From IMG/VR virus record IMGVR_UViG_3300022925_000058, positions 1 to 39,281 of that record: DNA of 39,281 bases. One strand, 5' to 3'. Shown here in pieces: positions 1 to 39,281 of the stretch. Origin of the DNA: a virus. Both the position numbers and the translations under genes were made by a program. The notes beneath the pieces were generated by a model, which did not search any database, was not told the origin of the DNA, and saw only the letters and a program-made list of their open reading frames with translations. Numbering within the stretch: the stretch's first letter is position 1; every line of letters begins with the position of its first letter.

Positions 1-71
1 TCTAAAGTTATTTGTGCACGTTGACCGTGCAGCACTTCCTTTTGTGTGCAAAGCACTCCTAGCTTATCCAT
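1..71 (-). CDS. Possible partial small gene at the left edge
   Basis: An ATG at base 71 opens a reading frame of 23 codons that runs off the window without a stop (begins MDKLGVLCTQKEVL). It sits 6 bases after the stop of the Lys-rich gene on the same strand, and only a weak AGG lies upstream as a ribosome binding site. The length is too short to judge coding character. It is listed because the neighbouring genes are packed equally tightly. No function can be assigned. Confidence 0.35.
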   Translation of the reverse strand, partial: MDKLGVLCTQKEVLHGQRAQITL

Positions 72-77
72 ACTTAC

Positions 78-173
78 CTACTTCTTTTTCTTTTTGCCGT
101 AAGACATTTTCATTGACTTAGGTTTTTTAGTCATAGATTTCTTTTTACTAGGTTTCTTTTTGCCGTAGTCCAT
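78..173 (-). CDS. Lysine-rich 31-residue microprotein
   Basis: This short gene encodes 31 residues, 15 of them lysine, starting MDYGKKKPSKKK and ending in five lysines before TAG. A strong AAGGAG lies five bases before the ATG and overlaps the end of the preceding gene (GAG-TAA), which argues strongly for translation. The peptide carries YGKKK near both ends, and the matching DNA is a direct repeat of about 14 bases, so it may have grown by internal duplication. Such a polycation could bind nucleic acid or an acidic protein surface, but that is inference; no family is recognised. Confidence 0.6.
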   Translation of the reverse strand: MDYGKKKPSKKKSMTKKPKSMKMSYGKKKKK

Positions 174-175
174 AG

Positions 176-343
176 TTACTCCTTGTCTTTTCTCCAAAGA
201 TCAAAAAATGGTTTTTCAGATTCTTTTACACCAGGAATAGTCCCATCATGATCTTTTACTGTTGAGTAAGAACAACTGCAAAGATCTTTATATGTGTGGG
301 GCTCTTGGTGGTCAAGAGGTTTGTTTATGCCTGTATTCTTCAT
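176..343 (-). CDS. Small hypothetical protein (55 aa)
   Basis: An ATG at base 343 opens a 55-codon frame (begins MKNTGINKPLDHQEP, ends FFDLWRKDKE) closed by TAA at 176-178. It follows the tail assembly chaperone gene by 14 bases, with AAGG about 13 bases upstream, and its last codons contain the ribosome binding site of the Lys-rich gene. The protein is hydrophilic, with a Cys-Ser-Cys motif near residue 22 and no membrane segment or signal peptide. I do not recognise a family. The tight packing and coupled translation are the main evidence that it is real. Confidence 0.6.
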   Translation of the reverse strand: MKNTGINKPLDHQEPHTYKDLCSCSYSTVKDHDGTIPGVKESEKPFFDLWRKDKE

Positions 344-357
344 GGTTTTATCTTACC

Positions 358-729
358 TTATTGTGGTTTAGTTGGCCATACTACACTATCAATATCTGTT
401 ACTGATGAGTTAGTAGCCGGCACGTCTCGTAAAGCTTGTCTGTATGTAGTCCACTCTGCTTTCTTTTCTGTTGTCAAAGGGCTATCAGGGCTTTGTGTCC
501 AATCACATTCTGCTAATAAAAAGTCTCTAGTCCTTCTAACTTTAGGCCAAAAGTCTGGCGTATAACTTACTGCAACCCCATCAACAATCTTCTGTGTTGC
601 CCTGTCAAAGTCTCCCTCAATAATACTGTCGCCTTCGTTTAATAATATATCATCTACACTATTAACAGAAGTTTGTCCTTGTGTATGAATAATCCCTGTA
701 GCGGTATTATAGATTGAATAGTTTTTCAT
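358..729 (-). CDS. Tail fibre assembly chaperone (Phage_tail_APC-like)
   Basis: The 123-residue protein has a variable N-terminal half and a C-terminal signature at about residues 65-104: RRTRDFLLAECDWTQ, then PDSPLT, then YRQALRDVP. This is the conserved core of the Phage_tail_APC family (PF16778), small helper proteins encoded next to tail fibre or central tail genes and thought to assist fibre folding or attachment. Here it directly follows the gpJ-like fibre gene with a 2-base gap (TAATTATG) and no clear ribosome binding site, so translation is probably coupled. The family assignment is fairly secure; the partner being the gpJ-like protein is inferred from position. Confidence 0.75.
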   Translation of the reverse strand: MKNYSIYNTATGIIHTQGQTSVNSVDDILLNEGDSIIEGDFDRATQKIVDGVAVSYTPDFWPKVRRTRDFLLAECDWTQSPDSPLTTEKKAEWTTYRQALRDVPATNSSVTDIDSVVWPTKPQ

Positions 730-731
730 AA

Positions 732-2609
732 TTAAGTTGTATTATCTATGTATACATACATACTTTGATATGTACTGTTATGTACGGACCCCGATACATT
801 AAAATTCATTCGCCAATAAACTGTTTCTTGTGAGCTAGACATACCTGTAAGTGTGCCCTGCCACATAAATGCGTATGTTCTAAATACTCCCGCATCTGCC
901 TCTACTACTGGTGATAAAGACACCCAAGTAGACCCATTAAAACTATATTGAAGGGTGCCATTTCTTACGTCTCCCAAAACAGCACTATATAAAACCTGAT
1001 ACGTTGCGCCATTTCTTACATTGTTTACTGTAATAGGTAGGTAAACGGCTTCAACACTATTTATCTGATCGCCTGGATAGCTTCCATTATACTGACTAGC
1101 ACTATTATAAACGGCTAAAGGTACTGTGCCTCCTGTTTGATTAAAAATGTCAGCACTTACATCAGCAAAGTGTTTTACATTTAATGTATCAACATTAATT
1201 CTTGCTGAATTAAGAAGCCCCGCATCTATTTTTGTAGCATTTAAGTTAGCTATTTTTGCATTATCAATAGTAGCATCAACTATTTTAGCGTTAGTAATTT
1301 GAGCATCGCCTATTTTAGCGTTAGTAATTTGAGCATCGCCTATCTTTGCTGTTTGAATAGTACCGTCTAAAATCTTTGCATTTGTTATAGCACCGTCTTG
1401 AATACGTGCACTATCAATAAAAACAGTGCCTCCACTTACAATAAAAGGTGCTGTACCAGAGGACCCATTCCAAATAGCAAACTTATCTGCTCTAAACTGC
1501 ACATACGATTGAGCCCCCGAACCACTACTTGCATTTGAACCAATAACCATACCAGCAGAAGAGACACTTCCGTTAGTTTCGGTAGCAACTTGTAATACGT
1601 ACATGGCATTAAGATCACCATTTATGTTAGCTGTTGTAGTATTTAAAGTACTTATAGAACTAGTATTGCCATTAACTGTACTAGTTAAATTAGTAACATT
1701 AGTAGCTGTAGCACTTTGGGCGTTTGTAACGGTAACAATATCGGACTGAGCTGTAGCCATAGCGGAAGTCAAAGTGCTCCCAGTGAAACTTGTGGTGCCA
1801 AATAAATTAACTAAGGTTGCATCGCGTCCTGCTACCCAAGCATTGTTTGCTACATTTCTTGTATAAATTTGACCATCATCTGTATCAAACCAAATATCGT
1901 TTGGTTGTAAAGGATCACCATTAGTTCTAGTGCTAGGTTGACTAGAACTCTTAATAATAGTCGCTGCTGTTGTACTTGTAGCTAATAAATTATACCCAGG
2001 TAAATCTGCTAGGGTTTCACTTAACTCGGTCATAACCGCTGCTATATCTTGCAGCGTTGTAGCTTCTGCCCCGTTGGTGTTGTTAAAAGGTCCCTGTACA
2101 TCAGATGTGCTTACATAACGCACCCAATAATAATATGTTTCTCCATAACCCACTTCATCGGTATAAATAAAAGCGGTTGTTGTAGCTCTTAGTGTAGCGC
2201 CAGCTAAATTATTATCTCTTGAGCGCCATATTTCTGTGTAAGCATGATTACCGTACGGAGCACTAGCACTTGTACCATTCCAATCTAATATAACTTGAGT
2301 AAAAACCCCTTCTGCTGTTAAAGATACCGGAGCGGGGGGTATAGATAAATCTCCCGGTCCAGCATCAGGGGGACCAAAATCGGTTGGTCCTAAGCCTGCG
2401 TTTGGATCAAAAGGATTATCTTTTAGTTTTACAGCAAGACCGCTATCAATTAATTCTCGTAAAGTTACTGCTCTGTCTATTGGGTCGCCAAGTTGTCCTA
2501 ACCTTATAGCAAGAGCTTCTTGCATAGCTTTTAAAGAACCCGCAAGTTCTTTGTCTACTTTAGCGGGGATTGGTTTTAGCCCCGGCAGTTTAGTACCAGT
2601 GGTAGCCAT
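732..2609 (-). CDS. Lambda gpJ-like central tail fibre protein
   Basis: A 625-residue protein. Residues about 90-190 look like a fibronectin type III domain (VILDWNGTSAS, YYYWVRYVS). Residues about 330-400 match the C-terminal pattern of lambda gpJ-type host specificity proteins (DUF1983): MYVLQVATETNG, FRADKFAIWNG, then GGTVFIDSARIQDGAITNAKI. A run of short repeats of the form I-x-D-A-x-I-x-N-A-K follows, probably a triple beta-helix or coiled stalk, and then a C-terminal beta-rich tip that may contact the receptor. AAGGA sits seven bases before the ATG, and the start overlaps the stop of the nozzle gene (TAATG). gpJ-like ends normally belong to long-tailed phages, so this is an unusual partner for a podovirus-like head. 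Confidence 0.7.
   Translation of the reverse strand: MATTGTKLPGLKPIPAKVDKELAGSLKAMQEALAIRLGQLGDPIDRAVTLRELIDSGLAVKLKDNPFDPNAGLGPTDFGPPDAGPGDLSIPPAPVSLTAEGVFTQVILDWNGTSASAPYGNHAYTEIWRSRDNNLAGATLRATTTAFIYTDEVGYGETYYYWVRYVSTSDVQGPFNNTNGAEATTLQDIAAVMTELSETLADLPGYNLLATSTTAATIIKSSSQPSTRTNGDPLQPNDIWFDTDDGQIYTRNVANNAWVAGRDATLVNLFGTTSFTGSTLTSAMATAQSDIVTVTNAQSATATNVTNLTSTVNGNTSSISTLNTTTANINGDLNAMYVLQVATETNGSVSSAGMVIGSNASSGSGAQSYVQFRADKFAIWNGSSGTAPFIVSGGTVFIDSARIQDGAITNAKILDGTIQTAKIGDAQITNAKIGDAQITNAKIVDATIDNAKIANLNATKIDAGLLNSARINVDTLNVKHFADVSADIFNQTGGTVPLAVYNSASQYNGSYPGDQINSVEAVYLPITVNNVRNGATYQVLYSAVLGDVRNGTLQYSFNGSTWVSLSPVVEADAGVFRTYAFMWQGTLTGMSSSQETVYWRMNFNVSGSVHNSTYQSMYVYIDNTT
1281..1340 (-). repeat. 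Exact 30-bp tandem duplication
   Basis: Bases 1281-1310 and 1311-1340 are identical. They encode two consecutive copies of the ten-residue unit IGDAQITNAK in the stalk of the gpJ-like protein, flanked by diverged copies (ILDGTIQTAK, IVDATIDNAK). Exact identity at DNA level points to a recent slippage or duplication event, and the copy number may vary among relatives. Confidence 0.95.
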
Positions 2610-4588
2610 TAAACGTTCCTTAATTCATCAATCGATTCACCAATACACACTTCATTAACTGTTTGTGCTGAGGATACTTCTATAGCAAAAGTACGATGTA
2701 CACTTGCTGGAAGTCTAACTATTGGTTCATATATAGTAGTAGCACTAAAGCTAGGTGTTGTACCTGTAACTGAATAAACACTGCCAGATGTGCTGATGAT
2801 GGCGTCGTATATTACAGAGCCATCTCCATAAACTTTAAGTGTTACAGGAAATGCTTCTGCATCTACTTTAGCAAAACCCATACTAGTTGGCTTTGCAGTT
2901 ACAAACTCTTTTGATTTCCAAGTAAAAGTATCGTTGGTTGTGCTGCCTTGGAATTTCTTAATATCATCATCAATAATAATATAAAGTTCATTATCATCAG
3001 GATCAGTAAAGCCTCCTGGTACTTCATTAGACTCACTTAATTCTGTAAAAGTAGAATCGCCGCCTCTAGGATCAAAAATAAATCCAGCATAAGCAGAACC
3101 GGTATAATAAAAACCAACATACCGGCCTTCCCATAAAAAACCTTTTATGGTTGCAGGGTAGTAGCTTGAACCCCATTGTTTTGGGTTAATTAAACCTTCG
3201 GTTAAAATTTTAACTTCAGCTCCTGATACTGCGACTAACCCATCTGGACCGGCGTACATAACATATTCACCCATATCCACCATAGAGTTTTTGCTTAGAC
3301 AAGCTTGTGCTGCTTCAATACGTATAGCACTCATAGATTGTGGATCGGTGCCCGCAATTAAATAAGGCGTACCTTTTGTGCCAACAATTAAACCATTACT
3401 TGTAACAGCTATAGCTACAACTTCTTCTTCAAGAGTTATACGATAAGCTGCAGGCCAAGCGTGAGGTAAGAAAGGTTCTGAAAAACAAACGCGTTTCCCA
3501 GTAAAACCAGCAAACACTCCATTAGGCATTGCAGCTAACCCTTTCATAGGACCATCGGGGTATAAACTAGTATCTTCGTTTGGTGGGCCAATCCAATAAG
3601 TAGAAGGAATAATTTCAGCTAAATCAGAGTTTGCAGAGGTATCTGTAAAAGATGTAGTTGCTAAAGTAACTTCGCCAACAAACTGAAAAGCGGTTGTATT
3701 AGAGCCAGTATTAGATCTGTATATACGTTTTTTAAGAAGATTAGTGTTTGTTCGACCGGTGCCCGAGGTACTTGTTTCAAGACCTGATATCGTTACCTTT
3801 CTATTATCATCCGTAGTTATAACAGTTGATGCAGCAGAAGGGGGTCCCTCTTCTCCGTAAGCACTAACAAATGTATACACATAAGAAGTACTAAAATCAA
3901 TCAAAGCGCTTGATTCATCATTAAACGAAGCGCCGTTTGCAATAGAGCTAGAGGTACCTGATGATGTAGCTGCGCTATTTACCTCAATTGTTAAGGTTGT
4001 TGTACTTGGTACACTTACAATTTTATGATCAATATTAATATCTGTAGCAGGTATACCGTTTACTGCACTAAAATTAGCGAGCTTTACATAGTCTCCTACT
4101 GAAGCCCCATGTACACTAACCGTGGTCACAGTTAAAACAGATGAACCGTTGATCGTGGTTATCGTAGCTTCAATCTGGGTTGGCGCTTCAAGGGCGACGG
4201 TCGGTGCTGCTGTAGGTGCGGGTATACCCAATCTGTAAAAATTACTAGGAAAAGGTTCAGACCCAACAATAACATCACTTCTACCCATACGTGGGTAAGA
4301 CTGTCCTGTCCAATAGACTGTATCATTTGTATCGCCAGCTATGGGACCTGGAACTACATCCACGTCCTCATCAAACTGTAACCACCTTTCCGGTGAGTCT
4401 GTGTATTTAAATATACTGGTTCTACTTGAATTACTTAATACAAGTGTTTGTGAGTCTTGAGTAATAGGGACAAGCCTGCCGCTGTCTAAGTTTACATCAA
4501 TGGCTGTTTGAGCTAAGTTATCTTTTAATAATCTAGGTGAGACTTGAGGAGCAAGTCCGCCAAACGTGATGAGTTTAAAATACGCCAT
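2609..4588 (-). CDS. Tail nozzle / tail tubular protein B-like
   Basis: The 659-residue beta-rich protein begins MAYFKLITFGGLAPQVSPRLL, a pattern typical of podovirus nozzle or stabilisation proteins (T7 gp12-like), which form the distal tube of the short tail. Residues about 135-215 hold an inserted domain (VHGASVGDYVKL, NFSAVNGIPATDIN) of a type frequent in phage tail proteins. The rest contains blade-like repeats such as GMGEYVMYAGPDG-type and GTPYLIAGTDP segments. It is shorter than T7 gp12 (about 790 residues). The start is one base after the preceding TGA, with no strong ribosome binding site. It lies far from the adaptor genes, next to the gpJ-like fibre it may carry. The function is inferred from pattern and context. 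Confidence 0.6.
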   Translation of the reverse strand: MAYFKLITFGGLAPQVSPRLLKDNLAQTAIDVNLDSGRLVPITQDSQTLVLSNSSRTSIFKYTDSPERWLQFDEDVDVVPGPIAGDTNDTVYWTGQSYPRMGRSDVIVGSEPFPSNFYRLGIPAPTAAPTVALEAPTQIEATITTINGSSVLTVTTVSVHGASVGDYVKLANFSAVNGIPATDINIDHKIVSVPSTTTLTIEVNSAATSSGTSSSIANGASFNDESSALIDFSTSYVYTFVSAYGEEGPPSAASTVITTDDNRKVTISGLETSTSGTGRTNTNLLKKRIYRSNTGSNTTAFQFVGEVTLATTSFTDTSANSDLAEIIPSTYWIGPPNEDTSLYPDGPMKGLAAMPNGVFAGFTGKRVCFSEPFLPHAWPAAYRITLEEEVVAIAVTSNGLIVGTKGTPYLIAGTDPQSMSAIRIEAAQACLSKNSMVDMGEYVMYAGPDGLVAVSGAEVKILTEGLINPKQWGSSYYPATIKGFLWEGRYVGFYYTGSAYAGFIFDPRGGDSTFTELSESNEVPGGFTDPDDNELYIIIDDDIKKFQGSTTNDTFTWKSKEFVTAKPTSMGFAKVDAEAFPVTLKVYGDGSVIYDAIISTSGSVYSVTGTTPSFSATTIYEPIVRLPASVHRTFAIEVSSAQTVNEVCIGESIDELRNV

Positions 4589-4589
4589 A

Positions 4590-4877
4590 TCATTTGAAAG
4601 TATACACGATTATGCTAACGATTCCTGCGAAGATAATCCAAAACGCCCTTTCAAACATGCTAACCCCCTTTGTATTTACTATGGCTTTTTGTTCAACAAT
4701 TTCTACTCTATCTTCTAAGCGGTCCATTCTTAAAATAAATCTGTCGTTTTGTTTTAACACCGTAGTTACTCGTTCCTCTATTCGAGCAATAGCTACTATT
4801 GCTTCAGAAAGTTTATCTATTTTACTATCTAGTTTATCTAACCTATTTGATACGTCGTCATTCACTTGTAGCTCCAT
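4590..4877 (-). CDS. XhlA-like tail-anchored membrane protein (lysis cassette)
   Basis: The 95-residue protein has a heptad-rich coiled coil (NRLDKLDSKIDKLSEAI, then DRLEDRVEIVEQK) and one C-terminal membrane segment (FWIIFAGIVSIIVYTF) ending in lysine. This is the architecture of XhlA-type proteins (PF10779), which act with holins in host lysis. The gene overlaps the end of the endolysin gene by 16 bases, supporting a lysis role. It could alternatively be a spanin component or an unrelated structural anchor. Confidence 0.6.
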   Translation of the reverse strand: MELQVNDDVSNRLDKLDSKIDKLSEAIVAIARIEERVTTVLKQNDRFILRMDRLEDRVEIVEQKAIVNTKGVSMFERAFWIIFAGIVSIIVYTFK

Positions 4878-5254
4878 ATATGTGGGCGCGGACGCATGGG
4901 TTCTTCTTCGAGCGTGTCGAGATGAATAAATCTGCTATCACCATGTTGTTTTACACCTAGACCCGTTATACCGTGTTTAAGGGCTACCTGAATAAGTTTT
5001 AAGGCGTCCTTTCCTCGTATAAGTATGTCTACTGCCTTGCCCGATGAATGAGCCCCTGGCTTAGATTTTTTAGCTTCTATAGGATGGGTCTTATCTCTAT
5101 ATCCACTACTGATAATAAAAGGTACCCCTACCTCTTCTCTTATTGTATCAAGTTTACGCATGAAGTCATCATCCATTTCGCATAAACCTGTATGTTTACA
5201 CTTTAATTCATCATGGGTAAAGTATTTCCAGTTATTTTTCTTTTTTCTCCACAT
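4862..5254 (-). CDS. Peptidase M15-family endolysin
   Basis: The 130-residue protein carries the hallmarks of zinc D,D-/L,D-peptidases of family M15: SSGYRD (residues 49-54), then PGAHSSGKAVDI with H69 and D76, then RFIHLD with H111, together the three expected zinc ligands. It would cleave peptide cross-links of peptidoglycan to lyse the host. There is no signal peptide, so export would depend on the neighbouring holin. It is at the usual length for a single-domain M15 endolysin. The ATG lies inside the end of the DUF6447-like gene (23-base overlap), with AGGAAG about 12 bases upstream. Confidence 0.85.
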   Translation of the reverse strand: MWRKKKNNWKYFTHDELKCKHTGLCEMDDDFMRKLDTIREEVGVPFIISSGYRDKTHPIEAKKSKPGAHSSGKAVDILIRGKDALKLIQVALKHGITGLGVKQHGDSRFIHLDTLEEEPMRPRPHIWSYK

Positions 5255-5468
5255 ACTGAATGTTTTCTTCCTTAAGGGTTGTTTTAAGTTCCTCGGATAT
5301 TAATTTTTGTGCTGCTTGATTAACCCGTAAGTCATAAGAAATGTTAGCAATTTCTTGCTGTAACTTAACAAGCATGTTGAACCCCTCTATTGCATTTGGG
5401 GTTAGGTCTTCAATTTTATATTCAAAACCATCAAACGTAACGGTTTTTATTTCATTATTATCTGTCAT
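5232..5468 (-). CDS. Small DUF6447-like protein
   Basis: A 78-residue hydrophilic protein: a short beta-hairpin start (IKTVTFDGFEYKIEDLTPNA) followed by a helix rich in Gln, Asn and Leu. This shape, with the phrase TFDGFEY-x-I-x-DL, matches the small phage proteins grouped as DUF6447, found near lysis or tail genes and of unknown function. AAGGAG stands six bases before the ATG. The gene lies between the holin and endolysin genes and overlaps the latter, so it is probably co-translated with the lysis cassette. Confidence 0.6.
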   Translation of the reverse strand: MTDNNEIKTVTFDGFEYKIEDLTPNAIEGFNMLVKLQQEIANISYDLRVNQAAQKLISEELKTTLKEENIQYVEKKEK

Positions 5469-5483
5469 AAATTACTCCTTAAT

Positions 5484-5969
5484 TTAATCTTCTTTTTTAT
5501 CAGGCGTGTTTGATGCCCCAAAATAAAATGATATCACAGCACTAGCTAGCCCGCCAAGGTATCCAAGAACTAAGTTAATTAAAGCTTCAGAATTTTGTTC
5601 TGGCGGTTGTAAGGTAACTAAAAAAATGTATCCAAGAAAACCACCAACTACAGCAGTTCCCATAATCCTCGCTGTCCAATCTCTTGAAAAACTACTTCTT
5701 GCTTGTTGTTTATCTTGTACTTCAAGCGCAAAGATATCTACTTCAAGTTCTTTCATTTGAACTTCAAAGTTTTGTTCTGCTCTTTTAAGTTGAAGCATTT
5801 GTTCAGGAGTTGCTTGTTGTATAGCTTGGTTAATTGCTTTTGGTTCTGGAGCACATCCCAAAACATCAGCAACAATAGAAGCTGCTTGACCACCCAAAGG
5901 GCCCCCTAAAGCAGACCCTAGTGTAGGAGCTAAAGCCCCCACTAAATTTTTTATTGCACCAAATTTCAT
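5484..5969 (-). CDS. Holin, GTA 3-TM type
   Basis: The 161-residue protein has a Gly/Ala-rich amphipathic N-terminus (residues about 8-38), a charged helical middle (EQMLQLKRAEQNFEVQMKE), and two C-terminal membrane segments (IMGTAVVGGFLGYIFLVTL and LINLVLGYLGGLASAVISFYF). This matches the holin family also found in gene transfer agents (PF11351), which opens the inner membrane for the endolysin. It is followed by the DUF6447-like and endolysin genes, consistent with a lysis cassette. A GGGG stretch in the preceding stop region serves as a weak ribosome binding site. Confidence 0.75.
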   Translation of the reverse strand: MKFGAIKNLVGALAPTLGSALGGPLGGQAASIVADVLGCAPEPKAINQAIQQATPEQMLQLKRAEQNFEVQMKELEVDIFALEVQDKQQARSSFSRDWTARIMGTAVVGGFLGYIFLVTLQPPEQNSEALINLVLGYLGGLASAVISFYFGASNTPDKKED

Positions 5970-5971
5970 AA

Positions 5972-6316
5972 TTACCCCGCTAATGGATTTTTTTCTTCAT
6001 TAATTTTAGATTCTATCTTTTGTACATCTTTTTGTAAGTTCATGTACTGTTCTTTTAAAATAGACCAATTGTTGGTGTTTTGATTAACAACCCCTTCTAA
6101 AATATTTATTTGCTCTAACTTTTTTAATTTTTGTTCCATAACAGAAATTTGTGTTACAAGGCTGTTAATGTCTTCTTCGTAAGAAACAGATGCTTGTGCC
6201 TCTAAGTTTTCAATTCTATTAACATAGGTTGCTCCTTGATAGCCAAAGCCAGCAAGGGTTGTAACAATTCCTACAAGAGCTATTAATTGCGTTGTTTTAT
6301 TTTCAAACCAATTCAT
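5972..6316 (-). CDS. Membrane-anchored coiled-coil protein, possible spanin or lysis regulator
   Basis: The 114-residue protein has one N-terminal membrane segment (LIALVGIVTTLAGFGYQGA, about residues 11-29) followed by a long coiled coil with heptads of Ile and Leu (ISVMEQKLKKLEQINILE, then YMNLQKDVQKIESKI). An N-in, C-out anchor with a periplasmic coiled coil resembles inner-membrane spanins (Rz-like). No nested or adjacent lipoprotein gene for an outer-membrane partner is visible, so this is tentative. AGGAT precedes the ATG. It leads into the holin and endolysin genes. Confidence 0.55.
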   Translation of the reverse strand: MNWFENKTTQLIALVGIVTTLAGFGYQGATYVNRIENLEAQASVSYEEDINSLVTQISVMEQKLKKLEQINILEGVVNQNTNNWSILKEQYMNLQKDVQKIESKINEEKNPLAG

Positions 6317-6324
6317 TTTTTATC

Positions 6325-8277
6325 CTACAAATTAGGTTGCATTGCTTTTAAGTTTACCAAAGTTTTTATGTTTTGGTTAAACAAACCGTTAAAAGCTGTT
6401 CTATTATCTAATAATGTATTGCTAGTATAAATGTTTTTTGACTCATACCAAAGCTTTTGATTGGGTATAGATAAAGCTCTGTAATCATTAAATCCAACAA
6501 CATACCCCATGTATGCAATAATTTTATCTTCTGATCCATACTCTCCTGTTTGTTCTTGTTTGTTTTTTATTTCGTTTTGAGCCTCTTGCATGTTTTTAGC
6601 AAGGATTTGATCTGCTATTTCATCTGAGTCTGATCTGCTGTTATTTGCGGATAAAGATGTATCAATTTGTACATCATTATTGACTGAAGATGTATTGCTA
6701 ATGTTACTAGCCATAGTTGTTGTGTCTGAAAAAGACTCATTTGATTCTGTAGAAACAGAAACGCTCATTTGTAAAACCTCATTGTTTTGTGCTGTTGAAG
6801 ATGCAAATTGATCTGAAATACTAGGTGAGTTGCTCATAGAAACACCGCCACCGCTTGATCCTGATGAATTAGATGAATTGTTTAAATTGTTGTCATCGTT
6901 TTGACTTGTACCACTTACACTGTTGTTGGCTGTTTTAATTGTAGATGAAACAACTCGCAATGCGACATCTCTAGTTAATGAACTCTTTGTATCTTTGTTT
7001 TCAACAAAAATTTCTTCAATGGTTTCTTCCTGCCTTTCTCTTTCTTCTCTAACTTCTGCAACTTGTTCCTCTATCTCTTCTTCGATAAATCTAGGCTCTA
7101 GTTCTTCTTCTATCACTTCTTCAAAAATGGGTTCAGGCTCTTCTTCTATTATTCTTTCAGGTTCAGGCAAGTTTTCTGCTAAAAAGGTTTCTTGAAAAAT
7201 AAATTCTTCAATCATAATTTCTTCACGAGGCAAAAATGTTTCTTCTTGTGCAATTTCAAATATTTCAATTGTTTCTATTGGCTCGGAAAAAGGTTGGGGT
7301 TCATTAAAAACTTGTTGTTGTGGCTCAAAAAATATTGGTTCTTCGTATGATTGCATAGGCTCTTCTATGTAGCCAAACTGTTGTTCTTCTTCTATAGGTG
7401 GGTTGCTGTAATTTTGTTCTTCTTGATATCCATAATCAATTTCTTCTTCTTGAAAATAAGCTACGGATTCTTCTTGTTTATAGCCTTTGCATGATGGAGA
7501 GTATTGAGGGTCAATGTCACATTGTTCATCATCATAAGCTTGCCAATATCCTGCACAACTAACATCATTTAGTGGGTTGCTACAATCAATAACCTCGCCA
7601 ACAAATAAAGAGCCACCGTTTTCTAAATTTTGATTTTTGTCTGAACTGTTCCAGTCATAGTTGTAACATTCTTTAGAATTGTATACTCCTGTATTGCACT
7701 CATCATGAAAATAATAAGTTTCAAACTCATCTTCTTTGCCTTGTATACCTATAAATACATCATGGTCTTGAATGTCTAGCTCGCCATAACGAGCCTCGTA
7801 GGTATCGTTAGGGTATAGCCAAAGCTCAAAAGTATTTTTTGAATCTCTGTAATATTCCCACATTTCATACCAACCAAATATAACCTTGTCATCAAAACTT
7901 TTGGCTAACATGGAAGAATTTTCTCCCATAATAAGGTCAGTCCAAAAAGGATATATTGTATAGTTGGTGTTGGGAGATGGGCTAGGATTATACTGTGTGC
8001 AGTTTTTCTCCCATGTGCTTGCTGTAGATAATGAGCCTAATATTAAACAACCATTGCTAGCCATGTAACCTTGGTTAAAAGTTTCGCCAAAAAAATTAAA
8101 GTCAAAGCCAAAGTTAAAAACCTGAGATGTGCCGTCATCACTTGCTGACATGTTGGTAGCATTTTCTAAGCGTAAATCCCAAATGGGTTTGTCTTGAATG
8201 AGGGTGACTGTTGTTTGGCTTAAAGCTGTAACACTAAACAGACACGCTATTGCGTAGCATAAAATTCTTTTTTGCAT
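6325..8277 (-). CDS. Secreted NIDO-like protein with a Glu-rich belt
   Basis: A 650-residue protein. Residues 1-20 form a signal peptide (KRILCYAIACLFSVTALS), probably cleaved by signal peptidase I. Residues about 50-185 resemble a nidogen-type (NIDO) or related extracellular domain: FNFGFDFNFFGETF, YMASNGCLILG, YPFWTDL, VFIGIQG. A Cys-containing stretch follows (C194, C204, C232, C241, C253, C263). Residues about 268-428 are extraordinarily rich in Glu with Pro and Ile, and about 445-570 in Ser and Asn. The C-terminal 80 residues look folded. The start overlaps the preceding secreted-protein gene by 31 bases and has no clear ribosome binding site. It may be a virion surface or periplasmic protein; the function is unknown. 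Confidence 0.6.
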   Translation of the reverse strand: MQKRILCYAIACLFSVTALSQTTVTLIQDKPIWDLRLENATNMSASDDGTSQVFNFGFDFNFFGETFNQGYMASNGCLILGSLSTASTWEKNCTQYNPSPSPNTNYTIYPFWTDLIMGENSSMLAKSFDDKVIFGWYEMWEYYRDSKNTFELWLYPNDTYEARYGELDIQDHDVFIGIQGKEDEFETYYFHDECNTGVYNSKECYNYDWNSSDKNQNLENGGSLFVGEVIDCSNPLNDVSCAGYWQAYDDEQCDIDPQYSPSCKGYKQEESVAYFQEEEIDYGYQEEQNYSNPPIEEEQQFGYIEEPMQSYEEPIFFEPQQQVFNEPQPFSEPIETIEIFEIAQEETFLPREEIMIEEFIFQETFLAENLPEPERIIEEEPEPIFEEVIEEELEPRFIEEEIEEQVAEVREERERQEETIEEIFVENKDTKSSLTRDVALRVVSSTIKTANNSVSGTSQNDDNNLNNSSNSSGSSGGGVSMSNSPSISDQFASSTAQNNEVLQMSVSVSTESNESFSDTTTMASNISNTSSVNNDVQIDTSLSANNSRSDSDEIADQILAKNMQEAQNEIKNKQEQTGEYGSEDKIIAYMGYVVGFNDYRALSIPNQKLWYESKNIYTSNTLLDNRTAFNGLFNQNIKTLVNLKAMQPNL

Positions 8278-9266
8278 TGTCTGTTGGTTTTAGTTTTTTT
8301 TGTATAGGTTTTTTTTACTAACCCAACCACATCTTTATTTATTTTTTCTCTTTTAGGATTTGCATCTTGTGTGCATTGTCTAATAAATTCTTTTTCTTTT
8401 TCGTCTGCATCGGGTCTTTTTGATGGGTTTTTTAACCAAGCTTGAGTTGCTTCGTCACCAATTTTGCCTTTATATGGACAAGGTGTGCCTGCCATTTCCA
8501 TAGCCTTAAATACTCTTTTGTCTTGGCAGAGTATGCTCACACTAGCCACTTTCATGCCAGTATCGTAAAGATACTTAGACAGTTTTAATCTTTCACAGTT
8601 TTCATCTGTGACTGTGCTTCCAGTTGAAAGACCAAACACCTGTCCTTGAAAAGCACCCGATCTACCTACAGTACATAAGTCTTGAGAATAACTCATAATA
8701 CTTGGTGCAATAGCAGAAGCAGGGGGTGCCTTACTTTTTACATTTTGATTAATGGTTTGAGTTGAGTTGGACTCATTAATATTTCTGTTGGTGTTATCAG
8801 AGGTTGAGTTATTAATATTTTTATTAGTGTTGTCCGTAACGACATTTGACTCAGACTCAGAAACATTCACATTCGTATTATTATTTGTGTTTACATTGTT
8901 GCTTGTTGAGCTAGAGGTATTTGTAACATTTTGATTTACGGTTGAATTTACATTTGATGTCGAAGTCGAAGTATTGACATTGGTGTTGTTGTTTGTGTTT
9001 ACATTGTTTGACGAAGAGCTACTGGTGCTATTGTTCGTGTTGATGTTTGTATTGTTGTTGGTGTTGGTGTTTGTGTTTGTGTTGTTATTGGTGTTAGTGT
9101 TTATGTTTGTGTTGTTGTTGGTGTTAGTGTTTGTGGTAACTGTGGTATTGATGGTTGTTAACCCATTATCTTCACAGTATTGAGTGCCTGCTGTGCAATC
9201 ACCAACTGGGTCAGCTTGGATCAATCCTATAAATAAAAATGGTATACAATATAAAAAACGTGCCAT
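8247..9266 (-). CDS. Secreted Asn/Thr-repeat protein with conserved C-terminal domain
   Basis: The 339-residue protein starts with a signal peptide (residues 1-18, FLYCIPFLFIGLIQA before DP). Residues about 38-175 are an Asn/Thr/Ser repeat tract (units such as NTNTNNNTN and NNVNTNNNTNVN), and residues about 190-339 form a Cys-containing, lysine-rich domain (LCTVGRSGAFQGQVFG, KLSKYLYDTGMKVASVSILCQDKRVF, GTPCPYKG). I recall this C-terminal pattern from other marine phage contigs, always without a function. It is paired with the NIDO-like gene, so the two may act together outside the cytoplasm. The ATG has only a weak GGAC upstream. Confidence 0.6.
   Translation of the reverse strand: MARFLYCIPFLFIGLIQADPVGDCTAGTQYCEDNGLTTINTTVTTNTNTNNNTNINTNTNNNTNTNTNTNNNTNINTNNSTSSSSSNNVNTNNNTNVNTSTSTSNVNSTVNQNVTNTSSSTSNNVNTNNNTNVNVSESESNVVTDNTNKNINNSTSDNTNRNINESNSTQTINQNVKSKAPPASAIAPSIMSYSQDLCTVGRSGAFQGQVFGLSTGSTVTDENCERLKLSKYLYDTGMKVASVSILCQDKRVFKAMEMAGTPCPYKGKIGDEATQAWLKNPSKRPDADEKEKEFIRQCTQDANPKREKINKDVVGLVKKTYTKKTKTNRQCKKEFYATQ
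8860..9140 (-). repeat. Low-complexity Asn/Thr minisatellite within a secreted-protein gene
   Basis: The plus strand shows imperfect GTGTT/TTGTTG units, densest from about 9030 to 9138, coding for alternating Asn and Thr. A second-order repeat (NNVNTNNNTNVN) occurs twice, around 8870-8900 and 8976-9010. The periodicity is the kind that expands and contracts by slippage, so length variation between related phages is likely. Confidence 0.85.
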
Positions 9267-9328
9267 AAGTCCAGTTGTTGTTCACATAATTAAAGTTTAA
9301 CACAATTCTAATAGTTACAAAGGTTTAC

Positions 9329-9892
9329 TCAGACGGTTGGAAACTCACCTAAAGGTCTAACAGGTGGTTCAGCATCGTTGTATTCATACAAAGCTGCTAG
9401 AGCATCTACGTCTGCCGCACCATCAATCAGTGTACACATATCATTAGCTTTTGTTCTAATTGCTGCTCTGTGGGTGCTGATATCCTCTGGACAAGCTGTG
9501 CCACCATCGGCTTCTCTAATTACATACCAGTCGGTGTTACTAAGCATGCCTCCTGCTTGTTGATTAATGACTTGTTTGTGATTGTATTTAAGACCTCTTG
9601 TAACATTATCATCTTCATCGGTAACATCATCCAGTGCTTTAGGTGTAGCTGTACCATAAGATGCAGTTACTACATCGTTAGCAAAATCAAAAGATTGATT
9701 GGTGTTGATGTAATAAGATGGATTTTTAAAGTTGCTGTCATCTACAACCACTTCATAAATGCCTATTGCTTCTAACTCTTCGGTAGACCATACAGACATA
9801 ATGTTACTTGGGTATTGGTTGTCCCCAATAGTTATTGCTTTAGGTCTGGTGTAAACCTGAGTTACTTGATTGTTTTCTACTAATGCCCACAT
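9329..9892 (-). CDS. Probable tail fibre assembly or accessory protein
   Basis: The 187-residue protein begins MWALVENNQVTQVYTRPKAI, a start style shared with fibre assembly proteins that read out the fibre tip. It has a late segment, SNTDWYVIREADGG (about 118-131), followed by HRAAIRTKAND (141-151). This parallels the DW-x-x-x-R ... R-x-x-R pattern of tail assembly chaperones. AGGA lies six bases before the ATG. It is the last gene of the fibre array, just after the DUF7483-like gene, where a dedicated chaperone is expected. The assignment rests on pattern and position; a direct role as fibre tip is the alternative. Confidence 0.5.
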   Translation of the reverse strand: MWALVENNQVTQVYTRPKAITIGDNQYPSNIMSVWSTEELEAIGIYEVVVDDSNFKNPSYYINTNQSFDFANDVVTASYGTATPKALDDVTDEDDNVTRGLKYNHKQVINQQAGGMLSNTDWYVIREADGGTACPEDISTHRAAIRTKANDMCTLIDGAADVDALAALYEYNDAEPPVRPLGEFPTV

Positions 9893-9910
9893 ATTAATTC
9901 CTATTATATA

Positions 9911-11029
9911 TTATCTTGCTGTTGTTGGTATACCTGTTGATGTTACAAATGGATTTTCTGCAAATGCCATGTAGATCATTTTTTGACCGCTATGGTTTAT
10001 AGTACTTGTTCCGAAACTACCTAAAGCTCCCGGTCTTACTTTAAATCCATTGCTTAAAATATCAATTGCTTGGTCAGTTGCTTCTGCACCGGTTGTATTA
10101 GCACTAATTACTGTACCATTTGCATTAAAAGCTCTTCGCTTAGTATCATATATATACCAATTCCTTCCTCCTGTTTCAGTATTTTTAATCATTACAAAAG
10201 CAGGTGAAAATCCTGTATAGACAAACGGACCATTTAGCGATTCTCCATTTCCTATATAACTGCCAAACTTGCTGTAGCCTTGTTTTTCAGCAAAAGCGTA
10301 ACAGATATAATCGTTACCTGTGTCATTTACAAGTGCATCTCCTAAATATATATAAGTTGAAGTTGGAGCAACATACCCCGTATATTGAGCATTACTTATA
10401 GCATCAGAAGTATCTAAACGTAAGTATTCATTAGCACTATAAGCACTTGATGTTGTAACATGTTTTCCCATTACAACCCAACCACCTGTGGCATCTCGTT
10501 TTTTCATAATAGTAAGGTCTGGTGCCACGCCCAATCCATGTGTTAAGTTTGTTTGTTGATGTACTGTTATTTGATCAGCCCTGCCCGTGTAAGTAATAAT
10601 ACTAAAACCAGCATCTTGATTAACTTGATGTGTACTAGCATTAATGCAATTAGCTCCTGTGCCTGATGCTGAAACCGAAGTTGTCGTACCACCATTAGCT
10701 TTCCAAACCCAGTTTGCAAAAGTAGTTCCACCTGTATTTGTTCCTGAATCACCAGCCCCTAGAGTAACTCCATTTGTATCAAAGGATTGAACATATAAAG
10801 AACTTACAGTTCCTTCTGCCAAAGAGTCATTAGGATATATGTACTTGGTAGTTCCTCTACTTGAATCAGCTAAGTAATGATAATTTGAATTTGACCTAGT
10901 TTTATACCAATAAAGGTCAGGCTGCAAATCACTATTTCCGTCTAATGTAATGGAATTAGTAGTGCCAGTTCCAGTATAAGTAAAAGCCTGAAAATGTGCA
11001 GATGGGTCGTCTATATTTGTATAAGGCAT
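9911..11029 (-). CDS. DUF7483-like fibre or receptor-binding protein
   Basis: The 372-residue protein is rich in Thr, Gly, Asn and aromatic residues. It contains repeated modules: FQAFTYTGTGTTNSITL ... DLYWYKTR (start), GFSIITYTGRADQ ... LGVAPDLTIMKKRDATGGW (middle) and GPFVYTGFSPAFVMIKNTETGGRNW (end). It closes with QKMIYMAFAENPF. These modules are typical of a protein family frequent in marine phage fibre arrays (DUF7483-like). The modules probably form beta-sandwich units. It overlaps the lectin gene stop by one base (TAATG), with GGAG upstream. Function in host contact is inferred from context. Confidence 0.65.
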   Translation of the reverse strand: MPYTNIDDPSAHFQAFTYTGTGTTNSITLDGNSDLQPDLYWYKTRSNSNYHYLADSSRGTTKYIYPNDSLAEGTVSSLYVQSFDTNGVTLGAGDSGTNTGGTTFANWVWKANGGTTTSVSASGTGANCINASTHQVNQDAGFSIITYTGRADQITVHQQTNLTHGLGVAPDLTIMKKRDATGGWVVMGKHVTTSSAYSANEYLRLDTSDAISNAQYTGYVAPTSTYIYLGDALVNDTGNDYICYAFAEKQGYSKFGSYIGNGESLNGPFVYTGFSPAFVMIKNTETGGRNWYIYDTKRRAFNANGTVISANTTGAEATDQAIDILSNGFKVRPGALGSFGTSTINHSGQKMIYMAFAENPFVTSTGIPTTAR

Positions 11030-12501
11030 TATCCGTACTCCGCTAAGTTTTTAGTGCATAAGGCGTAGTAGCCTGATGGGGGTGCATATTCAAAAGTTCC
11101 GTAGCCATTGGCATCTGTGTTGCCTGATGCGATTGAAAATCCAGAAAAGCCACCAAAGTTTGCTTCTGCATTTCCACCATTGTTGTAGGGTGAAGCTGCA
11201 AAACTTATTGCTAAATTATTAGGCAAAGGACTTCCAGAGTTCATATCAAAATTATTTGCACCAGTTTCAGGATTTGAACTGTTTGCCCAAGTTCCATTTG
11301 TTCCAAAATAAAGAGATACTACTCCACTTGTTTTATAATCTACAGCAACCATAATAATAGTTCCTGCTGGAAAACTTGATCCCCAAGCAGTGCTGCCATT
11401 GTTTGTATATACATTACCATTTGCATTATAAAAACCCATAGTATAAGCGGTTGAGTTTGATACACCGCCTAAATGAGTATTGTTCCAAGATTCTTCACTA
11501 TCTACCTGAGATACCCCTGCCATCATATTTGTTATGCCACTACCAAGTCTAAATTCTGCATACCATTTGCCTTTTGTAAAAGCAATGCTACCAACATTAG
11601 AATACCAACCAACTTGTCCTGAAAGATTGTAATGAGTAGCACCATTTCTAATTACAGCATAAGGTTGACCAGTTAAAACCTGCCAAGTAGCAAAATTATT
11701 AGTAGGTGTGTCCGTTGCTTGGTTTGCGGATGTGATGTTGTTTAGGGTGAAGTTTACATCGTTGCCTTTAGCGTTTCCACCTAAGTCTGATGCAATTTCA
11801 AAATCTAAGAAAAAAGAATTGTTACCTGTTCCATAATTTAAACCACTTATATCTTTAGGTTTCCAAATACCTGTATCTTCATCAAACTTACCAAACTCTG
11901 TAGGTGCTAAAGACTCCCCATCTACTAATGCACATTGAGCTGCATAACCTGCATAAATACCATCGTTGTTAGCCCAAGAATAGTTGCCGATTGCCATTTG
12001 TTGTTGACCGCCTAAACTTGATTTATTGGCAGTTGTGTCTGTATTTTGTGGAAAAGTTGCTGTTTGTTCAAAATCATCTGCTGTAAGCAATACTCCATTT
12101 ACATACATTCTCATCCTATCAGTGGCTGTGCTTTGAGTTGTATCAACTCTCCAAACAAAATGATACCAAGCAGAGGTATCTCTAAATAATCTCTTAGTAA
12201 TCCATCTATATTGAGTAGTTGCTTCACTGGCTAAATCAATAGTTAATTTGTCCATGTCTGAACCAGCATCAAAAAATATTCTTGTTGCTTGATGATAAAC
12301 ACCAGCATAAAAAAGTAACATTCCGTTAGACATTCCTAGCTCGGTTCTTTTAACCCACATACTATATGTCCAAGTTTTTCTATTACCATCTGCTTGATTT
12401 CTTTTTAAAAACTCAGCATTATCAGGCTCAAGTTTTACAGAGTTTGCAATATCAAATCCTCCTGATACGGAGTTAGTTCCTGATAAAGCAAGTAAGGACA
12501 T
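11029..12501 (-). CDS. LamG / SPRY-like lectin fibre protein
   Basis: A 490-residue protein with two apparent carbohydrate-binding style folds. The N-terminal half (about 25-225) resembles a concanavalin A-like LamG domain: TWTYSMWVKRTEL, WYHFVWRVDTT, MRMYVNGVLL, then MAIGNYSW. The C-terminal half (about 265-480) resembles a SPRY-like domain: GWYSNVGSIAFTKGKWYAEF, TIIMVAVDYKTSGVVSLYFG. Such modules bind surface glycans or proteins, so this is a good candidate for a receptor-binding component. It is coupled by TAATG overlaps to genes on both sides. I infer the domains from characteristic phrases, not from a search. Confidence 0.7.
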   Translation of the reverse strand: MSLLALSGTNSVSGGFDIANSVKLEPDNAEFLKRNQADGNRKTWTYSMWVKRTELGMSNGMLLFYAGVYHQATRIFFDAGSDMDKLTIDLASEATTQYRWITKRLFRDTSAWYHFVWRVDTTQSTATDRMRMYVNGVLLTADDFEQTATFPQNTDTTANKSSLGGQQQMAIGNYSWANNDGIYAGYAAQCALVDGESLAPTEFGKFDEDTGIWKPKDISGLNYGTGNNSFFLDFEIASDLGGNAKGNDVNFTLNNITSANQATDTPTNNFATWQVLTGQPYAVIRNGATHYNLSGQVGWYSNVGSIAFTKGKWYAEFRLGSGITNMMAGVSQVDSEESWNNTHLGGVSNSTAYTMGFYNANGNVYTNNGSTAWGSSFPAGTIIMVAVDYKTSGVVSLYFGTNGTWANSSNPETGANNFDMNSGSPLPNNLAISFAASPYNNGGNAEANFGGFSGFSIASGNTDANGYGTFEYAPPSGYYALCTKNLAEYG

Positions 12502-12926
12502 TAGCTTAGTACTAAGTTAAGATTTCTGCCTACCTCAAGCCACTTAGTCCCATTATATCTGAAGGTAAAAAGGTCTCCGTAGTTTGCTGTTGTTGTAAGA
12601 GTTGGTGCTGTGTCTGCCGTAAATTCGTAAACAGCGTTCCATGTTAGCGTTCTTGAACCTGTACCATCTTGTATTACTAGCAAGGATATGTATTGTCCGC
12701 TACCCACTGCGTTACTTGGGGCTGCTAATGTTCTGTTACCACCCAAAGTTACTTTTGCTATAGGGGAGGTTGATACATCCCATGCAATCGTTGCACCATC
12801 GGTTAGGGTAGCCTCACTACCTAATTTAACTTGACATCCTGTAAGGTCCAGAACATCACCACTTGCAATTTCCTCGATGGCTGGTGTTCCGCTGCCATCT
12901 ACTATTAATGGGAATCTAACTGCCAT
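12501..12926 (-). CDS. Small beta-rich fibre-array protein
   Basis: The 141-residue protein (MAVRFPLIVDGSGTPAIEEI, IAKVTLGGNRTLAAP, WNAVYEFTADTAPTL, GDLFTFRYNGTKWLEVGR) is predicted all beta. Its final stretch, FRYNGTKWLEVG, is a common ending of fibre modules that report a fitted surface. AGGAG is found upstream, inside the end of the preceding gene. It is probably a small fibre or a collar component between the DUF2190-like protein and the lectin. No enzymatic motif is seen. Confidence 0.6.
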   Translation of the reverse strand: MAVRFPLIVDGSGTPAIEEIASGDVLDLTGCQVKLGSEATLTDGATIAWDVSTSPIAKVTLGGNRTLAAPSNAVGSGQYISLLVIQDGTGSRTLTWNAVYEFTADTAPTLTTTANYGDLFTFRYNGTKWLEVGRNLNLVLS

Positions 12927-12927
12927 T

Positions 12928-13608
12928 TTATACTCCTACGTTTACGTTGCCTGCTCGTCCCTCAACGACCAGCGTTCCACTTGTTATTGTTATGTCTGTG
13001 TTGCCACTTCTGCCCAGCACGGTTAATGTTTGAGAAACAGCAACGTCACCAAAGCTCACAGCCCCGGATCCGTCTGTAACCAAAGCCTGTCCGCTGGTTC
13101 CGTCAGCAATAGGTAAAGTATACACCGAAGTTGAGCTCTTGTTATTAGCATCCCCAATAAATATCTTACCTTGGTTAAGGTTTGGGGTTGCGGCTGTTCT
13201 CCCCGCTCCGCCTACCTTAATAGACCCGTTACTTGCATGGACCCTTTGAACCTTACCTATGTTCTGTAGTTTTACTGTTTCCCCGCCAGCCGGATCATTC
13301 GTTAAGGCACCAGCTGTGGTGTCTACATATAATGTATCTCCTAACGAATAACCGGAGGTATCTAAACCTGCGAGGGTTCCAAAACTAATAATATCTACTT
13401 CTGCGTTGGTGCTAACGGTTGCTTCTGCTAAACCAAAAGCTGGAATTTTTGCAGAGTCATCTGCGTCTGCTAAAGATACAACAGGAACTTCACCAGAGAT
13501 ACCGGATATATAAACAGCTTGACCCTTAGTTAAATTTTCCCCCGCCTTAGCGGTGAAGCGTACAACTGAGTCTTTTAACTGTTCACCATGTATCTTTGTA
13601 TTTGGCAT
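12928..13608 (-). CDS. DUF2190-like fibre or decoration protein
   Basis: The 226-residue protein has a start resembling DUF2190-type capsid or fibre decoration modules: VVRFTAKAGENLTKGQAVYISG, IPAFGLAEATVS, GYSLGDTLYVDTTAGALTN, then IGKVQRVHASNGSI. The last third (TLTVLGRSGNTDITIT, LVVEGRAGNVNVG) contains two similar beta strands suggestive of a stalk. It begins MPNTKIHGEQLKDS, like the MANTKI start of the next fibre upstream, suggesting a shared attachment peptide. The start overlaps the stop of the second S74 fibre (TAATG). Confidence 0.6.
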   Translation of the reverse strand: MPNTKIHGEQLKDSVVRFTAKAGENLTKGQAVYISGISGEVPVVSLADADDSAKIPAFGLAEATVSTNAEVDIISFGTLAGLDTSGYSLGDTLYVDTTAGALTNDPAGGETVKLQNIGKVQRVHASNGSIKVGGAGRTAATPNLNQGKIFIGDANNKSSTSVYTLPIADGTSGQALVTDGSGAVSFGDVAVSQTLTVLGRSGNTDITITSGTLVVEGRAGNVNVGV

Positions 13609-15389
13609 TAGCTGTTCTCCAGTGTTGTTATTCTAGCTTCTAGTTCTTGTATTGTTTTCACTAGTAATGGAACAAGTTTTGAATGATCTATTTGTTGATA
13701 GATAGGTTCAGCGTATGATGCAACCCATGTTGTATCTGCTTCATATGTTCCATCTTCCTTGCCTGCAATCCATTCTTGTTCTGTTATATTTTCATCAATT
13801 TTTACACTTGAAGCATTAAGAACTACATTTGATATTGTGTCTTTAACTTCATCTTTTGTGCCTTTAACTGCCTCTGGAACAATATCTTCAACTTCGTGTG
13901 CTAAAAATCCATCCTGTAAAGTATTTGTTTCGTCTCTTATCCAATTAAATCTAGCAGGTTTAAGCTGTTTAAATCTAGTTGTAGCATCCCATGCATAATC
14001 AACATTTTCTTTTAATCTATAATCTGAAGAAGTGTTAAAAGATGCGTTTGAACCATTTTGAGTTATAGAGCCAACTGTATTTAAGCCAGTATTATGAATT
14101 ACCAAGCAGGCATAACCACCATTATTAGCACTTAATAATCTTAAATTTGCGTCAGATTTTGCACCAAAGAAAGCAGTAGTTTTATTACCACCACCAAACA
14201 AATTAGTAGTTCCAACCATAAGCTCGCCATTTGGTTTAATTCTAACTTTAACAGTTGGATTTGATGCTCCACTTGCTGTGCCTAAATCTAATTCAGTTGC
14301 TCCACCAGTAGTATGTCTACCTTGCATATAAGCATAATGCTTGTTATCTCCACCAATCAGCAGAGTTGATGAACCACCATCACTCCCTGCTGTACCACTT
14401 AATAAAGCTAGTTTTGCAGCAGTTATTGTACCACCATAGCCTGAGCTAGGATCATTGGTTCCAATGCCAACCCTTCCAGAACTATCAATCCTCATTCGCT
14501 CTGCCATGCCTGAATTTGATAATCCAGCAGTTTTAAATACTAGACCACCTGAATCGTTATATGATGGATGACTTACATTTTCTATAGATGCTAACTCATA
14601 AGTAGCAGAGTTCCACCAAGAAAGAGCGTTGGTCATTTGATTGCCGCCCTGCAATTGAACATCGCCATTTGAAGCAATCCTCATAGCTTCGCTAGTTGTA
14701 AAAAATTCAAGCTGATTAGTAGCACCAGACCTTATAGTGCCACCATTAGAACCTCCAACAGTAAAGTAAACACCCGATGTTGCAGAGCCATCTATTTGTA
14801 ATCTAGTGTTTGCTTCACCACCTACAACAAGTTTTTGTGTCATTGAGTTAACACCAATCCCAACTCGCTCAGAACTATCTATGGTTATAGCAGTAGCATC
14901 TGCACTTGAAACAATACCTGCTACGCCACCACCTGCTGCATCTTCCCAAGCAATTCCACTGCCTGTAGATGTTAAGACTTGTCCGTCTGTGCCTTGAGCA
15001 CCTGCGATGGTTAGGTTGCCTAATGCTATTGTGCCCGATATATCTGCATCACCATCCACATCTAAACTATCAGACTGTAGTTCTCCAGTAATATCTACAC
15101 CATCAGATTTGGTGGTTAACTTAAGGTTGTTATCATATCGTAAAGCCACTGGACCATTTTCAGTAGCAGAAATCATCAGTTCGCCACCTGCACCATTTAT
15201 TTGCACAGTGCTACCTGTTATAGCATTACCATTGACATCTAAATCTCCACCTAGTTGTGGGCTTGTATCTGCAACAACATCAATAGCATCACTTGCAATT
15301 TTAGACGCAGTAATAGCACCATCAGCAATCGCTGAACTGGTTACTGCATTGTCTGCTATAACTCTTGATGTGATCTTGGTGTTTGCCAT
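13608..15389 (-). CDS. Tail fibre with S74 intramolecular chaperone (second copy)
   Basis: The 593-residue protein begins with an attachment-like repeat (ADNAVTSSAIADGAITASKIA), continues through beta-repeats including ERMRIDSSGRVGIGTNDP, and ends with an S74 chaperone of endosialidase domain: SDYRLKENV with S455 and K460 five residues apart, the known Ser-Lys dyad spacing. It then has DGFLAHEVEDIVPEAV and a C-terminal helix ITTLENS. The domain drives trimer folding and then cuts itself off. A GGAG occurs in the end of the preceding fibre gene, whose stop codon abuts this ATG. It shares segments with that fibre (see findings). Confidence 0.85.
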   Translation of the reverse strand: MANTKITSRVIADNAVTSSAIADGAITASKIASDAIDVVADTSPQLGGDLDVNGNAITGSTVQINGAGGELMISATENGPVALRYDNNLKLTTKSDGVDITGELQSDSLDVDGDADISGTIALGNLTIAGAQGTDGQVLTSTGSGIAWEDAAGGGVAGIVSSADATAITIDSSERVGIGVNSMTQKLVVGGEANTRLQIDGSATSGVYFTVGGSNGGTIRSGATNQLEFFTTSEAMRIASNGDVQLQGGNQMTNALSWWNSATYELASIENVSHPSYNDSGGLVFKTAGLSNSGMAERMRIDSSGRVGIGTNDPSSGYGGTITAAKLALLSGTAGSDGGSSTLLIGGDNKHYAYMQGRHTTGGATELDLGTASGASNPTVKVRIKPNGELMVGTTNLFGGGNKTTAFFGAKSDANLRLLSANNGGYACLVIHNTGLNTVGSITQNGSNASFNTSSDYRLKENVDYAWDATTRFKQLKPARFNWIRDETNTLQDGFLAHEVEDIVPEAVKGTKDEVKDTISNVVLNASSVKIDENITEQEWIAGKEDGTYEADTTWVASYAEPIYQQIDHSKLVPLLVKTIQELEARITTLENS

Positions 15390-17807
15390 CTATGCGTTCT
15401 CCAGTGTTGTAATTTTTGCTTCTAATGTTTCAATGCGTTCCATAGCTTCTTGTAAAGCTTTAATGGCTTTTAAAGTTAAAATAGAATACTTGACTGATTT
15501 CGTGGATTCGCCTGTTAGTCTTTCTTCTCTCTGAGTTACATTGTTTCCGTTTTCGTCAAGAACAGGGTTGCCATTTTCATCAAGAACTACTTCATCATAA
15601 AACTCTTTATCATCAGTTTCTTCAACTAATCCATGCATACCTGCAGATTCTAACTCTTGTGCAATAACTCCTAATTGGTAAGGTGCATCAGCATTAGAAG
15701 CAACATCTTGTTTCCATCGGTACTTTCTAAATTGTATTGCTTTAATATCTTCCCACTGACTATTTGCATCTTCAATATCTTGCTTTAGTTTTTGGTCAGA
15801 CAATGAACCATAGCTGTTATTTCTATTAACGACATTTCCATTACTATAAATGTAGATATTATGTCGTCCTGCATTGTCACTGTACCCAGCTAAAAAGAAA
15901 TTACTACTATTTTCATTATTACAGTTGAGGAATAAACAATCACCACCACTATTAGTGTTATAGATGTAGTAGGCAATACTTGCATCGCTTCCTATTGTTT
16001 CGTGATAGGTTCCTGACAAATTTACAAAAGCTCCAACAGTAGTATATTTTGTATAGCCTGAACTAGTAATCCTCATACGTTCTACATTACTTGTATTAAG
16101 AATTGCAAGGCTACCACCAACAGTTCCAAGATAATGACCTGTAGCATTATTATCCATAAATTGAATATATGAACCTGCATCTGTACTTGTAAACTTAGCA
16201 GGTACATTTTCAGCACCAGCATTAACATCAAGTTTTACACTAGGATTATTCGTACCAATTCCAACATTATTACCAAGTGCATTTAATGCTAATGGTTTGC
16301 TACTGTAAGACTGAATAGTTGCAACTGTACTAGTTGTATTGAGTGCAAGTTCAATTCCACCACCACCATAAACTGAGAATGTCCCACTGGTTGTTGTACC
16401 ATTAACAACTACGCCACCACCACTGGTAATCCTCATGCGTTCTTCAGTGTTTGTGCCACCTGAAGCTGTGTAGAACAACATATCAGATGCGTTTGAACCT
16501 ATATCATAAGTTGTCCTTATGCTTGTATTTCCGTATTTAGCACCTAGATAAAGTTCCCTATAGCCTTCTAATAAAAACTCTGTTCCAGCTACGCCTGTGC
16601 TATCTCCTACTGATATATGACCACCCAAAACTGATAGTTTTTCTGTAGGACTAGCAGCACCAATACCTAATCTATTATTTGTAGCATCAGTATAAATCTC
16701 TGAAGTATTTAAATAAGTTTCTACATCTGAATCTGTATAACCTGAAATCGTTGAGAATGATAAAGTACCAGCACCATCGGTTGTTAAGACCTGTCCGTTT
16801 GTGCCATCTGAGGTTGGGTAAGCAAGACCGCCTGCGGTCAATTGCCCCGAGTTGATGGTTACGTTATTGGTAAAAGTTACGTTCTCTGAACTGTCAATGG
16901 TGATTGCGGTAGCGTCTGCACTTGTGCTAATCGAGGTAGCAGATTCTAAAACATCAGATACCAAAGATTTTTTTAACGCACTATCTGTAGCATCGAAGAT
17001 CATAAAGTGATCCGCACCTACGGCTGTAACTTCCGTTAAGCCTGAAACGAAGGATGCTGGTAAAGTGTTTACTTCTGTTTGAGTAAAGGTCATGACTTCT
17101 ACGGTCGCACCGTTAGAAGGATTTGCGTCTAATGTTAGGGTTGTCCCTGAAATTGAATAACTGTTTTTTTGTTGATAAACACCGTCAATAAATACCTGAG
17201 TGTTGTTTTCATGAATGGGAGCAATGCTTAATGTAAAAGCTGCCGTGTTTCCATCTGCGGTAAAACTATCTTGATTTAAGTTGTTACCGGAAACAGCACC
17301 CTTAACGTGGTAAACAATAATGTTTCGATCAACGACCGGTGCTTCATCTAAGGTAAGAGTTGTTCCTGAAAGAACAAAGTCTCCCGGGTTTTGATAGGCA
17401 CCTTCTATAAATACAATAAGGTTGTCTTCACTTGATGGTGCTTGGCTTAGGGTAAACGCTGTTGTGGTTCCGTCCCCCGTAAAAGTATCAACGCTTAGTG
17501 TAGAGGTAACTTCTGTGGTTATGTCCTCTAATAAAGCCGCAACTACCCTTAACTCTGCCTTATCGCCAGAATTAAAAGCTTGTGCAGTTGTGTTGTCTTG
17601 CCCTCTAACTACAGTTAGTGTGTTACCACTTCTCGCAGTTACCTTAACGATCTCCCTGTTGGTGGTGTCATCAAAAGTAACATAGAAATGATCACTGCCA
17701 GTAAGAGCCGGGAATACAGAACCATCGGTTACAGATATGCTTGTAACGCTGCTATTGATTCCTGCGGCAAGAGTTGTCGCTGCGTTGTTGGTGAACTTAA
17801 CAGCCAT
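15390..17807 (-). CDS. Tail fibre with S74 intramolecular chaperone (first copy)
   Basis: The 805-residue protein has an N-terminal module common in phage fibres (ITSISVTDGSVFP-like, VVRGQDNTTAQAFNSGDKAEL), two tandem beta modules (FTGDGTTTAFTLSQAPSSEDN; FTADGNTAAFTLSIAPIHENN), and a long repeat shaft with ERMRITSGG and ERMRITSSG units. The C-terminal S74 domain has the expected dyad S670 and K675 in LSDQKLKQDI, then YQLGVIAQELESAG and a helix ending ITTLENA. A duplicated LDENGN motif sits near residue 755. AAGGAG stands eight bases before the ATG. It probably forms a trimeric fibre that binds the host. Confidence 0.85.
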   Translation of the reverse strand: MAVKFTNNAATTLAAGINSSVTSISVTDGSVFPALTGSDHFYVTFDDTTNREIVKVTARSGNTLTVVRGQDNTTAQAFNSGDKAELRVVAALLEDITTEVTSTLSVDTFTGDGTTTAFTLSQAPSSEDNLIVFIEGAYQNPGDFVLSGTTLTLDEAPVVDRNIIVYHVKGAVSGNNLNQDSFTADGNTAAFTLSIAPIHENNTQVFIDGVYQQKNSYSISGTTLTLDANPSNGATVEVMTFTQTEVNTLPASFVSGLTEVTAVGADHFMIFDATDSALKKSLVSDVLESATSISTSADATAITIDSSENVTFTNNVTINSGQLTAGGLAYPTSDGTNGQVLTTDGAGTLSFSTISGYTDSDVETYLNTSEIYTDATNNRLGIGAASPTEKLSVLGGHISVGDSTGVAGTEFLLEGYRELYLGAKYGNTSIRTTYDIGSNASDMLFYTASGGTNTEERMRITSGGGVVVNGTTTSGTFSVYGGGGIELALNTTSTVATIQSYSSKPLALNALGNNVGIGTNNPSVKLDVNAGAENVPAKFTSTDAGSYIQFMDNNATGHYLGTVGGSLAILNTSNVERMRITSSGYTKYTTVGAFVNLSGTYHETIGSDASIAYYIYNTNSGGDCLFLNCNNENSSNFFLAGYSDNAGRHNIYIYSNGNVVNRNNSYGSLSDQKLKQDIEDANSQWEDIKAIQFRKYRWKQDVASNADAPYQLGVIAQELESAGMHGLVEETDDKEFYDEVVLDENGNPVLDENGNNVTQREERLTGESTKSVKYSILTLKAIKALQEAMERIETLEAKITTLENA

Positions 17808-17825
17808 TAGCTAACTCCTTAAAAA

Positions 17826-18251
17826 TTAACTAACTGTTACAGTCCAAGTAATTGTCATTGAGTCAGACGCACCCTTATTAACTACTGAAAAAACAGTTCT
17901 ACAAAGTAAGTCACCGGCAGAAGAGGCATTTAAAATACCAGCTTCAGTTACGGCACCTGTACCAGTTCCTGCAGGAAACGTAGCTACGTAAGTTACAACA
18001 GCACCTGATACAGTAGTACTGTCTAACGCAACACGACCTAGCTCAGTTCCCAAAGAGGAATCGCCAGCTGCAGCTGCAGTAGAACCACTACCAATGGCCA
18101 TGTGAGACATAGCAGTTGCGGTAGCGTCTTTCATTCGAGAGGCAACATATTCCTTTCCATCAGTAACCACAAGGTTATTGACTTCTTGGACAGTTTCTCC
18201 GTTAAGAGCAATTTTTAACTTACCTGTAAGTTTTAAACCGTCATTTAACAT
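17826..18251 (-). CDS. Small fibre or tail-tip structural protein
   Basis: The 141-residue protein (GLKLTGKLKIALNGETVQEVNNLVVTDGKEYVASRM, MSHMAIGSGSTAAAAGDSSLG, ELGRVALDSTTVSGAVVTY, EAGILNASSAGDLLCRTVF) shows a pattern common in fibre arrays of marine phages: a short beta-rich domain with a conserved AIGSG-x-T-x-A segment. GGAGAA lies a few bases before the ATG. It precedes the first S74 fibre gene by 18 bases and may be a connector between fibre and tail. I do not know a precise family name. Confidence 0.6.
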   Translation of the reverse strand: MLNDGLKLTGKLKIALNGETVQEVNNLVVTDGKEYVASRMKDATATAMSHMAIGSGSTAAAAGDSSLGTELGRVALDSTTVSGAVVTYVATFPAGTGTGAVTEAGILNASSAGDLLCRTVFSVVNKGASDSMTITWTVTVS

Positions 18252-18264
18252 AATTTCTCCAATT

Positions 18265-19368
18265 TTAATTTAATACACTAGTGTTAAATGCAGAAGTGTT
18301 AAGTACACTACTTGATCCAGAGACCAAGACCACATTTATCGATTCTGTTATTGTAGCACTATCTGATAAAGATTTACCAAAACTATGTGCTAAAGTTTCT
18401 GAAATAGAAGCACCATCTGTAAAGCTGTTTCCAGTCCCGGAAGTTAAAACTTCTGTCAAAGTTATCCCATCAGCAAAAGTTGTGATAAATTCTATGCTAG
18501 GGCTGTCTGTAATTGTAGAAGTATCAGCAAAACTAGTAGAGAATGTAAACACAGGAGCACTGTCTCCAATACCTATAATATTCCCTTTATTTATGTTTAC
18601 ATCTGTGCGTAACTCATCAGAAGGGCTTGCAGTATCATCTAATGCATAGCTGTCTGAAAAAGTCCTGGTAAAGGTTGCAACACGACTAAAGACCTCAGAA
18701 ATTGTTACAGTTTCTTCTGCAACTGATTTATCTACACTTAAGACATTTGATTCATCTATGGTTGTAGTATCAGATTGTGGTAGGTCTACATCTAAAACAG
18801 GAGCATCAGAAACTGATACGGTGTCACTTTTTGATGGATCAACACTTAGAACCTCTGAGTCTAAAAATGAAAAGTTGTCACTTTTTACTGGTTCTATATC
18901 TAATGCAGCTGATTCACTTAATGTACTACTATCATCAAATGCAGTACTAAAAGCAATAGCAGGGGCGTCTACAAGAGTTGGGGTTTCACTAAAGGCTCTA
19001 ACAAAATCTACTACTCTACTAAGAGACTCGGCAATACCGACTGTATCAGACTGACTGGTAGCAAACGCTAAAGCTAGTTCTTCTGCTATAGAAACAGTTT
19101 CTTCTTTTGTTGTACTAAATGTAAGTACTGGTAGGTCGGTTAAACTAAAGCTTTCTGCATTAGGATGCCCAGGAAGGAAGTAAAGGTTTTTACTGTCAGC
19201 GTCTAAAAATACATTTACGGCTGATAAATTTACGTACTGTAATGAACTTTGTAAATTTGTAAATGTAACAAGAGATTTTAAATTTTGAAAAACGGAGACG
19301 GGTTGAACCGAATCCGTATCAATAATGACTCTTAAATTACTATAGTCAACTGTAAATTTGAAGGCCAT
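18265..19368 (-). CDS. Repeat-rich fibre shaft protein
   Basis: The 367-residue protein has a folded N-terminus (about 1-85) followed by roughly ten or eleven degenerate repeats of about 21 residues with the pattern SD-(T/S)-x-(T/S)-(V/I/L)-(S/T)-(D/E)-(A/S)-x-x-L (examples SDTVSVSDAPVLDVD, SDTTTIDESNVLSVD, ADTSTITDSPSIEF). It ends in a serine and asparagine-rich tail, SAFNTSVLN. Acidic, evenly spaced repeats of this sort usually form a beta-solenoid or a string of small beta units in a fibre shaft. It overlaps the BppU-like gene by one base (TAATG). No catalytic motif is seen. Confidence 0.6.
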   Translation of the reverse strand: MAFKFTVDYSNLRVIIDTDSVQPVSVFQNLKSLVTFTNLQSSLQYVNLSAVNVFLDADSKNLYFLPGHPNAESFSLTDLPVLTFSTTKEETVSIAEELALAFATSQSDTVGIAESLSRVVDFVRAFSETPTLVDAPAIAFSTAFDDSSTLSESAALDIEPVKSDNFSFLDSEVLSVDPSKSDTVSVSDAPVLDVDLPQSDTTTIDESNVLSVDKSVAEETVTISEVFSRVATFTRTFSDSYALDDTASPSDELRTDVNINKGNIIGIGDSAPVFTFSTSFADTSTITDSPSIEFITTFADGITLTEVLTSGTGNSFTDGASISETLAHSFGKSLSDSATITESINVVLVSGSSSVLNTSAFNTSVLN

Positions 19369-19742
19369 TAATCGAAGTCATCACGTACTTTAAACTTAAT
19401 GAAATCTTGCACTGTTTGAATACCAGACCCGGAAGTCGTGTGTTCAATCTCGCCTTCAAATGTACCCGCAGTTGTCCAGGTTCCTACAGGGAATGTTAAC
19501 GCACAAACACCATTAGAGGCGTCTGTTATTGTAGCAGTAATTGTAGAAAGAACTGTTGTGTTCCCTACTTCACGGATACGTAGTTTTACAGTTGCGCCAC
19601 TTAAATCAATGGGTGCCCATGTTGTACTATCTTCTTCATCAAGGGTTTTACCTGCAGCTGCTGTGTTGCTGTCTTTTAAAGTAAAAACCAACTCTGGAAG
19701 TGTATCACCTACTACTAATTTAATTGTATCTGAATATGCCAT
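19368..19742 (-). CDS. BppU-like N-terminal domain protein
   Basis: The 124-residue protein is a single Ig-like domain of the type found at the N-terminus of baseplate upper proteins (BppU_N/DUF2479): DTIKLVVGDTLPELVFTLKD, PIDLSGATVKLRIRE, ALTFPVGTWTTAGTFEGEIEH. In that family this domain attaches receptor-binding proteins to the tail tip. Here it stands alone at the start of the fibre array and is followed immediately by the repeat-rich fibre gene, so it may dock the array to the tail. Upstream the ribosome binding site is weak (AAAAGAC). Confidence 0.65.
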   Translation of the reverse strand: MAYSDTIKLVVGDTLPELVFTLKDSNTAAAGKTLDEEDSTTWAPIDLSGATVKLRIREVGNTTVLSTITATITDASNGVCALTFPVGTWTTAGTFEGEIEHTTSGSGIQTVQDFIKFKVRDDFD

Positions 19743-19752
19743 AGTCTTTTAA

Positions 19753-22700
19753 TTATAACCCAATACTATAACCAGGGAGAACATCTTTAACGTCTAAATC
19801 CCCTTCTATAAAATCATAACCTCTTTCTAAAGTAGGCCCTAGCGGTCCTACCCAGAAAGGGTCTCCATAGCGTTTGCTTTCCATAAATAATGGCATAGCC
19901 AAAGCATAAGGCCCAAATATTCCGCTTCTATCTAGTATTTCAAAAGAGTATTCACCCCAATCCATACCTACAGACCTTCTATAATTTTTACCAGAAGACT
20001 CAAAGAAACCAGAATCTGCGTTTGGACCAGTAAATGGAAGCAACCAGTCTAGCCCAATTTTAAACCTTTCTCTTATATCTAATCCTAACATAGTTAAAGG
20101 TAAAAGGGTTGCTGCACCTAAGAGAAGAGGAATTGAAGCGGAAGTAAATCCTTCTTCATTAAACCTATTTTTAGACTCTCTCATTAAACCACCAACAATA
20201 TTTTTACCATAGGCATAGAAAAAAGACTTAAGCTGCCACACTAAAGCAAACCTCGGATCTGAAGCCCACACGGGTCTCTCTGCTGCATTTGGTCTTACAA
20301 TAGATTCATCCACAAATCTAGCTAGTGCAAGCCTAATTTGTTCGTTTTCAGGTCCGGTTACGTTTTGCCCCCTTTGATTCCACCCTTCGACTTGATCCCA
20401 AGTAAGGTTTAATTCTTTTAAATAACGTATTGATCTTTTATCACCTAACTTAGCTCTTTTACCGTGATCTATTAAGAAAGCTTTTCCCATGCCCCCCGCA
20501 AAAATACGTGTAAATTTAGTAAACCACTCTAAGCCGATTGTTTTAAAAAATAAATCAGAGGCGGCCTTGGCTTTTGGTACCATAAAATCTAACTCTGCTG
20601 CGTTTATATACATAGTATTAACAGCATCAGTACTAATTACACCAATATCTTTTGCAAATTGAGCAAGTTCTTGTCGTTTTTTTGCAGAAAGTTCTCCACC
20701 AAAAGTATCGCCAACTAGTCCATCTAAATAAGGTAGAAGAACATCTGTTACTCTTGGAATAGTTTTTAGTTCTTTAGAGCGTAAGATTGGACCGGCAAAA
20801 TCGGGCAAAGAGGCTAAAACAGCAAAAGGTAAAAGTGTTATAACATTAAAAGTTAATAACCAGCTATTTGCCTCTTTAAAGGTTTGGCTCATTTCGGGGT
20901 TGACTTTACCCAACATAGCTTGAACAGCAGCTTTAGCCTGTTCTCTTTGTTCTTTGGGTAGAGTATTTATGAGACGTTGTGCTTTAGCTGCGCCCCCTCG
21001 TTTTTTATATTCTGTTTTTTTAACAACGTTAGTAATATATTTCTGTAAAGAAATTAATGGGTCTTCGGCTATGCTATCCCCATTTTCATCTTTTGCCTCT
21101 CGTAAGGCTTTGTTAGGAATATTAGCAAAAAGTTCCGCTCTGTGTTTTACAAGTCCAACCCCTATTTCTTGTAGCTCAATATCCGCCGCGTCTTGCCCAG
21201 AATCAACTACTTTTTGATCTCCCATATTTTTTATAATCCCACTAACCACTAATTGTGCATATTCGGGGGTGACTGTAAAATCTTCAAAAACAGGATTTCC
21301 ATCTTTATCTGCTTCATACATAACCTTCCCATTTTTTACTCTGGGGCTACCATCTTTGTTTCGTAGTGCTTTAGGTCTTTTAAATACTTTTCCTTGGTTA
21401 TATTCAACTAAAAGGCCTGCTAGCTTACTTTGTAGCGTAGAACTAGAAACCAACATATCACTTATGACCCGAGGAAAATAATTATTTAGTTTATTTACTT
21501 TTAAAGTAGATAAATCCCTTCGTTCATAAAACTCAGACAACCACTCTCTAACTTGTTTAGCTTTTGGACTAAGATCTTCTGTATTAACTTGATTATCTTC
21601 AGCCTCTAAGAGAATATCCATTGCCTCTTGAGTTATACCACTAGTATCTGTTATATCTAAAATTGTAAACAATTCACTTAGATAACCATTTATAGCTGAA
21701 ATTTTTGCTGTTAAAAAACCTGTTCTTTCTCCAGACTGAGATCTAGAGTAAAACATTTTAGCCAATTCAGCTCCCACCCCATTCGGAAACATTTCTTTAC
21801 CGGTCTTTTTATCTTTTTGGCGAATGTTTTTACCTAAGGAGCGTACAAAATTATCGGTATCATATAACCAATACTTAAGTGACCTAGGGATTTTATTTTC
21901 AGATGATAAAATATTTTCTGCCATCTTTTTTAACTGTTGCATTTGTGCCGGAGTTACAAAACCTTTTAAAGCGTTTGGAATCATTTCATCTGCCATGTTT
22001 CGTATAAAAATACGGTCTTCTGCAGTAATTGGGTTTCTAATTGGATCTTTTGCCCCATCTTTATAACTTTGTAATAAAGCATCTACATAAGATTCAAAAG
22101 AGGGATTGATCTCAAAACGTTTTTGCATTAATTGTCCGAATTTTTTAAAAGCCCGCTCGACTTTATTAGCTATTCTTTTAAAGAAAGATTCGGTTTGGTT
22201 TGTAGCTTTTTTAGATCTATTTAAAAGATAAGCTCCAATTTGATCTGCGTACCATTCTTCAAAACCATTCTGACCATCATAACTTTTTGAGCCTACTGTT
22301 TGTTTTGCTGTTTCAAATTCCTTTAAGAGATTATTAAGAAGAGTTTTATTACTTAGAGAATTAATTACTTCCTGTTTAAAAACAGCGTGTCCTACTTCAT
22401 GAAGTAACGCTAACATAGCTTCACTTTGTTGTTGAGCGGTTGCGTTTTCTGGGAGGTTTATAATAATAACATCTGTTTCAGCATTACTTAGAATCCTACC
22501 TAATAATGGTTTTTTAACTCCATTACTATCTTCTACAGCTCCCAAAACAATTTGTTGTTGGTTTTGTACAAATTTATTTTCATAAGACTCGTCTGCAAGA
22601 ATTACTTGTAAATTTCTATTAAACTTAAATTCATTTTTAATAATATTTATTAATTCATCAACCGCGCGGCCCTCTTTAAGTCTGTCTTTTAAACCTGAAG

Positions 22701-25700
22701 ATATATTTACAGTAGGTTTTTTTGCTCCTTGTTTTTTAGGGAGCTCTAAAAAGCTAAACCTATCTCTAAGCTCAAACTCCATTTTTGCTCTAATATCAGC
22801 TACATCTGTTGTGTCTGTTGGCGATTCCTCAAAAACAAAAGCGGGTTGTCTACCAAGCACTCGTCCCGTCTCTGGGTCTCTTGCAACCCCCCTATTTGAT
22901 ACTTGTTCAACACGAGGGGATTCAAACGTGCCTGTAACTAGTCGCTGCCCCTCTGCAGCTCCAGGCCCCGTTGGTACAAAATCAGTTTCCGATTCGGCCC
23001 CAACAATGTCTCTAGAACGACTTCTAATATCTTTTAGCTGTTCTTGGGTGCTCTTTTTTTGTTCAATTAAATTATCACGCAAAGCCTTTTTTTGATCAAA
23101 ATTTAATTGAGCAATTGCAGGGTCATTTGGTGTTTCGGATAACGTGTCTTCTATACGAGAATCAAAGTCAGCAATTTTTTGTTCTAATGAAGTAACATTA
23201 GCATCAAACTCCCCTCTCGAAGTAATTAATTCAAATAAATCAATATGCCCATCGGGATTTTCGGGGGTTACTTGACTAGGTAAACTTAAAACAGGGGCTT
23301 CATAAAAAAATTGTTGGTTAACGCTATCAATAGTAAAAGGAACGCCCCTATAATAAAGTTGATACCCGTTTAATAATAGCTCCGTTATTGCATTCGTAAA
23401 CCCTTGAAGTGCTCTTTCTTGGGGTGTTTGTGCTGTTTGAGACATTTCGCCTTGCATATTTAAGTTACGAGTACCAAACTTAGTTATTTCAGGCATATAT
23501 ATCTGTTGCTGTCCTTCTTGCCCTTTTTCTATGTTTGTGATTGTCCAAAAAGTTGGGGTTTTTTTATCTACTCTAACTCGTTTACTTTCAATTCTTTTTG
23601 CTGTTTTAACCCACCTAGCCGTTTCAATTTCCATGTTTTGTGAGCCCATTGGCACACGAAGTTTTTTAATATTAAAAAACCCTTTTGGTTCACCGGTCTC
23701 ATCTAAAACAGGGTCTATTCTAAAAATAAAATTTGAGTTGTTTTCAGATTCATCAATAAACCTTTTTAATAAAGAATCTGAATAATTACCTTCACTAATG
23801 TTTCTATTAAACTCTTCTAAAAATTCTGGGGCAATTAAATCTCTAGCTGTATCTATTGTATTTTGATCCTGAGCCCTCCCAGCTTTCCACCCCTCTTTAA
23901 ATAAATCTGGTTTAACTGTTGTTACAGGAACTACGGGAGCAAGCGGGTCTGTGGGCGTAGGTTGTTGGCTGGCTTTTTTAGCATCTTCTTTTGCTTTTTG
24001 TAACTCCGGACCAATTTTTGCGGGTCGAATGGGGGTAGCATCAGACCCTTCTCCCTCTTCAACTACTGTTGCCTCATCAAAAAACTGAAAATTAGCTGGG
24101 GCCTCTTCATCTGGGGTTAGCGCCCCCTCCTTGTTTGGTTGTAAAGCAATAAAATCTTGTCGAAGTGTTTGTTGCTCTTTTGGACTTAATTTATCAATAC
24201 CCCCAAGTCTTCTTGCTTTTTCAACTAGTCCTAAATATCTATCACGAATTGAATCATCAGTATCAGTAATAGTTTCTTCATCAATATTAATATCCCTAGT
24301 CTCAACAGTTTTATCTAACTTGGCATTGCGCTCTTCTAGATGCTGCTTAACATTCTTTTTAATTATTTTTCCTTTAGGAAAAAGTTCTCTAGCTTTAGCT
24401 TCTACGGCTGAGGCATCTTTTACATTAGTAGATTGATACCAAATCGGGTTTCCATTTTCATCTAAAACTTCCACCACCATATCGTCTTCTGGTTTTCTGC
24501 TATGCTCGTATCCTAAAATATCCACTAAAGTATTATCTAAAGCTATACTATTTAAAGGATTTTCAACTGTAGTTTTTATAAACTGGTCTAGCTTATTTTG
24601 GTCTGTGGTAAATAACGCGCCCTGTCTAAAATTTTCGGGTGTTACTTCATTTTGTAAGAGTTCATTTTTTATTCTTTGTGCAAGTTCGGGGTTACGTTCT
24701 ATTAAAACATTCATTTGATTAAAACTATTTGCATCTAAATAAACAGAATCCTTTGAGTTATTCTCATCAAAGACCGCATTAAATTGTGCTTCTAACCAAT
24801 CTACGGGTTCTTTATATACATCCCCTATTTCAACATCTCCATAACGTTCAATGTTAAATTGGTTGTATTGGTCATTAGCATATTTTTCATCTACATAAGA
24901 ACGTGCTTTTTCAACTACTCCTGTTACAGTGCCCCCAAGAGTACCTAATCCCGCACCACCAAAAAACCCAGCAAAAGCCGCATGGGCTCTATCTAATTTA
25001 GCATGAGCGCTTGTGTAGTTTGGATCAATTGCAAATTTCTGTTGGATGTTTATTTCTTCTTGAGCAAGTTCGGTTAAGCCTTCAATACCCGCCGTTCTTC
25101 CTGCTCCAGCGGCCATAGCTCCAATAATATTTTTATGTATAGGGCCATCCCCTTTTTTTAATTTATTTAAAAAATATTTAGCAACAAGAGCCTCTCCGCC
25201 TACCCCAATTACCGCCCCTGGTATTCCTATACCCGCAGCAGTAAACGCAGAAACCGGGTCTGTCATATCTTGTTCAGCGAAAGTGCCAAAAGAAACCCCT
25301 GCTAGTTGAGGGTATTCAGAAGCAAAAGCTCCTCCAAGAGCACCACGTGTGCTTGCCTTTTTTAAATAATTATTTCTTAGTTGTTGGTAGATAGCATCTT
25401 CTAAAAGTTCGTCGTCAAGATCTACTGCTTCATTTTTAAGTCGTTTTACAGCTAAATCTTTAAACTCTTTTTCCGCAACTTTTTTTGCTGCTAGGTTAGT
25501 AAGAGCTGCACTTCCCCCCATTCTTAAAGCACTGCCCCCCACAACAGCACCAATTCCTGCTCCCGTAAAAGCGGATACAATACTAGCTAAAGCTGTTGGA
25601 GTAAATTGTCCTGTAGCAAGAACAGCTTGATTTAAAAAACCCGAAAAAGTTGGTTCTTCTAAAAACTGTTCAAATTCTTCAAACCCAGCTGTAGCACTAG

Positions 25701-25995
25701 CAGCTTGACTTTCATAACGAGCAGCATCTAGTAATGCATCATTTAACCCTTTTTGGTCTCCTAAAATAGAGTTCCCTAGGGCCCGAAAATAACTTGTTGT
25801 AGAACCAAGACCCGCTACTCCGGCTTGACGGCCAGATTCAAAAGCGGCTAAAGGATCAAAGCCTGTATCCCTACCCCCGGGCAAAGTGCGATCTCTATCG
25901 GCTAGTGCCCCAACAGGCGCGTTTCTTGAGTTATCAGAATCGGCGAGTGCTCCAACACCCAAAAAGGCTTGAATAGGGTCTTTTTCATTTGCCAT
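19753..25995 (-). CDS. Giant DNA-ejection protein with zincin metalloprotease motif
   Basis: A 2080-residue protein, the largest in the window. The N-terminus (about 100-360) has Gly/Ala-rich hydrophobic helices (FTGAGIGAVVGGSALRMGG, AFTAAGIGIPGAVIGVGG). The middle carries HEVGH at residues 1199-1203 with E1246/E1247 in FEEWYADQ 43 residues later, the layout of a zinc metallopeptidase. The C-terminal 350 residues hold hydrophobic segments (LLTFNVITLLPFAVLASL, SIPLLLGAATLLPLTMLGL). It follows a 745-residue and two smaller proteins, matching the order of T7 gp14, gp15 and gp16, so it is probably an internal virion protein ejected into the host. T7 gp16 (1318 residues) has a transglycosylase; none is seen here. 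The ribosome binding site is weak. Confidence 0.75.
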   Translation of the reverse strand: MANEKDPIQAFLGVGALADSDNSRNAPVGALADRDRTLPGGRDTGFDPLAAFESGRQAGVAGLGSTTSYFRALGNSILGDQKGLNDALLDAARYESQAASATAGFEEFEQFLEEPTFSGFLNQAVLATGQFTPTALASIVSAFTGAGIGAVVGGSALRMGGSAALTNLAAKKVAEKEFKDLAVKRLKNEAVDLDDELLEDAIYQQLRNNYLKKASTRGALGGAFASEYPQLAGVSFGTFAEQDMTDPVSAFTAAGIGIPGAVIGVGGEALVAKYFLNKLKKGDGPIHKNIIGAMAAGAGRTAGIEGLTELAQEEINIQQKFAIDPNYTSAHAKLDRAHAAFAGFFGGAGLGTLGGTVTGVVEKARSYVDEKYANDQYNQFNIERYGDVEIGDVYKEPVDWLEAQFNAVFDENNSKDSVYLDANSFNQMNVLIERNPELAQRIKNELLQNEVTPENFRQGALFTTDQNKLDQFIKTTVENPLNSIALDNTLVDILGYEHSRKPEDDMVVEVLDENGNPIWYQSTNVKDASAVEAKARELFPKGKIIKKNVKQHLEERNAKLDKTVETRDINIDEETITDTDDSIRDRYLGLVEKARRLGGIDKLSPKEQQTLRQDFIALQPNKEGALTPDEEAPANFQFFDEATVVEEGEGSDATPIRPAKIGPELQKAKEDAKKASQQPTPTDPLAPVVPVTTVKPDLFKEGWKAGRAQDQNTIDTARDLIAPEFLEEFNRNISEGNYSDSLLKRFIDESENNSNFIFRIDPVLDETGEPKGFFNIKKLRVPMGSQNMEIETARWVKTAKRIESKRVRVDKKTPTFWTITNIEKGQEGQQQIYMPEITKFGTRNLNMQGEMSQTAQTPQERALQGFTNAITELLLNGYQLYYRGVPFTIDSVNQQFFYEAPVLSLPSQVTPENPDGHIDLFELITSRGEFDANVTSLEQKIADFDSRIEDTLSETPNDPAIAQLNFDQKKALRDNLIEQKKSTQEQLKDIRSRSRDIVGAESETDFVPTGPGAAEGQRLVTGTFESPRVEQVSNRGVARDPETGRVLGRQPAFVFEESPTDTTDVADIRAKMEFELRDRFSFLELPKKQGAKKPTVNISSGLKDRLKEGRAVDELINIIKNEFKFNRNLQVILADESYENKFVQNQQQIVLGAVEDSNGVKKPLLGRILSNAETDVIIINLPENATAQQQSEAMLALLHEVGHAVFKQEVINSLSNKTLLNNLLKEFETAKQTVGSKSYDGQNGFEEWYADQIGAYLLNRSKKATNQTESFFKRIANKVERAFKKFGQLMQKRFEINPSFESYVDALLQSYKDGAKDPIRNPITAEDRIFIRNMADEMIPNALKGFVTPAQMQQLKKMAENILSSENKIPRSLKYWLYDTDNFVRSLGKNIRQKDKKTGKEMFPNGVGAELAKMFYSRSQSGERTGFLTAKISAINGYLSELFTILDITDTSGITQEAMDILLEAEDNQVNTEDLSPKAKQVREWLSEFYERRDLSTLKVNKLNNYFPRVISDMLVSSSTLQSKLAGLLVEYNQGKVFKRPKALRNKDGSPRVKNGKVMYEADKDGNPVFEDFTVTPEYAQLVVSGIIKNMGDQKVVDSGQDAADIELQEIGVGLVKHRAELFANIPNKALREAKDENGDSIAEDPLISLQKYITNVVKKTEYKKRGGAAKAQRLINTLPKEQREQAKAAVQAMLGKVNPEMSQTFKEANSWLLTFNVITLLPFAVLASLPDFAGPILRSKELKTIPRVTDVLLPYLDGLVGDTFGGELSAKKRQELAQFAKDIGVISTDAVNTMYINAAELDFMVPKAKAASDLFFKTIGLEWFTKFTRIFAGGMGKAFLIDHGKRAKLGDKRSIRYLKELNLTWDQVEGWNQRGQNVTGPENEQIRLALARFVDESIVRPNAAERPVWASDPRFALVWQLKSFFYAYGKNIVGGLMRESKNRFNEEGFTSASIPLLLGAATLLPLTMLGLDIRERFKIGLDWLLPFTGPNADSGFFESSGKNYRRSVGMDWGEYSFEILDRSGIFGPYALAMPLFMESKRYGDPFWVGPLGPTLERGYDFIEGDLDVKDVLPGYSIGL

Positions 25996-26000
25996 AACAT

Positions 26001-28238
26001 TTAAGGTTGTTCATTTGGGTTTGTTAAAGGAGGAATAACTAGTCTTAAAATTCGCATTTGTTTTGGGCCCATCTTTCTTTCAAGGCGCCCATAATCTATA
26101 CCCTCTTCTGACTCAAAGGTCCTGCCCCCTACTCTATTTACTACAACTAATTCAACAGGTTTCCCTTCTGAATCTGTCCTCCAAGCAAGGCGATCTGCAT
26201 AATTTGCAAACCCGCCGGGGTCATCTGCGGCAAGAATATCTCCCCAAAAGTCTTTATCAAATTGTCTTATAGGAATACCATAGAAAAAATTTGGTTCCGA
26301 ATCTAGTACACCACCTGTATAAACCATGCCCGAGATTAAACTCCTTACTCTTTGGAAAGTAGATTCGCCGCCTAATTTTCTTAAAAGACCTAAGTCTGCG
26401 CCTTTTTCTCGCATTTCATCAGATAAAGGTATTTCGGCTAAAGCCCCAAGTATATCTGCTTCGGCTTTAGCATATTGTTGTTGAAAATTCTCTGCCCCGA
26501 AAGCATCTATAGCGGCATCTATTGAAGTATTAGCGGTTTCTAATTTACCTTCAAATCTATCTATTGAAGCCTTGTTTTGTGTTGAAAGCCAATCTCTATA
26601 GGTCTGTTCTAATTGACGGTTTTGTTGGGTACGCATGACTAAGCTTTCTGGTCCAGCTTTTGGGTCTCCAGTTTTTATATTATTAAATAATTCAATTGCT
26701 TGCGCCCTTATATTAGACTGAGTGCCTCCCGGGCCTGCGATTGCATTAGCAATAATTAAACTGTGAACAAACGGGTCTTTAATTTTTCCTTCTTGAACCG
26801 CTTGATTAAATGATTGACTATCCGTAATACCCTGTTCCTGTAAAAGATTTCTAGATTTAGTAATAACATCTTCAGTTAATAAAGAAGACAACGTACCACT
26901 ATCTAATAGCTCTAAAGCCTGTTCCTTTGTAGTAATACCTGTTAAATCAGGAGTTTCAGGAAAATCTGTTTCAACCATAGGCGCTGTAACATCTCGTACA
27001 TCGCCTACCTCGGTATAATCTTCTAAATAACGTAGATCAAAACCAGCGTCGCTAATTTGTTGTCTAGCGGCAGGGAGATACTCTTCTGCTAATTTTTTTA
27101 TAGCTTCTGCATCATTTGTAACTGTTTTCCATTCTTTTGAATTTCTTGTGAAAGACTCATTACCTTCTTTACTTTTCCAAAAATTGTATAAAACAGTTCC
27201 CGTAGGATATTTAATATTGTTTCCACTAACGGAACCATCAAGTATACCGGAAATTTGTGCTGTAATATTAGCAACACCGCCACCACCTTTTAATAAAGGT
27301 AATTTAGAGTCTCTTTTTCCTGCTTCCTTATTAATATCTTTAAAAACTTGTTGTTTTTCTTCTTTAAATTCAATGCCCCGTTGTCCTACTCTTGGATCGG
27401 GCGGTGGGGTACTTCCAACGTTTTGTTGGTTATATTGTTGTTTTAAATTTTCATCTATAGTGGTTTCCCACAAAGAAAGAACTTGCCCAAGAGAATCTGT
27501 TTGTGCGCCCGTGCCCGCTAAATCTGGATTAGTTTCTACTCGATCTAACTCATTTGTTAACTCATCCATAAGAGTATCAAAAGTAACTCCTGCTTTACCA
27601 GTGCCTGTAGGAGATAAACTTTCTTGCTCTTGAGTTAATATAGCGCCCGCTCTATAAGCTTCTGGATTACGCAACCTATTTAATTTATTAGCTCTTGCCC
27701 CTATCCATGACGCAACTTGTGACCCACTTAAAATAACTGCTTCGTCGTCGCTTGGATCAGAAGACCGGTTTCTTGTTAAAAAACTAAACACGCCATCTTT
27801 TCTTTTTATAGGAATGGTATAAGCCACATTATTTTTATCATTTAACCAAGCTTGTTTTTCTTCTTCCGAAGCATCTTGTAACGATGTAGGAAGTTTGTTT
27901 TTTACAGGAACTAAACTAGATATCTGCCCAACTTCTATCTTTCCTTTGTCCTCATATGCCCCAAGGAAAGACTGTACTCCCGCTAATAAAGACTGCCTTT
28001 CAGTCTCAGGGATTTTTTGTAGCTTTTGGTACCAATCTGGGGCGACCATATAACTGTTGGTATCTGAATTAAATTGGACGAGCCCAGACCCCTCAAATTC
28101 GTTTAATGCTCTGCTTGCATTTTCTGAGTCTAACGCAAGTTGGTTCATCTCCATTGTTTGTTGGGTTTGTCGATTTGCTAAACCCTGCCTATTAAATTGA
28201 GAAAAACTTTGTACTGCTGAAGTAAATGGATCTGCCAT
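26001..28238 (-). CDS. Internal virion protein (ejection complex, T7 gp15-like position)
   Basis: The 745-residue protein is largely helical and Gln/Asn-rich: an N-terminal MADPFTSAVQSFSQFNRQGLANRQTQQ region, then mixed helices, and a C-terminal folded domain (RDWLSTQNKASIDRFEGKL, KAEADILGALAEIPLSDEM). It has no signal peptide, membrane segment or catalytic motif I recognise. Its length is close to T7 gp15 (747 residues) and its gene lies just before the giant protein, so I infer that it forms part of the periplasmic conduit. GGGAT precedes the ATG. Similarity is positional, not sequence-based. Confidence 0.6.
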   Translation of the reverse strand: MADPFTSAVQSFSQFNRQGLANRQTQQTMEMNQLALDSENASRALNEFEGSGLVQFNSDTNSYMVAPDWYQKLQKIPETERQSLLAGVQSFLGAYEDKGKIEVGQISSLVPVKNKLPTSLQDASEEEKQAWLNDKNNVAYTIPIKRKDGVFSFLTRNRSSDPSDDEAVILSGSQVASWIGARANKLNRLRNPEAYRAGAILTQEQESLSPTGTGKAGVTFDTLMDELTNELDRVETNPDLAGTGAQTDSLGQVLSLWETTIDENLKQQYNQQNVGSTPPPDPRVGQRGIEFKEEKQQVFKDINKEAGKRDSKLPLLKGGGGVANITAQISGILDGSVSGNNIKYPTGTVLYNFWKSKEGNESFTRNSKEWKTVTNDAEAIKKLAEEYLPAARQQISDAGFDLRYLEDYTEVGDVRDVTAPMVETDFPETPDLTGITTKEQALELLDSGTLSSLLTEDVITKSRNLLQEQGITDSQSFNQAVQEGKIKDPFVHSLIIANAIAGPGGTQSNIRAQAIELFNNIKTGDPKAGPESLVMRTQQNRQLEQTYRDWLSTQNKASIDRFEGKLETANTSIDAAIDAFGAENFQQQYAKAEADILGALAEIPLSDEMREKGADLGLLRKLGGESTFQRVRSLISGMVYTGGVLDSEPNFFYGIPIRQFDKDFWGDILAADDPGGFANYADRLAWRTDSEGKPVELVVVNRVGGRTFESEEGIDYGRLERKMGPKQMRILRLVIPPLTNPNEQP

Positions 28239-28241
28239 AAT

Positions 28242-28814
28242 TTATATCCCAAATGCCATTAAAGCTAGTGAACCGAGTCCCGCACCCATTGACATCATTT
28301 GTGAGGAGTGTTGAGCTTTGGCGTTTTTGTAAGCTGCTTGTCTATTAGCAGCCATAGCTGAAGCTTCGCCAAGCCCAGATAAAGAGCTTCGGTTTACGCC
28401 CTGGCCAATATTTATTAAATCTGCTAACGTGCGCTGGTTAATTTCCCTTTGTTGTATAAGAGCATTATTTAGCCCCCCAGCAAGGTTTAATTGCGTCCCT
28501 CTTTGTAAAGCGCGTTGTTGTTCTTGTTGCTGTGCAGCACTTAAACCCGCTCCACCATATCTCTCAATATTTCGTTGTTGCATTTCTTTAGCAATTTGAC
28601 CCTGTCTTAAAGAATCTTCTCTAGCTCTATCGGTTAAAGATGTGTCATCTTTTGCTGCAATCAAACGTTCTTCAAAAGGACGAAAATCTTTTAAATAATT
28701 CTCAAAATCGTCTCTAGTAATACCGGCATAAACTTTTTCTGGGTCTGCTACCTGAGGTAAACTGCTTATAGAAGAAATAGTTTTTTGCAGGGGTAAATTA
28801 TCATATAGAGCCAT
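28242..28814 (-). CDS. Small Gln/Ala-rich internal virion protein
   Basis: The 190-residue protein is rich in Gln, Ala and Arg (AAQQQEQQRALQRGTQLNLAGG), with a middle DFENYLKDFRPFEERLIAAKDD helix and a hydrophobic C-terminus (SSQMMSMGAGLGSLALMAFGI). Small helical proteins with a membrane-active end, located before the larger ejection proteins, are typical of podovirus ejection complexes (T7 gp14 role: outer-membrane pore). GGAG lies ten bases before the ATG. It is probably paired with the gene upstream, which is similar in composition. Function is inferred from context. Confidence 0.55.
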   Translation of the reverse strand: MALYDNLPLQKTISSISSLPQVADPEKVYAGITRDDFENYLKDFRPFEERLIAAKDDTSLTDRAREDSLRQGQIAKEMQQRNIERYGGAGLSAAQQQEQQRALQRGTQLNLAGGLNNALIQQREINQRTLADLINIGQGVNRSSLSGLGEASAMAANRQAAYKNAKAQHSSQMMSMGAGLGSLALMAFGI

Positions 28815-28817
28815 AAC

Positions 28818-29441
28818 TTATATCTCCGGAACATTCGATGTTGGGTTCATACCCAACCCGAAATAGTCTTGTATACCACTGTTCTTCAGCCGGTCTTTCA
28901 TACTGCCACTCCCAAAGAAACCCTGACCATTAGATATATTTTTTGCGCCCTGTAATCCGAAAGTAGTTCCTAACTGAACACCTGCAGCTAAACGCGCGTT
29001 TCTAATAGTTTGTTTTGCTTTGGCTTCTTGTAATTGTTTTGTAGATTGAATCCTAGCAGCTTGCGCTAAACCGGATTGAGCCTCAGCAGCTTGACCTCTT
29101 GCGGTACCTAAGACCCCAATTTGTCTTTGTCTTTGAGCACCTAAAGCTTGTGCACTACCCTGTAATTGTTGTGCAGAAGCAGCGGAAGCTAAATCAGCGG
29201 CTTGATCAACAGAACGAGCTGCAGCTAAGCTAGGTCGACTGCTTAAAGCCTGCATAGTATCAGCTTGTGCTGTACCACGCGCTAGTCCTCCTAAATCTTC
29301 TTTCTCAGAAAGGTCCCGCATCTCTCGAAGCAAGGGTCCATACTTTTGATTAAAGTAATCTTTCTCTGCTTTGCTTACAGAAGCAAGTGCTTTCTCTTGT
29401 TCAGAAGCTTGAAAATTTTGTTTTTTTGGTTTTGAACTCAT
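28818..29441 (-). CDS. Ala/Gln-rich internal virion protein
   Basis: The 207-residue protein opens with a basic stretch (SSKPKKQNFQASEQEKALASV), has FNQKYGPLLREMRDLSEKEDL, and continues with a long Ala/Gln helix (DLASAASAQQLQGSAQALGAQRQ). It ends with RNARLAAGVQLGTTFGLQGA, a possible membrane-active segment. The start overlaps the GNAT gene stop by four bases (ATGA). It is likely one of two small components of the ejection complex; I recognise no precise family. Confidence 0.55.
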   Translation of the reverse strand: MSSKPKKQNFQASEQEKALASVSKAEKDYFNQKYGPLLREMRDLSEKEDLGGLARGTAQADTMQALSSRPSLAAARSVDQAADLASAASAQQLQGSAQALGAQRQRQIGVLGTARGQAAEAQSGLAQAARIQSTKQLQEAKAKQTIRNARLAAGVQLGTTFGLQGAKNISNGQGFFGSGSMKDRLKNSGIQDYFGLGMNPTSNVPEI

Positions 29442-29881
29442 AATTCTTTTTTATAAACATAACTTGTTAATTCAAATCCGTGCTTCCGTGCAACCCTGGC
29501 CCATCCTGGTCTACTTGTGTGAAACTCTAATGTCTTCACATTTTTTTCTAGGGCTAGCTTATCTAAAAAAGTAAACCCTACTTCCCTATAATTATACTCT
29601 GGTTTTTGATAACTTGCCCAGATAAATAGCGTAGGTTCGCCACCTGGGTCTGCGATTAATGAGCAGATAACAAAGCCAACATATTTGTCAGCTTCATAAA
29701 ACATATATAACGTAGCATTTTTATTACGTAATGCTAGATATATATCTGCTGGTATCCAATCAGAGTAACTTTTATTTCTTATGACATGTAGATCAGATTC
29801 AATTCTTTCATAAGCATACCGAATCTCATCTACAGGTATTTCTTCGACGGATATTCCATTAATAGTCGATCTCTGAACCAT
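29438..29881 (-). CDS. GNAT-fold acetyltransferase-like virion protein
   Basis: Using the ATG at 29881, the protein has 147 residues. It shows a GNAT-like order: an N-terminal helix (RYAYERIESDLHVI), a strand pair YMFYEADKYVGFVICSLI, a motif-A-like strand TLFIWASYQKPEYNY followed by a helix GFTFLDKLALEK, and a final LEFHTSRPGWARVARKHGFEL. The acetyl-CoA pyrophosphate loop (Q/R-x-x-G-x-G/A) is not clearly present, so activity is doubtful. T7 gp13, an internal virion protein, is also reported to be GNAT-like, and this gene occupies the equivalent place before the ejection proteins. An upstream start at 29920 would add 13 residues; I prefer 29881, with AAAGG about twelve bases upstream. Confidence 0.6.
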   Translation of the reverse strand: MVQRSTINGISVEEIPVDEIRYAYERIESDLHVIRNKSYSDWIPADIYLALRNKNATLYMFYEADKYVGFVICSLIADPGGEPTLFIWASYQKPEYNYREVGFTFLDKLALEKNVKTLEFHTSRPGWARVARKHGFELTSYVYKKEL

Positions 29882-30542
29882 ATCGCTTATACCTTTTACG
29901 CGGTGACAACCCTGTACCACGGTATTTAACTAATCTACGTACACCTAAATCACCGCTTCTTGCTCTTTGTTCTGCTTGTGTTACTTCTTGGTTAAACAAA
30001 CCTAAATAATCTGCAGCTGCTTGTGAATCAGACCAATCTCTTCTTGGGATTCTAAGCAATCTATATAGAGCACCATAAATAATTCCGTCTCTATAATCAT
30101 TTGAAAAATCAGTGCTAATATTGTTTGAGGTTCTAGTTGGTTTTAAAGCAACGCTTATTTGTAAACCATTTGTAACTGATGAATTAGGGACTGGTACAAC
30201 CCAAAAAGTATCCGGGTTTTTTTGTAAGTAAACTTGTGGTAAAGCGGTTTTGTTTCTCCAGTCGGGATAGTTTAGTTCTAAACTTCTAGGACTAATTGGG
30301 TCTAAATCATCTCCATCATATGTCATCCAAAGTATTTGATGAACGTCTGTACCCGCAGGTTGATCAAACTCATACTCATAAACACCACTTATAGTTGTAA
30401 TTGGATCTAAATCAAAAACATATGCTTTTGATCTTTCACAAAGTTCAATGGTTGCTGATCTTAAATTAGATTCAATTAAAGTATCCGGACAGTTTGGAAC
30501 ATAAGGTAAAACTTCTTTAACTAAGGAACTAAAATTTGCCAT
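29859..30542 (-). CDS. Head-tail adaptor / tail tubular protein A-like
   Basis: The 227-residue protein begins MANFSSLVKEVLPYVPNCPDTLIESNLRSATIE-style, split here as NFSSLVKEVLPYVPNCPD and LRSATIELCERSKAYVFDL. It continues with VYEYEFDQPAGTDVHQILWM and a C-terminal helix DYRDGIIYGALYRLL. This pattern is shared by adaptor proteins that join the portal to the tail in short-tailed phages (T7 gp11 role). AGGAG lies seven bases before the ATG. It directly follows the DUF6682-like adaptor and both share the adaptor fold style. The C-terminus is basic (RKRYKRYGSEI). Confidence 0.65.
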   Translation of the reverse strand: MANFSSLVKEVLPYVPNCPDTLIESNLRSATIELCERSKAYVFDLDPITTISGVYEYEFDQPAGTDVHQILWMTYDGDDLDPISPRSLELNYPDWRNKTALPQVYLQKNPDTFWVVPVPNSSVTNGLQISVALKPTRTSNNISTDFSNDYRDGIIYGALYRLLRIPRRDWSDSQAAADYLGLFNQEVTQAEQRARSGDLGVRRLVKYRGTGLSPRKRYKRYGSEIDY

Positions 30543-30543
30543 A

Positions 30544-31260
30544 CTATACTCCTGGCGCCGGCATCATTGTTGGACCAGCGTTTCTGTCTGAATTTGGGTC
30601 AAGTATTATATCTGCGGAACCGCCGGTTCCAACGCTATTTAAAAATAATTGAAAATGCGTACCCGCTCTTTGTTGGTTTCCTGCATACTCAGCGTCTTTT
30701 AAATAAGCTCTATATAACACAAAATTTAAAATAGCATTTCCATAAGTATCTTCTATATCAATAGTGCTAGAAACAGAACTTAGATCAGTGGGTAATTTTG
30801 AGTATATTAGTTCAATATAAGCACTAGAGCCCGAAGCTACTCCCGGATATACATAAAACTTTTTAGGATCATCAGCGTCAAAAATATAATTTTTAATGAT
30901 TGAACCATGCGCTGAAGAACCCGCTACTGTTGGATCATGCCAATCTGGTTCAATAGAGTTTAATAAGTCTTCTTCTACAATTCTAATTGCCTTAGAACCT
31001 GTCGCATCTGAAGCTGTCCCTGACATATTTCTAGTTATTTTAATAAGACGAAGTCCGCCGGAAGGCAACGTTTGTTCGGTTCCTGTTGACAACTGAACAT
31101 TTAAATGTGTGGCAGTTGAGTCAGGTTTTATATTTGCAATCTCGCGTTGTGCATCATTAATATAAATTAATAATTCTGCATCAGTCCAACGAACACCAGA
31201 GCTATCTTGTAAGGTAAGTCTAGCTCTATCAATAATATTAGTGCCCGTTAGTGTTCCCAT
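30544..31260 (-). CDS. DUF6682-like phage adaptor protein
   Basis: The 238-residue protein contains the features of the DUF6682 adaptor family: NIIDRARLTLQDSSGVRWTD, AELLIYINDAQREIANIKPD, RLIKITRNMSG, then YIELIYSKLPTDLS and IEDTYGNAILNFVLYRAYLKD. Such proteins form the ring directly below the portal. The start overlaps the preceding small gene by one base (TAATG). It ends in a Pro-rich tail. The next gene is a second, related adaptor, so the tail connector is probably built of two stacked rings. Confidence 0.7.
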   Translation of the reverse strand: MGTLTGTNIIDRARLTLQDSSGVRWTDAELLIYINDAQREIANIKPDSTATHLNVQLSTGTEQTLPSGGLRLIKITRNMSGTASDATGSKAIRIVEEDLLNSIEPDWHDPTVAGSSAHGSIIKNYIFDADDPKKFYVYPGVASGSSAYIELIYSKLPTDLSSVSSTIDIEDTYGNAILNFVLYRAYLKDAEYAGNQQRAGTHFQLFLNSVGTGGSADIILDPNSDRNAGPTMMPAPGV

Positions 31261-31514
31261 TATTTCTTAGTTGTTTTCTTCGCTGGTTTTTTAGCCGGCG
31301 CTTTTTTCGGTGTAGACTCTTCTACTTTAACCTCGCTAATTGATTCGCTTGGTTTTTGTTCTTTATTAAAATTAGGTTTAACTTCTGTACACCCTTCTTG
31401 TAAACAAAAAATTCCAATATCCATTCCAACTTCTTTTGGTACGCCAGCTTCCAATCTGATTGATGCGCCCCAGGTGGTTGATATATACCTGTCTATGTCT
31501 GATACGATGATCAT
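31260..31514 (-). CDS. Small Lys-tailed protein behind the capsid gene
   Basis: The 84-residue protein has a short conserved start (MIIVSDIDRYISTTWGASIRL ending in EAGVPKEVG), two cysteines (C32 and C37), and a Lys/Pro/Ala-rich tail (KKAPAKKPAKKTTKK). An AGGAG precedes the ATG and lies just past the T-tract of the terminator, so it belongs to the transcript that reads through. Small proteins in this place may be head decoration or completion factors, but that is inference. The basic tail could contact DNA. Confidence 0.55.
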   Translation of the reverse strand: MIIVSDIDRYISTTWGASIRLEAGVPKEVGMDIGIFCLQEGCTEVKPNFNKEQKPSESISEVKVEESTPKKAPAKKPAKKTTKK

Positions 31515-31525
31515 AATTTACTCCT

Positions 31526-31555
31526 AAAAAAGGGGTGGCTCAAAATGAACCACCC
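31526..31555 (-). terminator. Rho-independent terminator after the major capsid gene
   Basis: On the minus strand GGGTGG-T-TC, a short ATTTT loop, and GA-G-CCACCC form a hairpin with a single internal mismatch, followed by C and six Ts (bases 31526-31532). It starts 12 bases after the capsid stop codon. The structure is a classic intrinsic terminator and is the clearest one I see in the operon. Confidence 0.85.
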
Positions 31556-31567
31556 ACAAAAGCATAC

Positions 31568-32713
31568 TTAGTATGCAACATCCAATCTAATAACACCAAA
31601 GTCTTCAACGCCACCATTGTAGTCGCTGTTGTACTTAGGCTTCTTAAGACCGAAGATTTTGCCAATAGAGATACCGTTTTGGTTCCCGTAGTCGAAGGTG
31701 TCTTCAACAATTTCAGGAAGTCCAATATCTGCCATAGCAAGAGCTTGTGCTCCACAGAATAAAGCAGCAGAACCGTTGATGTCAGCATCAGCGCCCCACT
31801 TATATCCAGCAGAACCGGCATTTGCAGATGTTCCAGTAAGAGCATTAGCAGTGTTAAACACATGTCTGAACTCATGGACCATAATGCCGTCAACCATCAA
31901 GCTTGAAGAACCTGAGAACAAGCTGTTGCTTGGTCCTCTGACTCCAGCATTTCTGACGTTAGCCAAGAAATCTGAATCAAGTTTAAGGTCAGCCATTACT
32001 TGTGGAGATACAAAAAGGTGATATACCTCTTCTCCACCAGCACCTCTTACGCCTCTGATATAGTTATCTTTAGCATAAGCTTTTAGAGCAACAATACATT
32101 CATAAGTAATGGTATCGGCTGCTTCTACAGCAGTTACGTCACCAGCTACTAAGCCTGAAGTTGCATCCCATCTTCTGTGTCTATTAGAAGTTGGTGCAGT
32201 TACATCACTTCCAAACGCAAGGTCGTTAAGATTTTGTCCTGAAGTCAAGACAGGTCTTAATGCACCACTGTTTTTAAGTGTGTAGTTAATACCAGAAAGC
32301 GATAAAAACGCTAATTGGTCAATACGATCAGCCATTGCATATGCAAGTGCGTCTCGTGAGTGCTCACGGAAATTAACAACTGATTTTTGATCAGCTAATC
32401 TACCCGCAAGTCTATTAGCAAATCTCAATTGATCAAGTTGTACAACGATGTCGTAGGCTCTTAAAGTCTCTTCATTTCCTTCGAGGGTGTTGTCTCCAAC
32501 AATACCGTCACCAGTCATATCGGCAAGAAGTGTTATAACAGCTCTTGCTCCTTTTTCTGATTGGGTAAGTTCAGATATTCTCTGAACCATAGCGTTAGGT
32601 CCGCTACCCGCAAATTGGTTAATGAAGGACATGTTCCTAGCAACACGCCAAAAATCACGCGACCAGATAGTAAGCTGTTCACTGGTCAGTGATGAAAAGT
32701 TTGTGTTAGCCAT
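31568..32713 (-). CDS. Major capsid protein, N4-gp56 family
   Basis: A 381-residue protein matching the N4 gp56-type capsid pattern: TIWSRDFWRVARNMSFINQF, AMVQRISELTQSEKGARAVIT, DGIVGDNTLEGNEETLRAYD, QLRFANRLAGRLADQKSVVNF and DALAYAMADRIDQLAFLSLSG. It builds the icosahedral shell, probably with the HK97 fold. The start at 32713 (MANTNF) is chosen because GGAGG lies eight bases upstream; an upstream TTG that would add five codons overlaps that ribosome binding site. It follows the scaffold gene after a 219-base leader and is followed by a terminator, so it can be expressed more strongly than its neighbours. Confidence 0.9.
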   Translation of the reverse strand: MANTNFSSLTSEQLTIWSRDFWRVARNMSFINQFAGSGPNAMVQRISELTQSEKGARAVITLLADMTGDGIVGDNTLEGNEETLRAYDIVVQLDQLRFANRLAGRLADQKSVVNFREHSRDALAYAMADRIDQLAFLSLSGINYTLKNSGALRPVLTSGQNLNDLAFGSDVTAPTSNRHRRWDATSGLVAGDVTAVEAADTITYECIVALKAYAKDNYIRGVRGAGGEEVYHLFVSPQVMADLKLDSDFLANVRNAGVRGPSNSLFSGSSSLMVDGIMVHEFRHVFNTANALTGTSANAGSAGYKWGADADINGSAALFCGAQALAMADIGLPEIVEDTFDYGNQNGISIGKIFGLKKPKYNSDYNGGVEDFGVIRLDVAY

Positions 32714-32932
32714 GATGGCATCCTCCAAATTTAAGATTAAAGTTAAACTAACCAGTCGCTTTTCTGGGCCGACTATTTACCCGTATACCCTTTATCGTTG
32801 GGAAACGTTTTCGTGTTTTTACGGGCACGACCCCTGCCAGATTTACGCCATGGCAGGCGAAAACGTTGTTTTAGCAGAACGACCTGCGTCAAATATCGTT
32901 TTGACGGACGAATTACTTATATGTTATACCAA
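32714..32932 (-). other. Structured non-coding leader upstream of the capsid gene
   Basis: This 219-base gap has no plausible ORF on the minus strand. It contains several perfect inverted repeats: 32754-32758 with 32770-32774 (5 bp), 32804-32813 with 32858-32867 (10 bp, AACGTTTTCG), 32833-32839 with 32851-32857 (7 bp, nested inside), 32811-32815 with 32826-32830 (5 bp, overlapping the 10-bp arm), and 32887-32893 with 32900-32906 (7 bp, loop TATCGT). It could be a 5' leader RNA, a processing site or a promoter region. No T-tract follows, so it is not a simple terminator. Confidence 0.6.
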
Positions 32933-33985
32933 CTATATACCAAAGTCACCACGCATTCTTCGCAAAGTTTCTTCTGGAAGCGCACTAAACTCATCGTCAG
33001 ATAACGTATTTAAATTTATTTTTTTATCACCTTTAGCAGATTCCCCTTTCATTGTAGGTGGTTGCGACTCAGCAGCTTGTAGTTTTTTATTAATATTGGC
33101 TACTTTTTGCTTCTCAACAACTTGCTCATCTGCTTTTGGGGCTTGTTTTTCTGGTATAGGATTTAATAATTCTGGTTTTTTTGCTGCTAAAGTGTAATTA
33201 GTAGCTTTTTCTAGGGCATCTGGGCCTGTAAAACCTTGTACCATAAATGCATCACGCAAATCTAACACTTCTTGAGTCAAATCAGCATCAAAATTAGCAC
33301 TGTTTTCATCTAAAACAGGATATTGGGCTTGTATTTCGTTTGCTTTTTGCTGTAAAGCGGTCATTTCTTGACTTTGTTGCACTGTTTGGCCCATTTGTTG
33401 TTGTACTTCAAACATAAATTGGGCTTTTTCAGCATTTCTGATCTCATTTCTAAGTTCTACAGCTTTTTCTGCTTCGCCATTTAATACTAATTCCTGATAT
33501 TCAGCTTCTTTAGTTGCAAAATCATACTCTGGGAGTTCTTTTGCGGCCTCTTGTTTTGCTTGGGTTGCCTCATCTAGTTGTTTTTGTAGTGCTTTTTGTT
33601 TTGCAAGCACTTCATCTAACCTAGATTTTGGCACCATAGGCGCTTTTGGTTGTTCTATTTCTTGGGAAACGTTTTCATCGCTTCCTTCAATTGGTTGAAT
33701 ATCTGGTTGTGCATCTGCTTCGCTGTTTTCATCCATTCCTTCTTCGCTAACAGCTTCTGGCTCTGCAGGTGCTTCTTCTTCCTCTGATGTTTCAGGTTCT
33801 TTTTCAGCAACTTCTTCTTCTGCAGAAGCGTCAGTTTCTTCCGTGACTTCTTCATTATCAGATTCCTCTTCTTCTACTGTTTCAAAATTAAGGTCCACTT
33901 CAAACTTAGTGTCCTCCTGTTTAATGGGCTCACCTCCCGGCATAGCGTCCATAATCATTTCATTGGTTTCTTCTTTTTTAGCCAT
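32933..33985 (-). CDS. Capsid scaffolding protein
   Basis: The 350-residue protein is highly acidic in residues about 25-115 (EEEESDNEEVTEETDASAEEE), then has PMVPKSRLDEVLAKQKALQKQL, a coiled-coil region, and an Ala/Gln-rich C-terminal half with a short basic-hydrophobic end (EETLRRMRGDFGI). This is the layout of phage scaffolding proteins, which assemble the procapsid and leave or are cleaved later. A strong AAGGAGG precedes the ATG. The gene lies between portal and capsid genes, the standard place. No protease domain is present. Confidence 0.8.
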   Translation of the reverse strand: MAKKEETNEMIMDAMPGGEPIKQEDTKFEVDLNFETVEEEESDNEEVTEETDASAEEEVAEKEPETSEEEEAPAEPEAVSEEGMDENSEADAQPDIQPIEGSDENVSQEIEQPKAPMVPKSRLDEVLAKQKALQKQLDEATQAKQEAAKELPEYDFATKEAEYQELVLNGEAEKAVELRNEIRNAEKAQFMFEVQQQMGQTVQQSQEMTALQQKANEIQAQYPVLDENSANFDADLTQEVLDLRDAFMVQGFTGPDALEKATNYTLAAKKPELLNPIPEKQAPKADEQVVEKQKVANINKKLQAAESQPPTMKGESAKGDKKINLNTLSDDEFSALPEETLRRMRGDFGI

Positions 33986-33986
33986 T

Positions 33987-36095
33987 TTATCTACCTCCTT
34001 GGTTTGGTTTCATGGCGACTGATGCTAATTTAGCGGCAGCCTGGGTTTCTGTTTGACCTCTTCTCATGTCATTGGTCATCGACGACAATCTTTCACGTAA
34101 ATCTAATTCTTCACGTTTCATTTCCAACTTACTCTGCAGTTCAGCTACTTTAAGCTGTGGGTCTGCTTCGGTTGATTGTGTTTTAGCTACGTTCAATGCT
34201 GTCTCAGATTGAAGTCTAGTTACTTCTGCTTCTAGTTTAGCAATTTCTAATTGCGTACTTCTAATCTGTGATTCCATTTGGAACTGTTGCAACTGTGCTT
34301 GCTCTGGAGTTGGAGGCGCTGTACCTTCAAGTTGTCTTATTCGATCTGCTACCATAGCTTTCTTCGCAAGATGCGAGTATTCAACAATTAAATCATTTGG
34401 CACAGGCACGCCTGCTTTTCTAAGTTCAATAGCTTCTGCAAACTGAACTTCATCAAAATTATCTCTTGCTGGAGCATCACTAATAACTACGTCATATTCA
34501 CCTAAGGTTAAATCATTAATAATCCTACCTTCTGGTGTCATTTGGTTTACAACCAGTGGGACCCTTTGTTTGTAAGGATCAGCTTCGTCTGTAATTTGAA
34601 TGATACGTTCTTCTGTATAATAACTTTGTACTAAGTTTAGTATTTTTTCTGCTAAATAGTGTCGTGTTTTCTTTAGGTTATCTAAAGGTACTTGAATCAT
34701 TAAAACACCGCGGTTCTGTTTTGCTTGAATTGCAATACCAGAAACCTCTGGACTATCTGTCCCCAACATGGCATCAGAAATACCACTTATTGTTTTAATA
34801 TTTGCTGCCGCTTTTTGGCTTATACGATCCAGACCGGTGGGAATCTGGTTTGGGGGGATCTTACTTGGGGGAGTAGAGCCTCGATTAAACTCGAGGACTA
34901 AACCAGTTTCCGCACCGTGTTCTTCTAAATCATCTGCTGTCATTCCTGTAAGGGAACCTGACTCAACTACCCAACCACTGTTTGCGGTTGTATTTACAAT
35001 GTGTAGTTCTTGAGATGAAATTTTGTTTAGTTGTTCTTGTGGTGAAATTAAATTTCTAACCATACCAAAAGGTTTACCTCTTCTCCAATATGGAAAATAA
35101 GGAACCAATGTAAATGAATTATAAGGAGACCAATCATCAAACAAAACAACAGTATCAGCTGTTACAGTCCAACGTACTTTTTTAACGGTTTTAGTGACTA
35201 TGTATAAACCAAAGTCATCAGCAAATTTTTCTCTTTTGCGTTTACTCCAGTCATAAGGTACTTCTCTTTGGTCTCCAGTAACTGGGTCGGTGTAGAACAT
35301 ACACTCTTTTAGTTTATAGTGTTGTCTCTCTACAACTCTAATTGATCTTACAGCTCTTGCTTCTTCTGGGTTATTTGGGTAATCACTTGCGTATTCACCG
35401 CTGTAAGTATCTCCGTATCGTTCTTCTTCATATTCAATTGAATCTGAACCTAAGGTTGATCCTACTTCTGCTATGATTCTTAATTTATCTGCTTTCTCTT
35501 GCCCATAGATTTCTTCTATATCATCTATGCTCATCCACTTTGTTTCAAAGATTTCATTCCAAGTTTTTGGATCATACTCTTTTGCATCTGGATCAATAAT
35601 GATATCGAGCGGATCTTTTTGAGTAATTCGCACTTCGCCATGAATGTGGTCTGAAAAATCTATACGAACATCAAACCACCCTCTGTCTTGAATTAAACCA
35701 TCAGAAAAAACTTGTGATTCTATCCAATCGAGTTTGTTGTTATCAGAAATCTGCATGTACAACTTTGTTAGTGTCTCTGCAACTTCTTGCATACCAGCAC
35801 CACGCGGTTTAAATTCTACATCTGCTCTTCGTGTACTTTGTTCACCAATAACAGTATTAACTGTTGGTAAAATTGTGTTGATTGTTAAGGCGGGTCTACC
35901 TTGGTCATCTAACGCAGCAATATCTGCTTCATCCCATTGTTCACCGCGATAAAAATTATCACATTGTTTTGCTATTTCAATATAATCAGTGTGACCGTTG
36001 TCCCTGGCTCGTGTATAAGATTCCCATTGCCGACGGGCAATGTTTAGCTCTTCTGCTGCGTCCAGTTTCTTTTTAGGTTTTTTATACTCTGCCAT
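33987..36095 (-). CDS. Portal protein, P22-like
   Basis: The 702-residue protein shows a P22-type portal pattern: FYRGEQWDEADIAAL, RPALTINTILPTVNTVIGEQ, KDPLDIIIDPDAKEYDP, then YFPYWRRGKPFGMVRN and SGIAIQAKQNRGVLMIQV. The end (about 600-690) is a long Gln/Glu-rich helix suggesting a barrel like that of P22. Its length is close to P22 gp1 (725 residues). The portal ring is the DNA entry pore and binds TerL. The ATG overlaps the TerL stop by one base (TAATG), so the two are translationally coupled. Confidence 0.85.
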   Translation of the reverse strand: MAEYKKPKKKLDAAEELNIARRQWESYTRARDNGHTDYIEIAKQCDNFYRGEQWDEADIAALDDQGRPALTINTILPTVNTVIGEQSTRRADVEFKPRGAGMQEVAETLTKLYMQISDNNKLDWIESQVFSDGLIQDRGWFDVRIDFSDHIHGEVRITQKDPLDIIIDPDAKEYDPKTWNEIFETKWMSIDDIEEIYGQEKADKLRIIAEVGSTLGSDSIEYEEERYGDTYSGEYASDYPNNPEEARAVRSIRVVERQHYKLKECMFYTDPVTGDQREVPYDWSKRKREKFADDFGLYIVTKTVKKVRWTVTADTVVLFDDWSPYNSFTLVPYFPYWRRGKPFGMVRNLISPQEQLNKISSQELHIVNTTANSGWVVESGSLTGMTADDLEEHGAETGLVLEFNRGSTPPSKIPPNQIPTGLDRISQKAAANIKTISGISDAMLGTDSPEVSGIAIQAKQNRGVLMIQVPLDNLKKTRHYLAEKILNLVQSYYTEERIIQITDEADPYKQRVPLVVNQMTPEGRIINDLTLGEYDVVISDAPARDNFDEVQFAEAIELRKAGVPVPNDLIVEYSHLAKKAMVADRIRQLEGTAPPTPEQAQLQQFQMESQIRSTQLEIAKLEAEVTRLQSETALNVAKTQSTEADPQLKVAELQSKLEMKREELDLRERLSSMTNDMRRGQTETQAAAKLASVAMKPNQGGR

Positions 36096-37741
36096 TAAGC
36101 ACTCATCGATGATTTATGTTTCTCGCCTTTAGTTAAATGTTTTAACTTATCTCTCCAAGATGGAACATGCTCCGGTCTTTCGTAGAAGGTAGCAAATTCT
36201 GTCATCATTAAACCTATCCATGCCAATGCATCGACTTGGTCATCATGGGCTCCATTTGGAAAACGTAAAAGTTCTGCAACCATGGTTCCAGTCCAAACAG
36301 CGTCCTTTGGAAAGTATACCATACCTTGTTGCATTCTACCTTGAATTGCGCGTGCTCTTGCTTCTTTATCTCTACGACCTACTTTTAGGTCTTTAAAGTA
36401 AGCTTCGCTTAATCCCCGTTCTCTAGTACGTTTCTGCAAAAAGGGCCCCAAGGCCATTTCAATATGACCTCGTTCTATGCCTACTATACCCGGGCGCCAA
36501 GTTTCGTACAAGTCTAAAATTTGTTCTACTAATTCAAACCCATCATATTTTCCGCGAACGACATCAACAACAAATAAATTATCATATTCATCGACCCCGA
36601 CAACAATACCAACTGAATAATCGTTCCGGTCACGTTGTCCAATCGCAAGGTCCCACGCGCAATAGTAATTAAGCTGTGCATATTCAATATCTTCATCCTC
36701 ATAATAACGAATCATGTCTCGGCTAAAATAATCGCCTTCGTCGGATACTGGATTCTGTTGATACAGAGCAGACCAATCTCGGGGACCGATGGCTTTCCTT
36801 ATCTGCTCGAGCGCGTCCACATTATAACGCTCTGGATGTAAACTTTCACCATATTTTCTAAAAGTTTCATCAGTTTCTGCAATGGCTGGGTATTTAATTA
36901 CTTCCCATTGGTCAGCACCTTCTTCTGCTTGTTTTAATAATCGACCAGCTAAATCATCGTCGTGCCATCTTGTGAGAATCACAAGTATTCCACCCCCTGG
37001 TGATAAACGTGTATAAGCAGTTGATGTATACCAATCCCAGGTCGCATCGCGGTTGTTATCTGATTCTGCATCTTCGCGGTTTTTTACCGGATCATCGATG
37101 ACCATTACGTGTGCACCTTTACCAGTAATACCCCCACCAACACCCGCTGCAACATAACCACCACCTTGGGTCGTTTGCCACGATTCAATTGACTGAGAAT
37201 CTTTATCCAGTCTAGCTTTTTCAAATACATTTTTATATACTGGTTCTCTAAGGAGTTGACGAACTTTTCTTGAAAAATTCATTGCAAGAGAACCTGAATA
37301 CGAACAACTTATGAACTCGTGATTAGGATGTCGACCCAAGTGCCACGCAGGAAATGCAACACTGGCTAAAGTAGATTTACCGTGTCGCGGTGGCATAAAG
37401 AGCATCAACCTTGGTGATTCTTTATTTGCTACTTGCTCACTAAATTTTTCTAACCTTTGACAGATATCTTTGTGTACCCAGCCGGCTAAATAATCTGGAT
37501 TAAAACGTTCAACAAATGGGAGTAACCTTTTACGTGCTAAGATTCTTTTTGCTAGTTCTTGTTCCGCTTTTACTTGTGCGGATAAGTCTTCTTGTTTCGC
37601 TTGAGCCGGTTCAGACTTCAACTGGGGCTCGGGAACTTTTTCAGCCTCGTCCGCCCTACAGTAAACACATATGTCATCTAACAATATAAGGGTTTCATGA
37701 TATAACCCTTTACATCTTTGGCATTCAATCTTTTGTGTCAT
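36095..37741 (-). CDS. terL: Terminase large subunit
   Basis: A 548-residue packaging motor. Residues 116-124 form the Walker A variant MPPRHGKST and residues 212-217 the Walker B strand VMVIDD. The nuclease part follows, with WSALYQQNP, D364 in YYCAWDLAIG, E423 in GIVGIERG and D500/D504 in HDDQVDALAW as likely metal ligands. Residues 7-28 contain two CxxC pairs (C7, C10, C25, C28) that look like a zinc ribbon ahead of the ATPase core, followed by a charged linker. The start overlaps the TerS gene by 17 bases. The next gene encodes the portal that it docks on. Confidence 0.95.
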   Translation of the reverse strand: MTQKIECQRCKGLYHETLILLDDICVYCRADEAEKVPEPQLKSEPAQAKQEDLSAQVKAEQELAKRILARKRLLPFVERFNPDYLAGWVHKDICQRLEKFSEQVANKESPRLMLFMPPRHGKSTLASVAFPAWHLGRHPNHEFISCSYSGSLAMNFSRKVRQLLREPVYKNVFEKARLDKDSQSIESWQTTQGGGYVAAGVGGGITGKGAHVMVIDDPVKNREDAESDNNRDATWDWYTSTAYTRLSPGGGILVILTRWHDDDLAGRLLKQAEEGADQWEVIKYPAIAETDETFRKYGESLHPERYNVDALEQIRKAIGPRDWSALYQQNPVSDEGDYFSRDMIRYYEDEDIEYAQLNYYCAWDLAIGQRDRNDYSVGIVVGVDEYDNLFVVDVVRGKYDGFELVEQILDLYETWRPGIVGIERGHIEMALGPFLQKRTRERGLSEAYFKDLKVGRRDKEARARAIQGRMQQGMVYFPKDAVWTGTMVAELLRFPNGAHDDQVDALAWIGLMMTEFATFYERPEHVPSWRDKLKHLTKGEKHKSSMSA

Positions 37742-38246
37742 TAGCTGGCTCTAAATATTTTGTATCCGCCCCTGCAATTCTTAGCAACTCTGCATCGGAC
37801 AATCTTTCCAACTGTTCTACTTTATCCACATTAATATTTATTTGCGTTGCGTTCTCAGGCATAAATAGACCGTGGAGCTTGCACAACGAATCGACAACAT
37901 TTTTTTCTTCAGTCGCGGTCGCCGATTTACGGTGCGCTTCTAAATACATTCCCGTTGCTGTGTTTCTATCAAACTTAACTTCTTCACGCATTTCATTACG
38001 TAAATAGGCCAGAGCTTTTTGTAATTTTTCTGTTTTAAATAAAGAGTAAACACGGTCCACATCTCTATAGCCCGCAGCTCTTCCAGCGGCAGCTTTTGTC
38101 ATACCGCGTAAATGAAATAACACCAACCTTTCTTCTTGAACAGAAAGCTCGTTTAAGTGTAATCCGGCATAAGGTAGGTGGGATTGAAACTCCGCTCTAT
38201 CCTGTTCGGTTATTTCTGTAGGTCTGTCTTCGTCTAATAAACGCAT
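37725..38246 (-). CDS. terS: Terminase small subunit
   Basis: The 173-residue protein has a helix-turn-helix-like segment at about residues 34-85: ELSVQEERLVLFHLRG, MTKAAAGRAAGYRDVDRVYSL, KTEKLQKALAYLRNEM. This is typical of small terminases that bind the packaging site and load TerL. The C-terminal half (VDSLCKLHGLFMPEN, then NINVDKVEQLERLSDAELL) would form the oligomerisation and TerL-contacting part. The ATG has no clear ribosome binding site and follows the HNH-like gene by 15 bases. The overlap with TerL confirms the functional pair. Confidence 0.8.
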   Translation of the reverse strand: MRLLDEDRPTEITEQDRAEFQSHLPYAGLHLNELSVQEERLVLFHLRGMTKAAAGRAAGYRDVDRVYSLFKTEKLQKALAYLRNEMREEVKFDRNTATGMYLEAHRKSATATEEKNVVDSLCKLHGLFMPENATQININVDKVEQLERLSDAELLRIAGADTKYLEPANDTKD

Positions 38247-38261
38247 GTAAATGGAATTATA

Positions 38262-38741
38262 TTAGTATTCTTCTCTATTTGTCACGATATTCTTGCACCA
38301 CCAATAGAGCTCGTGATCATCGAGCACGTGTTTCATGATGTTTACTCTATAACAAACTAACTGTAAATTCATTTTGGTATATGGACCGTCGGGCTGGATT
38401 CGGTCAACGCTGGCATTAAAATCATGGTAGCCCCCACCTTTTCTCCACGTCATAATATTATTGGACAACGCACAACGGCCCTCTTGTTCTTGCCACAATT
38501 CAAAAAGATCTTCTGGCACAAGATCCCATTCGCAAGTGTCTTTGCGCTTGTTTTTTAGACTGTTGAAGATGTGCCGTAGAAAACGCTCGGGGTCCCCGCT
38601 CGATCTCCGTTGTCGAAGGTCGACGGTACACGTTTTGCAAACGTTACGTGGGTAAGTACCATTTCCAGATTTCAATTTCTCTTGGACAAATCTAGAAAGA
38701 TCCAGTTCTTTTTTGCAGCGATCGCAAACTTTAGTTGTCAT
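38262..38741 (-). CDS. HNH-like zinc-binding endonuclease
   Basis: The 159-residue protein has an N-terminal zinc ribbon (C6, C9, C35, C38) and a C-terminal segment typical of HNH-type phage nucleases: GRCALSN (88-94), then FNASVDRIQPDGPYTKMNLQLVC split at about 108-130, and YRVNIMK (131-137). Residues H106 and N125 may take part in the HNH core, though the first H of the motif is not obvious. HNH proteins beside terminases can help cut DNA at packaging sites; it could alternatively be a homing-type nuclease. It is the first gene of the late operon, and its ATG lacks a good ribosome binding site. Confidence 0.7.
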   Translation of the reverse strand: MTTKVCDRCKKELDLSRFVQEKLKSGNGTYPRNVCKTCTVDLRQRRSSGDPERFLRHIFNSLKNKRKDTCEWDLVPEDLFELWQEQEGRCALSNNIMTWRKGGGYHDFNASVDRIQPDGPYTKMNLQLVCYRVNIMKHVLDDHELYWWCKNIVTNREEY

Positions 38742-38785
38742 AAATTTTTTCTGAAAATTTTTTCTCAGAAATTTTTTTTGAAAAT

Positions 38786-38814
38786 ACTATACTATATCGC
38801 TGATTCATTGTCTC
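38786..38814 (-). promoter_or_regulatory. Candidate sigma-70-type promoter for the late operon
   Basis: On the minus strand GAGACA (38809-38814) matches four of six -35 consensus bases, and TATAGT (38786-38791) lies 17 bases downstream, one overlapping copy of a TATAGTATAGT run. The predicted start falls about 40 bases before the HNH-like ATG, which leaves an AT-rich leader. The match is by eye and AT-rich DNA yields such patterns by chance. Confidence 0.45.
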
Positions 38815-38856
38815 CCCCCTCGCCTCCAGCGCACCCCCCTCTCCCTTTTTCCATTT

Positions 38857-38897
38857 TGGAACCTTGTTTCCGATTCATCGTCCTGGAACCTTGTTTC
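38857..38897 (+). repeat. Direct repeat TGGAACCTTGTTTC, 27-base period
   Basis: The 14-base sequence occurs at 38857-38870 and 38884-38897, each followed closely by GATT. A related GATTCATYGTC unit appears at 38802-38812 and 38872-38882. Repeated sites in the divergent gap could bind a regulator or the terminase small subunit; this is inference. Confidence 0.7.
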
Positions 38898-38994
38898 GAT
38901 TTCCGCGGCTCTGTGTCGACGGTTCGTACCTCACTCGTCGTGGGTTTATGGTATGTAATTATATTTGACCTTGATTGGTCGGGAGTACTTAACT

Positions 38995-39281
38995 ATGTTA
39001 AACAAACTTATACAACTATCTGGTTCAGCTACAAGATCTGTCGTAGATCTATCCAAGAAAGTAGCAAGTAAATCTATCCCAACTGTGGCTCGTCTATCTA
39101 CTGAGTTCGCTAAAGGATATACATCCAAAGACTGGAAACCTTCGGTCGTCATGCCTACTATTATCAAAAGAAATAACACTGGTACTAGAGGGGTATACAA
39201 CCGCGAGACAAAACAATACGAATGTGATACTTGTTTATCACCATGGGACATGGACAACCACAGCTGTTCACAATACAAATG
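38995..39281 (+). CDS. Partial plus-strand gene with Cys/His cluster (hypothetical)
   Basis: An ATG at 38995 opens a frame that stays open for 95 codons to the window edge. GGGAG lies about ten bases upstream, preceded by a small GACC/GGTC dyad. The product begins MLNKLIQLSGSATRSVVDLSK, has a SIPTVARLSTEFAKGYT helix and ends with a possible zinc site, YECDTCLSPWDMDNHSC (CxxC, then H and C). It is the only gene on this strand and presumably opens the next module (early or replication genes). I recognise no family. A minus-strand reading of the same bases (38946-39278) is less likely. Confidence 0.65.
   Translation, partial: MLNKLIQLSGSATRSVVDLSKKVASKSIPTVARLSTEFAKGYTSKDWKPSVVMPTIIKRNNTGTRGVYNRETKQYECDTCLSPWDMDNHSCSQYK

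Follow-up and report, generated by a model that had tools for sequence, protein, structure and literature searches.

A conserved envelope cassette of three genes in marine phages and its plausible role in lysis

Among the described systems that come closest to the locus reported here are the spanins, the T4 antiholin RI and the curli cassette of pelagiphages. According to a spanin survey, phages without spanins exist, and proteins with other anchors could act (PMC6139136); the main text of that survey names neither Pelagibacter nor HTVC phages. T4 RI is reported to have a cleavable signal peptide and to act in the periplasm (PMC8385771). A curli secretion cassette is reported to have passed between families of pelagiphages (PMC9599517). 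For HTVC027P infection, time-resolved expression has been reported (PMC12753301).

An earlier note on the present DNA had described an overlapping pair of exported phage genes, here called A and B. That reading is partly supported: the pair is incomplete, since a third gene, C, belongs to it, and the resulting cassette is often located near lysis genes, a link that the note did not consider. What was found thus goes beyond the first description: a conserved three-gene envelope cassette for which a role in lysis is plausible but unproven. A search of the open-licence literature on pelagiphage spanins, virion proteomics, NIDO domains in phages and lysis modules found no description of an A-B-C cassette, and standard annotation leaves its genes as hypothetical proteins.

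Domain layout of the three genes

The window, that is, the whole stretch of 39,281 nucleotides that was analysed, is IMG/VR virus record IMGVR_UViG_3300022925_000058, positions 1 to 39,281. Its minus strand carries the main genes, running from terminase, portal, capsid, tail and tail-fibre genes to A, B and C; 3′ of C come a holin-like gene, an M15 endolysin and then more virion genes. The overlapping pair is present as proposed, with A and B both on the minus strand and sharing 31 nt. The features of the cassette and its lysis-type neighbours are as follows.

8247..9266, minus strand: gene A, 339 aa; signal peptide, Asn/Thr/Ser tract, four-Cys helical domain, basic C-terminus
9213..9266, minus strand: A signal peptide, residues 1-18, predicted by a homemade rule
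8733..9158, minus strand: A Asn/Thr/Ser-rich tract, about residues 37-178
9032-9132: 30-bp tandem repeat array, part of the A Asn/Thr/Ser tract
8412..8699, minus strand: A conserved Cys domain, about residues 190-285, mostly helical in the model
6325..8277, minus strand: gene B, 650 aa; signal peptide, NIDO-like head, Cys repeat, Glu belt, conserved tail
8218..8277, minus strand: B signal peptide, about residues 1-20, predicted by the same kind of homemade rule
7588..8214, minus strand: B NIDO-like beta-sandwich head, residues 22-230; pLDDT block means 61-95
7480..7584, minus strand: B Cys repeat of the form GYxxAYxxxQC
6958..7473, minus strand: B Glu/Pro belt, about residues 269-440; low pLDDT, partly helical
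6325..6570, minus strand: B C-terminal tail with a WYxxxxIY....DN motif, conserved
5972..6316, minus strand: gene C, 114 aa; N-terminal membrane helix, coiled coil, C-terminal NPLAG
5484..5969, minus strand: putative holin-like protein, 161 aa, phrog_1544; so labelled from its membrane helices and position
4862..5254, minus strand: M15 peptidase endolysin

Some further genes of the window are of note. Directly after the endolysin, 4590-4877 encodes a small coiled-coil membrane protein with a weak match to the hemolysin family phrog_937. At 2609-4588, after the lysis genes, is an internal virion protein gene that matches only positions 319-861 of the 862 of phrog_511. Two adjoining genes at 9911-12501 match consecutive parts of phrog_19943, a 1227-residue virion protein family, as if one tail protein had been split in two. 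Between the portal and capsid genes, 32933-33985 encodes a second acidic protein (43 E per 160 residues) with no PHROG match, whose position suggests a scaffolding protein.

The Asn/Thr tract noticed earlier in A stands far above control values, since its richest 100 residues contain 72 N or T, against 36 in the next window protein and a maximum of 30 in 300 random draws from the pooled composition. Among the rows sampled, this Asn/Thr/Ser arm mostly measures about 150-280 residues in relatives grouped with the window, against 34-85 in the HTVC group. The four Cys positions of the following domain were common to all 11 A domains first aligned; in a later set of 32, two of the Cys were lost in two near-identical rows. 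A matches phrog_20531 (E 2.6e-15), a family with no assigned function that covers A and not the cassette. A profile search of the A domain against PDB sequences was empty at E 5, a Foldseek search with its mostly helical model (mean pLDDT 70) gave no useful match among solved structures, and a fold search of viral models returned the domain's own family only. Across 84,980 bacterial and archaeal species, one genome each, A was found at only 14 loci (13 in records titled as MAGs, one in an uncultured isolate assembly), so that A looks like a phage family.

The 160-residue Glu-rich belt of B is likewise borne out, with 54 E in its best 160 residues compared with at most 26 in random draws. The two B groups have median densities of 55 and 55.5 E per 160 residues, whereas 501 other ORFs have a median of 13 and a 95th percentile of 25. 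The structural model is fairly confident for the head and not for the belt, which resembles a long acidic Pro/Glu linker and looks periplasm-crossing. For the suggestion that these proteins bind calcium or other cations outside the cell, we found no specific support, given this linker-like character. Seawater already holds millimolar calcium and magnesium, which also counts against it, and we gave the idea no weight.

The NIDO-like domain ascribed to the B head stood as a remote likeness and not as a family assignment. PF06119 (NIDO) was matched by 3 of 34 aligned B relatives (best E 2.2e-4), with a best score of 21.7 bits where the curated cutoff is 25, and window B itself had no Pfam match even at E 1. 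The B family profile also matches the N-terminus of RemA (8gl6 chain D, E 7.7e-15), which we take to be a gliding adhesin; with the sub-cutoff matches, this makes "NIDO-like" a fair but remote label. With the head model, Foldseek found no match at E 0.001 and the best VIA-align hit (Z 4.9) was not significant; an NCBIfam scan gave no useful match, and tblastn with window B found nothing among phage records.

B heads differ by phage group, being either NIDO-like or weakly CBM_4_9-like, and the 22-residue Cys repeat differs in copy number among relatives. The motif [FW]Y....[IL]Y, picked after the alignments had been inspected, lies near the C-terminus of 50/50 and 29/30 complete B proteins in two sets and occurs in 4/6 named HTVC-type records, compared with 18/644 other ORFs. 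This count is stronger sequence evidence for a relation between the two B tail types than their hhalign comparison, which was weak (probability 15.8%). At the sequence level, the B head is swapped between phage groups, with the belt and tail motif persisting.

C is recognised by its N-terminal membrane helix, coiled coil and ending. In 73 complete candidates chosen without using the motif, 72 end in NPL or NPM (46/47 and 26/26 in two sets of relatives), as do all 41 from a scan started with C. The 26 aligned C rows, two of them supplied by HTVC115P (one without the motif), share almost nothing except the ending, which is NPL or NPM in 25. A second membrane coiled-coil protein of HTVC115P, gp49 (L004 10541-10966), ends ENPLSNMK, alongside the HTVC115P C that lacks the NPL motif.

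Export, linkage and spread of the cassette

Signal peptides were called by a homemade rule combining hydrophobicity and a cleavage site, rather than by SignalP, and window A and window B both pass it, as the earlier note had proposed. Loss of the signals in homologues would have spoken against that proposal; most A and B relatives retain them. In the first IMG/VR scan (80 loci kept of at least 594, window included), 61/69 A and 48/61 B proteins pass, and in the second (80 loci kept of at least 599), 63/77 and 36/38; among other genes of at least 150 aa the background is 22/395. Export of A and B is therefore well supported. Three loci (L205, L208 and L210) have a C identical to the window's and an A with a different N-terminal signal sequence, which suggests recombination at the start of A.

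Conservation of the gene neighbourhood in marine phages was confirmed and extended, in that the A-B pair recurs with C as a third gene. The two IMG/VR scans confirmed at least 594 and at least 599 relatives in marine viral contigs, of which 80 loci each were retained. In a survey started from A, B and C come next in most contigs with room for them; across its 92 sources the search pattern missed A in 10 (L009, L011 and eight IMG loci), B was missed in some, such as HTVC115P, whose annotated B start lacks a signal peptide, and some starts or ORFs are probably wrong (for example L008, L050-L052 and L086). A search started from C found 190 relatives, and B and A precede C in order in 30/30 loci with at least 3.3 kb before C, a figure drawn from 41 of 80 loci, many of them near-identical contigs.

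Among 50,697 phage records, tblastn with A found 11, of which six are SAR11 phages and two are Roseobacter phages. Downstream of A, the SAR11 records encode a long Glu-rich protein, although none of them is matched by window B at the sequence level; this protein begins signal-peptide-like in 5/6, the exception being the annotated start in HTVC115P. The gene after it encodes a small coiled-coil protein that has a membrane helix at its N-terminus and ends in NPL in 5/6. The Roseobacter phages keep A and C and have a different middle protein, and Baldr has an extra 62-aa gene between A and B. The full order occurs in unrelated phages, SAR11 podoviruses and a T4-like SAR11 phage among them; Mosig EXVC030M (Kyanoviridae) is one carrier. 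Judged from sequence, A-B-C is a three-gene cassette common to many otherwise different marine phages.

Lysis-gene neighbourhood and the spanin question

The cassette lies often, not always, beside holin-like, endolysin or Rz/Rz1 genes. A lysis-type homologue (holin-like, endolysin or spanin) was present within 3 kb in 28/35 loci of a first set and 8/17 of a second, counts that are partly circular because some of the lysis queries were drawn from these same loci. Holin-like genes were the commonest such neighbour (26/35); terminase was near the cassette in 3/35 loci, and portal or capsid in 0/35. PHROG matches of all 85 listed downstream proteins (37 loci) were led by the endolysin phrog_7 (19), and the Rz-like spanins phrog_812 and phrog_739 were found 12 times each. 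Upstream, where 99 of 148 listed proteins were scanned, an endonuclease family was commonest (20/99), and holin-like families (phrog_10198 and phrog_1544), phrog_38283 and endolysin were also present.

Six of the nine named records have a lysis-type gene close by: Mosig, HTVC033P, HTVC023P, ctXG6705, S28-C10 and CRP-207, the last counted through its own query. In Baldr, HTVC202P and HTVC115P, the lysis genes are many kilobases from the cassette. CRP-207 gp72 (L008 3870-4226), adjoining the cassette, is a holin-like membrane protein with an EF-hand-like DxDGDG stretch, and L084 8508-9014 has a similar stretch. HTVC115P gp46 (L004 13243-13692), a few kilobases after the cassette, is annotated as a toxin-activating lysine-acyltransferase.

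Canonical Rz/Rz1 genes lie beside the cassette in 9/35 relatives. In L020, L032, L033, L041, L044, L045, L046 and L067 they stand between C and the endolysin, the cassette being otherwise the same. C has the layout of an i-spanin, an N-terminal membrane helix plus a coiled coil, which is a common layout. A comparison of 26 C with 8 Rz of related loci by hhalign showed no profile similarity (probability 9.7%), and phrog_739 was matched by 3 of the 26 C, the SbcC-like phrog_77, another coiled-coil family, by 6. A plain replacement of spanins, which we considered, is weakened by the nine relatives with Rz/Rz1 and by the dissimilarity of C and Rz.

No convincing o-spanin emerged from the SAR11 genomes covered by a lipobox scan, a homemade pattern applied to eight genomes (the window, Baldr, HTVC202P, HTVC033P, HTVC023P outside 58001-60878, S28-C10 outside 39001-40866, HTVC115P and CRP-207; Mosig, CRP-810 and two Manatee Spring records were left out). 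Plausible lipoproteins were found in CRP-207, and candidates elsewhere looked antisense or out of frame; the sole one in the window is an antisense ORF at 12046-12189. Baldr has a 54-aa ORF with an FLGC site that the pattern missed. The o-spanin family phrog_812 was matched by 0/12 carrier records, and window A and B have cleavable-type signal peptides with no lipobox, unlike an o-spanin. With no lipoprotein and no C-Rz homology, the cassette is not a spanin by the defining features of one; it may still act like a spanin.

A putative envelope structure and known systems

The export of two of the proteins, the membrane anchor of the third with its coiled coil, and the joint retention of all three point to an envelope structure; A and B are better read as proteins of the cell envelope than of the virion. 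Our leading interpretation, which we hold tentatively and at somewhat less than an even chance, is that A-B-C forms a structure across the envelope of the infected Gram-negative cell and that this structure is used at or near lysis. C would sit in the inner membrane through its N-terminal helix and extend its coiled coil into the periplasm, ending in the conserved NPL tail. A and B would be exported through Sec. A would place a small domain with disulphide bonds in the periplasm, tethered by its long, flexible Asn/Thr arm, and B would contribute a glycan- or protein-binding beta-sandwich head with an extended acidic belt and a conserved tail. Given that layout of head, belt and tail, B could bridge the inner-membrane side to peptidoglycan or the outer membrane. 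The three proteins would bind each other, span the periplasm and, after holin and endolysin have acted, breach or loosen the outer membrane.

A role in opening the outer membrane is suggested by the nearness of lysis genes and by the lack of a phrog_812 match in 12/12 carrier records. Lysis is no more than the leading reading, because Rz/Rz1 lies beside the cassette in 9/35 relatives and three isolates carry the cassette apart from their lysis genes; an adhesin-like head, too, is not an obvious lysis part and counts against it. The stronger proposal, that A-B-C is a lipoprotein-free, three-protein machine for breaching the outer membrane, exchanged as a unit between unrelated marine phages with interchangeable heads and accounting for how some phages that lack recognisable spanins open that membrane, we consider improbable as it stands.

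Close behind the lysis reading comes superinfection exclusion or surface adhesion, a serious rival though less likely than not, in which A and C would anchor B, and the B head would be exposed on the outer face of the infected cell or would block entry in the periplasm. Heads would then be swapped as receptors and rivals change, and the observed exchange of heads between phage groups, the resemblance of the B head to the RemA N-terminus, the sharing of the cassette by unrelated phages of the same host and its separation from lysis genes in three isolates all suit this idea. So does the reported transfer of a curli cassette between pelagiphage families (PMC9599517). Holin-like, endolysin and spanin genes are nevertheless frequently close, and no outer-membrane exporter was recognised in the cassette. 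Known exclusion proteins, moreover, are usually small.

Quite unlikely, in our estimate, is a role in lysis timing, in which A or B would sense the envelope from the periplasm in the manner of an antiholin and regulate C or the neighbouring holin-like protein. The model would be T4 RI, which is reported to be periplasmic (PMC8385771) and acts on holin T. The exported domain of A is small, mostly helical and Cys-bearing, and no other lysis-type neighbour is as common as the holin-like genes (26/35); yet the searches turned up no sequence or fold match of A to a solved structure, and the size and belt of B are left unexplained. That A, B and C are virion components, such as tail or receptor-binding parts with incidental signal-peptide-like starts, is very unlikely: in the window, tail-fibre and tail-fibre-assembly-like genes precede the cassette, and the B head could bind a receptor, but the A and B signal peptides are conserved in relatives far above background, the membrane helix of C is conserved as well, and Cys-rich A and B suit an oxidising compartment (the open-licence literature yielded no virion proteomics of a carrier phage).

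If exclusion or adhesin display were true, the cassette would be a widespread host-surface system of ocean phages. As a conserved exported cassette in abundant marine phages, it is also a specific, small candidate for a lysis role. The envelope-spanning layout predicted for A-B-C, often near holin and endolysin genes, recalls Rz/Rz1 and the unimolecular spanins, and both include a type II inner-membrane protein with a coiled coil, here C. In contrast to spanins, A-B-C consists of three proteins, has no recognised lipoprotein and includes a beta-sandwich head of large size; C does not resemble the Rz of related loci, and some relatives carry Rz/Rz1 as well. By profile, the B head resembles NIDO (PF06119) and the start of RemA (8gl6), including its DD...NG and FW.DL stretches, but it falls below the Pfam cutoff, and B continues into a Glu belt and a tail motif specific to phages. 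With T4 RI and holin T the cassette shares a small exported periplasmic protein beside membrane lysis proteins, whereas no sequence or fold match to A was found. The pelagiphage curli (T8SS) cassette is likewise a multi-gene envelope or surface cassette common to unrelated marine phage families; it differs in its reported alphaproteobacterial origin (PMC9599517), whereas A is nearly absent from cellular genomes.

Follow-up and report, generated by a model that had tools for sequence, protein, structure and literature searches.

The 2080-residue protein analyzed here raises the question of what a predicted metallopeptidase site is for in a giant viral protein encoded at the place where T7 has gp16. 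The window, i.e., the whole stretch of DNA studied, is a virus record of 39,281 bases. The features are listed in Table 1; the plus strand in the 19753-25995 register contains many stops and is closed.

Table 1. Coordinates of the gene, its neighbors and the regions of its product in the window
Feature	Residues	Nucleotides	Strand	Basis or remarks
Probable gp16-type ejection-protein gene with predicted zincin domain	1-2080	19753..25995	(-)	2080 aa, ATG start; open frame; relatives along the full length
Most conserved C-terminal stretch	~1713-1960	20116..20859	(-)	conservation; two hydrophobic segments; PHROG virion structural protein
Candidate gp16-C-like core	~1426-1697	20905..21720	(-)	three best VIA rows are ejection core proteins
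Predicted zincin metallopeptidase domain	~1095-1320	22036..22713	(-)	AlphaFold2 model, Pfam and fold matches, conservation
FEEWYADQ motif	1245-1252	22240..22263	(-)	predicted third ligand E1247 (nt 22255-22257), D1251
HEVGH motif	1199-1203	22387..22401	(-)	two predicted zinc ligands and general base E1200
Hypervariable middle (cargo) segment	~571-1094	22714..24285	(-)	no recognized domain in the window protein
Conserved N-terminal module	~60-570	24286..25818	(-)	common to ~50-57 of 58 relatives over most of its length
Candidate medium (gp15-position) ejection protein		26001..28238	(-)	745 aa; gene order and size only
Small internal virion protein candidate		28242..28814	(-)	190 aa; PHROG 8003 virion structural protein, E 3e-6
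Small internal virion protein candidate		28818..29441	(-)	207 aa; gene order only

Identity of the probable ejection protein

The genes for a terminase, a portal protein, a scaffold-like protein, the major head protein, two connector-like proteins, the 207- and 190-residue proteins and the 745-residue protein lie upstream of the 2080-residue gene and run in the same direction, and tail-fibre genes with S74 chaperones lie downstream of it. The gene therefore follows the small and medium internal virion proteins and precedes the tail fibres, which is an ejection-type position. The order of the small, medium and large internal proteins is shared with T7, where they have 196, 747 and 1318 residues, respectively (PMC8954989). 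The 745-residue protein matched no Pfam family and gave only a weak PHROG match. Between the connector and ejection genes there is a GNAT-like acetyltransferase ORF (29438-29920, minus strand; Pfam E 0.005, below the cut-off), and Microcystis phage Mae-Yong1326-1 has an N-acetyltransferase at a comparable position.

The C-terminal half was modeled from residues 1319-2080 with 58 aligned sequences (pLDDT 81.5). The best VIA row was the T7 core protein (7eyb chain I, Z 7.8 over 215 residues, with residues 1426-1697, or 108-379 of the model, aligned to 557-858 of the chain), followed by the core protein of phage E1004 (Z 6.2) and the PhiM1 ejectosome (Z 5.2); the first unrelated row stood at 4.1, and all these values are below 8. 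That gp16-type core proteins occupy the top three places in the structural comparison supports the ejection-protein reading, and the modeled C-terminal half (~1320-2060) appears to be a gp16-type core, an assignment with good but not final support. The PDB sequence search with this half gave nothing significant and no link to gp16, and the C-terminus matched PHROG families annotated as virion structural protein. LPD38 was rejected as the identity of the C-terminus, its Pfam model being matched in 0 of the 58 members. Conservation in the family is highest in residues 1713-1960 (RPNAAERPxWASDPR...WQLKSFFYAYGK), which lie outside the gp16 fold match.

Gene order and fold thus bear out the placement at the gp16 position made in the first-pass annotation, and the 2080-residue protein is very probably a virion ejection protein, its packaging being suggested by synteny and fold. 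It resembles T7 gp16 (PDB 7eyb) in its late-gene position and its C-terminal fold (Z 7.8), but it is longer (2080 versus 1318 residues), carries an additional cargo segment and a zincin, and shows no detectable sequence similarity. Unlike T7 gp16, it has no N-terminal lytic transglycosylase recognized by Pfam or PHROG.

Conservation of the predicted active site

The expected number of chance HExxH motifs in a protein of this composition (2080 residues, of which 10 are His and 163 are Glu) is 0.004, and this value, together with the universal conservation of the motif, rules out a chance occurrence. Scanning viral contigs with residues 1097-1318 yielded 135 domain relatives, 80 of which were kept, and HExGH followed by EEWYAD was present in all 78 relatives spanning the site. 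Since FEEWYADQ was among the search patterns and could have biased the selection, relatives were also gathered with C-terminal residues 1651-2059 only, which gave 51 sequences including that of the window (26 clusters at less than 80% identity). H1199, E1200, G1202, H1203, E1247, D1251, R1293, and F1300 were unchanged in all 26 clusters, so that selection bias was removed as a source of the conservation. Both motifs were likewise present in all 58 diverse full-length relatives, where the spacing between HExxH and the ligand ranges from 42 to 79 (median 45). The two motifs and the length originally reported for the protein are therefore confirmed by their coordinates and their invariance, and the loss of the site residues in close relatives, which had been named as the finding that would speak against the site, did not occur.

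E1246 or E1247 had been put forward as the third ligand. The former position is occupied by E, D, or S in the relatives, which rules it out, whereas E1247 never changes and was therefore retained. Thermolysin- and M48-type enzymes show the gluzincin-type pattern, in which HExxH is followed farther along by E-x-x-[AS]-D, and D1251 is, judging from the sequence, likely to be the partner that orients a ligand histidine.

Predicted fold of the zincin domain

The AlphaFold2 model covers residues 1060-1335 and was built from 46 aligned sequences. In its core, predicted with a pLDDT of ~90, a helix, a strand and a second helix are followed by two strands, the HExxH helix, a further helix and finally the helix with EEWYAD. 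The three-stranded sheet, the N-terminal helix, the HExxH helix and the Glu-bearing helix of this model are zincin elements, the zincin core having been described as three strands, the HExxH helix and a Glu helix (Iyer et al., 2017; PMC5512222). The zincin-like site proposed from the motif alone thus acquires a confidently predicted layout, with the motif helices in the expected order. In the VIA-align comparison with the PDB, in which all Z values were below 8, the upper rows were mostly zincins: the best single match was the YbeY-type 1oz9 (Z 6.8), the other leaders were an M61 aminopeptidase and Vibrio collagenases, and LTA4 hydrolase, a Bacteroides metallopeptidase, anthrax lethal factor and PPEP-1 occupied lower rows. 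Foldseek gave no PDB match below E 0.001 with the model of this domain or with that of the C-terminal half, and the PDB sequence search with the domain gave nothing significant.

In Pfam, the window domain matched DUF4344, a "putative metallopeptidase" (E 1.6e-6, 28.5 bits, under the gathering cut-off of 29.6). The matches of 46 relatives were to M78 (27/46), M32 (14/46), M48 (7/46), and DUF6782 (6/46), M78 being matched only in relatives, with a best E of 8.5e-6. The HExxH gluzincin-type signature is common to the window domain and to Peptidase M78 (ImmA/IrrE), M48, and DUF4344, but the profile matches are weak or, in the case of DUF4344, below the cut-off.

Judging from the model, residues ~1095-1320 very probably adopt a zincin fold, with H1199, H1203, and E1247 as the predicted ligands and E1200 as the predicted general base. 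The best single fold match, to the YbeY-type 1oz9, might suggest instead that the domain is a metal enzyme other than a protease (an alphaKG-HExxH hydroxylase or a YbeY-like nuclease, for instance) or that its metal site is structural. HExxH is indeed also known in other enzymes (PMC12633501). The upper fold rows are nevertheless mostly peptidases, Pfam points to peptidase families, the two motifs together make up the gluzincin pattern, and the fact that the general base, E1200, never changes favors catalysis over a merely structural metal site. This alternative is therefore very unlikely, and the predicted zincin is probably catalytically active.

Modular organization of the protein

The N-terminal module, which shows hydropathy peaks near residues 133-157 and 247-272, is followed by a middle (~600-1080) common to only 4-10 of the 58 relatives, and then by the zincin and the core, which are common to 57-58 of 58 when mapped on the window protein. 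The length between HExxH and the C-terminus varies little (s.d. 64, versus 269 on the N side), and the mean identity is 0.19 in the middle, 0.28 in the zincin and 0.36 in the core. The divergence of all the parts is correlated (r 0.78-0.86; zincin versus core, r 0.86), and the fact that they diverge in step suggests that the zincin has been inherited together with the core.

The middles of relatives carry 2OG-Fe(II) oxygenase, NADAR, cpYpsA, or HHH domains. In one relative (L117; 3182-7678, plus strand) the variable segment of the giant ejection protein contains a 2OG-Fe(II) oxygenase, DUF7831, and NADAR in tandem; a cpYpsA domain occurs in the middle of L123 and a weak NADAR match in that of L115. 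Several unrelated domains in one late-gene protein, which is what defines a polyvalent protein, are thus found across the family, where the zincin is combined with SNase, 2OG oxygenase, NADAR, or cpYpsA. In the window protein itself only the zincin and the gp16-like core were recognized, and Pfam and NCBIfam detected no transglycosylase or other enzyme in it or in its 745-residue neighbor.

Relatives and their distribution

A tblastn search of 50,697 phage records detected the zincin domain only in Aeromonas phage phiA008. The homolog in this phage (UIS74281.1; L006:7039-13191, plus strand; 2050 residues, annotated as hypothetical) has HELGH...FDEWFAD and the same C-terminus, and the terminases are 50% identical. 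It differs from the window protein in having an N-terminal staphylococcal-nuclease (SNase) domain, and because the homolog starts with this domain, phiA008 may deliver a predicted nuclease with its genome. The structural protein of Kochitakasuvirus KPP25 (BAO58561.1) is related at its C-terminus and carries HESMH, an HExxH motif, at the corresponding position, but with 22% identity and no clear ExxAD ligand motif it is at most a candidate zincin by motif.

Among the more distant C-terminal relatives, to which KPP25 also belongs, Mae-Yong1326-1 carries HELGH with LPD1, gp35 of Roseobacter phage CRP-810 (L007:2689-8739, plus strand) has two separate HExxH sites, with a weak ART-PolyVal match in the neighboring gene, and Pseudomonas phages JB8 and SCYZ1 (1043 residues) have no HExxH. 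These differences, and the absence of HExxH in JB8 and SCYZ1 in particular, suggest that the zincin is a module added to this type of core rather than intrinsic to it. The genome scan with the pattern FEEWYAD yielded no bacterial or prophage relatives, and no plasmid relatives were found. The carriers appear to be a widespread, largely uncultured group of short-tailed phages (podoviruses), and the zincin was never lost in the relatives examined.

Precedents and possible roles of the predicted protease

Zincins are the commonest domain of phage polyvalent proteins, in which such metallopeptidases (MPTases) fall into 12 clades and have been proposed to act in self-processing or in attacks on host proteins (Iyer et al., 2017; PMC5512222). 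The P1 DdrB protein is cut before packaging, whereas the N4 vRNAP, which carries such a domain, is packaged uncut (PMC5512222); a recent structure of the N4 vRNAP shows the HExxH domain (PMC12633501). The window protein resembles these polyvalent MPTases in having a zincin core inside a giant multidomain late-gene phage protein, but its domain matched no Pfam polyvalent-MPTase model. It also has F1206 where the widespread phage clade of Iyer et al. has an Asp three residues after HExxH, and the signature of its family is HExGH...FEEW[YF][AS]D. Injected phage proteins with zincin domains are thus known, and what is new is this branch, with an exchangeable cargo segment beside the protease.

We propose, with a probability of roughly 0.5 for the explanation as a whole, that the protein is a gp16-type "polyvalent" ejection protein, the zincin of which makes cuts that separate its cargo. 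It would most likely be packaged and then ejected into the cell with the DNA; after entry, the zincin would cut its own polypeptide or a partner ejection protein, and the cut would separate the cargo segment from the part involved in membrane insertion and DNA translocation. The zincin has a hypervariable segment on one side and a fixed core on the other, which fits a protease releasing exchangeable cargo, and self-processing is supported by the P1 DdrB precedent and the MPTase proposal of Iyer et al. (PMC5512222). By analogy, self-processing might well be the main role of the zincin, the odds being slightly short of even: the N4 vRNAP is packaged uncut, the cargo segment of the window protein contains no recognized enzyme and the PDB fold matches have Z values below 8. 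The more specific idea that the zincin, after entry, would excise the exchangeable cargo from between the membrane module and the translocation core, which would make the protein a self-releasing effector slot in a DNA-ejection machine, is tentative and rather doubtful.

An injected effector cutting a host protein, whether a defence factor, a repressor or a regulator, could also account for the site. ImmA/IrrE-type (M78) proteases cut repressors, and M78 is the family most often matched in the relatives, but these matches are weak and other zincin families were matched too. The cargo neighboring the zincin in relatives is effector-like (2OG oxygenase, NADAR, SNase, ART), and attack on host proteins is one of the options named by Iyer et al. 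(PMC5512222). However, one would expect some lineages to have lost or exchanged a protease engaged in an arms race with the host, whereas this one is kept in 58/58 relatives and its divergence tracks that of the core; on balance, an effector role is somewhat unlikely. No published functional test of polyvalent-protein zincins was found in the literature. The universal presence of the zincin in the family, its constant distance from a T7 gp16-like core, the adjoining hypervariable segment and the relative in a named phage, phiA008, make the choice between self-processing and a host target directly testable.

The universal retention of the domain and its inheritance with the core would also be compatible with a role in assembly, in which the zincin trims itself, the scaffold or the neighboring ejection proteins before or during packaging, as proposed for P1 DdrB, itself cut before packaging (PMC5512222). 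The lack of processing of the N4 vRNAP before packaging and the existence of JB8 and SCYZ1, which indicates that assembly of this type of core does not need a zincin, make this role unlikely, more so than that of an effector.

The first-pass annotation had further suggested that the protease, standing in for the usual transglycosylase, could open the protein layer of the cell wall; the corresponding reading is an opening of the wall or of a periplasmic layer on entry, and the fact that no transglycosylase was recognized in the 2080-residue protein or its 745-residue neighbor would be in line with this idea. Zincins of this type, however, are not known to cut peptidoglycan. The T7 transglycosylase consists of the N-terminal 156 residues, whereas the zincin lies in the middle of the protein, adjoining the gp16-C-like core; this region is cytoplasmic in T7 (PMC8954989), and if the topology is the same here, the zincin would face the cytoplasm, an argument against wall opening. 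Moreover, P22-type gp16 proteins manage without a hydrolase, which is absent in the P22 and Sf6 ejection proteins (PMC8954989), so that the transglycosylase defines only the T7 subtype. Wall opening by the zincin is consequently not upheld, and is the most improbable of the roles considered.

Other genes of the window

Two further products with signal-peptide-like starts matched no Pfam family: that of 8247-9266 (minus strand; 339 residues), in which the start is followed by a long Asn/Thr-rich repeat (NTNTNNNTNINT), and that of 6325-8277 (minus strand; 650 residues), which is encoded in the tail/lysis region and has Glu/Gln/Ser-rich stretches. A 130-residue Peptidase_M15_3 protein (4862-5254, minus strand; E 1e-12) is a candidate endolysin.
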